A stretch of DNA of 39,608 bases from a virus: positions 1-39,608 of IMG/VR virus record IMGVR_UViG_3300050821_002799. One strand, 5' to 3'. Numbering within the stretch: position 1 is the stretch's first letter; every line of letters starts with the position of its first letter. A program made the translations under genes and the position numbers. This document shows, in pieces, positions 1-39,608 of this stretch. The notes under the pieces are model-generated. The model saw only the letters and a program-made list of their open reading frames with translations. It ran no database searches and was not told where the DNA came from.

Positions 1-5
1 GCGCG

Positions 6-674
6 GTGGTCGGGGTCACGATCCCGCAGGCCGTGCTGTCCAACATCACCGCCAACCGCACCATGCAGGAGATGCTGGCGCTGGCCAACGAGATGGCCAA
101 CCGGATCGCCTACGACAACCGCGATTGGTCTGCGCTGAAGCTGACCAACACCTTCACCGGCGACGGGATCAAGTCCAGCTTCCCGTTGCCGGCGAACTAC
201 AAGCGGATGCTGCTGACATCGAACGTGTGGCGCTCGACCTCGGCGTTGCAGCCGATGAATTTCATTTCCGACACCGACGAGTGGCTGCAGCGCCGGCTGC
301 TGAACTACACCTACCCGTTCGGCGAGTGGACCATCCTCGGCGGCAACATGCTGCTGTGGCCAGTGATGGGCACCGGCATCACCGCGACGTTTGTTTACCT
401 CGACGGCAACTGCATCAACCTGGCGAGCGGTGGTGCCGGCAACGCCTTCGGCGCCGACACCGACGCCTTCCGGCTCGATGAACGGCTGCTCAAGCTCGGG
501 ATGATCTGGCAATGGAAGGCCAACAAGGGCTCGCCCTACGCCGAGGACATGGCCAACTACAGTGACGCGCTGGCGAGGGTGCAGGGTAGCGACAAGCCGG
601 CGCCGATCATGATCGGGCGGCGGCCGGTGCCGGGCGGCGTCCGCGTCGCCTATCCGTGGGTGGTGCCGACATGA
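6..674 (+). CDS. Virion structural protein, probable head-tail adaptor (5' partial)
   Basis: The frame is open to the window edge and the first usable start is a GTG at 6, so the true start may lie upstream. The protein (at least 222 aa) has a helical N-terminus with DWSALKL, then the GDGxxSSFPLPxxYKRM pattern and a Trp-rich beta region. This pattern is typical of podovirus adaptor / tail tubular A-like proteins that sit under the portal. It is the first of a long run of late genes joined by 1-4 nt overlaps; its TGA overlaps the next ATG (ATGA). The position before the large stabilisation/tail protein fits an adaptor. I assign the role from pattern and synteny, not from a clear catalytic motif. 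Confidence 0.6.
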   Translation: MVGVTIPQAVLSNITANRTMQEMLALANEMANRIAYDNRDWSALKLTNTFTGDGIKSSFPLPANYKRMLLTSNVWRSTSALQPMNFISDTDEWLQRRLLNYTYPFGEWTILGGNMLLWPVMGTGITATFVYLDGNCINLASGGAGNAFGADTDAFRLDERLLKLGMIWQWKANKGSPYAEDMANYSDALARVQGSDKPAPIMIGRRPVPGGVRVAYPWVVPT

Positions 675-2422
675 GCCCCGCCAGCGCCGCCTACAACAAT
701 TTTCGTCGCATGCCGGTGCCGCAGCAGGTGGCGCAGCAGCTGCAGGTGACGACGTTGCCGGCGCCGACCCGCGGCCTGATCCTCAACGAAAACGAGAGCT
801 TCATGCAGCCCGGCGGCGCGCTGCAGCTGGACAACTGGCGGCCGACCATGAAGGGCATCGCGCTGCGCGGCGGCTGCACCCGCTGGTGCGACCTGCACGC
901 GCTTGACGCCGTGGTGCCGCCGGTGCCGTCGACGCTGCGGCAGCCGGTGGTGTCGATGTTTCAATACATCTCCGGCAATGTGCAGCGGATCTTCGCGGGA
1001 CAAACCACCAAGCTGTTCGACACCACGGCCGGCACGCCGGTGCTGGTCAAGTCGGGTCAGACCTCCGGCAACTACGTCGCCTCGCAGCTCGCCAACGCCA
1101 GCGGCGACCACATGCTGGTCTGCAATGACGCCGGCGACTACGTGCTGCACTTCGACGGTTCGGCCTGGACCACCTTCAACGCCGGCCAGATCACCGGCCC
1201 GGCCGGCACCAGCGTCGCCGCCGGGCACAATTTAACTTACGTGTGGAAATACCGTGGCCGCTTCTACTTCCTCGAAGGCGGCACCATGAACGCCTACTAC
1301 CTCGGGATCGACAGCTTCCAGGGCGCCCTGGCGCTGATCCCGCTGGCGGGCGCGGCCACCAAGGGCGGCAAACTGTTGTGGGGCGCGTCTTGGTCGATCG
1401 ACGCCGGCGACGGCATCGACGACAAATGCGTGTTCTGCACCGACCAGGGCGAGCTGTTGATCTTCACCGGCTCCAATCCGGCCGACGCCTCTAACTGGCG
1501 CCAGGAGGGCCGCTACGCCACCTCGGTGCCGATGGGGATGAACGCGCACCAGCCGATCGGCGGTGACCTGTTGATCGCCACCGTCGACGGCATTATCCCG
1601 ATCAGCGCCTCCATCACCAAAGACGTCTCGCAGCTCGACCTCGCCTCGATCTCTCGCGCCATCAAGCCGATGTGGCGCGATGAAGTAATTGCGAAACGCG
1701 CGCTGCCATGGACCATGTGCAAGTGGGACGAGTACGGCGCGCTGTTCGTCACCTGGCCCGGCGGCAACCCCGGCAGCCGCTACTGCGCCGTGGTCAACAT
1801 CGCCACCGGCGCCTGGGCCCGCTACATGGGCTGGGACGCGATGTGCTTTTGCCGGATGCGCGGCGACATGTTCTTCGGCAACCAAGACGGCATCGTCATG
1901 CAGGCCGACCGCACCGGCTATGACGACGGCCAGCCCTACACCGCGGTGATGGTCGGCGGCTGGGAGATGTTCTCGTCGCAGGCCACCACGATGGTGTTCC
2001 GGCAGGCCCGCGCCGCGTTCTCGTCCGGCAATGGTGCGCCGTTCGCGCCGCAGCTCAGCGCCACCACCGACTACATCATCACGCTGCCGGCGCCGCCGCC
2101 GGCGGCGCCCGATCCCGGCGTCGGCGATGTCTGGGACCAGGGCGTGTGGGGCCCGACGCCGGGCTTCACGCCGCCCTGGTCGCCGGGCAATCCGCTGCCG
2201 GTGCAGAACCCGCCGAGCGCGCCGGACCAGGCCGCGTATCTGCAGTGGGACCAGACCAAGGCGCCGACGCCGGCGGTGCGCAACACCGGCTGGGTGTCGA
2301 TCGGGCTGACCGGGTTCTCCCATGCCCCGATTTGCCAGGTGACGGTGGCGCAGCAGGCGCCGCCGCAGGTGGAGCTGATTTCGATCGCCGCGCTGTACGA
2401 GGCCGCCGGCGTCAACGTGTAG
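671..2422 (+). CDS. Large virion protein, stabilisation/tail-hub type
   Basis: I chose the ATG at 671, overlapping the upstream TGA, over the GTG at 656. The 583-aa product is beta-rich with repeated Trp/Gly/Asp blades, for example the ATGAWARYMGWDAM and FFGNQDGIVMQAD stretches, suggesting a beta-propeller-like fold. The N-terminal part carries LPAPTRGLILNENESFMQPGGALQLDNWRP, a pattern I associate with podovirus proteins following the adaptor (P22 gp10-like DNA stabilisation or tail-tube B position). About residues 475-515 are Pro-rich (PAPPPAAPDPG) and form a linker before a short C-terminal beta domain. Role in closing the portal or forming the short tail is inferred from gene order. Confidence 0.55.
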   Translation: MSPASAAYNNFRRMPVPQQVAQQLQVTTLPAPTRGLILNENESFMQPGGALQLDNWRPTMKGIALRGGCTRWCDLHALDAVVPPVPSTLRQPVVSMFQYISGNVQRIFAGQTTKLFDTTAGTPVLVKSGQTSGNYVASQLANASGDHMLVCNDAGDYVLHFDGSAWTTFNAGQITGPAGTSVAAGHNLTYVWKYRGRFYFLEGGTMNAYYLGIDSFQGALALIPLAGAATKGGKLLWGASWSIDAGDGIDDKCVFCTDQGELLIFTGSNPADASNWRQEGRYATSVPMGMNAHQPIGGDLLIATVDGIIPISASITKDVSQLDLASISRAIKPMWRDEVIAKRALPWTMCKWDEYGALFVTWPGGNPGSRYCAVVNIATGAWARYMGWDAMCFCRMRGDMFFGNQDGIVMQADRTGYDDGQPYTAVMVGGWEMFSSQATTMVFRQARAAFSSGNGAPFAPQLSATTDYIITLPAPPPAAPDPGVGDVWDQGVWGPTPGFTPPWSPGNPLPVQNPPSAPDQAAYLQWDQTKAPTPAVRNTGWVSIGLTGFSHAPICQVTVAQQAPPQVELISIAALYEAAGVNV

Positions 2423-2430
2423 GGACGGCC

Positions 2431-4302
2431 ATGGTCTACTCGGTCGAGGATCAAAAACGCTACCGCGACTACCTGTATGGCCCAGGCGGTCCGCACCCGT
2501 CGGTGTTCAACTATCCCGGCGACCCGGCGCCGTACGTGCCCGGCTGGACGCCGACCGGCACGCCGAGCAACGCCTATGATCCGACCGGCGCCGACAACGG
2601 CCTGTTTGCGCCGGGCCTGGTGCGCGGTGACCCGACCTCGGAAGACGCGGTGCGGCGCTGGAATATCGCGCATCTGCTGACGCCGCCGCCGAGCGGTGGC
2701 GCGATCACCGCGCCGCAGGCGGCAACCGCGCCAGGCGGCCCGCTCGGGCCTGCTGACGACGCCGCGGCGCGCCGCAATGCGATCGCCTGGGCGCTGCTGT
2801 CATCGCAGTTGCCGGGCGGCATGCAGGGCAGTGCCGACTATGGCGGCATTACCGCCGAGGCGCCGTCGACCGCGGCGCCGGCCACCGCGGCGCCAGCCGC
2901 CGACACCAGTACCGACACCAGCGACACCAGTGCGCCAGCGTCGACCACTGCCGCACCGACCGAGGCGGCGCCGACGGCGGCAGCACCGACGACGGCAGCA
3001 ACTCCGGCGACAACGTCGACCGACACCGGTGCGCCGGCCGAAGGCTACGACACCACGCAGGCCGACAGCGGCAACACCGCAAGCAGCAACACCCAGGCGC
3101 AGCAGCAGGCCAACCAGGCCACGACCGCGACCCCGGCGCAGACCGCGATCGGCCTGGCGAACCAAGCCTACCAGAGCATCACGGCGCCGACGCCGCCCAC
3201 CGCGCCCACCGAGAAAGGCGAGCCGACCGCGGCCGAAGACGCCCAGGCGCTGGCAGAAGCCAACCAGGCGGCGATCGCGCAAGGCTTCATGAACCCGGAC
3301 GGCACGCCGGCGGTCGGCGTCACCACGACCACATCGCCGGTTTCCATCGCCGAAGCCAATGCCGCGGATACCGCCGAAGCGGTCGGCAATGCCACCGGGC
3401 AGTCGCTGGGCTCCGGCGTCGGCACCATCGGCGCGCCTGGCACCGGCCTCAGTGGCGGATACGGCCTCGGCGCCACCGGCATCAGCGCCGCCCCGGCGGG
3501 CTCACCGGGCAGCGCCACGCCGGGACCAGCCTCGAACACCGGGGCGGCGAATGCGTCGGGCGCTATTTCCGGCTTCGGCTACGGTACGATCGGTCCGGCA
3601 ACCCAAGCCCCGGCGCCAATCGGCCTGAACTTGGGTGACGTGACGACCACGGTGGCCACACCGACGGTGGCACCGGCCGCACCGGCTACCGTCGCGGCAC
3701 CCACCGCGCCGATGAGCCCGGCCCAGATGGCCGAGGCGCTGGCGCACGGCACGCCGAACCCGGCCGAGATGACCCAAGCCGACGCGGTCGATGCCATGAA
3801 CAACGCGGTGGCCAATACCTTCGGCTACACCGAGGCGCAGAACCAGGCCATGAACACCGTGTCGCCGGACGCCGCCACCACGGCCGATGTCGGCGCGGTC
3901 GGCGCCGGCGTCAACGGCATCGGCTTCTCCGGCTTCGGCTCCGGCGCCACCGGCCTGGCCGGCATTGGCGCGCAGGCCGGCTTGGGCGCGCCGTCCGGTA
4001 TCGCCGGCGTCACCGGCCAGGGTTTTGGCGCACCCGGCGATGCCGGCGTCGGCATCGGCTCCGAGGGCGCGCCGGGCGCGGGCGCCGACGGCTTCGGCGC
4101 CGGCGCCACCAGCGCGGTCGGGGCCGAGAGCGGCTACGGCTATGGCACCACGGCCAGCGTCGCGGAGGCGGCGAGCGCGGCGGCGGACGCCGCGGCGGCG
4201 CAGGCCGCCGCCGATGCGGCCGATGCGGGCGACACCGGCGAAAGCGCCGCCGGCGACAGTGGTGGCGAGGGTGAAGGTGAAGGCGCCGGAGAGGGCTACT
4301 GA
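2431..4302 (+). CDS. Ala/Thr/Gly-rich low-complexity virion-region protein
   Basis: The start is the ATG at 2431, 8 nt after the previous stop; the open frame upstream is a shadow of the preceding gene. The 623-aa product has a short ordered N-terminus (MVYSVEDQKRYRDYLYGPGG) and then almost entirely Ala, Thr, Pro and Gly with many degenerate repeats (AATAPGG, TSTDTS, GIGAPG, GFGAPG). It ends in an acidic GEGEGEGAGEGY tail. It has no recognisable domain, and its composition resembles phage proteins that act as flexible internal or fibre-associated components. The stop overlaps the next start (TGATG), so it is expressed with the late virion genes. Function unknown. Confidence 0.6.
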   Translation: MVYSVEDQKRYRDYLYGPGGPHPSVFNYPGDPAPYVPGWTPTGTPSNAYDPTGADNGLFAPGLVRGDPTSEDAVRRWNIAHLLTPPPSGGAITAPQAATAPGGPLGPADDAAARRNAIAWALLSSQLPGGMQGSADYGGITAEAPSTAAPATAAPAADTSTDTSDTSAPASTTAAPTEAAPTAAAPTTAATPATTSTDTGAPAEGYDTTQADSGNTASSNTQAQQQANQATTATPAQTAIGLANQAYQSITAPTPPTAPTEKGEPTAAEDAQALAEANQAAIAQGFMNPDGTPAVGVTTTTSPVSIAEANAADTAEAVGNATGQSLGSGVGTIGAPGTGLSGGYGLGATGISAAPAGSPGSATPGPASNTGAANASGAISGFGYGTIGPATQAPAPIGLNLGDVTTTVATPTVAPAAPATVAAPTAPMSPAQMAEALAHGTPNPAEMTQADAVDAMNNAVANTFGYTEAQNQAMNTVSPDAATTADVGAVGAGVNGIGFSGFGSGATGLAGIGAQAGLGAPSGIAGVTGQGFGAPGDAGVGIGSEGAPGAGADGFGAGATSAVGAESGYGYGTTASVAEAASAAADAAAAQAAADAADAGDTGESAAGDSGGEGEGEGAGEGY

Positions 4303-4796
4303 TGCTCGGCTATGTCTACGAAGAGGACAAGCTGATCGCGCAGTTCGTGGCGCAGATGATCCCGCATGTTCGTGATTTCGGCTTCGGCGACAACGTGCGG
4401 ACCATCGGCGTCGTCAACGACAAGGGGGAGCTGATTGCCGGCTTCGTCTATCACAACTACGACCCTGGCGCGGAGGTGATCGAGATCTCCGGCGCCGGGC
4501 TGCCCGGCTCGCGCTGGTGCACACCGTTCACGCTCGGCAAGATCTACCGCTACCCGTTCCTGCAGCTCGGCTGCCAGATGATCGTGCAGCGGGTGCCGGC
4601 CAGCAACACCAGGCTGCTGCGAGAGTTTGCGGCGCTGAACTACATGCTGATCAAGGTGCCGCGGCTGTTCGGCCGCGACCAGGACGGCGTGCTCGGGTTG
4701 CTGACCCGCGAGGACTGGGCCGCCAACAAGATCTGTCAACGCTACGGCCATCACCGCGAGGCCGAACCGCTCATCGTATTCGAGGAGGCCGCCTAA
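4302..4796 (+). CDS. GNAT-like acetyltransferase-fold protein
   Basis: The 164-aa protein resembles the GNAT-fold proteins often coded beside internal virion proteins of podoviruses. There is an N-terminal beta-alpha region and a central stretch (GELIAGFVYHNYDPGAEVIEISGAG) like GNAT strands 2-4. A helix follows at FTLGKIYRYPFLQLGCQMIV, then SNTRLLREFAALNY, the typical NxxMxxxxxKlGF-like position. The acetyl-CoA pyrophosphate loop (Q/RxxGxG/A) is not obvious, so activity may be lost or altered. Start and stop overlap both neighbours by one base (TGATG, TAATG). It may be a structural relative of T7 gp13-type proteins or modify a host or virion protein; the choice is open. Confidence 0.55.
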   Translation: MLGYVYEEDKLIAQFVAQMIPHVRDFGFGDNVRTIGVVNDKGELIAGFVYHNYDPGAEVIEISGAGLPGSRWCTPFTLGKIYRYPFLQLGCQMIVQRVPASNTRLLREFAALNYMLIKVPRLFGRDQDGVLGLLTREDWAANKICQRYGHHREAEPLIVFEEAA

Positions 4797-5146
4797 TGCC
4801 CTACGGCAACAACCAGAGCTATCTGTCGCCCGGCGCCGACATGCAGCGCAACAACATCGCGCAGACCCTGATGGGCATCAACTCGCCGCCGCCGCAGACG
4901 CCGGCGCCGCCGCCGCAGGGGCTGCCGCAAGGCATGCCGGCGCCGATCCCGTCGCAGGGCCTGCCTAATCCGGCCATCCTGCCGCCCGGTTCGCCGCCGC
5001 AAGGGCAGCCGCTGCCGCAGGCGCCGCCCGCGACGTTGCCGGTGCCGCCGCGAATGCCGATGCAGCCTCCTGGTATGGCCATGCCGGGACCGGGAGCGGC
5101 GCCGATGCTGCCGCCGCCGGGCGGGATGCCGCCGCAGGGGATGTGA
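4796..5146 (+). CDS. Proline/glycine-rich small protein
   Basis: The 116-aa product starts at an ATG overlapping the preceding TAA, with GAGGAGG 7-13 nt upstream. The first ~35 residues (MPYGNNQSYLSPGADMQRNN) look orderable. The rest is Pro/Gln/Gly/Met with PPPQG and LPQAPP repeats and no recognisable domain. It lies between the GNAT-like protein and a Gln-rich virion protein in the late operon, so it is probably virion- or assembly-associated. Function unknown. Confidence 0.6.
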   Translation: MPYGNNQSYLSPGADMQRNNIAQTLMGINSPPPQTPAPPPQGLPQGMPAPIPSQGLPNPAILPPGSPPQGQPLPQAPPATLPVPPRMPMQPPGMAMPGPGAAPMLPPPGGMPPQGM

Positions 5147-5149
5147 GCC

Positions 5150-6595
5150 ATGGGAAAACCATCTGCACCAACTCCGCCGAGTGTGACCGACACCGCGCGT
5201 GCCGCCACCGGCACCAACGTGTCGACCGCGGTCGCCAACGCCTACCTCAACAACATGAACCAAGTCACCCCACAGGGTAACTTGAATTACAGCACCACCG
5301 GCACCTACAGCTGGACCGATCCGTCGACCGGCTCGACCTACAACATCCCGCAGTTCACCGCGACCCAGACCCTGACGCCGCAGGAGCAGGCGATCCAGGC
5401 CCAGACCCAGGCGGCGCAGTACAACCTGGCCGGGATGGCGAACACCCAGTCGGCCAACATTTCGAGCCTGCTGTCGCAGCCGATGAATTTCGCCGGGGCG
5501 CCGAGCGCGGGCAACGCCCAGAACATCCAGAACGTGCCGGCGGCGGCGACCGGGTTCGACCCTGGCGGCCCGATCCAGACCGGTGTCAATCTGACCGGCG
5601 CGGCCAACCCTGCCAACATCCAGCAGAGCTACGGCACCGATCCGAGCTTCTCGACCCAGGCGGTGCAGCAGGCCTTGATGGCGCAGATGCAGCCGCAGCT
5701 CGACATCCAGCGCCAGCAGTTGCAGCAGCAGCTGGCGGATCAAGGGATCCGATATGGCAGCGATGCGTACAACAACGCGATGATGCCGCTCGGCCAGCAG
5801 CAGAACAACGCGCTGATGCAATCGATCACCGGCGCCACCGCGCAGCAAGCCCAGCAGATGCAGATGGCGGGCGCGCAGGCCGCGTTCGGCAACCAGGCGC
5901 AGCAGCAGGGCTACGATCAGTCGCTCGGCCTCGGCAGCTTTGCCAACCAGGCGCAGAACCAGCAGTACACCCAGAACGCCGGCCAGGGCACTTTTTACAA
6001 CGCCGGGATCGCGCAGCAGCTGGCGCAGCAGCAGGCCGGTTTCAATGCGGCGCAGAGTGCGCTGAACCAGTATCTGCAGCAGCAGTACGCGCAGCGCAAC
6101 CAGCCGATCAACGAGATCACCGCGCTGTTGTCGGGTTCGCAGGTTCAACAGCCAAATTTTCTCAACGCGCCGACCTCGCAGATCCCGACCACCGACATCG
6201 CAGGATTGCAGAACCAGAATTTCAATAATCAAATGGCGATCTACGGCCAACAAAATCAGCAGTACAACGCGCTGATGGGCGGTGTGCTCGGCCTCGGCGC
6301 CGGCGCGCTGAAGATGTCGGACGTGCGCGAAAAAGAGAACATCCACAAAGTCGGCGACCTGCTCGGCGGCGATCGCGACCAGGATCAGCCGAAGCCAGGC
6401 TCGGTGTTTGGCGCCGGCGATAGACTGCCGATCTACAGCTACAGCTACAAGAAGGATCCGGCCAAGACGCCGCAGGTCGGGCCGATGGCGCAGGACGTCG
6501 AGAAGCTCGACCCGCGCGCGGTGAAGACGATCAAAGGCACCAAGTACATCGATCAGCGCCGCTTGATGGGCGGCCTACTCGGGATGGCAGCGTGA
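5150..6595 (+). CDS. Gln/Asn-rich virion protein ending in an S74-like (endosialidase-type) chaperone segment
   Basis: The first ~370 of 481 residues are Gln/Asn/Ala-rich and predicted helical, with repeats such as QQQLQQQLADQG and NQAQNQQ, as in internal or tail proteins. The C-terminus from Ser390 reads SDVREKENI, followed by IYSYSYKKDP, VGPMAQDVEKLDP and KYIDQRRLMG. These are the hallmarks of the intramolecular chaperone of endosialidase-type fibres (peptidase S74: S-D-x-R-x-K-xx-I, G-x-x-AQ-x-V). In that family the chain cleaves itself before or at the Ser-Asp after trimer assembly. Only about 92 residues follow Ser390, at the short end for the family. The upstream region is not an obvious beta-helix fibre, which is unusual. 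Stop and next start overlap (TGATG). Confidence 0.65.
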   Translation: MGKPSAPTPPSVTDTARAATGTNVSTAVANAYLNNMNQVTPQGNLNYSTTGTYSWTDPSTGSTYNIPQFTATQTLTPQEQAIQAQTQAAQYNLAGMANTQSANISSLLSQPMNFAGAPSAGNAQNIQNVPAAATGFDPGGPIQTGVNLTGAANPANIQQSYGTDPSFSTQAVQQALMAQMQPQLDIQRQQLQQQLADQGIRYGSDAYNNAMMPLGQQQNNALMQSITGATAQQAQQMQMAGAQAAFGNQAQQQGYDQSLGLGSFANQAQNQQYTQNAGQGTFYNAGIAQQLAQQQAGFNAAQSALNQYLQQQYAQRNQPINEITALLSGSQVQQPNFLNAPTSQIPTTDIAGLQNQNFNNQMAIYGQQNQQYNALMGGVLGLGAGALKMSDVREKENIHKVGDLLGGDRDQDQPKPGSVFGAGDRLPIYSYSYKKDPAKTPQVGPMAQDVEKLDPRAVKTIKGTKYIDQRRLMGGLLGMAA

Positions 6596-8370
6596 TGGCT
6601 CAAGCAACCGACGACACCAATGCGAACCCGCTCTCCGGGTTCTTTTGGGCCAACAACCCCAACGTCAACCAGCAGCTGCGGCAACGCATTGCCATGCAGA
6701 TGATGTCGAGCGGCAAGGGCAAGGGCTACCCGAAGAACATCGGCGAGGGCCTCACCGCGATCGGCGACAGTCTCGGCGACATCGGCATGGCCAGGATGCT
6801 GGAACGCGGCGACCTCGGCCAGCAGGCCGCCGCGCAGCGCGACGCCGCCGCGCTGCAGGGCAGCGACCAGCCACCGCCGCCGAGCTACGCGCCGACCGAG
6901 GACAGATCGCCGCCGGTCACCCGCGGGACGCCGCTGGCCGACATTACACCACCCGCCGATAGTGCGCCGCCGGCGCAGCCGCCCGCGGTGGCGCCAGGCA
7001 TCCCGCTTGCGCGCGTCGCCGGCGGCTTCGATGCGCTGAACGCGCCACAGGCGCCGCCGCAGACCGCGGCGCTCAACACCGGGGTCGTCTCTGACGCACC
7101 CCCGGTCGGGGTTCCACCGGCGCCGCCCAATCCGGCCCAGGCGCAGCAGATGCGGGATCTGATCGCGGCCAAGATCCAGGCGCGCGGCGGCGTCATGGTG
7201 CCGCCGGGTACGCCGCCTCCGGGAGGGCCCCTGCCAAACCCTACGCAGCCGGGAGCGGACGCGCCGCTCCCGTCGGCCCCTATCGCTTCGGCGCCGCCCC
7301 CTGGTGGCCCGCCGGTTAGCATCCGCACCGCGCCGCCAATGCCGTCGCAGTTGCGGCCGATGCCGCAACTGGCGCAGAACGTGCCGCCGCAGCCAGTGCC
7401 GACGCCGGGCTATGTGATGCCGGATCCGGCGCAGCCGCGGGCGCCGCCGATCGTGCCGCTGTCGCCGCTCGGGCAGCGCGCGCTGGGGCTGCTCAACGCC
7501 AATCCGAACAACGAGTACTACAAGACCGGCGCGGTCGGGCAGCTCTACGCCAACGAAGCCGCCAAGCAGAAGCTGCAGCAGGACCAGCTCAACGAGGCCT
7601 ACAAGAAGCAGATCGAGACCCAGGCCGCGATGCAGATGGAGCGGCAGAAGCAGCTCGCCGACCAGGCCAAGCGGATCGTCGATATTCAGAAGACCGAGGC
7701 CGAAGTGGCGCAGGGCAAGGTGCCGACCATCAAGACGGTGGGTGGCCAGGAGCTGCAGTACGACGCCGCGACCGGCAAATGGATCGTGCCGCCGCAGGCG
7801 GCGCCGGCCGACCCCAACGCGCCGCCCAACGTCAACCTGACCGAGCCACAGGCCAAGGCGCTGACCTTCCACTCCTGGGCCAAGCAGGGCAACGCCGGTG
7901 TCACCGGCAATGACCAGTTGCTGGCGCACGGCCTGCAGCAGGAGCTGCTCGGCAAGGTGCCGTATTTCGGCAACCAGGCGCAGAACGACCAGTACCGCCG
8001 CGCCAGGAACGCCGCCAACAACTTCGTGCTGGCCTTCATGCGCGACACCTCGGGCGCGGCCTACGGCGCCAAGGAGATGTACGACCACGCCAGCGCACTA
8101 TTGCCGAAGCTGGGCGACGATCCCAAGACGTTGGCCGACAAGGCCTCGATGCGCCAGAGCTTTGTCGACACGCTGTACGGCGGGCTCGGGCCCGGCCGCC
8201 AGATCGCCGACTTCTACGACAAGAAGCACGCAGCCGCGGCGCAGGACCGCCAGAGCGCGATCGACACCGAGATGGCGGGCATCACCCCGAAAGGCATCGG
8301 CGACACCAAGCACAACGTCAAGACCGGCGCGGTGCGGGTGTGGAACGGCAAGAACTGGGTGGAGAAGTAG
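6595..8370 (+). CDS. Internal virion / DNA-transfer protein with coiled coil
   Basis: I chose the ATG at 6595, overlapping the upstream TGA, not the GTG at 6592. In the 591-aa product, residues ~1-65 are ordered, ~90-300 are a Pro/Ala-rich linker and ~318-372 are a charged coiled coil (KQKLQQDQLNEAYKKQ region). The C-terminal half contains ARNAANNFVLAFMRDTSGAA, then KEMYDHASALLPKLGDDP and a K-R-like end. This matches the pattern shared by many podovirus ejection proteins (FvxAvLRxxSGAaI ... fPxpGD). It probably lies inside the capsid and leaves with the DNA to build the channel across the envelope. The family match is from memory of the motif; the exact role is inferred. Confidence 0.6.
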   Translation: MAQATDDTNANPLSGFFWANNPNVNQQLRQRIAMQMMSSGKGKGYPKNIGEGLTAIGDSLGDIGMARMLERGDLGQQAAAQRDAAALQGSDQPPPPSYAPTEDRSPPVTRGTPLADITPPADSAPPAQPPAVAPGIPLARVAGGFDALNAPQAPPQTAALNTGVVSDAPPVGVPPAPPNPAQAQQMRDLIAAKIQARGGVMVPPGTPPPGGPLPNPTQPGADAPLPSAPIASAPPPGGPPVSIRTAPPMPSQLRPMPQLAQNVPPQPVPTPGYVMPDPAQPRAPPIVPLSPLGQRALGLLNANPNNEYYKTGAVGQLYANEAAKQKLQQDQLNEAYKKQIETQAAMQMERQKQLADQAKRIVDIQKTEAEVAQGKVPTIKTVGGQELQYDAATGKWIVPPQAAPADPNAPPNVNLTEPQAKALTFHSWAKQGNAGVTGNDQLLAHGLQQELLGKVPYFGNQAQNDQYRRARNAANNFVLAFMRDTSGAAYGAKEMYDHASALLPKLGDDPKTLADKASMRQSFVDTLYGGLGPGRQIADFYDKKHAAAAQDRQSAIDTEMAGITPKGIGDTKHNVKTGAVRVWNGKNWVEK

Positions 8371-9969
8371 ATGGCCGCAGAAGACTGGGTCGATGCGCCC
8401 GCGCCGGAGAGCGGCGGCGGCAGCTGGTGGGACACCGCCAAGAGCGTCGGTCAGACCGCCGACGACACCGTGCGCGCGATGGCCAACGCCGCCACCTTCG
8501 GCATGGCGGATCGCTTTGCTGGCTATATGAACAGCGGCGGCCCGCAAACCATGTCAGGATTGATTACGGGTCAAAAGCCGCTGACCTACCAGCAGGCGGT
8601 CGACGCCGAGGTGGCCAAGTCGGAGGCCGCGCGCGAGCGCAGCCCCTACGCTTCGATTGCAGGCGACGTGACGGGCTCGCTGGCGCTGCCGGGCCTGGGA
8701 GCCGAGAGCCTGGCGGCACGCTATGGGAGCGGCGCGCTGGCCCGTGCAGGGGCCTATGGCGCCACCGGGGCGGTCACCGGTGCGGCGCAGGGCGCCGGCA
8801 ACACCTACACCGGCGAGCTGCCGGACTATGTCAAGAATGCGGCGATCGGCGGCACGCTGGGCGGCGCCTTCGGCGCCATCGGCGGCGCCGCGTTTGGTCG
8901 CGCGCCGGACCGGCTGCGACAGGGCACGCCGACCTCGTCGGAGTTGCACGATGTGGCGCAGGCCAATTATGATACGCTGGCTCGGAGCCGCGCCGCCTAT
9001 GAGCCGCAAGCCTTCCACCAGGTCGGAGACGATCTCGAAAACCAGCTGCTCGCCCAGCGCTATCACTGGCGAGATAGTCCCGCCACATGGCGGGCCCTTG
9101 ACGAGATCCGCGGCGGCGGCGCGCCCGGTCAACTCAACACCGGCGCCAACGCGCTCATTGACCCGGCGGCTATCGAGTTCGTTCGCAAAGGCATTAACAA
9201 AATTCCGCAGACTGAGGCAACAGCGACGGACCGCGCCAGCGGTGAGGTGGTCAAGCGAGCCTTGGATGACTTCATTATCAACCCGCCTCCAGGCGCTGTA
9301 CTACCGGGTATGCAACGCGAGGCTGACCTCGCTGCCCAACGCGCCGTGGAGGCCCGAGGCAACTGGGCCGGACACAAACGCACCGAGGCGCTCGAAGACC
9401 TCATCGCCAACGCCCAGAACACGGCCGGTGCCACTCACTCCGGCCTCAATCTCGAAAACGAGTTGCGCAAAGGCGTTAGGAGCTTCATCCGACAAAAGGC
9501 CGGTGAGAGCCCCGCCTCGCGCGCCGGCTACAACGACCCGGAAGTCGCCGCACTGAACCAGTACGCGCGCGGCAACACCGGCTCCAACGTGCTGCGCTGG
9601 GCCGGCAACAGCCTGGGCGGCGGCGGCGGCATCGCCGGGCCCTTGGTCGGTGGCATCGCGCTCGGCGGCGCCAGCAAGTATTTCAAGGACGACCCCGAGC
9701 TGGGCGCCGCGGTCGGCGTCGGCGCGCCGACGCTCGGGCTGGCGCTGCGCGCGCTCGGCAACCGCCGCGCCGGCGGCGAGATCGCGCAGCTGCAGAACAT
9801 GATCGCGCAGCGCACGCCGCTCTACCAGTACCGCCAGGCGATGACGGGCATGGTGCCGGGCCCCGGTTCGCCGACCGCCGCCAAGACCGCGCGCGATGCG
9901 GTGGCGCTCGAATTGCTGAAGCAGACGCAGCCGACCAGGGTGCCGATCGACACCACCGACTGGCAGTAG
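8371..9969 (+). CDS. Internal virion / DNA-ejection protein with glycine-rich hydrophobic segments
   Basis: The ATG follows the previous TAG directly. The 532-aa protein starts with the SVGQTADDTVRAMANAATFGMADRFAGYM pattern, then YQQAVDAEVAKSEAARERSPYASIAGDVTGSLALPG. This layout (helix, tFGxaDrfaa, expanded helix, then hP.aS..g...G) is common to phage proteins that enter the host with the genome. Two Gly/Ala-rich hydrophobic regions (about residues 110-180 and 405-470) could insert in membranes. The remainder is helical and charged. With the upstream gene it is taken as the pair of ejection proteins of this short-tailed phage. Confidence 0.58.
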   Translation: MAAEDWVDAPAPESGGGSWWDTAKSVGQTADDTVRAMANAATFGMADRFAGYMNSGGPQTMSGLITGQKPLTYQQAVDAEVAKSEAARERSPYASIAGDVTGSLALPGLGAESLAARYGSGALARAGAYGATGAVTGAAQGAGNTYTGELPDYVKNAAIGGTLGGAFGAIGGAAFGRAPDRLRQGTPTSSELHDVAQANYDTLARSRAAYEPQAFHQVGDDLENQLLAQRYHWRDSPATWRALDEIRGGGAPGQLNTGANALIDPAAIEFVRKGINKIPQTEATATDRASGEVVKRALDDFIINPPPGAVLPGMQREADLAAQRAVEARGNWAGHKRTEALEDLIANAQNTAGATHSGLNLENELRKGVRSFIRQKAGESPASRAGYNDPEVAALNQYARGNTGSNVLRWAGNSLGGGGGIAGPLVGGIALGGASKYFKDDPELGAAVGVGAPTLGLALRALGNRRAGGEIAQLQNMIAQRTPLYQYRQAMTGMVPGPGSPTAAKTARDAVALELLKQTQPTRVPIDTTDWQ

Positions 9970-9980
9970 GAGCTACCCGC

Positions 9981-11492
9981 ATGCCGCGTGACGGTTCACA
10001 GATCTATCATCGGCCGCCCGGCACCGACGGCGTCCCCAACTACACGGTCGAGAGCGCGCGCTACAACGCCTTCACCGCCGACGTCGAGCAGGATCTCAAC
10101 CTGCCGCGGCCGGTGATCGCCGGCGGCACCGGCGCCACCAACAAAGCCGACGCCATGACCAACCTCGGCGGCGAATTGTCGGCGCAGCTGATCGTCAACT
10201 ACAACTCGGATCCGTTCCAGGCCGGCTCGTTCTACTCGGCGGCGGGCGCGACGGGAGCACCGACCGCGAATGCCTTCACCGGGATCTGCTATGCCGCGGT
10301 GATCACCGGCAGCGTCACCACCGACCTGTTCATCGAGGCCCGCGACCAGGTAACCGGCAATCTGTTTGTGCGGCAAAAGAAGGCCAACGTCTGGCAAGCC
10401 TGGGCGCAGGCCGCGGGCGTCACTACGGGTGCGACGCCGCCGAGCGGCGTGAGCCCGAACACGCTGTGGTGGGATCCGACACGGGGCAAACTTTTCATCT
10501 ACTATCAGGACGTCGACAGCGCACAATGGGTCGAAGCCGTCGCGGTGCCCGATCTCAGCCCCAACAACTACGTGCGGATCATCGGCGAGACCATGACCGG
10601 GCCGCTGATCCTGTCCGGTGATCCGACCCTGCCGCTCGGCAGTGCCACCAAGCAATACGTCGACGCGGGCGATACGGCCAACAGCAATAACCTCAACAAC
10701 CGTGCAGTGCGCTACGACGCAGCCCAGACGCTGACCGATGCGCAGCAGCTGCAGGCGCGGCAGAACATCAGCGCGCTGATGCGCAGCTATCTCGCCGGTC
10801 TGACGCTGTCGACGCCGGGATCTTCGACCAGCTTCACCGTGCAGCCCGGCGTGGCGATGGACAGCAGCAACGCGGTGCTGATGCTGCTGAACGCGGCGAT
10901 CACCAAGACCTCGGCGGCGTGGGCGGTCGGCGCCGGTGGCGCGCTCGATACCGGCACGATCGCCAATTCGACGTGGTACCATGTTTACCTGATCCGACGG
11001 CCTGACACTGGCGTGGTCGACGTGCTGCTGTCGCTGTCGGCGACGGCGCCGACACTGCCCGCGAACTACACCCAATTCCGCCGCATCGGCTCGATGAAGT
11101 ACGGCTCCGCGCAGTGGTTTTCGTTTAACCAAGTCGGCGATGAGTTCATGTGGGTGGGCCCGGTCAACGACATCTTCGGGGTCAGTGCCGTCGGCGGCGC
11201 GGGCTTTGCGATGCCGTCCGTGCCGCCCGGCATTACCGTCAAGATGGATGTTACGCTGGCCATGAGTGCACCAGCGGCTGCCGTCGTTTTGTATGTCGAT
11301 CATTTTGCCGGATCAGCCAGTGCAGGCGTCACCGCCGGATACTCGGTGACCAATCCCGTGGCCAATCAGGCGGCGGTGACGCGGGCGCTGATCTGGACCG
11401 CGGCTCAAAACATCCATCTGCAAAGCAATGCCACCGCTAGTATCTACGTCACTGTGTTTGGCTGGATCGATCGGCGCGGGAGGGACGCATAA
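9981..11492 (+). CDS. Tail fibre protein 1
   Basis: The 503-aa protein has a conserved virion-attachment-like N-terminus (VPNYTVESARYNAFTADVEQDLN, then PVIAGGTGATNKADAMTNLGG). A carbohydrate-binding-like segment (TPPSGVSPNTLWWDPTRGKLFIYYQD) follows. The classic fibre repeat GETMTGPLILSGDPTLPLGSATKQYVDAGD lies near residues 205-235. The C-terminal ~220 residues are shared with the next gene, so they form a separate receptor-binding or trimer-tip module. AGGAG at 9968-9972 precedes the ATG by 8 nt. The TAA overlaps the next ATG. Confidence 0.85.
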   Translation: MPRDGSQIYHRPPGTDGVPNYTVESARYNAFTADVEQDLNLPRPVIAGGTGATNKADAMTNLGGELSAQLIVNYNSDPFQAGSFYSAAGATGAPTANAFTGICYAAVITGSVTTDLFIEARDQVTGNLFVRQKKANVWQAWAQAAGVTTGATPPSGVSPNTLWWDPTRGKLFIYYQDVDSAQWVEAVAVPDLSPNNYVRIIGETMTGPLILSGDPTLPLGSATKQYVDAGDTANSNNLNNRAVRYDAAQTLTDAQQLQARQNISALMRSYLAGLTLSTPGSSTSFTVQPGVAMDSSNAVLMLLNAAITKTSAAWAVGAGGALDTGTIANSTWYHVYLIRRPDTGVVDVLLSLSATAPTLPANYTQFRRIGSMKYGSAQWFSFNQVGDEFMWVGPVNDIFGVSAVGGAGFAMPSVPPGITVKMDVTLAMSAPAAAVVLYVDHFAGSASAGVTAGYSVTNPVANQAAVTRALIWTAAQNIHLQSNATASIYVTVFGWIDRRGRDA

Positions 11493-12508
11493 TGGCCTTG
11501 ACCCCGCTCAACTTCCCCAACGCGCCCGCGATCGGCGACACGTGGCCCAACCCGCCGGTGACGGGGCAGCCGACCTACACATGGGACGGCGCCGACTGGA
11601 TCTCGAAGTTCGCGCTCGGCAAGGCCTACGTGCCGCTCGACGGCTCGACGGCGATGACCGGATTGCTGACGCTGTCGGGCGATCCCACCGCAGCGCTGCA
11701 GGCGGGCACCAAGCAATACATCGACGGCGGTGACAATGCGGCGATCGCGCTCGCCACCGGCGCGATGCAGGGCCACCTGTTCGGGCTGACCATGAGCACC
11801 GCAGGAAGCTCGACCACCATGACCGTGGCGCCGGGCGCGGCCTGCGACAGCACCGGCGTGCGGCTGTTGAAGCTCGCCGCCGCGATGGCGAAGACCACCG
11901 CAGCGTGGGCCGCAGGCGGACCAGCCGGTGGCCTCGACACCGGCGTGATCGCGGCGAGCACATGGTATCACTGGTACCTAATCGGCAACCCGACCACCGG
12001 CGCAGTCGATCTGGTGTTCAGCGCGACCGCGACGCCGCAGAACGGCCCGACTTTGATGCCGACCGGCTTCACCCTGTTTCGGCGCATCGGCTCGATGTGG
12101 CTGAATGCTTCTTCGCAATGGCTGCTGTTTCACCAGCTTGGTGACGAGTTTCTGCTGGACGCTGGGTTTCCGCTTTTCAGTAGTGTCGTGTCAGACACGG
12201 TGGCGCACCTGCTGGCTGTCATGGTGCCGCCAAACGTTCAAGGTTGGGTACTTCTCACCGGGCAGATCAACGGTAATGTCGAAGCCAGGATGTACATCAC
12301 ATCACCTGACAAGGCGGATGAATTGGCGGGCGTTGGCAACGTCAACGTGGGCAGCTACGGCTCGGCGTCGACCACGGCTGTTGGCGCTTTTGCGATTTCC
12401 GTCCGCACCAGCACCAGCCAGCAGATCCGGTACCGGGCCGTCGCGGCAGGCTCAACATTGTACTTGGCCAGCGCCGGATGGATCGACACCCGCGGGAGGC
12501 TCTACTGA
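11492..12508 (+). CDS. Tail fibre protein 2, paralogue of the upstream fibre
   Basis: The 338-aa protein opens with an FNxP-GDTW segment (NFPNAPAIGDTWPNPPVTGQPTYTWDGADWISK), typical of short fibre or hinge proteins. It then carries the STAMTGLLTLSGDPTAALQAGTKQYIDGGD repeat, matching that in fibre 1. Its C-terminal part aligns with fibre 1 through STWYHxYLI, FRRIGSM, F(N/H)Q(V/L)GDEF and ends in GWID(R/T)RGR. The two C-termini have diverged most after GDEF, where binding residues may differ. Overlap of one base with fibre 1 implies joint translation. It may branch from, or extend, fibre 1. Confidence 0.85.
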   Translation: MALTPLNFPNAPAIGDTWPNPPVTGQPTYTWDGADWISKFALGKAYVPLDGSTAMTGLLTLSGDPTAALQAGTKQYIDGGDNAAIALATGAMQGHLFGLTMSTAGSSTTMTVAPGAACDSTGVRLLKLAAAMAKTTAAWAAGGPAGGLDTGVIAASTWYHWYLIGNPTTGAVDLVFSATATPQNGPTLMPTGFTLFRRIGSMWLNASSQWLLFHQLGDEFLLDAGFPLFSSVVSDTVAHLLAVMVPPNVQGWVLLTGQINGNVEARMYITSPDKADELAGVGNVNVGSYGSASTTAVGAFAISVRTSTSQQIRYRAVAAGSTLYLASAGWIDTRGRLY

Positions 12509-12729
12509 CCGCGCTGGCGCTCTTGATCGTGCTGCACACGCTCGACGGGCGTGAGATCGACGTCGTCGCGTCGCAGATCACTAGCATGCGGGAAGCGAAG
12601 CCTGACAGCGCCGACAACAAGGACTTCACCAAGGGCGTGCGCTGCATGATCAACACCTCAGACGGCAAGTTCGTCAGCGTGATGGAGACCTGCGCCACCG
12701 TGCGGCAACGGATTGGAGAGCTGAAATGA
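12478..12729 (+). CDS. Small conserved-looking protein with FlbD-like start (start uncertain)
   Basis: The coordinates use the only ATG, giving 83 aa and a 31-nt overlap with fibre 2, but no good ribosome site precedes it. GGGAGG at 12494-12499 instead sits 5 nt before an in-frame CTG at 12505 that overlaps the fibre TGA as CTGA. TTG 12523 and GTG 12529 are further choices. The core reads IVLHTLDGREIDVVASQITSMREA, then VRCMINTSDGKFVSVMETCATVRQRIGE. It recalls small FlbD-like or phage beta-barrel proteins but I cannot name it. It is coupled to the endolysin by an ATGA overlap, so it belongs to the lysis/late unit. Function unknown. Confidence 0.6.
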   Translation: MDRHPREALLTALALLIVLHTLDGREIDVVASQITSMREAKPDSADNKDFTKGVRCMINTSDGKFVSVMETCATVRQRIGELK

Positions 12730-13439
12730 GCGAACCCGTGAAATGCATCGACATCTCGCACTGGCAAGGTTTTCCCGACTTCGCCAAGGTGAAGGCGGCG
12801 GGCGTCATCGCCATGATCCACAAGGCCACCGAGGGCACCAGCTACACCGATCCGAACCGCGCCAAGAACTGTGCCAACGCCATCAAGGCCGGCATTGCGG
12901 TGTGCTGCTATCACTGGATCAAGCCCGGCAATGCCGCCGCGCAGATGCAATACTTTCTCAGCGTGGTGGATCCGCAACCCGGCGAGCGGGTGGTGATCGA
13001 CTACGAGGAGGACGGCTGCACGCTGGCTGACCTGCATGAGGCGGTCAACACGCTGGTGGCGGATCCGCGCGAGCTGCAGATCACGGTCTACAGCGGTCAC
13101 CTCTTGAAGGAGCAGCTCGGCAGCAACGATGATCTCTTTCTCGGTCTCAACACCGATCTGTGGCTGGCGCAGTACACCACCGGCACGCCGAGCTGGCCGG
13201 AGGCGACCTATCCGAACTGGACGCTGTGGCAGTACTCGGAGAGCGGCACGGTCGACGGCATCGACGGCACTGCGGTCGACCTCAACCGCTTCAACGGCTC
13301 GGACCAGGAGCTGTTGGACTGGATCAGCCCGGCGGCGGTCGATCCGATCCCGCTGATGCGCGAGGTGCTGGTTGAGATCACCGCGCCGGTCAACGTCCAT
13401 GTGACGGTGCGGATCAACGGGAGCGAGCAAGGGAGCTAA
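12726..13439 (+). CDS. Endolysin, GH25 muramidase
   Basis: The 237-aa protein is a glycoside hydrolase family 25 lysozyme that cuts the MurNAc-GlcNAc bond of peptidoglycan. Visible motifs are D9-I-S-H-W-Q at strand 1, HKATEGTSYTDP after strand 2 and V-I-D92-Y-E94 (the family DxE pair with the catalytic Glu). TVYSG, LWLAQYT and NWTLWQYSESG follow, then the closing DLNRF. The catalytic fold spans residues 1-~200; the last ~35 residues form a short tail without a recognised wall-binding domain. There is no signal peptide, so it needs a holin; a membrane protein follows at once. It overlaps the upstream gene by 4 nt. Confidence 0.93.
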   Translation: MSEPVKCIDISHWQGFPDFAKVKAAGVIAMIHKATEGTSYTDPNRAKNCANAIKAGIAVCCYHWIKPGNAAAQMQYFLSVVDPQPGERVVIDYEEDGCTLADLHEAVNTLVADPRELQITVYSGHLLKEQLGSNDDLFLGLNTDLWLAQYTTGTPSWPEATYPNWTLWQYSESGTVDGIDGTAVDLNRFNGSDQELLDWISPAAVDPIPLMREVLVEITAPVNVHVTVRINGSEQGS

Positions 13440-13443
13440 CGCC

Positions 13444-13665
13444 ATGGCCGTCATCGGCACGTTAATCGGCATCATCATAACCCTGATCATTCTCGGCGTG
13501 ATCTGGTGGGCAATCACCCAGCTGCTGCCGCTGCTGCCGCTGCCGCCGCCGTTCCTGCAGATCATCAACGTGCTGCTGCGGGTGATCCTGGTGCTGATCG
13601 TGCTATGGGTGATCCTGGTGCTGCTGGGCTCGGCAGGCGTGCACGTGCCTGTCTTTCACGGCTGA
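13444..13665 (+). CDS. Holin-like small membrane protein
   Basis: The 73-aa protein has two strong hydrophobic helices: about residues 4-25 (IGTLIGIIITLIILGVIWWA) and 38-62. A Pro/Leu turn (LPLLPLPPP) separates them, and a short polar tail follows. GGAG lies 8 nt before the ATG. It resembles small two-helix membrane proteins of many phages and bacteria (Thivi_2564-like). Its place right after the signal-less endolysin makes a class II-type holin the obvious reading. That role is inferred from context only. Confidence 0.65.
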   Translation: MAVIGTLIGIIITLIILGVIWWAITQLLPLLPLPPPFLQIINVLLRVILVLIVLWVILVLLGSAGVHVPVFHG

Positions 13666-13728
13666 TCAACAACCGGAGCTGCCACCCGCCGAACCGATCC
13701 ACCCCAACATCTGCAGAGGATGCTAACG

Positions 13729-14490
13729 ATGTCACCAACCATCAACTTCACCAACGCCACCGGCAGCTTCACCTATACCGAAGGCACGCCGCCTGATCCG
13801 ACACCGCCGGATCCGCCGCAGCCGGACAACACCCACGGCGTCATCACGCAGTTCAATGCGCAGAACGGCTCGATGATCAAGGTCGACGGCGTCAACGCCG
13901 AGGTCGAGCACGATCCGTCCAAGTCCTACTCGATCGCCAACCCCGACAAGTACACGCTGCACTTCGAGGTGCACTCCGGCGATCGCTGGACCTCGCCCAA
14001 CCACACCGACCCCACGACTTCCGAACGGTCCGAGATCGAGATCTGGGATGGCCGCCGTCCGGCAGGCACCGACATCGCCTTCAGCTATGGCTTCGTGATG
14101 GAGCCGGGTGATCGCAACACCGCCGACTGGATGGTGCTCGGGCAGTGGCACCAGACCAACTCAGGCGGCAACCCGCCGTTCGCGTTCGCGATGTACGGCG
14201 AACGCTTCCATGTCCTGATCCGCGATAACACCGGCCGCGAGAACCGGATCTTTGCCGACACCAAGGACATCCAGCGCGGTCACAAGTATGCGTTGCGTGG
14301 TGAGGTCAAGTTTGCCAGCGCCGCTGCGGGTGGCTACTGCCGGATCTGGCGCGATGACGTCCAGATCGTCAACTTCAAGGGCGAGATCGGCTTCGGCTCC
14401 GGGGAGCAGTACTATTGGAAAAACGGCATCTACCGCAACGAGGCGCCGGAGGTGATGGCGGTGAAGTACAGCAACCTATATTTCGGGTGA
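13729..14490 (+). CDS. Heparin lyase I-like polysaccharide lyase (probable depolymerase)
   Basis: I prefer the ATG at 13729, with AGAGG 9 nt upstream, to the ATG at 13720 that abuts it. The 253-aa protein has a short Pro-rich linker (PPDPTPPDPPQPDN, residues ~18-33). A jelly-roll domain follows, with the heparin lyase I/PL-like landmarks HFEVHSGDRW, SERSEIEIWD, FSYGFVMEPG, VLGQWHQ, PPFAFAMYGERFHV, RGHKYALRGEVKF and YWKNGIYR...VKYSNLYFG. The conserved Gln-Trp-His and the C-terminal Y-K-GIYR segment are in the active-site groove of that fold. It probably breaks host exopolysaccharide or capsule, free or attached to the virion. The substrate cannot be read from the sequence. Confidence 0.75.
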   Translation: MSPTINFTNATGSFTYTEGTPPDPTPPDPPQPDNTHGVITQFNAQNGSMIKVDGVNAEVEHDPSKSYSIANPDKYTLHFEVHSGDRWTSPNHTDPTTSERSEIEIWDGRRPAGTDIAFSYGFVMEPGDRNTADWMVLGQWHQTNSGGNPPFAFAMYGERFHVLIRDNTGRENRIFADTKDIQRGHKYALRGEVKFASAAAGGYCRIWRDDVQIVNFKGEIGFGSGEQYYWKNGIYRNEAPEVMAVKYSNLYFG

Positions 14491-14573
14491 GCTGTCTCTG
14501 GCTGGTGTTTTTGCTGAGCTTGCTGGTCGGGATCGTGCTGGGCGCGGTGATGGAGTGGATATTACGCGGATGA
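14487..14573 (+). CDS. Tiny single-helix membrane peptide (28 aa)
   Basis: A GTG at 14487 overlaps the TGA of the lyase (GTGA). It opens a 28-codon frame rich in Leu/Val (CLWLVFLLSLLVGIVLGAV) ending MEWILRG, a single membrane helix with a positive end. No ribosome site is visible, so translation would be by coupling. It is followed by another such peptide with the same 4-nt overlap. The chain of overlaps and the membrane character argue for a real gene in the lysis region, possibly an extra holin or regulator; this is tentative. Confidence 0.45.
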   Translation: MSCLWLVFLLSLLVGIVLGAVMEWILRG

Positions 14574-14668
14574 CGATCGGCAAGGCCTTCCTGTACGGTC
14601 TGGTGCTCGGGGGCCTGACCGCGGCAGGGGTGACGCTGATCGTGGTGGGCTGGCTCGGAGACTGCTAG
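14570..14668 (+). CDS. Tiny membrane peptide (32 aa)
   Basis: The ATG at 14570 overlaps the preceding TGA (ATGA). The 32-aa product reads as one membrane helix (FLYGLVLGGLTAAGVTLIVV) with a short WLGDC tail; a C-terminal Cys is notable. The TAG at 14666-14668 shares bases with the TAG of the convergent gene on the other strand. It is probably the last gene of the late operon. Pinholin or antiholin function is possible but unsupported by anything beyond size, hydrophobicity and place. Confidence 0.45.
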   Translation: MTIGKAFLYGLVLGGLTAAGVTLIVVGWLGDC

Positions 14669-14913
14669 CCCATCTTGCGCCAAGCGGCGTGCAGCCGCTG
14701 CAGGTCCGCGTCGCGGGTGATCTCGCGGGCTTCGCGCCGGGTCGGCACCCTTAAGCCCCCCGGCGCGTCACGCTTGAACATCGAAAACTGGCCGCAGTAG
14801 AGGCACAGGCTGATGTCGCCGTCGGTGGGCGCGTCGTCCGTGTCCATGACCTCCGAGGCGGCGTCGCACTGGGCGGCGCAGAACGGGCAAACGGTGTGAA
14901 AATCGACGGCCAT
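14665..14913 (-). CDS. Small zinc-ribbon-like protein
   Basis: The 82-aa product starts at the ATG at 14913, which overlaps the TGA of the upstream gene (TGATG). Two Cys pairs (CPFCAAQCD near residues 9-17 and CLYCGQF near 38-44) suggest one zinc ribbon. A basic C-terminal helix follows (RREAREITRDADLQRLHAAWRK). It is the most downstream gene of the leftward accessory group and converges with the late operon. Such proteins are common in phage accessory regions; the role is unknown. Confidence 0.6.
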   Translation of the reverse strand: MAVDFHTVCPFCAAQCDAASEVMDTDDAPTDGDISLCLYCGQFSMFKRDAPGGLRVPTRREAREITRDADLQRLHAAWRKMG

Positions 14914-15230
14914 CAGTCCATCCGGCAGATTTCGAACGTGCCGTTCTTCTGCATGATCATCACCCACGCGAAGGGATAGAACAACAGCAGCTCGCGGCGG
15001 AAGCCGGCGGCGCAGATCGGCGCCAGCGGCTCGTCGCCAGGATACTGGATGTCGCCGTTCTTGAGCAGTTTGAAGCCTTTGAACGGGGACCAGCCGCCGC
15101 CGTGCTGGTAATTCTCGTCGAGCTGCTCGGCGGCCGGGCGCGGATCCTCTTCGTCGAGCCAGAACAGGATCGGGCCGATGGTTTCGGCAATCTTGGCGGT
15201 GTCGGTGCCTGGGGGTGCGATGATGACCAT
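14913..15230 (-). CDS. Hypothetical protein (105 aa)
   Basis: AGGAGA lies about 9 nt before the ATG. The product reads MVIIAPPGTDTAKIAETIGPILFWLDEEDP at the N-terminus. It then has a Gly/Tyr-rich loop (YQHGGGWSPFKGFKL) and a beta-rich C-terminus (RRELLLFYPFAWVMIMQKNGTFEI). No known domain is recognised. It lies downstream of an intrinsic terminator (15352-15387), so its transcription needs read-through or a separate start. Its stop is coupled to the zinc-ribbon gene. Confidence 0.6.
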   Translation of the reverse strand: MVIIAPPGTDTAKIAETIGPILFWLDEEDPRPAAEQLDENYQHGGGWSPFKGFKLLKNGDIQYPGDEPLAPICAAGFRRELLLFYPFAWVMIMQKNGTFEICRMD

Positions 15231-15351
15231 GTTGCGGGATCTCCTGGCCGGCCCTATGTTCGTCCGGCGTTGTGGTGATGCACAATGCAGACCCAGAAGC
15301 AGGCGCCCCTGGGGTAGTTGGCAGCCCCCTCACGCCTGGGGGCGTCTGTGA

Positions 15352-15387
15352 TAAAAAAGCGGGAGGGCCCATTGGCGGCGCCCTCCC
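15352..15387 (-). terminator. Intrinsic terminator for leftward transcription
   Basis: On the minus strand an 8-bp GC-only stem (GGGAGGGC/GCCCTCCC, 15361-15368 and 15380-15387) with an 11-nt loop is followed by GCTTTTTTAT, a six-U run. It sits 13 nt after the stop of the 97-aa gene and ends the unit that begins at the promoter at 16177-16206. The plus strand shows A's after the stem, so it is not a terminator in that direction. Confidence 0.75.
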
Positions 15388-15400
15388 AGTCAACCGGCCG

Positions 15401-15694
15401 TTACGCGGTACGTGTCGGGCCGGAACTCTCTCGCCGCTGCGTGTCGTAGGCGTGCTCGCAGATCTCGATAAACCTGTCACGATCGACCTTGAGGTGGATA
15501 GCGGCACGGATCAGCTCGCCGAGCATCACTGTCATGATGCTGGCCATGATGTCGCCGTCGCTTAAATCGGCACGTGCGGCGGTGTCGAACCAGTCCCGGC
15601 TCACCGTCCGGTAGCGCTCGTACAGCAGCTGGTGCAGGTCGCGCGCCATCCGGCTGTTGTCAGGGCTGTCGTTAAGTTTGGTTCGCTTGGCCAT
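15401..15694 (-). CDS. Hypothetical helical protein (97 aa)
   Basis: The ATG at 15694 lies inside the 3' end of the upstream gene (23-nt overlap). The protein is helical and charged, with RMARDLHQLLYERYRTVSRDWFDTAARADLSDGDIMASIMTVMLGELIRAAIHLKVDRDRFIEICEHAYD. It is probably an all-alpha soluble protein. I do not recognise it. It is the last gene before the leftward terminator, in the same transcript as the 62- and 93-aa genes. Confidence 0.65.
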   Translation of the reverse strand: MAKRTKLNDSPDNSRMARDLHQLLYERYRTVSRDWFDTAARADLSDGDIMASIMTVMLGELIRAAIHLKVDRDRFIEICEHAYDTQRRESSGPTRTA

Positions 15695-15860
15695 TTTTCG
15701 TCCTCTCGCGTTGTCGCCAGATCGCGCAGGCGACCTCGGCCTTCTCTTTCGTGCGCACCAGCTGCACCACCAGCTTGTTGACGATGCCCTCCTTGTTCTC
15801 CCAGCGCACCACCTCGAAGTCTTGGTTGCGGCCGTGCTGGACGTAGTACACCACGCTCAT
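15672..15860 (-). CDS. Small hypothetical protein (62 aa)
   Basis: I chose the ATG at 15860, which overlaps the TGA of the 93-aa gene (ATGA). The longer frame further upstream is a shadow of that gene. The product MSVVYYVQHGRNQDFEVVRWENKEG then IVNKLVVQLVRTKEKAEVACAIWRQRER has a small beta-beta-alpha look, vaguely like the DUF2188 group. That similarity is weak and I do not rely on it. Confidence 0.55.
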   Translation of the reverse strand: MSVVYYVQHGRNQDFEVVRWENKEGIVNKLVVQLVRTKEKAEVACAIWRQRERTKNGQANQT

Positions 15861-16138
15861 CGCGCCGAGCCCTGATACTCGTAGGCCAAGGTGGCGGCGG
15901 CGTAGGCGGCGGCCTCGGAGCCGTCGTCGGGGATCGGCGGCAGGTCGATCGCCATCGCGGCGTTGAGCGCGTCGACCAGCGCCATGGTGCGATCGAGATC
16001 GGGAACGTCGAAGAACATGCAAATTTGCATGGGGCCGTCGCGGCTGTCGATGTGCAGGATCAGCGGGTGTTCGTGGCCACTGGTCGAGGCACGCAGCCCC
16101 TGCACCAGGTGCAGCTGCAGGTAGGTCGTCGGTATCAT
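15857..16138 (-). CDS. Hypothetical protein (93 aa), first gene of leftward unit
   Basis: The product starts MIPTTYLQLHLVQGLRAST, then HPLILHIDSRDGPMQICMFFDVPDLDRTMALVDALNAAM and ends in an Ala-rich helix (EAAAYAAATLAYEYQG). It has the alternation of a small alpha/beta protein and no recognised motif. A good sigma-70-type promoter ends 38 nt upstream of its ATG, so it heads the operon of three genes that ends at the terminator at 15352-15387. Confidence 0.62.
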   Translation of the reverse strand: MIPTTYLQLHLVQGLRASTSGHEHPLILHIDSRDGPMQICMFFDVPDLDRTMALVDALNAAMAIDLPPIPDDGSEAAAYAAATLAYEYQGSAR

Positions 16139-16176
16139 CGTGATGCTCGCTTTCCGGGTTGAATGTTAGCAATCGA

Positions 16177-16206
16177 GGTATAGCGGTGCCGCTTGCCGGA
16201 TGTCAA
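16177..16206 (-). promoter_or_regulatory. Sigma-70-type promoter for leftward accessory unit
   Basis: On the minus strand TTGACA (16201-16206) and TATACC (16177-16182) are separated by exactly 18 nt. TTGACA is a perfect -35 and TATACC matches four of six -10 positions, placing transcription start about 30 nt before the ATG at 16138. It is divergent from the HTH gene at 16252. Confidence 0.65.
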
Positions 16207-16221
16207 TTGCATCATTGCAAT
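16206..16221. promoter_or_regulatory. Inverted repeat, possible operator in a divergent region
   Basis: ATTGC (16206-16210) and GCAAT (16217-16221) are inverted around a 6-nt centre. The left arm shares its first base with the -35 box of the leftward promoter. An HTH protein is encoded 30 nt away, so an autoregulatory operator is conceivable. Five-base arms are short and could be chance. Confidence 0.35.
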
Positions 16222-16251
16222 GTGAACAACTTTCGATTAAGTGTGGCTTCC

Positions 16252-16500
16252 ATGCCCAAGCTCCACCCCATGGCAGCCAAGCTGCTGGCCGACATCGAGG
16301 CGTATCGCGCGCGGGTCGGCATTGATCGCACGGCTTTCGGCAAGAAAGCCGCGCATGACGGTCACTTCATCGCCCGCGTCGAAGCAGGGAGGCTCCCGCG
16401 GCTCACCACCATCGATCAGGTCTATCGCTACATGCGGCGCACCACCTCTGCGGTGCGCGACACCACGTCAACGTTCATCACAACCGAGGGGACGAAATGA
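16252..16500 (+). CDS. HTH-type DNA-binding regulator (82 aa)
   Basis: I took the ATG at 16252; the earlier in-frame ATG at 16159 would extend into the divergent promoter region. The product has a helical N-terminus, then DRTAFGKKAAHDGHFIARVEAGRLPRLTTIDQVYRYM. This reads as a helix-turn-helix of the Cro/XRE kind with the AxxxxxFIxxVExGRxPRL recognition region. The C-terminal 25 residues are Thr/Arg-rich. There is no ribosome site, so it may be translated from a short or absent leader. It heads a rightward run of overlapping small genes that includes the GcrA homologue; the next ATG overlaps its stop. Confidence 0.65.
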   Translation: MPKLHPMAAKLLADIEAYRARVGIDRTAFGKKAAHDGHFIARVEAGRLPRLTTIDQVYRYMRRTTSAVRDTTSTFITTEGTK

Positions 16501-16811
16501 GCTTATCCAGTGATTTGGCCTCGCTTGAAAACGAGATCGAAAGCCTGCGCGCCGAGGTCAAGATCCTGCGCGAGGCGCGCGCCGTGACAGATTTCGAAAA
16601 CGCCGACTTGAAACACCGCCTCGCCAAGGCGGAGGCGCGCAACTCGGTGCTACTGATGCGCGAGACCACGCTCAAGACCATCGTCCGGCAGACCGGCGCC
16701 GGGCTGGTCGACAGCATCACCAAGTACACCGAGGAGACCAAGGACAATTTCTTCGAGCCGGAACCGCGCAAGGCAATCGCTGACGAGCGCAAGGGGTCGT
16801 CGCATGCATAA
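16497..16811 (+). CDS. Coiled-coil hypothetical protein (104 aa)
   Basis: The ATG overlaps the preceding TGA (ATGA). The first ~50 residues are a heptad-rich coiled coil (LASLENEIESLRAEVKILREARAV, then FENADLKHRLAKAEARNSVLLMRE). A less regular, acidic/basic C-terminus follows (YTEETKDNFFEPEPRKAIADERKG). It probably oligomerises. No catalytic motif is seen. Placed between a regulator and zinc-ribbon proteins, it may take part in regulation, but this is only context. Confidence 0.65.
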   Translation: MSLSSDLASLENEIESLRAEVKILREARAVTDFENADLKHRLAKAEARNSVLLMRETTLKTIVRQTGAGLVDSITKYTEETKDNFFEPEPRKAIADERKGSSHA

Positions 16812-16995
16812 GCCGCGCACCATCACCTTGGAGCAGTACGAGGAAGCCGAGCGGCTGCAGCACGGCATCTGCAAGAGCTGCGGCGCCACCCGTGAGTGCT
16901 GCGAGCCCGACGCCCGCAACTACCGCTGCGACGAGTGCGGCGAGCGGCGGGTGTTCGGCCCGCATGAGTGGCTGATGGAGGGCCGCGTCACATGA
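16804..16995 (+). CDS. Zinc-ribbon protein (63 aa)
   Basis: The ATG lies 8 nt inside the end of the coiled-coil gene. The product has C-xx-C at GICKSCGATRECC and a second C-xx-C at YRCDECGERRVFG, together a zinc ribbon. A short helical N-terminus (LEQYEEAERLQH) precedes it. Small ribbon proteins of this pattern recur in tailed phages and may bind nucleic acid or a host polymerase; the target here is unknown. Confidence 0.65.
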   Translation: MHKPRTITLEQYEEAERLQHGICKSCGATRECCEPDARNYRCDECGERRVFGPHEWLMEGRVT

Positions 16996-17216
16996 GCAGC
17001 ACACCACAGTTCATCAAAGAAGGCTGGAAGCAGCACGGTCCCGGCAAGTGTCGCTGCCCGAACTGCGGCAGCATCTGCTCGACCAACGCGATGGCACGCG
17101 CCCGCCATGTCTGCCCGCCCAAGCCGGAGCCGCCGCGGGCGCCACCGGAGATCAGCGCCACAACGCTGGTCGCCGCGGTCCGCAGCGCGATCAGGAGACC
17201 CAAACGTGACGGCTAA
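16992..17216 (+). CDS. Zinc-finger-like small protein (74 aa)
   Basis: I chose the ATG at 16992 (ATGA overlap) rather than the upstream ATG at 16968. Residues ~18-40 carry CRCPNCGSICSTN...ARHVC, a possible single zinc site with more Cys than needed. A Pro-rich linker (PPKPEPPRAPP) and a short helix ending RRPKRDG follow. It ends just inside the GTG-started GcrA-like gene. Its function is not recognised. Confidence 0.6.
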   Translation: MSSTPQFIKEGWKQHGPGKCRCPNCGSICSTNAMARARHVCPPKPEPPRAPPEISATTLVAAVRSAIRRPKRDG

Positions 17217-17649
17217 CATCCACCACTGGAACCCCGCCATGCTGGCGCGGTTCACCGTGCTGTGCGCTGACGAGAGCCTGACCTTTCGCGCCATCCGCGA
17301 TCTCATGAACGTCGAGTTCGACACCGACCTGAGCCGCAACGCCTGCATCGGCAAGGCGCGGCGGCTCAAGATGCCGCCGCGCGACCCCGTCAACAACCCG
17401 ACGCTGAAGAAGGAGCCGACCGTGGCCAAGATCATCTTTCCGATCCAGCCCGAGCTGCCGCCGCGCTCGGCCGAGCCGTTCACCATCAGCATCTACCAGC
17501 TGCGCACCCACGATTGCCGTTGGCCGAGCGGCGAGCAACGGCCGCCGTTCACCTATTGCGGCCGCAAGGCGCTGAGCGGCCTGCCCTACTGCCCGACCCA
17601 CACCCGGCTGGCGCGCAGCGGGCCGAGAGGACCGAAACCGCAGCCATGA
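17206..17649 (+). CDS. GcrA-family cell-cycle regulator homologue
   Basis: The start is a GTG at 17206 with AGGAGA 7 nt upstream. The 147-aa protein has the GcrA plan. The N-terminal HTH (residues ~10-56) contains LTFRAIRDLMN and SRNACIGKARRLKM, matching the SRNAVIGKxHRLGL recognition helix. A basic/Pro linker (57-90) follows. The C-terminal domain (~100-135) has C104-RWP, FTY-C118-G and LPY-C129-PTH132, the C/C/C/H set of GcrA. In Caulobacter, GcrA binds sigma-70 region 2 and activates promoters with methylated GANTC. The helix before the recognition helix is a little longer than usual (MNVEFDTDL). Binding to GANTC is not implied; I found no such site in the window. Confidence 0.85.
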   Translation: MTANIHHWNPAMLARFTVLCADESLTFRAIRDLMNVEFDTDLSRNACIGKARRLKMPPRDPVNNPTLKKEPTVAKIIFPIQPELPPRSAEPFTISIYQLRTHDCRWPSGEQRPPFTYCGRKALSGLPYCPTHTRLARSGPRGPKPQP

Positions 17650-17816
17650 AAACCTTCCTGATCGTGATGTCGCTCGCTGGTCCTACGCCGGAGAGCATCA
17701 AGGAGATGCCGGGTAACTTAAGCTGCCGGGTCGCGGTGGCGCGGCTGCGCACCGCCGCCGAGGATCCGCTGAAGGGCCGGGTGTTCTGCCAAGTCGCCAG
17801 GAAAGACTACGAATGA
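17646..17816 (+). CDS. Small hypothetical protein (56 aa)
   Basis: I chose the ATG at 17646, overlapping the GcrA-like stop (ATGA). The product MKTFLIVMSLAGPTPESIKEM, then LSCRVAVARLRTAAEDPLKGRVFCQVARKDYE starts with a hydrophobic stretch too short to be a clear signal peptide. Two Cys (LSC, VFC) could pair if exported. Coupled upstream and downstream by 4-nt overlaps. Function unknown. Confidence 0.55.
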   Translation: MKTFLIVMSLAGPTPESIKEMPGNLSCRVAVARLRTAAEDPLKGRVFCQVARKDYE

Positions 17817-17974
17817 TCGAGCCGCCGCCGAGCGTGGAAGAAGTCGAGGCCTTGATCGCGCGCATCGAGCGCATCCAGGTCAGCTGGCGTGGCAATGTCG
17901 GCTACGCCCGCAGCCTCGACATCGAGCTGCGGGCGCTGCGGCTGCTGCTGGCTCAGATCCTGCTGGCCAAGTAG
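17813..17974 (+). CDS. Small helical protein (53 aa)
   Basis: The ATG overlaps the previous TGA (ATGA). The product reads MIEPPPSVEEVEALIARIERIQVSW then VGYARSLDIELRALRLLLAQILLAK, two amphipathic helices with a Leu-rich second one. It ends 22 nt inside the 3' end of the convergent helicase gene, marking the end of this rightward run. The overlap chain and codon use support it as real; its role is unknown. Confidence 0.55.
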   Translation: MIEPPPSVEEVEALIARIERIQVSWRGNVGYARSLDIELRALRLLLAQILLAK

Positions 17975-19329
17975 GCCTCGAACGCCGCCTGCGCCGTCAT
18001 CTTGTGGTGCACCCGGTTCAGCTTCATCTCATCGACGGTGCCGCGCGCGACGCAGACCCGCACCATCACCTGACGCTGCTGGCCGGAGCGGTTGAGCCGG
18101 GCGATGCACTGCTCCCAGTATTCGCTCGACCAGGTCGGCGACAACCAAGCCATATCCGCGCCGCCGTGCTGCAGGTTGAGGCCGTGACCGCCCGAGGCCG
18201 GGTGCAGCGCCATGAACGACAGCCTACGCGCATTCCAATCTGCGATATACTTGGCGGCCTGGGCGTCGCTGATGCCGGGCCCGAGGCAGGGCAGCTCGGG
18301 GCCGGTCGCGTCGCGCAGCGCGTCGAGGTCCTCGATGAACTCATAGATCAGCAGCGTCGGCGAAGTGGCGTTCTCGATCAGGTCGGCCAGCCACTCCAGC
18401 TTGGCGCTGTGGATCGGCTCGGCGATGCGCTTGTTGTCGTAGACGAAGCCGTTGGCGATCTGCGCCAGCTTGCCGGTGGCGATCGCGGCCGAGCGGGCGA
18501 TCACGTCCTTGCCGCCGGTCTGGGTCAGCAGCTTGCGGTGCATGGTGGTGTATTTGTCGCGGGCATCGCCCGGCAGCTCGACATAGTCGAAGATGATGGT
18601 CGGCTCCGGCTGGATCAGCTCGCCCTCGGCGACGGTGGCGATGTGCGGCGCGATCTCGGCGTTGAGGCGGTCCTCGGCGCCGGGCAGCGCCGCCCACTCG
18701 TAACCGTTGTAGTCGGTCTGATAGAAATTTTTCTTCTTCCACTGGTAAAACGAGTTGCCCCACAGCTTGCCGCGGGTGACGACGCGCGCCGGCATGAACA
18801 GATCCTGGGCGCTGTTCGGCCGCAAGGTGCCGGTCAGCCCCCACACCATGCGCCAGCGATCGGCCATCTTGACCAGCTGCTTGGCCCGCTCGCCCTTCGG
18901 GCTGCGCAGCCGCGAGATCTCGTCGATCACCAGCAGATCGAAGATCGGATCATCGGCCGGCCGTTTCCAGATCTGCTCCAGCAGCCAGGGCAGGATGTCG
19001 ATGCCGACGATGGTGACGTCACGCGACAGCTTGTTGAGATTGAGCTGGGCTGTGCGCTGCTCCGGTGTGCCGGCGAGGATGACGTAGCGCAGCTGGTTGA
19101 CGTGGGCCCAGCTCTCGATCTCATCCGGCCACACCACCCGCGCCACCCGTTTCGGCGCCACCACCAGCGCGTGGCGGATCACCTGGTCGCGCTTAAGCTC
19201 CTCGATCGCGGTCAGCGCCGCCACCGTCTTGCCGCCGCCGGGGCGCAGCACGCACAGGTGCTCGTCATGGTCGTACAGCGCGGTGGCGATGCGCTGCTGG
19301 TAAGGTCTCAGATCGGACAGTTGTCGCAT
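17953..19329 (-). CDS. SNF2-like superfamily 2 helicase/ATPase
   Basis: The 458-aa protein is a compact SF2 helicase of the SNF2 type. Motifs in order are: an LRPYQQ start (Q-like), Walker A RPGGGKT (29-35), motif Ia AxxVAPKRV, motif II I-DEIS (136-139), motif III GLTGT (164-168), motif V SGGHGLNLQHGG and motif VI QCIARLNRSGQQ. Such stand-alone helicases accompany phage family A polymerases in a common replication module and are thought to remodel forks or recombination intermediates. It is the last leftward gene of the replication block, 4 nt after the 86-aa gene. The DEIS variant of DEAH is seen in this subgroup. The exact substrate is unknown. Confidence 0.88.
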   Translation of the reverse strand: MRQLSDLRPYQQRIATALYDHDEHLCVLRPGGGKTVAALTAIEELKRDQVIRHALVVAPKRVARVVWPDEIESWAHVNQLRYVILAGTPEQRTAQLNLNKLSRDVTIVGIDILPWLLEQIWKRPADDPIFDLLVIDEISRLRSPKGERAKQLVKMADRWRMVWGLTGTLRPNSAQDLFMPARVVTRGKLWGNSFYQWKKKNFYQTDYNGYEWAALPGAEDRLNAEIAPHIATVAEGELIQPEPTIIFDYVELPGDARDKYTTMHRKLLTQTGGKDVIARSAAIATGKLAQIANGFVYDNKRIAEPIHSAKLEWLADLIENATSPTLLIYEFIEDLDALRDATGPELPCLGPGISDAQAAKYIADWNARRLSFMALHPASGGHGLNLQHGGADMAWLSPTWSSEYWEQCIARLNRSGQQRQVMVRVCVARGTVDEMKLNRVHHKMTAQAAFEAYLASRI

Positions 19330-19333
19330 CAGA

Positions 19334-19594
19334 TCACCATGTGATGTCGTTCATCGGGCGCACGATCGCCCAGTGTTCGATCCAACTCTCCTGGTGCAGG
19401 AACGCCGGGGCGTTGCGGACCGGGCGATAGATCGGCGCGCCGTCGTCGGCCTCGTCATGCACCAGGTTGAACTGCTCGGCACGTTCGCGGGCATGCCGCA
19501 AGGTGAAAGGGCCGTACACTGAGACCACGTCATCGACGTTCACTTTTTCACCGGTGTGGACATCCTCGCACGGCAGCTTGCGCAGGATGACCAC
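19334..19594 (-). CDS. Hypothetical protein (86 aa), start uncertain
   Basis: The frame carries a plausible protein: VILRKLPCEDVHTGEKVNVDDVVSVYGPFTLRHARERAEQFNLVHDE, then YRPVRNAPAFLHQESWIEHWAIVRP. The GTG at 19594 is used here. A CTG at 19609 overlaps the TGA of the upstream gene as CTGA and follows AGGAAG closely. Everything upstream of that in the frame is a shadow. It sits between an HTH gene and the helicase in the leftward replication block. Function unknown. Confidence 0.55.
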   Translation of the reverse strand: MVILRKLPCEDVHTGEKVNVDDVVSVYGPFTLRHARERAEQFNLVHDEADDGAPIYRPVRNAPAFLHQESWIEHWAIVRPMNDITW

Positions 19595-19605
19595 GCACCA
19601 GGCGC

Positions 19606-19923
19606 TCAGCGTCTTCCTGCCATGATCTCGGAGACCCGCCCGGCGTTTGGCAGGCCGACCTGGTTGGTGATTTCGTGGTAGGTCAGATCGCTGTCCTTCA
19701 GCGCGCGAACCCGGCGCTTCTGCTCGTCGGTGATCAGCTGCGGGTGATCCGGCGCACGCCGCACCGCGTGCGCCCGCGTCATCAGCGAGTGCGCAATCAT
19801 GCAGTGGTTGCGGGCGGCCTCGTCCATCACGCAGTAGGCCAGGGCCTCGGAGATGTGGGCACGCGCCAGGGGCACGTCGCTGGGCGGATTGTTGTCGAGG
19901 TATCGCGGTTGTTTCTTCTTCAT
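19606..19923 (-). CDS. HTH-containing hypothetical protein (105 aa)
   Basis: The ATG overlaps the DNA polymerase TGA (ATGA). The N-terminus is basic (MKKKQPRYLDNN), the middle helical (ISEALAYCVMDEAARNHCMIAHSL). The C-terminus ITDEQKRRVRALKDSDLTYHEITNQVGLPNAGRVSEIMAGRR is a good helix-turn-helix: LTYHEITNQVG then recognition helix AGRVSEIMAGRR. It may bind DNA as a regulator of the replication genes or a terminase-like adaptor. Neither role is shown. Confidence 0.6.
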   Translation of the reverse strand: MKKKQPRYLDNNPPSDVPLARAHISEALAYCVMDEAARNHCMIAHSLMTRAHAVRRAPDHPQLITDEQKRRVRALKDSDLTYHEITNQVGLPNAGRVSEIMAGRR

Positions 19924-22157
19924 AGTCCATGGCTCCCTTCGTGCTTCGAGTAATAGTAGGCGATGGTCTCCTCGCTCATCACCGGCAACCCTTTTGACCA
20001 GTGAAAACCCTGTTGCATGGTGACACGCAGCTCGGTCTCGATCGTCTCCGCTTCGTGCTTGTAAGTCTCCAGCAGGATCTCATCGTGGGTATGCAGCCGC
20101 ACGTCGCGGCCTTGGTCCTCCAGTCGCACCAGGGTGCCGCGCAGGAAGTCGGCCGCGGTGGCCTGGGTGATGTTCTCCATGAACAGGCCGGGCCACAGTT
20201 TGACCCGGCCGTAGTTGCGCGCGAACATCAGCTCGCGGCGCTTCTCGCCGGTCGGCTTGTCGTCATCGTCGAGCACGTCGACGGTTTCCATGCGCAGCGC
20301 CCGGTAGGTCAGCCAGCGCCCCGACGGCAGCTGGCACAACAGCGAGCCGCCGAGATACTCCGCGAGGTAGATGAAGCCGACCCGGCCGGCCGGGACGAAC
20401 AGATGCGGCACGTTGCGCGCCATGGTGGCGGCGTCCCACAGCTCGCGCGAGAACGTATTGACCCACGGGTTGGCGGCGCGCCAGCGCTCGACGATCTCGC
20501 GGGCCTCGACATCGTTGAGATGCAGGCCATAGCCGGCCGCCATCGCCTGCAGGGCGCCGACGCCGCCGCAGAAGCCGAGCGCCAGCTCGGCGACCTTGCC
20601 GCGCTGGCGGATCGCCTTGGTGACGTGCTCGATCTCGATGTGGGAGAGGTTGGCGGCGGTGCGGGTGTAGATGTCGGGGATGGTGGGATCGGCGTCGACG
20701 GCGCGGAAGATCGCCAACCGATCGCGCGCGCCCTTCAGGTGATCGCACAGCCAGGGCAGCACCCGCGCCTCGATCTGCGACCAGTCCGACCAGACGAACA
20801 CGCGATCGTTGCGTGGCACAAAAGCCGGACGAATAAGCAGGGATAATTTACGGGCGACCGGGTCGTCGCCGTTGCCGGCAAAGGCGCGGTAGTCGTGGCC
20901 GTTGAGCAAGAGGTCGATCAGCTCCGGCTCGTTGTCGAGGTGGTCGCGCGCCAAATTGTGCACCTGGACGCCGCGGCTCGACGCCCGGCCGGTTTGTCCG
21001 GCGCCGTTGAAGACGTATTGCCCATACAGGATGCCGTCGACCTGCTGGTTCAGCATCTTGGCGAACTTCAGCGGGGTTTTGGCGCCGCCGTAGAGCCGGA
21101 TCAGCAGCACCCGCAGCGTGTTGTCCAGCTCGGGCTGGGTGTTGCTGATGTAGGCAATCAGCCGCTCGACCCGGCGCCTTGTCAGCGCGAACTTGGCCGG
21201 CCGAATGATCTCGCCGTCGTCGTCGATCTCCTCCTCGCGCTTGGTCAGGATCTCGCGGCCCTCGGCCGGCAGCCGCGCCAGCAGCCACTCGGTGATCACC
21301 TTGACCTGGTCGACCGAGTGCACCGCGCCGTCGGTCAGGCGGGACAATTCGCTGCGCGAGGCGTCGCGGTCCTGGGCCGCCAGGATGGCGGCGCTGCGCA
21401 CCATGTCGATGTCGATCGCAGCACCCCGCTCGTTGATGCGCTCCATCGCCCAGTATTCCTTCCACTCGGCGAGCGGCAGCTGCCGGGTGCGCTGGAACAC
21501 GCCACGCATCGCCTCGATGTCGGCGCCGGCGTAGCGCAGCAAATGCTGGTACAGCTCGGGGTGGCTCTGTGGGGTGGCGGTGCCGGCGTGGCTGCGCAGC
21601 GCGCTCGCGATCTGAAGCTGCAACGGCGTCTTGTTCTGGGTCGAGATCTTCTTCGGCTCCGGCCGCGGCGGCTGTGGCGGCAGGCAGAACAGCCGTAATA
21701 GGCCAGTGCCGGAGGCATCCTTGTGGTAGGGCGAGCCGGACATCTTGGCCGCCATCGACAGGTCGGGCGGCAGCCCGGCGGCGGCGGCCTGCACCATCGG
21801 GTCGATGAGGTGCTCGGGCTCCAGCACCGGGAAGCCCAAGGTGGAGAAGTTCCAGATCGCCTTGTCGAAGCCGGCGTTCCAGGCCGCCCATTTTGCAGCG
21901 CCACGCTGCACTTTGGCGTGGAACCGCTTCAGCTCGTCGGGAACCTGGGACCAGTCCAGGGTGGCCCCACCATCGAATGCGGACAGGTGGACCGTATTCA
22001 CCGGGCCGAGCCCGATCGCCCAGGCCAGGATGATGGCCGAGGCCTCGGTGGCGTAGCGCACCGCGCCGGCGTCGATCTCGGTTAAGGAGCGGGTTTCGAA
22101 GTCGATGAAGCCGAGGTTGTCGATGGCAAAGGTCGCGCCCGCGTCGCGGTCGTCCAT
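19920..22157 (-). CDS. Family A DNA polymerase (PolA-type) with exonuclease domain
   Basis: The start is the ATG at 22157 with AGGAAA about 7 nt upstream; the frame further upstream is a shadow. The 745-aa protein replicates the phage genome. The N-terminal 3'-5' exonuclease has ExoI D19-F-E21 and the YAGADIEAM ExoIII-like site. Polymerase motif A is D458-WSQIE, motif B is RQRGK521VAELALGFCGG and motif C is H691-D692-E693. The residue four after the motif B Lys (E. coli Phe762 position) is Leu525, and the Tyr766 position is Phe. There is no 5'-3' nuclease domain. It follows a 267-aa gene at the usual SSB position, 65 nt apart. Confidence 0.93.
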   Translation of the reverse strand: MDDRDAGATFAIDNLGFIDFETRSLTEIDAGAVRYATEASAIILAWAIGLGPVNTVHLSAFDGGATLDWSQVPDELKRFHAKVQRGAAKWAAWNAGFDKAIWNFSTLGFPVLEPEHLIDPMVQAAAAGLPPDLSMAAKMSGSPYHKDASGTGLLRLFCLPPQPPRPEPKKISTQNKTPLQLQIASALRSHAGTATPQSHPELYQHLLRYAGADIEAMRGVFQRTRQLPLAEWKEYWAMERINERGAAIDIDMVRSAAILAAQDRDASRSELSRLTDGAVHSVDQVKVITEWLLARLPAEGREILTKREEEIDDDGEIIRPAKFALTRRRVERLIAYISNTQPELDNTLRVLLIRLYGGAKTPLKFAKMLNQQVDGILYGQYVFNGAGQTGRASSRGVQVHNLARDHLDNEPELIDLLLNGHDYRAFAGNGDDPVARKLSLLIRPAFVPRNDRVFVWSDWSQIEARVLPWLCDHLKGARDRLAIFRAVDADPTIPDIYTRTAANLSHIEIEHVTKAIRQRGKVAELALGFCGGVGALQAMAAGYGLHLNDVEAREIVERWRAANPWVNTFSRELWDAATMARNVPHLFVPAGRVGFIYLAEYLGGSLLCQLPSGRWLTYRALRMETVDVLDDDDKPTGEKRRELMFARNYGRVKLWPGLFMENITQATAADFLRGTLVRLEDQGRDVRLHTHDEILLETYKHEAETIETELRVTMQQGFHWSKGLPVMSEETIAYYYSKHEGSHGL

Positions 22158-22222
22158 GGTCCGGTTTCCTGTCTGAAAGCGGCCGCCGGCGCGAGAAGCG
22201 GGCGCTGGCGGCCCTGGCGAGG

Positions 22223-23026
22223 TCAGCGAGCGGTTGGCCGGCGGCGCTGGCCAGTATGGGCCTGCTGGGTGGAAACCGGCTCCACGGGCGGCGCTGACAC
22301 CCACGGCGGGGTCGGTTCCACCGGCTTGGACGTGGTCTCGGCCTGCTGCACTGGCGGCTTCTTGGCCTTGGCCTTGGCCTGCTTTGGCGGCGCCTTGGGC
22401 TCCTCGGGCGGCGCCAGCGGCGTTGCCTCGCCGGCGACATGGCCGAGCATGTCGGCCCAGCCGGTCACCGTGAACACCGGGGTGTAGATCCGGCCCCATT
22501 TGGTGTGATCGTAGTAGTCCGAGCCCAAGGTCAGCACCGGGCAGGGATGGCTGGGGTCGGCGGCGAGCTGCTTCTGGATCTCGACCAGCAGGGCGTCGAC
22601 GCCGCGCATGCCGCCGACGCTGGCGGTCTTGTAGCTGACTTCGACGCCGGCATCGGCGCCGTCGAGGCACTTCAGCTCGAAGCCGCGCTGCTCGGCGTAC
22701 GGCGTGGTGTAGATCGGCGGCGGTCGCAGCGGCTTCGGCTCCATCATCGAGGCCATCACCTCGCCCTGCAGCTCGTTCTTCTGGCCCTCGCCGGTATCGA
22801 CCCAGCAGCACCAGCCGTGCGCCAGGCTCATGATGTTGACGACCCAGTGCGAGCCCTCCTGGACGTCATCGTTGCCGGCGCCGAACACCCACTCGCTGCT
22901 CTTCAGCATACGCAGGAACGGCTTGCCGCCGCCGGCGATCACGGTGGTGGCGCGGCTTTCGGCAATGCCGGCGAGCAGCTTGGCGGCGTGCTCGGCCGGC
23001 AGGGTGGTGGGCATCTTCTCGTTCAT
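22223..23026 (-). CDS. Replication-block protein, candidate ssDNA-binding protein
   Basis: The 267-aa protein has an ordered N-terminal ~190 residues and a Lys/Pro/Ala-rich tail (KAPPKQAKAKAKKPP... ending QRRRPTAR). The middle carries PPIYTTPYAEQRGFELKC, EVSYKTASVGGMRGVDALL and CPVLTLGSDYYDHTKWGRIYTPVFTVTGW. These are beta-rich with aromatic residues, like phage OB-fold-type proteins. In the widespread phage module DUF2800 - DUF2815 (SSB) - DNA polymerase, this gene occupies the SSB place. I infer that role from synteny and composition; no specific motif proves it. It overlaps the 61-aa gene by 4 nt. Confidence 0.5.
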   Translation of the reverse strand: MNEKMPTTLPAEHAAKLLAGIAESRATTVIAGGGKPFLRMLKSSEWVFGAGNDDVQEGSHWVVNIMSLAHGWCCWVDTGEGQKNELQGEVMASMMEPKPLRPPPIYTTPYAEQRGFELKCLDGADAGVEVSYKTASVGGMRGVDALLVEIQKQLAADPSHPCPVLTLGSDYYDHTKWGRIYTPVFTVTGWADMLGHVAGEATPLAPPEEPKAPPKQAKAKAKKPPVQQAETTSKPVEPTPPWVSAPPVEPVSTQQAHTGQRRRPTAR

Positions 23027-23208
23027 CGCAGTTCTCCTGTTTCCTGTTGGCGCCCATCATCGGCTGGCGGCCTCGCCGGTTGGTCGAGCAGCGCGCGGAT
23101 GCGCCGCGCGTATTCGATAAAATCCAGCGCGTGGCAGTAGCCATGGCCACGCTTGCACTTGTCGCCGCAGCACAGCGCGCGGCGGATCTCGGCATCGGTC
23201 GGCATCAT
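23023..23208 (-). CDS. Small Cys-rich protein (61 aa)
   Basis: The product MMPTDAEIRRALCCGDKCKRGHGYCHALDFIEYARRIRALLDQ has Cys13, Cys14, Cys18, Cys25 and two His, enough for one zinc site, then a helix and a Pro-rich end. It is coupled on both sides by 4-nt overlaps within the leftward replication block. I do not recognise it. Confidence 0.6.
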   Translation of the reverse strand: MMPTDAEIRRALCCGDKCKRGHGYCHALDFIEYARRIRALLDQPARPPADDGRQQETGELR

Positions 23209-23585
23209 GACTTAGCCTCGTCAATTCGCTGCTGCATCTCACGGGCAAAGTCGCACAGCTCTTTGTCGATCAGATCCATCTTGCGCAGGTCGGCCGCGGT
23301 CGGCTCGGCGTCAGGATCCATGATGGCCAGAATGCTGTTGAACAGATGTTGCGCGCCGGCCATGAACGCGGTCCGGCACTCGTCGATCTGGACCTGCGGG
23401 GCGTCGGGCGGCAGCACCATTCTGTGGTAGCCGACCCAGCCGGCTTTGATCAGCAAGCCTTGGTCGGCCAGCATCTTGGAGGCCTCGGCGGTGAAGCGCT
23501 TGAGCTGCTCCGGATCCATCCTGTCGGTGGCCTCGGCGATGAAGCGCTTGAGCTGCTCCGGATCCGGATCCATCCTGTCGGTCAT
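23205..23585 (-). CDS. Conserved phage-type hypothetical protein with duplicated N-terminus
   Basis: The 126-aa protein begins with two copies of a ~16-residue unit: DRMDPDPEQLKRFIAEAT then DRMDPEQLKRFTAEAS. The rest contains LPPDAPQVQIDECRTAFMAGAQHLFNSILAIMDPDAEPTAADLRKMDLIDKELCDF, a pattern (xAFxAGAQHLFxSIxxxxDPxxEPTxxD) that I associate with hypothetical proteins of rhizobial phages and plasmids. The ATG at 23585 overlaps the TGA of the DUF2800-like gene. The duplication is recent at the DNA level (see the repeat entry). Function unknown. Confidence 0.65.
   Translation of the reverse strand: MTDRMDPDPEQLKRFIAEATDRMDPEQLKRFTAEASKMLADQGLLIKAGWVGYHRMVLPPDAPQVQIDECRTAFMAGAQHLFNSILAIMDPDAEPTAADLRKMDLIDKELCDFAREMQQRIDEAKS
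23481..23582. repeat. Tandem duplication inside a coding region (48 bp + 54 bp)
   Basis: Unit 1 (23481-23528) and unit 2 (23529-23582) are identical except for one substitution and an extra GGATCC in unit 2, which makes it 54 bp. Both lengths are multiples of three, so the reading frame on the minus strand is kept. The near-identity indicates a recent slippage or recombination event. Confidence 0.9.
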
Positions 23586-24868
23586 GACTTGCTCAGCTCC
23601 TTCAGTGAGGCGCGGAATTGCTCGATCGCGAGCGCACGCTCGACCACGGGCGCCGGGTCGGAGGTCGCGGCGATCGTGGTCTCGGTCGACGGCGGCGCCA
23701 CCCGCAGCTCGTCCGGGATCTTGACGCCAAGCCGCTTGGCAGTGGCATCGGTCGACTGGAAGGTCTGCAGCTTTCTCTGCCAGATCTCGTCACGCTTGAA
23801 ACCGAGCAGCTGCAGTTCGGCCCAAACGATCTCCTCATCGACCCACTGCCGCTGTTTGGCCTTGGCCTTGAGCCGCCAGCCCGGCACCTGGCCGCCGTCT
23901 TCGAGGTAGGCGTGCAGCTGATCGTTGACGCTCTTGGTGTACATCGCCAGGATGTCGACCAGGGTCTTGGCGCGCCCCAAATACTCGCCGTAGGCCGTCA
24001 CCGCGTGCTTAGAGGCGTCGGCGGTTTCGCGCGGCACCACACCGAGCGCCGAGAGATCGAGCAGCGGCCCGGTCCACAGCCTGCAATTGATCTTACACGG
24101 CGCGAAGCGGCAGTGCTCGCCCTTGGCGCGCGGCGGGTCGCGGTCGGTGGCGGTCATCACCGCGCGCTGCAGATCCTCGACGAACCATTTGATCTCCTTG
24201 CGCGAGATCGCGACATGGCTGAGCGCCGGCTCCAGCCGGGGCTGGATCACCGCGACCACCAGATGCGGGGCGATGCGCTTGGTGCCGTAGACGTGCGGGC
24301 GGTACAGATGCCGCGCGCTCGACAATGCCGCCGCGGTGTAGAACATCAGCTGGGCGTTGACCTTCTCGCCCAGCTCGTCCTTGGTGATGACGTGCACCGG
24401 CACGCCCTGGCCGAACTTCCAGTCGACATGCAGCGCATGCGAGGGCGAGCGCAGGATCACGTCGACGGTGCCGAAGGCGCCGGGGATGCCGGGAAACTTC
24501 ACCCGCTGCTCGACCGCGACCACCTCAAAGTCGCCGCCGTAGGCCTGCTCCAGCTTATCCAGCGCATCGAGCGCCGGCAGGATCATGGTGTCGAGGTGCT
24601 CCTTGGTCAGCGCGCGGTCGTGAAAGCAGTTCGGCGGCGCCAGCTTGTCGAGATAACTGTGCGCCAGATTGCGGCAGTCGCGGTTGACGCCGTCCATGCG
24701 CTTTTGCATCAGCAGCGCCATCACGGCGTGCATCGCGGTGCCTTCCTCGGCATACTCGCTGGGGATATCGGCGCTGCGCGGCAGCGCCAGCGTCGCCTGG
24801 TAGGAGCCGGGACAGTTCAAGACACGGCCGGCATTGCTGCCGCCGACGATCGCGGAGTGCTCAGACAT
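23582..24868 (-). CDS. PD-(D/E)XK nuclease-like protein (DUF2800 type)
   Basis: I chose the ATG at 24868 with AGGA 6 nt upstream; the TTG at 24892 is less likely. The 428-aa protein has the DUF2800/Cas4-RecB-like layout: SNAGRVLNCPGS at the N-terminus, EEGTAMHAVM, then the PD-(D/E)XK core GTV-D136-VILR...HV-D149-W-K151. A conserved helix NAQLMFYTAAAL follows. Cys at HCRFAPCKINCRLW could hold an Fe-S cluster with the N-terminal Cys. It is first in the leftward replication operon, suggesting exonuclease or end-processing in recombination with the polymerase. Asp in place of the usual Glu in the DxK is tolerated in this fold. Confidence 0.8.
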   Translation of the reverse strand: MSEHSAIVGGSNAGRVLNCPGSYQATLALPRSADIPSEYAEEGTAMHAVMALLMQKRMDGVNRDCRNLAHSYLDKLAPPNCFHDRALTKEHLDTMILPALDALDKLEQAYGGDFEVVAVEQRVKFPGIPGAFGTVDVILRSPSHALHVDWKFGQGVPVHVITKDELGEKVNAQLMFYTAAALSSARHLYRPHVYGTKRIAPHLVVAVIQPRLEPALSHVAISRKEIKWFVEDLQRAVMTATDRDPPRAKGEHCRFAPCKINCRLWTGPLLDLSALGVVPRETADASKHAVTAYGEYLGRAKTLVDILAMYTKSVNDQLHAYLEDGGQVPGWRLKAKAKQRQWVDEEIVWAELQLLGFKRDEIWQRKLQTFQSTDATAKRLGVKIPDELRVAPPSTETTIAATSDPAPVVERALAIEQFRASLKELSKS

Positions 24869-24914
24869 CAGATATCCTGTTTTAAGTTTCAACCAACCTG
24901 TTTGCGGAGGCCAG

Positions 24915-24930
24915 ATTGACCAATGTCAAT
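24915..24930. promoter_or_regulatory. Inverted repeat at the divergent replication promoters
   Basis: ATTGAC (24915-24920) and GTCAAT (24925-24930) are perfect inverted arms around CAAT. The repeat covers the TTG start of the VRR-NUC gene and, on the minus strand, contains TTGAC boxes upstream of the DUF2800-like gene. A regulator binding here could control both directions. No -10 box is convincing, so this is a candidate only. Confidence 0.35.
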
Positions 24931-25215
24931 GCCAAAGTCAAGGAACTGACGATCGAGCGCGCGCTGACCTTGCAGGTGACGCTGGCCGGCGGCATCGCGC
25001 TGAAAGTCAAAGTCATTGGGCGCCGCGGGTTCGTCGATCGCCTGGTGCTGCTGCCGGGCGGCAAGGTGTTGTTCGTCGAGCTGAAACGCCCGATCGGCGG
25101 CCGGCTGTCGCCGCAGCAGCGCGCCTTCCATGCTGAACTACGGAACCTGAATATGACAGTTGCGTCGGTGAAAAATTCAGCGGAGATTGCCAGGCTGTTA
25201 TCCACCGCGAAATGA
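24916..25215 (+). CDS. VRR-NUC domain nuclease
   Basis: The start is TTG at 24916, with GGAGG 5 nt upstream. The 99-aa protein is a minimal VRR-NUC (PD-(D/E)XK) nuclease. It has GRRGFV-D41-RLVLL, then VLFV-E55-L-K57-RP, LSPQQRAFHAELRN and a final VASVKNSAEI strand/helix. Stand-alone phage VRR-NUC proteins are thought to resolve branched DNA such as Holliday junctions. It is divergent from the DUF2800-like gene and precedes the primase-helicase by about 100 nt in the same direction. Confidence 0.85.
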   Translation: MTNVNAKVKELTIERALTLQVTLAGGIALKVKVIGRRGFVDRLVLLPGGKVLFVELKRPIGGRLSPQQRAFHAELRNLNMTVASVKNSAEIARLLSTAK

Positions 25216-25317
25216 AAAACCGGGCCGTGTGCGCGACCCAGTTAATCAACCACCGATGGCATCCCGCTAAGAATGCATCTAAGCCAACCCCCTCAGGGGA
25301 CCAAGGAGAGTTGAACC
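25216..25317 (+). promoter_or_regulatory. Leader region of primase-helicase gene
   Basis: This 102-nt non-coding stretch holds a small CCCC-TCA-GGGG hairpin (25289-25299) just before AAGGAGA (25303-25309), which is 8 nt from the GTG start. The hairpin is close enough to affect ribosome access. I see no convincing promoter boxes. Confidence 0.4.
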
Positions 25318-27729
25318 GTGAGCCATAGTGACCTAACCGCCCACCGATTGCAACTGCTGGCCTCCGGCTATCGCATCATCCCGACCCGCGGCAAGCGGCC
25401 GCTGCTCAAAGGCTGGAACACGCCGGGCTACCTGAAGCAGGAACTGACCGACAACGCCAAGCGCACCGCGGTGGCGCGGGTGACGAAATGGCCGCGGCTG
25501 TACCCGCATCTCGGCTCGACCGGGATCCGGCTCGAGATCGGCACCGGCGCCGTCGACCTCGACGTCGATCACCCCCTGGCCGACGCGGTCATGGCCGAGA
25601 TCGAGCTGATCGCGCCCGAGGTGTTCGCGACCGCGCCGACGAGGTTTGGCGGCGGCATGCACAAGCGGGCGCTGTTCGTACGGATCGAGGACGGCGGCGA
25701 GCCGTTCGTGCGGATCGCCAGCCACCGCTACCACGCCCCCGGCAATGCGGCCCACGATCACTGCGTCGAGATCTTCGGCGGGCAGCCGGCCTCGACCGGC
25801 AACTGCTCGCGCCACATGGGGGTCGACGGCCCGCACAGCTACGCCGAGGACGAGGTCACGGTGGCGGCGCAGTACCGCTGGGATCCGGCCGTGCCGGCGC
25901 TGTGGCAGGTGCCAGTGGCGGGCCTGCCGGTGCTGACGCGGGCCCAGGCCGGCGCGATCGCTGACGCCTTCGACCGCTTGGCAACCGAGGCTGGCTGGCA
26001 GCGCCTGGTGGCGCGGGAGCCGAGCGAGGCCGGCACTGCGGTCTACGACATCGATGCGGCGACCCGGTTCGACGTCTGGCACGGGCCCGACCAGGTGACG
26101 TATGAGGAGCTGATCGACCTGCAGGCCGGGATGCGCGACTTGCGGGTCTCCGCCGGCTTCATCGACGGCGGCAGCAATCGGACCCGGTGCTGGGCGTTCT
26201 GGTCGAAGCGGCACGCCTGCGTCGCGGTGTACGACCACGCCGAGGCCGTCACCCACTACCCGGCCGAGCTGCAGCCGGAGCCGGACGTGCTGCAGGCGCA
26301 GCTGAAGGGGCTGCAGGACGAGCAAAGCGAGCCGCCTGGTGCGGCGCCGCCGCGGCCGGCCGATACCGCCTCGATCCCGGACAAGGCGCTGTGGCTGCTG
26401 CTGAGCTACGGCTATTGCGGCAGGCTCGACACCATGGTCGAGCTGTACAAGCCGGATGACGACTGCCAGATCAAGCCGAGCGGGTTCCAGCGGTTGTACC
26501 GGGCCTGGCGCGAGGAGACGGTCGGGCCACGCGGCGGCCGGGTGTTCACCTACGCCACCGGCTACTGGGAGGTGAACCCCGGCCGGGTCGACGTCGAGGG
26601 GGTGCGGATGCGCCCCGATCGGCCGTTCCCGACCTATGTCGAGAACGGTCGCACTTTCAAGAACACCTATTTGCGACCGCAACACAGCGGCACCGGTGAC
26701 ATCCAGCCCTGGCTCAGCTTCATGGCGCATCTGCTGCCTGATCACGCCGAGCGGGACTGGTTCTACAACTGGCTGGCGCATAAGCACCGTCACCCCGGCG
26801 TGCCCGGCGTCGCCGTCATCATGGTGGCAACCGGACCGGAGGGGCCGGTCTACGGCGCCGGCCGCGGCCTCCTGCGCGACATCATCAGCCGGCTGCTGGG
26901 GCCGCAATACGTCAAGCCGATCGATTTCGACGTGTTCACCGGCCGCTCGGCGCAGGGCACCTACACCGACTGGGGCGCCTACGCCACGCTGATCACCGTC
27001 AACGAGGCCAAGGACACCCCGGAGAGCGGGCGCTGGACCGAGCGCCGCGCGGTCTACGAGCGGCTGCGCGAGATCGTCGACCCGCGCGCGATCGAGCGAA
27101 CCTTTCAGCGCAAAGGCCAGCAAGCCTTCACCGGGTTAAGTTTTGCGTCCTACCTGGTATTCTCCAACAACCGCGACGCGCTGCAGGTGCCGGAGGGTGA
27201 TCGCCGCATCGCGGCGCTGGCCAATGGCGGGCGGATGTCGCCGGAGATGGCGGCCCAGCTGCAGGCCTGGATGGATCAGCCCGGCAACATCGCCGCGCTG
27301 GCGCACTGGCTGGAATGGCGAGACCTTCGCGCCTTCGACGTCTACCTGCCGCCGGAGACCGAAACCAAAACCGTGATGCAGGAGCTGGCCCGCAACGAGC
27401 TGGAGGAGGCCTTCAACATCGTTCGGCACTGGATCGGACCACGGCGATTGTTCACCGGCGCCCAGGTCCGAGCCGCGGTGCTGAGCGAGCTAAGCGATGT
27501 GATCTCCGCGGACATGGTGCGGCAGTGGGTGACGCGACAAATTCGGGCTGACGCGAGCCAAGTCGGGGACCACCGAACCCTCCCATCGGAGGGCCGGCAC
27601 AAGATCCTGGGATGGCGTGGGGTCGACCATTCGTGGGTGGGGGATGACGTGATGCGAGCCAGGGAGGCGGTTCACCAGACCGAATTGCTGCTGAACAAGG
27701 ACAGTCGGTGGTCAGGCCAGGCTCGGTGA
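25318..27729 (+). CDS. Primase-polymerase / SF3-type helicase replication protein
   Basis: GTG start at 25318 behind AAGGAGA. The 803-aa protein has an N-terminal prim-pol-like domain with RIIPTRGKRPLLKGW and catalytic D80-L-D82-V-D84. A His-containing strand follows (FGGGMHKRALFV) and a CVEIFGGQP segment. A linker precedes a C-terminal D5/DUF5906-type helicase domain: ATGPEGPVYGAGR516GLL (Walker A variant with Arg for Lys), TLITVNEAKD (Walker B-like) and FASYLVFSNNRDAL (sensor/motif C). A final ~120-residue helical domain may bind DNA. It is expected to prime and unwind at the origin. The candidate origin repeats start inside its 3' end. Confidence 0.8.
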   Translation: MSHSDLTAHRLQLLASGYRIIPTRGKRPLLKGWNTPGYLKQELTDNAKRTAVARVTKWPRLYPHLGSTGIRLEIGTGAVDLDVDHPLADAVMAEIELIAPEVFATAPTRFGGGMHKRALFVRIEDGGEPFVRIASHRYHAPGNAAHDHCVEIFGGQPASTGNCSRHMGVDGPHSYAEDEVTVAAQYRWDPAVPALWQVPVAGLPVLTRAQAGAIADAFDRLATEAGWQRLVAREPSEAGTAVYDIDAATRFDVWHGPDQVTYEELIDLQAGMRDLRVSAGFIDGGSNRTRCWAFWSKRHACVAVYDHAEAVTHYPAELQPEPDVLQAQLKGLQDEQSEPPGAAPPRPADTASIPDKALWLLLSYGYCGRLDTMVELYKPDDDCQIKPSGFQRLYRAWREETVGPRGGRVFTYATGYWEVNPGRVDVEGVRMRPDRPFPTYVENGRTFKNTYLRPQHSGTGDIQPWLSFMAHLLPDHAERDWFYNWLAHKHRHPGVPGVAVIMVATGPEGPVYGAGRGLLRDIISRLLGPQYVKPIDFDVFTGRSAQGTYTDWGAYATLITVNEAKDTPESGRWTERRAVYERLREIVDPRAIERTFQRKGQQAFTGLSFASYLVFSNNRDALQVPEGDRRIAALANGGRMSPEMAAQLQAWMDQPGNIAALAHWLEWRDLRAFDVYLPPETETKTVMQELARNELEEAFNIVRHWIGPRRLFTGAQVRAAVLSELSDVISADMVRQWVTRQIRADASQVGDHRTLPSEGRHKILGWRGVDHSWVGDDVMRAREAVHQTELLLNKDSRWSGQAR

Positions 27730-27906
27730 CAGTGGGCTGGTGGCAGCTAAAAACATCAATAGTATCAAGATGGTCGCGGTTGGGCTGCCACCGACTGCCA
27801 CCGAGAACGCTACCTTTTTCTTTATATATATATTTATTATATATGTATCCTTATCTATAGCTGTAGCGCTGACCAGAACCTCGGTGGCACTCGGGGTCGG
27901 TGGCAG
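27705..27906. other. Candidate replication origin: TCGGTGGCAG repeats around an AT-rich core
   Basis: Two inverted copies CTGCCACCGA lie in direct tandem (27785-27794, 27795-27804). An AT-rich core with T-runs and TATATATATATTTATTATAT (27812-27857) follows, and then two direct copies TCGGTGGCAC (27881-27890) and TCGGTGGCAG (27897-27906). Degenerate copies occur at 27705, 27723 and 27737. The core is by far the most AT-rich stretch in the window and lies between two convergent genes. Iterons flanking an unwinding element beside the primase-helicase gene fit an origin. The flanking repeats can also pair as a long-range hairpin. Confidence 0.55.
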
Positions 27907-27936
27907 TCGCGGCAACCTCGACCACCCGGTGCAGGC

Positions 27937-28347
27937 TCACGGGAACACCCGTGCCGCCTTGCGCAGGATCTTCACGATAATCGCCAGCTGCCTGGCCGAC
28001 AGCTCGTAGTCGGCCCGGTAGCGATCGCCGACATCACGGGAAAAACTGATCTCCCAGTCGGTCAGCACTTGGGCGGCGATCGCGGCGTTGGCGGCGATCC
28101 GCCGCAGCAGGTTCAGCAGGTCGGCGTCGGGCTCGGGCCGTGGCTTCTGCCGCGGCGGCGGCGGTGGCGGTGGCGGCCGCGACGAGGTGGTAGCGCCGAG
28201 CGCCTCGGCGATCAGCTCGTTGATGGTCTGCTTGCGGCTCTCGGCCATCTTGCTGAGCATCGCGGCGGCGTTGGCACGTTCGCCGTCGAAGGCGCTGCCC
28301 AGCATGCCGATCAGCTTGGTGATGCGGGTCTTGTCGGCCTGGTCCAT
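27937..28347 (-). CDS. Hypothetical protein with DUF2786-like N-terminus (136 aa)
   Basis: The N-terminal ~45 residues (ITKLIGMLGSAFDGERANAAAMLSKMAESRKQTINELI) match a pattern common in alphaproteobacterial phages (LIxMLGSxxDGERxxAAxxI), related to the DUF2786 start. A Pro run (eight in a row) and a helical C-terminus with YELSARQLAIIVKILRKA follow. Such proteins are small accessory factors of unknown role. It is the last gene of the leftward operon from 29709 and converges on the origin candidate. Confidence 0.65.
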   Translation of the reverse strand: MDQADKTRITKLIGMLGSAFDGERANAAAMLSKMAESRKQTINELIAEALGATTSSRPPPPPPPPRQKPRPEPDADLLNLLRRIAANAAIAAQVLTDWEISFSRDVGDRYRADYELSARQLAIIVKILRKAARVFP

Positions 28348-28357
28348 GGGGTGGCTC

Positions 28358-28897
28358 CTAGCGGGGGTGGAAGATCAGCTGGCCGGCGCGGCTGTCGACC
28401 GTGAACGGGCCGATGCCGTCGACCACCGGGAAGGCCAGCAACGGGTCGCCGCTGTCCGAGACCAGGGCTGTCACCTCGCGCAGCACGTGGTCGCCGAGCA
28501 CCAGGGTGTCGATCGTCACCGACTTGGCGGTGTGGAAGCTGCCATTGGCGAGCTTGACGTTGACCGGGGTGGGGTTGGGCCTGGCGCGGCCGAGCGCCAG
28601 CAGCCGGTTGGCCATCCCGGTCGGGATCTGGGACAGGGTGGCGCCGGTATCGAACAGCATCAGGAGCTGCTCGCCGCCGACGGTGACCTGGAGCTGGACG
28701 CCGTTGCCCTTGCGGTAGGACAGCAGTGGCACGGCGTCGAGTTTGACGACGCGCTGGGTGGCGATCGGCCGCGGCACCACCGCGGCGACCGGGGCCTCGA
28801 TGACGCCGATGCAGGTGGTGGTCACCGCCGAGGCGGCGGTGACCGGGGTGACGCTCAGCAGCAGCAGGATCCGAGCGGCGAGCAGCAGGCGGCGCAT
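28358..28897 (-). CDS. Secreted retropepsin-like aspartic protease
   Basis: The 179-aa protein starts with a signal peptide (MRRLLLAARILLLLSVTPVTAASA, likely cut near residue 22-24). After a ~35-residue linker comes the single-domain aspartic protease core: VQLQVTVGGEQLLMLF-D83-TGAT-LSQIP, the D-T/S-G signature. It is followed by the flap region (VNVKLANGSFHTAKSV), LVLGDHVLREVTALV and the closing GPFTVDSRAGQLIFHP. This is clan AA (retropepsin/TIGR02281-like), active as a dimer. Bacterial relatives act in the periplasm. In a phage this is rare; it might cleave an envelope protein. Target unknown. Neighbours are small genes of the leftward operon. Confidence 0.8.
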   Translation of the reverse strand: MRRLLLAARILLLLSVTPVTAASAVTTTCIGVIEAPVAAVVPRPIATQRVVKLDAVPLLSYRKGNGVQLQVTVGGEQLLMLFDTGATLSQIPTGMANRLLALGRARPNPTPVNVKLANGSFHTAKSVTIDTLVLGDHVLREVTALVSDSGDPLLAFPVVDGIGPFTVDSRAGQLIFHPR

Positions 28898-28898
28898 T

Positions 28899-29066
28899 TC
28901 AATCTTCCTCGATGATGGTGATGATGTCGCCGATCGCGAGCGTGCAGCGCTTGGCCAGCTCGGTCACGGCGTCGGCGATGGCGTCGTCGACGTCGATCTC
29001 GTCGACGTCGATCTCGACGCGGTCTAGCTCGCCGCCGGCGCCGTTCAGTCTGACGATGATCTTCAT
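28899..29066 (-). CDS. Small acidic protein (55 aa)
   Basis: The ATG at 29066 has GGAGG 7 nt upstream, a strong site. The product MKIIVRLNGAGGELDRVEID, then VDEIDVDDAIADAVTELAKRCTLAIGDIITIIEED is acidic, beta-beta-alpha-like, and ends just before the protease gene. It reads well as a coding sequence although short. Function unknown; a protease partner or inhibitor cannot be excluded from position alone. Confidence 0.6.
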   Translation of the reverse strand: MKIIVRLNGAGGELDRVEIDVDEIDVDDAIADAVTELAKRCTLAIGDIITIIEED

Positions 29067-29069
29067 GGT

Positions 29070-29525
29070 TCAGCCTCCCAGGCGGGTGATGACGTTGTCG
29101 ATGATGGCGTAGTTGACGGGGTCGGCGCTCTCGACTACGCGGTGCTCGCGCACCGCGGTCCAGCGGCACGACAGGTCGGTGGCGTAGAACTCGGCCTCGG
29201 CCTTGGTGGCGAAGCGCACGGCGTTGCCGCACCATTTGCCGCTGCTGTCGGCGATCACTTCCGCCATCCACGAGGTCGGCGTCGCGGCCTTCGGTGCCAG
29301 GATCTCGACCGGGACAATCACGGCGGTGAAACCGTAGCGGGTGTAGACCCGCTGCTGCGACTGGGCGAGGTCGAGCCGCGAGCACCAGGTCTTGACCTTG
29401 GCGGTCAAGCCATGGCCCCACACCGCGACGGCGTGGGTGTAGATCTTGTCGGTGGTCGCGATGGTGCTGTTGCGGGTGCCGATGATCTGGCCGTTGTGGC
29501 GGGCGACGTATTTGACGCGAGACAT
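29070..29525 (-). CDS. Hypothetical protein (151 aa)
   Basis: I chose the ATG at 29525 with GGGAG upstream over the longer frame to 29579. The product begins MSRVKYVARHNGQIIGTRNS and has TTDKIYTHAVAVWGH, RLDLAQSQQRVYTRYGFTAVIVPVEI and KAEAEFYATDLSCRWTAVREH. It is mixed alpha/beta with no recognised domain. The pattern RxxGxIxGxRxSxxxY suggests a repeated small beta unit. It is the second gene of the leftward operon. Confidence 0.62.
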   Translation of the reverse strand: MSRVKYVARHNGQIIGTRNSTIATTDKIYTHAVAVWGHGLTAKVKTWCSRLDLAQSQQRVYTRYGFTAVIVPVEILAPKAATPTSWMAEVIADSSGKWCGNAVRFATKAEAEFYATDLSCRWTAVREHRVVESADPVNYAIIDNVITRLGG

Positions 29526-29535
29526 GGAAGCTCCC

Positions 29536-29709
29536 TTACAGGATCTGGGGTTGGACAAGGATGGCGTAGCCGAGCGCACGGATGTGCTCGATCGCCTCTC
29601 GGGTGAGGGTCTTGGTGCCGGTCAGCTTGGCGAAGATCTTCGCCTTCTCGCAAACCGGGTAGTAGGCGGTGTTGCCGTAGACGTTCTTGATCGCGATGGT
29701 GATGGACAT
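29536..29709 (-). CDS. Small hypothetical protein (57 aa), first gene of leftward operon
   Basis: I chose the ATG at 29709 with GAGG 5 nt upstream. The product MSITIAIKNVYGNTAYYPVCEKAKIFAKLTGTKTLTREAIEHIRALGYAILVQP has a beta-hairpin then helices, with a Cys. The -10 box of the repressor-type promoter ends 35 nt upstream, so it is the first protein made from that promoter. Function unknown. Confidence 0.62.
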   Translation of the reverse strand: MSITIAIKNVYGNTAYYPVCEKAKIFAKLTGTKTLTREAIEHIRALGYAILVQPQIL

Positions 29710-29743
29710 GGTGGCCTCGGCGGCGTGATTGCCTAATGCCAAT

Positions 29744-29773
29744 CTTATATGACCAGTGGTCCGGGTTGGTCAA
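29744..29773 (-). promoter_or_regulatory. Sigma-70-type promoter, leftward operon
   Basis: On the minus strand TTGACC (29768-29773), 18 nt, TATAAG (29744-29749). The spacer contains a 13-bp palindromic operator directly abutting the -10 box, so a bound repressor would block RNA polymerase. Drives the 57-aa gene and those after it. Confidence 0.75.
29750..29762. promoter_or_regulatory. Operator copy 1
   Basis: TGACCAGTGGTCC here (GGACCACTGGTCA on the minus strand) contains the perfect palindrome GACCA-G-TGGTC. It lies between the -35 and -10 boxes of the leftward promoter. It matches operator copy 2 at 12 of 13 positions when the variable centre is disregarded. Confidence 0.7.
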
Positions 29774-29806
29774 GCGCTAAAATTGATATTTTGCAATTTA
29801 TTTTTG

Positions 29807-29836
29807 TTGACGGCACCGGACCATTGGTCCTAAGGT
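29807..29836 (+). promoter_or_regulatory. Sigma-70-type promoter, rightward operon
   Basis: TTGACG (29807-29812), 18 nt, TAAGGT (29831-29836). The -10 match is weak, but the order and spacing of -35, 5-nt gap, 13-bp operator and -10 are the same as in the leftward promoter. The mirrored design supports it. Drives the 66-aa gene at 29867. Confidence 0.6.
29818..29830. promoter_or_regulatory. Operator copy 2
   Basis: GGACCATTGGTCC is a perfect palindrome around a central T. It lies between the -35 and -10 of the rightward promoter, 55 nt from operator copy 1. A dimeric HTH protein is the expected ligand. Confidence 0.7.
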
Positions 29837-29866
29837 GGCGAGGTGCATCCACAACAGGAGAACGTG

Positions 29867-30067
29867 ATGACGGACCGCTCTATTAAGGACTACAGCTTTG
29901 GCGACGATATCGTCGCCGTGGCAACGATGATCGAAGGCAAGAGCTACAAGGCCTATTTGGTCAAGGGCGACAAGGTCGACGTTGACGCTGCCGGCTACGG
30001 CTCGACCGTGCTGGAGGCAATCGCCAATCTGACCGAGGCGCTGCGCAAGGCGGAGGCCGAGCAATGA
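29867..30067 (+). CDS. Small hypothetical protein (66 aa)
   Basis: I chose the ATG at 29867 with AGGAG (29856-29860) 6 nt upstream; the ATG at 29843 is too close to the promoter. The product MTDRSIKDYSFGDDIVAVATMIEGKSYKAYLVKGDKVDVDAAGYGSTVLEAIANLTEALRKAEAEQ has a three-strand-plus-helix look. The ending resembles HicB-like or DUF1902-type small domains (xGxTxxEAIxNLxEAL). No toxin partner is next to it, so an antitoxin role is not supported. First gene of the rightward repressor operon. Confidence 0.62.
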   Translation: MTDRSIKDYSFGDDIVAVATMIEGKSYKAYLVKGDKVDVDAAGYGSTVLEAIANLTEALRKAEAEQ

Positions 30068-30441
30068 GACGCGAGGTTGCCATCAAGAAGCTCGGCAGGC
30101 TGCTCGGCAAGCAGCTCGGCTACCGCGTTGATCCCAAGGCGCCGGATCAGGAGGCGCGCGACGAGGCGCGCCTCAAGCTGCGCGCGGAGATGCAGCGGCG
30201 TCAGCAGTTGGGTGAGGCGGTGGAGGCGCGCCGGACGGCGTTGCTGAACGCCGATCCTGACTACCAGCGGTTGAAGGCCGCCTATGGCGAGGCGCGGCAG
30301 AGCTGTGAGGCATTGTCGGCGATCACGGGCCATTATCGCTTCACCGTCGGGGTCTCGAACAGCCTGTTCTTCACCGTCAAGGCGCAGGGCGACAGCTGGG
30401 AAGACGTGATCCGCAAGTTGACCGCGGAGGCCAAGTCATGA
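30064..30441 (+). CDS. Hypothetical protein (125 aa)
   Basis: ATGA overlap with the upstream gene. The N-terminal ~85 residues are Arg/Lys/Gln-rich and helical (coiled-coil-like EARLKLRAEMQRRQQLGEAVEARR). The C-terminal ~40 (GHYRFTVGVSNSLFFTVKAQGDSWEDVIRKLTAEAK) form a small alpha/beta module. I do not recognise the family. It is coupled to the HTH gene by another ATGA overlap. Confidence 0.65.
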   Translation: MRREVAIKKLGRLLGKQLGYRVDPKAPDQEARDEARLKLRAEMQRRQQLGEAVEARRTALLNADPDYQRLKAAYGEARQSCEALSAITGHYRFTVGVSNSLFFTVKAQGDSWEDVIRKLTAEAKS

Positions 30442-30674
30442 GCTGGCAGCACCAACGCGAGATGACGCCGGCGCAGTTCGAGGCGGCGCTCGGCAAGTTG
30501 AAGCTGACCCAGGCCGCCGCGGCTCGGTTTTTGGGCATCACCGCGCGCCAGGTCGCCCGGCTCAAGGTCGGCGAGCGCGTGGTGAAGGTCGAGACCGCAC
30601 TGCTGCTGCGCTCGATGATCGCGCACGGCGATCAGCCGGTGGTGCCGAAACCAACCGGGAGGCCGCAATGGTGA
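30438..30674 (+). CDS. XRE/Cro-type HTH DNA-binding protein (candidate repressor)
   Basis: The 78-aa product has a clear helix-turn-helix: MTPAQFEAALGKLKLTQAAAARFLGITARQVARLKVGERVVKVETALLLRSMI. LTQAAAARFLG is the first HTH helix and ITARQVARLKVGE the recognition helix with the G-E turn. This is a common phage regulator pattern. It is the third gene behind the promoter that carries operator copy 2. That makes it the leading candidate for binding the GGACCANTGGTCC sites and setting both divergent operons. This link is inferred. Confidence 0.78.
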   Translation: MSWQHQREMTPAQFEAALGKLKLTQAAAARFLGITARQVARLKVGERVVKVETALLLRSMIAHGDQPVVPKPTGRPQW

Positions 30675-30745
30675 CGCGCATGACGCTGGTTAAAATCAGT
30701 GTCTATAGCTTCTGGCTGCTGGTGCTGGTCTGGCTGTTCAGCTGA
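30668..30745 (+). CDS. Tiny membrane peptide (25 aa)
   Basis: The ATG at 30668 overlaps the HTH gene by 7 nt. The product MVTRMTLVKISVYSFWLLVLVWLFS is a single hydrophobic helix. It ends 37 nt before a strong terminator, so it is the last gene of the rightward repressor operon. Short size keeps confidence low. Confidence 0.4.
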   Translation: MVTRMTLVKISVYSFWLLVLVWLFS

Positions 30746-30782
30746 CCGTTGACGACGCTCCGGATCCGGTGTCTTTTGCCTG

Positions 30783-30815
30783 GGCCCCACCACTTGGTGG
30801 GGCCTCGGTCGTTTT
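30783..30815 (+). terminator. Intrinsic terminator, rightward repressor operon
   Basis: A perfect 10-bp stem (GGCCCCACCA/TGGTGGGGCC, 30783-30792 and 30795-30804) is followed by TCGGTCGTTTT. The palindrome is nearly continuous (2-nt centre, so the real loop is 4-6 nt). The four-T run is short and 8 nt from the stem, so efficiency may be partial, but the stem is the strongest in the window. Confidence 0.65.
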
Positions 30816-30826
30816 GGGCGTCGAAG

Positions 30827-31024
30827 ATGTGGATGTCGGGCATGTCGGGCATGAAGATCGTACCACTGATCGCGGCCTCGGAGGCCGAGAGCCGCGATCA
30901 GCTGCTCTTGCACCTGCAGGAGACCAGCTACCGGCTGGTGGTGGCGCTGGACGAAAAAATCCAGCGATTAGAAGCACGTATCGCGAAATTGGAGGGCGGG
31001 GTGGTTCCGCCGTTAAATGGCTAA
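30827..31024 (+). CDS. Small helical protein (65 aa), start uncertain
   Basis: Four in-frame ATGs (30827, 30833, 30842, 30851) follow the terminator closely and none has a good ribosome site; the first is used. The core MKIVPLIAASEAESRDQLLLHLQETSYRLVVALDEKIQRLEARIAKLEGG is helical with a coiled-coil second half. It overlaps the next gene by 8 nt. Function unknown; it may begin the late packaging transcript. Confidence 0.55.
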   Translation: MWMSGMSGMKIVPLIAASEAESRDQLLLHLQETSYRLVVALDEKIQRLEARIAKLEGGVVPPLNG

Positions 31025-31268
31025 CGCCAAACGCAAAACCCCAGACACTCTTGCTCACATGCGTTCCTTGGCGCGCGGCTACACCGCGTCCTGCATCAAA
31101 ACGCTGGGCGGCTACGCCAATGGCGCCGAGACCGATGCCGACATCAAGCTGCGCGCGATCGGCATGCTGCTCGACCGCGGCTGGGGCAAGCCGAACCAGC
31201 CGCACACCGATGCCGAGGGTGGCGATCTGAAGATCATTTTGCGCACCATCGTGGACAAGAAACCATGA
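31017..31268 (+). CDS. Small terminase-region protein (candidate small terminase)
   Basis: The 83-aa product MANAKRKTPDTLAHMRSLARGYTASCIKTLGGYAN then DADIKLRAIGMLLDRGWGKPNQPHTDAEGGDLKIILRTIV matches a pattern of phage proteins coded close before large terminases (AxxxxxCIxxLxxxxxxxxxxxxxRxxAxxxLLDRGWGKPxQ). Such proteins are often called small terminase subunits or HTH-like, but at 83 aa it would be short. It is four genes before the large subunit. The assignment is tentative. Confidence 0.5.
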   Translation: MANAKRKTPDTLAHMRSLARGYTASCIKTLGGYANGAETDADIKLRAIGMLLDRGWGKPNQPHTDAEGGDLKIILRTIVDKKP

Positions 31269-31456
31269 GCGAGACCGCCGTCGCCGTACTGCCGTCCTGG
31301 CTGCGCGGCCGCGGCAACAGCTGCGAGACCTGCGTCAGCTGGAGCAAGGACAAGTACATCGAGTACTGCGGCATGTGCACCAACCCGGCCTCGCTCGACA
31401 GCGGCGAGATCACCGACAGCCGCTATCGCTGTTCGAAATTCGAGCGAAGGAGCTGA
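31265..31456 (+). CDS. Cys-rich small protein (63 aa)
   Basis: ATGA overlap with the gene before. C20-xx-C23-xSW, Y-C35-GM-C38 and RYR-C56-SKF give one zinc site plus one extra Cys, in the order CETCVSW...YCGMC...RCSKFE. This pattern is seen in many phage accessory proteins. Function unknown. It directly precedes the Acb2-like gene. Confidence 0.62.
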   Translation: MSETAVAVLPSWLRGRGNSCETCVSWSKDKYIEYCGMCTNPASLDSGEITDSRYRCSKFERRS

Positions 31457-31460
31457 CACC

Positions 31461-31685
31461 ATGGCGGAGAGCATGAGCCTGGGCGCGCAGCGGGTGCGCG
31501 AGAGCTTCAACCCGAGCGGCACCGAGATGGCCACGATGGTCGACAAGCTCAAGCGCTACACTGCGGATTTGATCGACCTGTGCGAGGAGCTGAAGCACCT
31601 CGACCCGCGGCTCGCCAGCTTGGCGCAGACCGCGTATGAGGAGGCGGCGATGTGGGCGGTGAAGGCGGCTACCACGAAGAAATGA
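31461..31685 (+). CDS. Acb2-like anti-CBASS protein (Acb2/Tad1-type cyclic-nucleotide sponge)
   Basis: The 74-aa protein has FNPSGTEMATMVDKLKRYTADLIDLCEELKHLDPRLASLAQTAYEEAAMWAVKAA. The C-terminal signature A-x-T-x-x-E-E-A-x-MW65-A-x-x-A matches the conserved end of Acb2 (for example T4 Acb2 with TKLKEASMWACRA). It has the expected two-helix hairpin plus short N-terminus and the small size (Acb2 is about 90 aa). Acb2 forms hexamers that bind cyclic di- and trinucleotides and so block CBASS effectors. I recall the family motif rather than aligning it, so ligand range is inferred. The CTGACACC gap before the ATG has AAGGAG 9 nt upstream. Confidence 0.75.
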   Translation: MAESMSLGAQRVRESFNPSGTEMATMVDKLKRYTADLIDLCEELKHLDPRLASLAQTAYEEAAMWAVKAATTKK

Positions 31686-31801
31686 TTGATGTGCTGATCT
31701 ACCTGTCGGTGTTCCTGCTCGGCTTCATCACGTTTCCGCTGATGTTGTGGCTGATGCAGTCAATGTTGCGACGGACGTGGCCGATGGATGATGAGCAATG
31801 A
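31682..31801 (+). CDS. Tiny membrane protein (39 aa)
   Basis: ATGA overlaps join it to the Acb2-like gene before and the 72-aa gene after. The product MIDVLIYLSVFLLGFITFPLMLWLMQSM has one membrane helix, then a basic/acidic tail (LRRTWPMDDEQ). The double coupling supports it as real; role unknown. Confidence 0.5.
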   Translation: MIDVLIYLSVFLLGFITFPLMLWLMQSMLRRTWPMDDEQ

Positions 31802-32016
31802 GCACAAGTCGGCAAACCCATCTTAATCAGCAAGACGGTAAGCGCTCCGTGCAAAAGCAACGTCGGGCGCAGATGTACAGCGACTTTGCTGTCGTCAAGC
31901 GGGGGCCGAGCAAGGATGAGTTACGCGCAGCTGCCGAGCGGGCACTCGGCGAGTGGCAGCTCAAAAATCAACCTCGCACCTCTAACCTGAGTGATCACCT
32001 GCGGAAGAAATACTGA
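31798..32016 (+). CDS. Small basic protein immediately before large terminase (72 aa)
   Basis: The product MSTSRQTHLNQQDGKRSVQKQRRAQMYSDFAVVKRGPSKDELRAAAERALGEWQ ends LSDHLRKKY. It is rich in Arg/Lys/Gln and mostly helical, consistent with binding nucleic acid. Its TGA overlaps the terminase ATG (TGATG). Position makes it another candidate small-terminase or packaging accessory, but no HTH is clear. Confidence 0.58.
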   Translation: MSTSRQTHLNQQDGKRSVQKQRRAQMYSDFAVVKRGPSKDELRAAAERALGEWQLKNQPRTSNLSDHLRKKY

Positions 32017-33398
32017 TGAAGCACGTGGCGTCTGATGAGTTCGTGATGCCCGCCAACGACTGGTGGCCGCGCGACCACCAGATGAAGCTGTGGCAGTATC
32101 TGCAAGGCGGCGGCGACCGCGCGGTGGCGATCTGGCACCGCCGTGCCGGCAAGGACGAGATCTGCCTGCACCACGCCGCGATGTCGGGCTTGAAGCGGAT
32201 CGGCAACTACTGGCACTGCCTGCCGGAGTATAACCAGGCGCGCAAGGCGATCTGGACTGCGATCAACGCCCACACCGGCAAGCGCCGGATCGATGAGGCC
32301 TTCCCGCCCGAGATCCGCGCCAACACCAACGACAACGAGATGTTCATCCGGCTGCACAACGGCTCGACGTTTCAGTGCATCGGCTCCGATCGCTACGACG
32401 CCGCGCTCGGCGCCGGCCCGGCCGGCATCACCTATTCCGAGTACGCGACCGCGAACCCGAGCGCCTGGGCCTATCATCGCCCGATGCTGCAGGAGAACCA
32501 TGGCTGGGCGGTTTTCATCACTACGCCGCGCGGTCACAACCACGCCAAGGCGATCTACGAATATGCCCAGCGCACCCGCGGCTGGTTCGCCGAGGTGCTC
32601 ACCGCCGAGCAGACTGGCGCGCTGACGCCGGCCGAGCTGGCCGAGGCGCTGAGCGAGTATCAATCGCTGTACGGCCTCGACATGGGCACCGCGGCGTTCG
32701 ACCAGGAGTATCTCTGCAGCTTCAACGCGGCGATCGTCGGCGCCTTCTACGCGCGCGAGATGAGCGAGGTGCGCAACGAGGGCCGTATCACCGAGGCCGC
32801 GATCGCGCTGCCCAACGTGCCAGTGCATCGCGCCTGGGATCTCGGGGTCGGCAATGACACCAGCATTTGGTGGTTTCAAATGCGCGGCGCGCAGCTCGTC
32901 ATCCTCGACCACTACGCGACCTCAGGCGTCGGCGTCGAGCACTACGCCGAGGTGATCGAGAAGCGCAAGCAAGAGCACGGCTGGCTCGACGGCGTCGACT
33001 TCGTGCCGCATGACGCCAACGTCAAGGAGTGGGGCACCGGCCGCACCCGGATCGAGACCATGGGGCTCTTGGGCCTGCATCCGAGCCCGGTGCCGATGGC
33101 GACGATCGACGACGGCATCCAGGCGGTGCGCCGCACTTTGCCGCTGTGCGTGTTCCACCCGCGCTGCGAAGCCGGCGGCATCAGCGCGCTGGAGCAGTAT
33201 CGCCGCGAGTGGGACGATGATAAGAAATGTTTCAAGGCCTCGGCCTACAAGGATTGGACCACCGACCCGGCTGATGCGTTCAGATACCTGGCGCAGGCCT
33301 GGAAGCCGGCGCCGTTGCGACGTGTCAAGCCGCCAGCCCCAACCGGCTGGATCATCCCGCCGCCACCGGACAGTCGCCGGGGCGGCATCGTTCTATAA
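32016..33398 (+). CDS. terL: Terminase large subunit
   Basis: The 460-aa protein drives packaging of DNA into the prohead. The N-terminal ATPase has HRRAGK46D (Walker A of the R-x-A-G-K type), then GITYSE142Y as Walker B with the catalytic Glu and FITTPRGHNH as the coupling motif. The C-terminal RNase H-like nuclease has AWD275LGVGNDTS, a VPHDA strand near the middle and the final DPADAFRYL. An aromatic-rich start (WWPRDHQ) precedes the ATPase. Upstream overlap is TGATG. A portal follows after a Pro/Gly-rich gene, as expected in tailed phages. Confidence 0.93.
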   Translation: MKHVASDEFVMPANDWWPRDHQMKLWQYLQGGGDRAVAIWHRRAGKDEICLHHAAMSGLKRIGNYWHCLPEYNQARKAIWTAINAHTGKRRIDEAFPPEIRANTNDNEMFIRLHNGSTFQCIGSDRYDAALGAGPAGITYSEYATANPSAWAYHRPMLQENHGWAVFITTPRGHNHAKAIYEYAQRTRGWFAEVLTAEQTGALTPAELAEALSEYQSLYGLDMGTAAFDQEYLCSFNAAIVGAFYAREMSEVRNEGRITEAAIALPNVPVHRAWDLGVGNDTSIWWFQMRGAQLVILDHYATSGVGVEHYAEVIEKRKQEHGWLDGVDFVPHDANVKEWGTGRTRIETMGLLGLHPSPVPMATIDDGIQAVRRTLPLCVFHPRCEAGGISALEQYRREWDDDKKCFKASAYKDWTTDPADAFRYLAQAWKPAPLRRVKPPAPTGWIIPPPPDSRRGGIVL

Positions 33399-33424
33399 GC
33401 CCGCCAACAACCAGAGGAAACCCC

Positions 33425-34108
33425 ATGCAGCCACGACCATTTCTGGCGATGATCACCCCCATCGACACCGGCCCAGTCGATCCCGGCTACGGCGTCGGCA
33501 TCGGCAGCCCCGGCCGCCCGACGCATCCGATCGCGCCCGGCGGCCCGCCGCCCGGCTACTGGGGCGGCATCGCCCCGCCCTACCCGGATCAGGGTCTGCC
33601 CGGCGGCCAGCCGCATCCGTCGCACCCGATCGCGCCCGGTGGCCCGCCGCCTGGCGTGTGGCCCAACCCGCCCGGCCAGGGCCCCGGCAATCCGCCCGGC
33701 TTCTGGGGCGGCACGGCGCCGCCTTACGTCGACATTGGCGGACCAGGGCCACAGCCGCAGCCGCCACAGCCACCGGTGGGCGGACGGCCGCCGGATGGCG
33801 GGGTCGGGATCTCGCAGCTGCCCAACATGATCTGGGCCTATGTGCCCGGTCAGGGCTGGATGTGGGTTCAGATGCCCGGCGGAGGCGGTGGAGGCGGTTC
33901 GCCGCCACGGCCGGACCACACCCTGCCGGGTCAGCAGCCGCACCCGGATCATGGTCTGCCGGGCCAGCAGCCGCACCCCGACCACAGCCTGCCGGGCTCG
34001 CAGCCGCACCCGGATCAGGGCCTGCCAGGTTCGCAGCCACAGCCCTCGCACCCGATCGCGGGACAACCGCCGAGCCAGCCGGCACCGTCGCCGACCAAGC
34101 CGGCCTGA
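33425..34108 (+). CDS. Pro/Gly-rich repeat protein between terminase and portal
   Basis: AGAGG lies 8 nt before the ATG. The 227-aa product is about half Pro and Gly, with units such as HPIAPGGPPPGYWGG and four 11-residue repeats LPG(Q/S)QPHPD(H/Q)(G/S) at the C-terminus. A less biased segment (ISQLPNMIWAYVPGQGWMWVQMPGG) lies in the middle. Such proteins near head genes are usually disordered. No domain is recognised. It is unlike its GC-rich neighbours only in composition. Confidence 0.62.
   Translation: MQPRPFLAMITPIDTGPVDPGYGVGIGSPGRPTHPIAPGGPPPGYWGGIAPPYPDQGLPGGQPHPSHPIAPGGPPPGVWPNPPGQGPGNPPGFWGGTAPPYVDIGGPGPQPQPPQPPVGGRPPDGGVGISQLPNMIWAYVPGQGWMWVQMPGGGGGGGSPPRPDHTLPGQQPHPDHGLPGQQPHPDHSLPGSQPHPDQGLPGSQPQPSHPIAGQPPSQPAPSPTKPA
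33923..34054. repeat. 33-bp tandem repeats (four units)
   Basis: Four units of 33 bp encode LPGQQPHPDHG, LPGQQPHPDHS, LPGSQPHPDQG and a degenerate LPGSQPQPSHP. Units differ at several third positions, so expansion is old or selection keeps the protein repeat. Confidence 0.8.
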
Positions 34109-34120
34109 CCGAGGCGGAGA

Positions 34121-34146
34121 CCCTGGCGCGCTACTCGACGCCAGGG
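34121..34146 (+). other. Stem-loop between the Pro-rich gene and the portal
   Basis: CCCTGGCG (34121-34128) and CGCCAGGG (34139-34146) form a perfect 8-bp stem with a 10-nt loop in the 98-nt gap. No U-run follows, so it is not an intrinsic terminator; it may stabilise or process the late transcript. The rest of the gap has no gene that I trust. Confidence 0.45.
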
Positions 34147-34206
34147 CTCCGACGCAATACGCTGGCCTGAAGGATGCGACAGCGGAACTGACGGGAAAGC
34201 CACGTC

Positions 34207-36651
34207 ATGGCCGACGACGCACCTGTGGAAGCCGACCTGCGGCACGATGATCAGGAATACAATCCAGCCGTCGAGCCGCAGAAATCGAAGGCGTGGCTCA
34301 ACCTGCTGCTGGAGAGCGAGAAGGCGTTCGAGGACTGGAACGACCGCTGCGACAACATCGATCTGCTGTACGCCTCGCTCACCCGGCTCGCCACCAACAC
34401 CTACGGCGACGGCTTCGCCGCGCGCGACAAGCAGTTCGCGATATTTTGGGCGAACTGTGAAGTGATCAAACCCTCGATCTACGCCAAGCCTCCCGTTCCG
34501 GTTGTGGTGCCGAAATTCAAAGATCGGAGACCGGTGTACCAGGCGGCTAGCGAGTTCATGGAGCGCTGCTGCATCGTCAGCTTCGATCTTACCCGCATCA
34601 ACGACCTGATGCTGTTGGTGCGCGATGACGTTGCATTGCTCAGCCGCGGCGTTGCCTGGTGCCGCTACGAGAGCGCCGGCGAGGGTTATTACGCCACCGA
34701 GCGGGTCTGCGTCGACTTCAAAGCGCGGCGCGATTTCCTGCACAGCCTGTCGCCGAACTGGCGCGAGGTGACCTGGGTCGCGGCCGCAAGCTACCTGACG
34801 CGATCGCAGGCGCGCGAGCGGTTCTTCCCACACTCAGGCAACGCCTACCAGGACGCCGATTACAAGGTCAACAAAGAGAGCCAGGAAGTCGGCGGCGGTG
34901 ACAACCGTGAGCGCGCTGCGTTCTGGGAGATCTGGGACAAGGCCTCGCGCCGCGTGGTGTGGGTGGCGCACGGCTGCGAGGACATCCTCGACGAGGACGA
35001 CCCGCATCTCGAACTGCAAAACTATTTCCCGTGTCCGAAGCCGGCCTACGCCACCACGCAGCGCGGCTCGCTGGTGCCGGTGCCGGACGTGATGCAGTAC
35101 AAGGACCAACTCGACGAGATCAACATGCTGACCGCGCGGATCCACGGCCTGGCCGACGCGCTGGAGTTGAAAGGCTTCTACCCCGCCGGCGGCGGCGAGA
35201 TCGCCGAGGCGGTCGAGACCGCGGTGAAGACCCACAGCTCCAGTCGCGTTCTGGTGCCGGTGGCGAACTGGGCCGCGTTTGGCAACGTCGGCAAGGATCC
35301 GATCATCTGGATGCCGATCGACATGGTGTCGCAAACCGTGATCGCGCTGGTGACGCTGCGCAAGCAGATCATCGACGATATCTATCAACTCACTGGCATG
35401 GCCGACATCATGCGCGGCGACACCGATCCGGACGAGACCTTGGGCGCGCAGCAGCTCAAGACGCAGTACGGCACCACGCGGATCCGCGACAAGCAGCAGG
35501 AGCTGGTGCGGCTGGCGCGCGACCTGGTCGAGATCAGTAGCGAGATCATGACGCAGAAGTTCAAGCCGCAGACCATGATCGAGATGAGCCAGACCCAGCT
35601 GCCGACCACGCGCATGGTCGAGCGCCAGGTGCAGCAGCTCGAACAGCAGCTGCAGCAGCAGATCCAAACCTTTCAGCAGCAGATGGCGCCACCACCGCAA
35701 CTGGCGCCTCCGCAAGGGCCGCCTGGTCCCCCAGCCGGTCCTGTGCCAGGCGGCCAGCTACCGCCTGGCGCAAGCCCGCCAGGCGGCGGATCACCGCCTG
35801 GCGGGCAACCACCGCCCAACCCGCAAGCTGATCAGCAGCGCCAGCAGCAGATGCAGCAGGCGCAGACCCAGCTGGAGCAGATGGTGACCGAGATCGAGCA
35901 GGCGCAGCAGCAGGTCACGATCGAGCAGGTGCTCAACTTCCTGAAGGACAACCGCGCCAAATCATTCGTGCTCGACATCGAGACCGACAGTACCATCATG
36001 GCTGACGAGAACGGCGAGAAGCAGCGCCGCACCGAGTTCGTCGGCGTGCTCGGTCAGCTGCTGCCGCAGCTGGCGCAGATGATTTCCGCCGATCCGTCGA
36101 CCGCGGATTTCTGCGGCGAGCTACTCAAGTTCGCCACTGCGCCGTTCCGCGCCGGCCGTGCGCTTGATGGTGCGATCGACGAGCTGGTCGAGCAGATGAA
36201 GGCCAAGGGCCAGGGCCCGCAGGGCCAGGATCCGACCACGGCGCAGGGCCAGGTCATGCTGCAAATCGAGACCATGAAGGACGCCACGGTGCGCGCCAAG
36301 AACCAGGCCGACGCCAAGCTGGCGGCCGACAAGCTCGCGATGGAGAACGCGCACTTCCAGCAGAAGCTGCAGAGCGACGCCACCATGAAGCAGATGGATA
36401 TGTCGGGCCAGGCTGGTAAGGCGGAGGCCGACGTTGCGGTGCAGGGACAGAAGATGCAGGAGAGCCAGCAGGCGCACCAGGCCGAGATGGCGAAAGCGCA
36501 GGCCGAGCTGCAGCTGACGCAGCAGAAGGCGATGCTGATGGCGGCGCAGCACCGCATGAAGGCCAGCGACATGGCGGCGCGCCAAAGTGAGCGGCAGGCG
36601 GCAATGCAGATGAAGGCGCAGCAGCCGCCGCCGGCGCCGGGAGGGATCTGA
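34207..36651 (+). CDS. Portal protein with long Gln-rich C-terminus
   Basis: The 814-aa protein is the dodecameric ring through which DNA passes. Typical segments are FWANCEVIKPSIYAKPPVPVV and LLVRDDVALLSRGVAWCRYE. VPVPDVMQYKDQLDEINMLTARI and LTGMADIMRGDTDPDETLGAQQLKTQYGTTRI (the portal stem/crown helix region) follow. Residues ~470-560 are Gln- and Pro/Gly-rich (QQLEQQLQQQ, then PPGPPAGPVPGG), then a long coiled coil with KNQADAKLAADKLAMENAHFQQK to the end, like a barrel extension into the capsid. It is larger than many portals, mostly through this tail. Followed by a 56-aa gene with one-base overlap. Confidence 0.9.
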   Translation: MADDAPVEADLRHDDQEYNPAVEPQKSKAWLNLLLESEKAFEDWNDRCDNIDLLYASLTRLATNTYGDGFAARDKQFAIFWANCEVIKPSIYAKPPVPVVVPKFKDRRPVYQAASEFMERCCIVSFDLTRINDLMLLVRDDVALLSRGVAWCRYESAGEGYYATERVCVDFKARRDFLHSLSPNWREVTWVAAASYLTRSQARERFFPHSGNAYQDADYKVNKESQEVGGGDNRERAAFWEIWDKASRRVVWVAHGCEDILDEDDPHLELQNYFPCPKPAYATTQRGSLVPVPDVMQYKDQLDEINMLTARIHGLADALELKGFYPAGGGEIAEAVETAVKTHSSSRVLVPVANWAAFGNVGKDPIIWMPIDMVSQTVIALVTLRKQIIDDIYQLTGMADIMRGDTDPDETLGAQQLKTQYGTTRIRDKQQELVRLARDLVEISSEIMTQKFKPQTMIEMSQTQLPTTRMVERQVQQLEQQLQQQIQTFQQQMAPPPQLAPPQGPPGPPAGPVPGGQLPPGASPPGGGSPPGGQPPPNPQADQQRQQQMQQAQTQLEQMVTEIEQAQQQVTIEQVLNFLKDNRAKSFVLDIETDSTIMADENGEKQRRTEFVGVLGQLLPQLAQMISADPSTADFCGELLKFATAPFRAGRALDGAIDELVEQMKAKGQGPQGQDPTTAQGQVMLQIETMKDATVRAKNQADAKLAADKLAMENAHFQQKLQSDATMKQMDMSGQAGKAEADVAVQGQKMQESQQAHQAEMAKAQAELQLTQQKAMLMAAQHRMKASDMAARQSERQAAMQMKAQQPPPAPGGI
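35746..35803. repeat. Alternating palindromic repeats within the portal linker
   Basis: CCAGGCGG (35746-35753), CCGCCTGGCG (35761-35770), CGCCAGGCGG (35777-35786) and CCGCCTGGCG (35794-35803) alternate in orientation with 7-8 nt gaps. Any neighbouring pair can form a GC-rich hairpin. They encode PPG repeats in the disordered linker. Confidence 0.7.
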
Positions 36652-36821
36652 TGGACCGCAGCAAGGAGTGGATGGCCGAGCACGGCGAGCTGGAGCGCTA
36701 CGAGAAAGTCTATGCCCGGCTGCGCGCGGCGTTCGGTCGCGCGCCAACCCATCAGGAGGTCACCAACGCGATGGACGATGACGTGATCGAGAGCTTCACC
36801 AAAGCCATCAAGGACGACTGA
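36651..36821 (+). CDS. Small acidic helical protein (56 aa)
   Basis: TGATG overlap with the portal. The product MDRSKEWMAEHGELERYEKVYARLRAAFG then THQEVTNAMDDDVIESFTKAIKDD is helical and acidic. Clear coupling and codon use support it. It may be a portal or scaffold-associated factor by position only. Confidence 0.6.
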   Translation: MDRSKEWMAEHGELERYEKVYARLRAAFGRAPTHQEVTNAMDDDVIESFTKAIKDD

Positions 36822-36822
36822 G

Positions 36823-38388
36823 ATGCCGGTCGAGCAATACGCCGACGACGACAGCGCGACGCCCTACAGCAGCGCCAGCAACATGGCAATCCAGCCTGAC
36901 TACCCGCCGCGGCCGCCGCCGCGCGACGCGCGCTGGGTGATGGGCGCGCTCGCCGCGCAGGACCAGTACCAGCCGGTGCGCGATCCCTGGAGCATCGGCA
37001 CTGGTTTGCCTGATGTCGGCAGCCCGCTGATCTCGCCAGGGCCGCAGGTCTCCGCCGGCGTGCCGGCGGTCAACCGCGCGGCGGATGTGGCCTCGCGCGT
37101 ACCCGGTCACATGATGGGCGGCTTGCTCAGCATGCCGCAGCAGCTGCTCGAGAACTCGCAGGAGGCGCTCAACACCGGCACTTATGATCCGCGCGGCCCG
37201 GTCAACGCGGCGCTGATGACGATGGGCGCCGGCGGCATCGTCGGCGTGCCGGTCAAGGGCGCCGAGACGCTGCTCGGCGCCGGCGCGGTGCGCACCAAGC
37301 CGACGGTGATGCCGCAGGTGGCCGAGCGCTACCCGGAGACGACGCCGCCGGTGCTGGCGATCGACCCGGTCAAGAACAAGGAATTTCTGCAGAAGGCGAA
37401 CAGTCCGGAGGCCGAAGCGGTGTCGAAGGCGCGGGTGGCGGCGCAGCGCGATATCAACCAAGGCAACTACACGCCGTATTTCGACCCCGCCAAGCGCTTC
37501 GACGTCGACCCGGCGAACTATCCGCCGATCGAGAGCACGCTGACCCAGCTTGCCAAGCGGCCAGGGCCGGCCAATGCGGCGGCCTACGCTGCGGCTGCTG
37601 GACCCGAAGCCGCAGCGCGGCTCGACGCCGCCTATGCCAGGGGCATGCAGCAATCGGCGGGCGCCGGCGACTGGTATCACATGGGCCAGCTGGAGAACGA
37701 GTTCATTAAGGAATACGGCCCGACCGAAGGCCCGAAGCAGTTCAAGGCCAAGTTCGCCGACGCGATGGCGGCAACCACCGGCGGCGCCGATCCGACCTCG
37801 AACCTGATGATGGCGCACTATGGCAACTACCTGCAGGCCAAAGGCCTGCCGCTGCCGGCCAAGAGCTACGACTACCCGTTCCCGGTCGGTGGCCGCTTCG
37901 CCGGCAGCAACATGGAGCAGTACCGCAAGATGCTGATGGAGGGCGCCGGCGTCACCGCGGCCAACCCGAAGCGCTACAATTTCGCCGGCAACTTCACCGG
38001 CAACCGGCTGGGATCCACCATCGATGAGCAGATGATGGGCCTGATTGAGCCAGGTGGCTCCGCCAACCCGCCCGGCGGCGCCTACGGCCAATATGAAGCG
38101 CCGGTGGCGGCCCGAGCCGCCGCCGCCGGCGTGGATCCGCGCTACTTCCAGGAGGTCGCCTGGGCCGGCGCCAAGGACGCCAAGACCAAGGGCGGTTATA
38201 CCGCGCAGCCGATGATCGGCGTCGTCAACGAGGCGATCGAGCGCACCCACCGCATCACCGGGATGCCGAAAGCGGAGATCGTGCGGCGCGGCCTGGTGCG
38301 CAGCGAGATCCCGTTGTACGGCGCCGCCGGCGCCACCACCATGGGCGCGCTGGCGGCCTCCGATCAGTATCAGGACAATGGCAGATGA
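36823..38388 (+). CDS. Head-region protein, DUF7178-like (521 aa)
   Basis: The ATG follows the preceding TGA by one base. The protein begins with a disordered Pro/Asp stretch. It then has a Gly/Ala-rich helical region (residues ~55-150, including GGLLSMPQQLLENSQEALNTGTYDPRG and a VNAALMTMGAGGIVGVP hydrophobic segment). The C-terminal half contains YFQEVAWAGAKDAKTKGGYTAQPMIGVVNEAIERTHRITGMPKAEIVRRGLV, a pattern I recall from proteins next to podovirus portals (DUF7178). Role unknown. A minor or internal head protein, or an enzyme active on host envelope, are both possible. Confidence 0.5.
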   Translation: MPVEQYADDDSATPYSSASNMAIQPDYPPRPPPRDARWVMGALAAQDQYQPVRDPWSIGTGLPDVGSPLISPGPQVSAGVPAVNRAADVASRVPGHMMGGLLSMPQQLLENSQEALNTGTYDPRGPVNAALMTMGAGGIVGVPVKGAETLLGAGAVRTKPTVMPQVAERYPETTPPVLAIDPVKNKEFLQKANSPEAEAVSKARVAAQRDINQGNYTPYFDPAKRFDVDPANYPPIESTLTQLAKRPGPANAAAYAAAAGPEAAARLDAAYARGMQQSAGAGDWYHMGQLENEFIKEYGPTEGPKQFKAKFADAMAATTGGADPTSNLMMAHYGNYLQAKGLPLPAKSYDYPFPVGGRFAGSNMEQYRKMLMEGAGVTAANPKRYNFAGNFTGNRLGSTIDEQMMGLIEPGGSANPPGGAYGQYEAPVAARAAAAGVDPRYFQEVAWAGAKDAKTKGGYTAQPMIGVVNEAIERTHRITGMPKAEIVRRGLVRSEIPLYGAAGATTMGALAASDQYQDNGR

Positions 38389-38558
38389 GCTTCCATGACG
38401 TGTTCTTCGATGATCAGGCCGGCCACCTCACTGGTACGGCGCAGGCCGCCGAGCTGCCGCAGGACCATGCGCTGTTCAGCGCTGCCGTCGCGCGCCTGAA
38501 TGTAGCGATGCACCAGCTCGCTGATCAAAGTTCCAAGTTCACGTTCGGTCATAATTGA
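38385..38558 (+). CDS. Small protein (57 aa), strand choice uncertain
   Basis: ATGA overlap with the upstream gene favours this plus-strand frame (MSFHDVFFDDQAGHLTGTAQAAELPQDHALFSAAVARLNVAMHQLADQ). A minus-strand frame over the same bases (38370-38552) encodes a protein-like helical sequence (MTERELGTLISELVHRYIQ, then MVLRQLGGLRRTSEVAGLIIEEH). All neighbours are on the plus strand and no promoter is seen for the minus one, so I list the plus frame. Confidence 0.45.
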   Translation: MSFHDVFFDDQAGHLTGTAQAAELPQDHALFSAAVARLNVAMHQLADQSSKFTFGHN

Positions 38559-38588
38559 CAATAGTACATCAACCACCAGGAGACCACA

Positions 38589-39299
38589 ATGGCCCAGAGC
38601 GCGCTGACCGTGACCCCCGAGAACCCGACCCCGCCGACCAACATGTCGAGCATCGGGCAGACGCCGCCGAACCCGAAGAACTATCTCGCCGCGGTCTATG
38701 GTCCGCCGCCGACCTCGCCGCCGTTCTTCGATGACGGCGTCACCAATACGCCACCGCTGATGAGCCTGAACGAGACTGGCGGCGTCAACGGCACCACGCC
38801 GCCGGCGCCGATCGGCACGGTGACGGCATTCTCGGCGGCGCATGCGCTGGTGGCCGACACCACCGGCCAAACCAGCGTGGCGCCCGAGGGCGCCGGTACC
38901 GAGATCGTGTTCACGCAGACCTACAATCCCAATGTGCTGGCGCCGATCCCGCTGAAGACGGTCGGCACCGGGCCGGTTGCGACGGCGGCCTCGATCCTGG
39001 CCGGGCCGAACCAGAGCCACGCCTCCAGCCTGTCACCGGCGACCAACCCGACGCTCGCCTCGATCGCGCCGACCACCAGCGTGCACGGCTCGGCCGCGAT
39101 CACCCTGACGGCGACCGGGGTCGGCTTCAACCCGCAGTCCAAGATCGTGATCGGCGGGGTGCCGCAAGCCACCACGTTCGTGTCGTCGACCTCGCTGACC
39201 TGTCTGGCGACGCCGCCGGCCGCGGCGGGCACGCCCGCGGTGACGGTGGTCACCGGCGGCGTTGTCACCACGGCGCCGCAGACCTGGACCATCACATGA
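38589..39299 (+). CDS. Virion protein with IPT/TIG (Ig-like) domain
   Basis: AGGAG lies upstream of the ATG. The 236-aa protein has a Pro-rich N-terminus (TPENPTPPTNMSS...) and a middle segment (FSAAHALVADTTGQTSVAPEGAGTEIVFTQTYNPN). The C-terminal ~85 residues NPTLASIAPTTSVHGSAAITLTATGVGFNPQSKIVIGGVPQATTFVSSTSLTCLATP are an IPT/TIG domain: pattern P-T-S, xxxLTxTGxGFxxxSxIxIGG, (T/S)FVSSTxLTC. Such Ig-like domains decorate heads or tails of tailed phages and may bind carbohydrates. It lies between the portal cluster and the missing capsid, so a head decoration role is likely but inferred. Confidence 0.7.
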   Translation: MAQSALTVTPENPTPPTNMSSIGQTPPNPKNYLAAVYGPPPTSPPFFDDGVTNTPPLMSLNETGGVNGTTPPAPIGTVTAFSAAHALVADTTGQTSVAPEGAGTEIVFTQTYNPNVLAPIPLKTVGTGPVATAASILAGPNQSHASSLSPATNPTLASIAPTTSVHGSAAITLTATGVGFNPQSKIVIGGVPQATTFVSSTSLTCLATPPAAAGTPAVTVVTGGVVTTAPQTWTIT

Positions 39300-39445
39300 A
39301 GACGCCGCGGGCGGCTATCAAGCGGGCCATCGAACGGCTTTTCCAGCGCGCGAATGCGGTGCATCAGCCCGCCCCGCGCGCTGGCTACGCGCGAAACAAG
39401 AGGAGGAAACGCCATGAGTGTCGAGAGCATCAACGAGCCCGGTAA
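39296..39445 (+). CDS. Strongly basic small protein (49 aa), tentative
   Basis: ATGA overlap with the preceding gene. The product MKTPRAAIKRAIERLFQRANAVHQPAP, then YARNKRRKRHECREHQRAR is ~30% Arg/Lys and would bind nucleic acid. It overlaps the next gene by 32 nt, and that gene has its own perfect ribosome site inside this one, so it may be a chance frame. Retained because of the coupling and lack of another gene in the 114-nt gap. Confidence 0.4.
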   Translation: MKTPRAAIKRAIERLFQRANAVHQPAPRAGYARNKRRKRHECREHQRAR

Positions 39446-39608
39446 CTCGCGGCTGACCATGTTGGAGCCAGCCTCCATCAACGAGCCGCCGGCGCCGGGC
39501 GACGGCCCTGGCGGCGAGCTGAACCCGCCGCGCGCCACCGGGATGGATCCGACCGGCTGCGCGATCGGCGACGCGCCGCTGAGCTTGCATGTGACCGGCT
39601 CCGGGTTT
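39414..39608 (+). CDS. Second IPT/TIG-type virion protein (3' partial)
   Basis: AGGAGGAAAC, a near-ideal ribosome site, is 5-6 nt before the ATG. The visible 65 residues (MSVESINEPGNSRLTMLEPASINEPP, PPRATGMDP then CAIGDAPLSLHVTGSGF) end at the LxxxVTGxGF start of an IPT/TIG domain, as in the preceding gene. It runs past the window edge. It is probably a second head decoration or fibre protein; the major capsid gene is expected further on. Confidence 0.6.
   Translation, partial: MSVESINEPGNSRLTMLEPASINEPPAPGDGPGGELNPPRATGMDPTGCAIGDAPLSLHVTGSGF

Follow-up and report, generated by a model that had tools for sequence, protein, structure and literature searches.

The window analysed here, the whole of a 39,608-base virus record, was found to encode a GcrA-family protein of 147 amino acids on the forward strand (17206..17649, +) and to contain no GANTC at all. 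GANTC is the CcrM/GcrA site, and GcrA helps RNA polymerase to activate cell-cycle genes at methylated GANTC. A GcrA of the usual specificity therefore has no target on its own phage record, and we somewhat favour the view, with a probability of roughly 0.55, that the phage protein works with sigma-70 as a cofactor and acts in trans, on promoters of the host.

The gcrA ORF was assigned from its match to the Pfam GcrA profile PF07750 and from comparison of a model with the structures 5yiu, 5yiv, and 5yix. It begins with a GTG codon and is preceded, with a 7-nt spacer, by a Shine-Dalgarno-like AGGAGA (17193..17198, +; read directly). A matching GTG start is used by a syntenic homologue, locus L003 (IMG/VR contig 3300021478_000008, record G001), whose product is 81% identical. 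PF07750 matched the phage protein in two stretches, corresponding to its N- and C-terminal parts, at 59.7 bits (E 5.9e-16) versus a curated cut-off of 26.9 bits, and this HMM check confirmed the GcrA-type identity put forward in the original prediction. Together, the profile match and the identity to the syntenic L003 protein argue that the ORF is not a product of chance. Moreover, the GcrA chains 7ye1 and 5yix were the only relatives found in a PDB sequence search. The protein is laid out as an HTH (residues ~6-56), a linker (~57-90), and a sigma-interacting domain (~91-138). Its translation contains all of the motifs that had been named beforehand, namely SRNACIGKARRLKM (residues 43-56), CRWP (104-107), YCG (117-119), and YCPTH (128-132). 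The codons of the first of these, the recognition region, lie at 17332..17373 (+), as located in an alignment of 30 viral GcrAs, and the Cys/His set consists of Cys104, Cys118, Cys129, and His132.

Against NF050816, the NCBIfam equivalog model of chromosomal GcrA, the phage protein scored 39.3 bits and did not reach the cut-off of 280. Such a score, far below the cut-off, indicates a member of the GcrA family rather than an orthologue of chromosomal GcrA, and, as a non-orthologue, the protein may have diverged in function. PF07750 also scored above its cut-off in the Sulfolobus acidocaldarius control genome, which was unexpected for the GcrA family. In addition, the megaplasmid of M. extorquens AM1 carries a gcrA-like paralogue with an in-frame TGA (726620-726994; L148/L149), a possible pseudogene, near an intact gcrA-like paralogue at 729309-729794.

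An AlphaFold2 model of the phage protein, for which the alignment of 30 viral GcrAs served as input, had a pLDDT of 85, and GcrA structures were the top PDB fold matches for both of its halves. The HTH matched the DNA-binding domain (DBD) of C. crescentus GcrA (5yiu) with 49 of 49 residues aligned and a Z of 8.2, a value that is modest alone (the best unrelated row reached 7.0) and that agrees with the sequence match; it matched the methylated-DNA complex 5yiv with an rmsd of 0.9 over 45 residues. The sigma-interacting domain was aligned with sigma-70-bound 5yix_B over 47 of 48 residues (rmsd 1.8, 38% identity). As predicted folds, the DNA-binding and sigma-interacting halves are both intact, and the earlier claim to this effect was upheld by the model, with the match to 5yix indicating that the sigma-interacting domain is retained. 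Across the 30 aligned viral GcrAs, Cys104, Cys118, Cys129, and His132 were invariant, as were R44, N45, A46, I48, G49, K50, and R53 in the helix spanning residues 44-53, although the conservation of this recognition helix was partly preselected, since the pattern used to collect homologues itself requires it. The invariant helix was present in GANTC-free loci (L007 and L118) and in GANTC-containing loci alike.

The HTH had been described as having a lengthened turn compared with the usual form. In the model of the phage protein, helix 2 comprises residues 27-38 (12 amino acids, FRAIRDLMNVEF; codons 17284..17319, +, delimited by AlphaFold2 DSSP of this protein versus L036), and the turn to helix 3 comprises residues 39-43 (5 amino acids); in L036, a short-form viral GcrA modelled with a similar alignment, helix 2 and the turn comprise 8 and 5 amino acids, respectively. 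Because the turn is of the same, normal length in both models, the extra residues lengthen helix 2, by about one turn of helix, and the description has to be amended accordingly. The long HTH is, moreover, found in many viral GcrAs: 24 of the 118 viral matches among the matches listed (about one fifth) were of the long form, the pattern being unbiased for the helix 2 region. A narrow long-form pattern, E-F/I/Y-G/D-T-x-x-S/T-R-N-A, matched 9 viral stretches and none of the contigs, 257 Gb in total, from bacteria and archaea; given how narrow this pattern is, the apparent absence of the long form from such contigs is only suggestive. Scans of bacterial contigs for gcrA-like matches gave none. 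An extension of helix 2 by 4 to 5 residues, as seen in the models, could change which DNA the protein prefers, and viral GcrAs that carry it offer natural variants for probing how the HTH reads methylated DNA.

The gcrA gene is the fourth of six ORFs (16497-17974), each overlapping the next by a few bases, and these overlaps agree with the operon of small Cys-rich (zinc-ribbon-like) and HTH genes that had been proposed. All are on the forward strand. The run opens with a 104-amino-acid protein (16497..16811, +), which had weak coiled-coil-like matches only and whose L003 homologue is 47% identical. It is followed by two Cys-rich, zinc-ribbon-like proteins, one of 63 amino acids with CxxC pairs (16804..16995, +), 94% identical in L003 and with no significant family match, and one of 74 amino acids (16992..17216, +), 83% identical to its L003 counterpart over 42 amino acids. 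Downstream of gcrA are two orphan ORFs, which are missing from L003: one of 56 amino acids (17646..17816, +), which shares an ATGA overlap with gcrA and had no counterpart in L003 or the other loci searched, and one of 53 amino acids (17813..17974, +), which ends the operon and meets a convergent helicase gene. The genes upstream of gcrA are kept in L003. A small HTH-like gene encoding 82-83 amino acids (16249..16500, +; weak HTH_31 match) precedes the six-ORF run, and six further phage records contain a homologue of it, in each case with gcrA adjoining or near. Upstream of the operon lies a divergent intergenic region (16139..16248, no strand assigned) that is nearly identical in L003 and that contains an inverted repeat, ATTGCA-4-TGCAAT (16206-16221); L003 has this repeat without any change, and the small HTH protein may use it as an operator. 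Scans of the operon for sigma-70 promoters and terminators gave nothing above chance.

Among the large ORFs of the window, PHROG matches identified an amidase, an endolysin, a tail fibre, a DNA polymerase, a primase, a helicase, a terminase, and a portal protein. Amid the structural genes, at 4302-4796, is a gene of the 'host takeover' class that encodes an acyl-CoA N-acyltransferase (phrog_4470). The window had no match to the integrase profile PF00589, nor to the CcrM-type (PF01555) or Dam-type (PF05869) methyltransferase profiles, results that are to be read with the possibility that the record is a fragment. No RNA polymerase was found among the large ORFs scanned, so that the phage is likely transcribed by the host RNA polymerase; the profile of phage-type RNA polymerase, PF00940, had no match in the window and likewise none in any control genome, a negative that carries little weight. 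Judging by the protein family (GcrA), the GANTC signature, and the related portals of Rhizobium and Bradyrhizobium phages, we infer that the host is probably an alphaproteobacterium, and its CcrM/GcrA status likewise.

The absence of GANTC from the window contrasts with an expectation of 145 ± 10 sites (dinucleotide shuffles of the 39,608 bases), and the related record G001 (43,055 bases) also had 0, versus ~115 expected. Base composition alone does not account for this loss, as all other NNxNN palindromes are present and the observed/expected ratio was 0.6-1.0 in the non-alphaproteobacterial control phages (Stenotrophomonas, Burkholderia, and Myxococcus phages). Over 127 viral loci with a GcrA-like ORF, window included, the median ratio was 0.25 for GANTC versus 0.85 for control palindromes. 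A pure host signature is partly true as an explanation, since ratios of 0.2-0.3 were obtained for two Methylobacteriaceae replicons and for the tested Rhizobium and Bradyrhizobium phages, but finding 0 of 145 is far more severe than that; for alphaproteobacteria, some depletion seems to be the norm and complete loss an extreme. A tie between the purge and gcrA was also rejected. Of 30 phage records with a related portal, 10 had the gene above the family cut-off, and portal-related phages with and without it were both strongly depleted. It follows that gcrA is not the cause of the purge, which characterises the phage group independently and is in itself no pointer to GcrA function. Similarly, no link of the purge to the long HTH form was retained, as long and short forms did not differ significantly (p = 0.21). 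Another palindrome, GCCGGC, was present 114 times in the window versus 0 times in G001 (~103 expected), possibly reflecting recent restriction-site avoidance in G001.

In the trans-acting reading that we favour, sigma binding, m6A-GANTC binding, the host target, and the effect on the cell are steps that we infer. The C-terminal Cys/His domain would dock onto domain 2 of host sigma-70, and the N-terminal HTH would bind m6A-methylated GANTC beside promoters and aid open-complex formation. The conserved recognition helix, taken with the GANTC-free phage, makes the host regulon the likely target, as proposed for phiCbK (PMC3556154): the promoters acted on would be those of the host CcrM/GcrA regulon (S-phase and replication genes), not phage promoters, and the infected cell would be pushed toward a replicating state. 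The original prediction also allowed for RNA polymerase being redirected at promoters of the phage; by the standard GcrA mechanism, this is unlikely with 0 GANTC in the record. Phage promoters could still be served if the protein kept its sigma-70 binding and its altered HTH read another motif; only another specificity would serve GANTC-free promoters, and the helix 2 that is about one turn longer in the model, the net insertion of ~6 residues relative to the DBD of C. crescentus (where 51 residues of the model span 45 aligned ones), and the conservation of gcrA beside the small HTH gene are all consistent with this. We nevertheless consider such re-targeting improbable, because the R-N-A-x-I-G-K-x-x-R helix is identical to that of short-form GcrAs, the GANTC content of the phages is not significantly different between long and short forms, and no candidate motif was identified.

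The retained fold of the sigma-interacting domain would also suit a protein that sits on domain 2 of sigma-70, and possibly on GANTC as well, but does not activate, so that host GcrA is displaced and S-phase and cell-cycle promoters are turned off. Repressor action is known for other phage sigma regulators (PMC7403470), and a phage with zero GANTC would be indifferent to losing GcrA-dependent transcription and thus itself immune to the shutdown of host promoters. However, a simple sigma blockade would need no intact DNA-binding domain, and we regard this explanation as unlikely. A degenerate, non-functional remnant of host origin is very improbable: the score of just 39 bits against the chromosomal equivalog model could be taken that way, but the ORF is intact, has a ribosome site, lies in a translationally coupled operon, and keeps the key residues, a second phage carries the 81% identical syntenic copy, and the gene recurs in a third of the portal-related records. 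A phage that is GANTC-free and yet encodes GcrA allows a host-directed role to be told apart from a phage-directed one, and so opens the question to experiment. More tentatively, with the target site removed from the phage genome, the regulator might be able to act on the host chromosome alone, in a one-way takeover of the methylation-dependent cell-cycle regulon of the host, to which the phage itself would be blind.

Phage-encoded GcrA is already known, from phiCbK (2012), other annotated phages, and names in BFVD, and we found >100 phage-encoded GcrAs in IMG/VR; no experiments on any phage GcrA were found in the literature searched. Pelagiphages are alphaproteobacterial phages that are also GANTC-depleted, and the parts of the report consulted draw no link between this depletion and phage GcrA (Seong 2022, PMC9516812). 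Microcystis phage Mwe-JY13 and Synechococcus phage Ssp-JY42 each encode a 'GcrA cell cycle regulator' of the same family with low sequence identity, and the portal protein of Mwe-JY13 is also related to that of the phage described here; in both, GANTC is reduced, not absent. Chromosomal GcrA stimulates the open complex, contacting domain 2 of sigma-70 as well as m6A promoters (PMC7403470), and the promoters that it activates have an extended YGAKTCG motif (PMC7987155). The C. crescentus protein (5yiu, 5yiv, 5yix, and 7ye1) shares with the phage protein the HTH, the linker, and the Cys/His sigma-interacting domain, as well as the RNAxIGK recognition helix and the C-R/K-W-P, CG, and YCxxH motifs. 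It differs in its length (173 versus 147 amino acids) and in its helix 2, which is about one turn shorter, whereas the phage protein is phage-borne, is encoded by a GANTC-free record, and scores 39 bits against the equivalog model. Finally, gp222 of phiCbK and its homologues in phiCbK-like phages are likewise phage-encoded PF07750 proteins, a likeness that rests on the family and on the published proposal that the phiCbK homologue pushes the host toward DNA replication (Gill 2012, PMC3556154). phiCbK, however, is a giant Caulobacter siphophage rather than a 39.6-kb record, and the 20 kb of its genome that was read contains 37 GANTC sites (observed/expected 0.44), versus 0 here.
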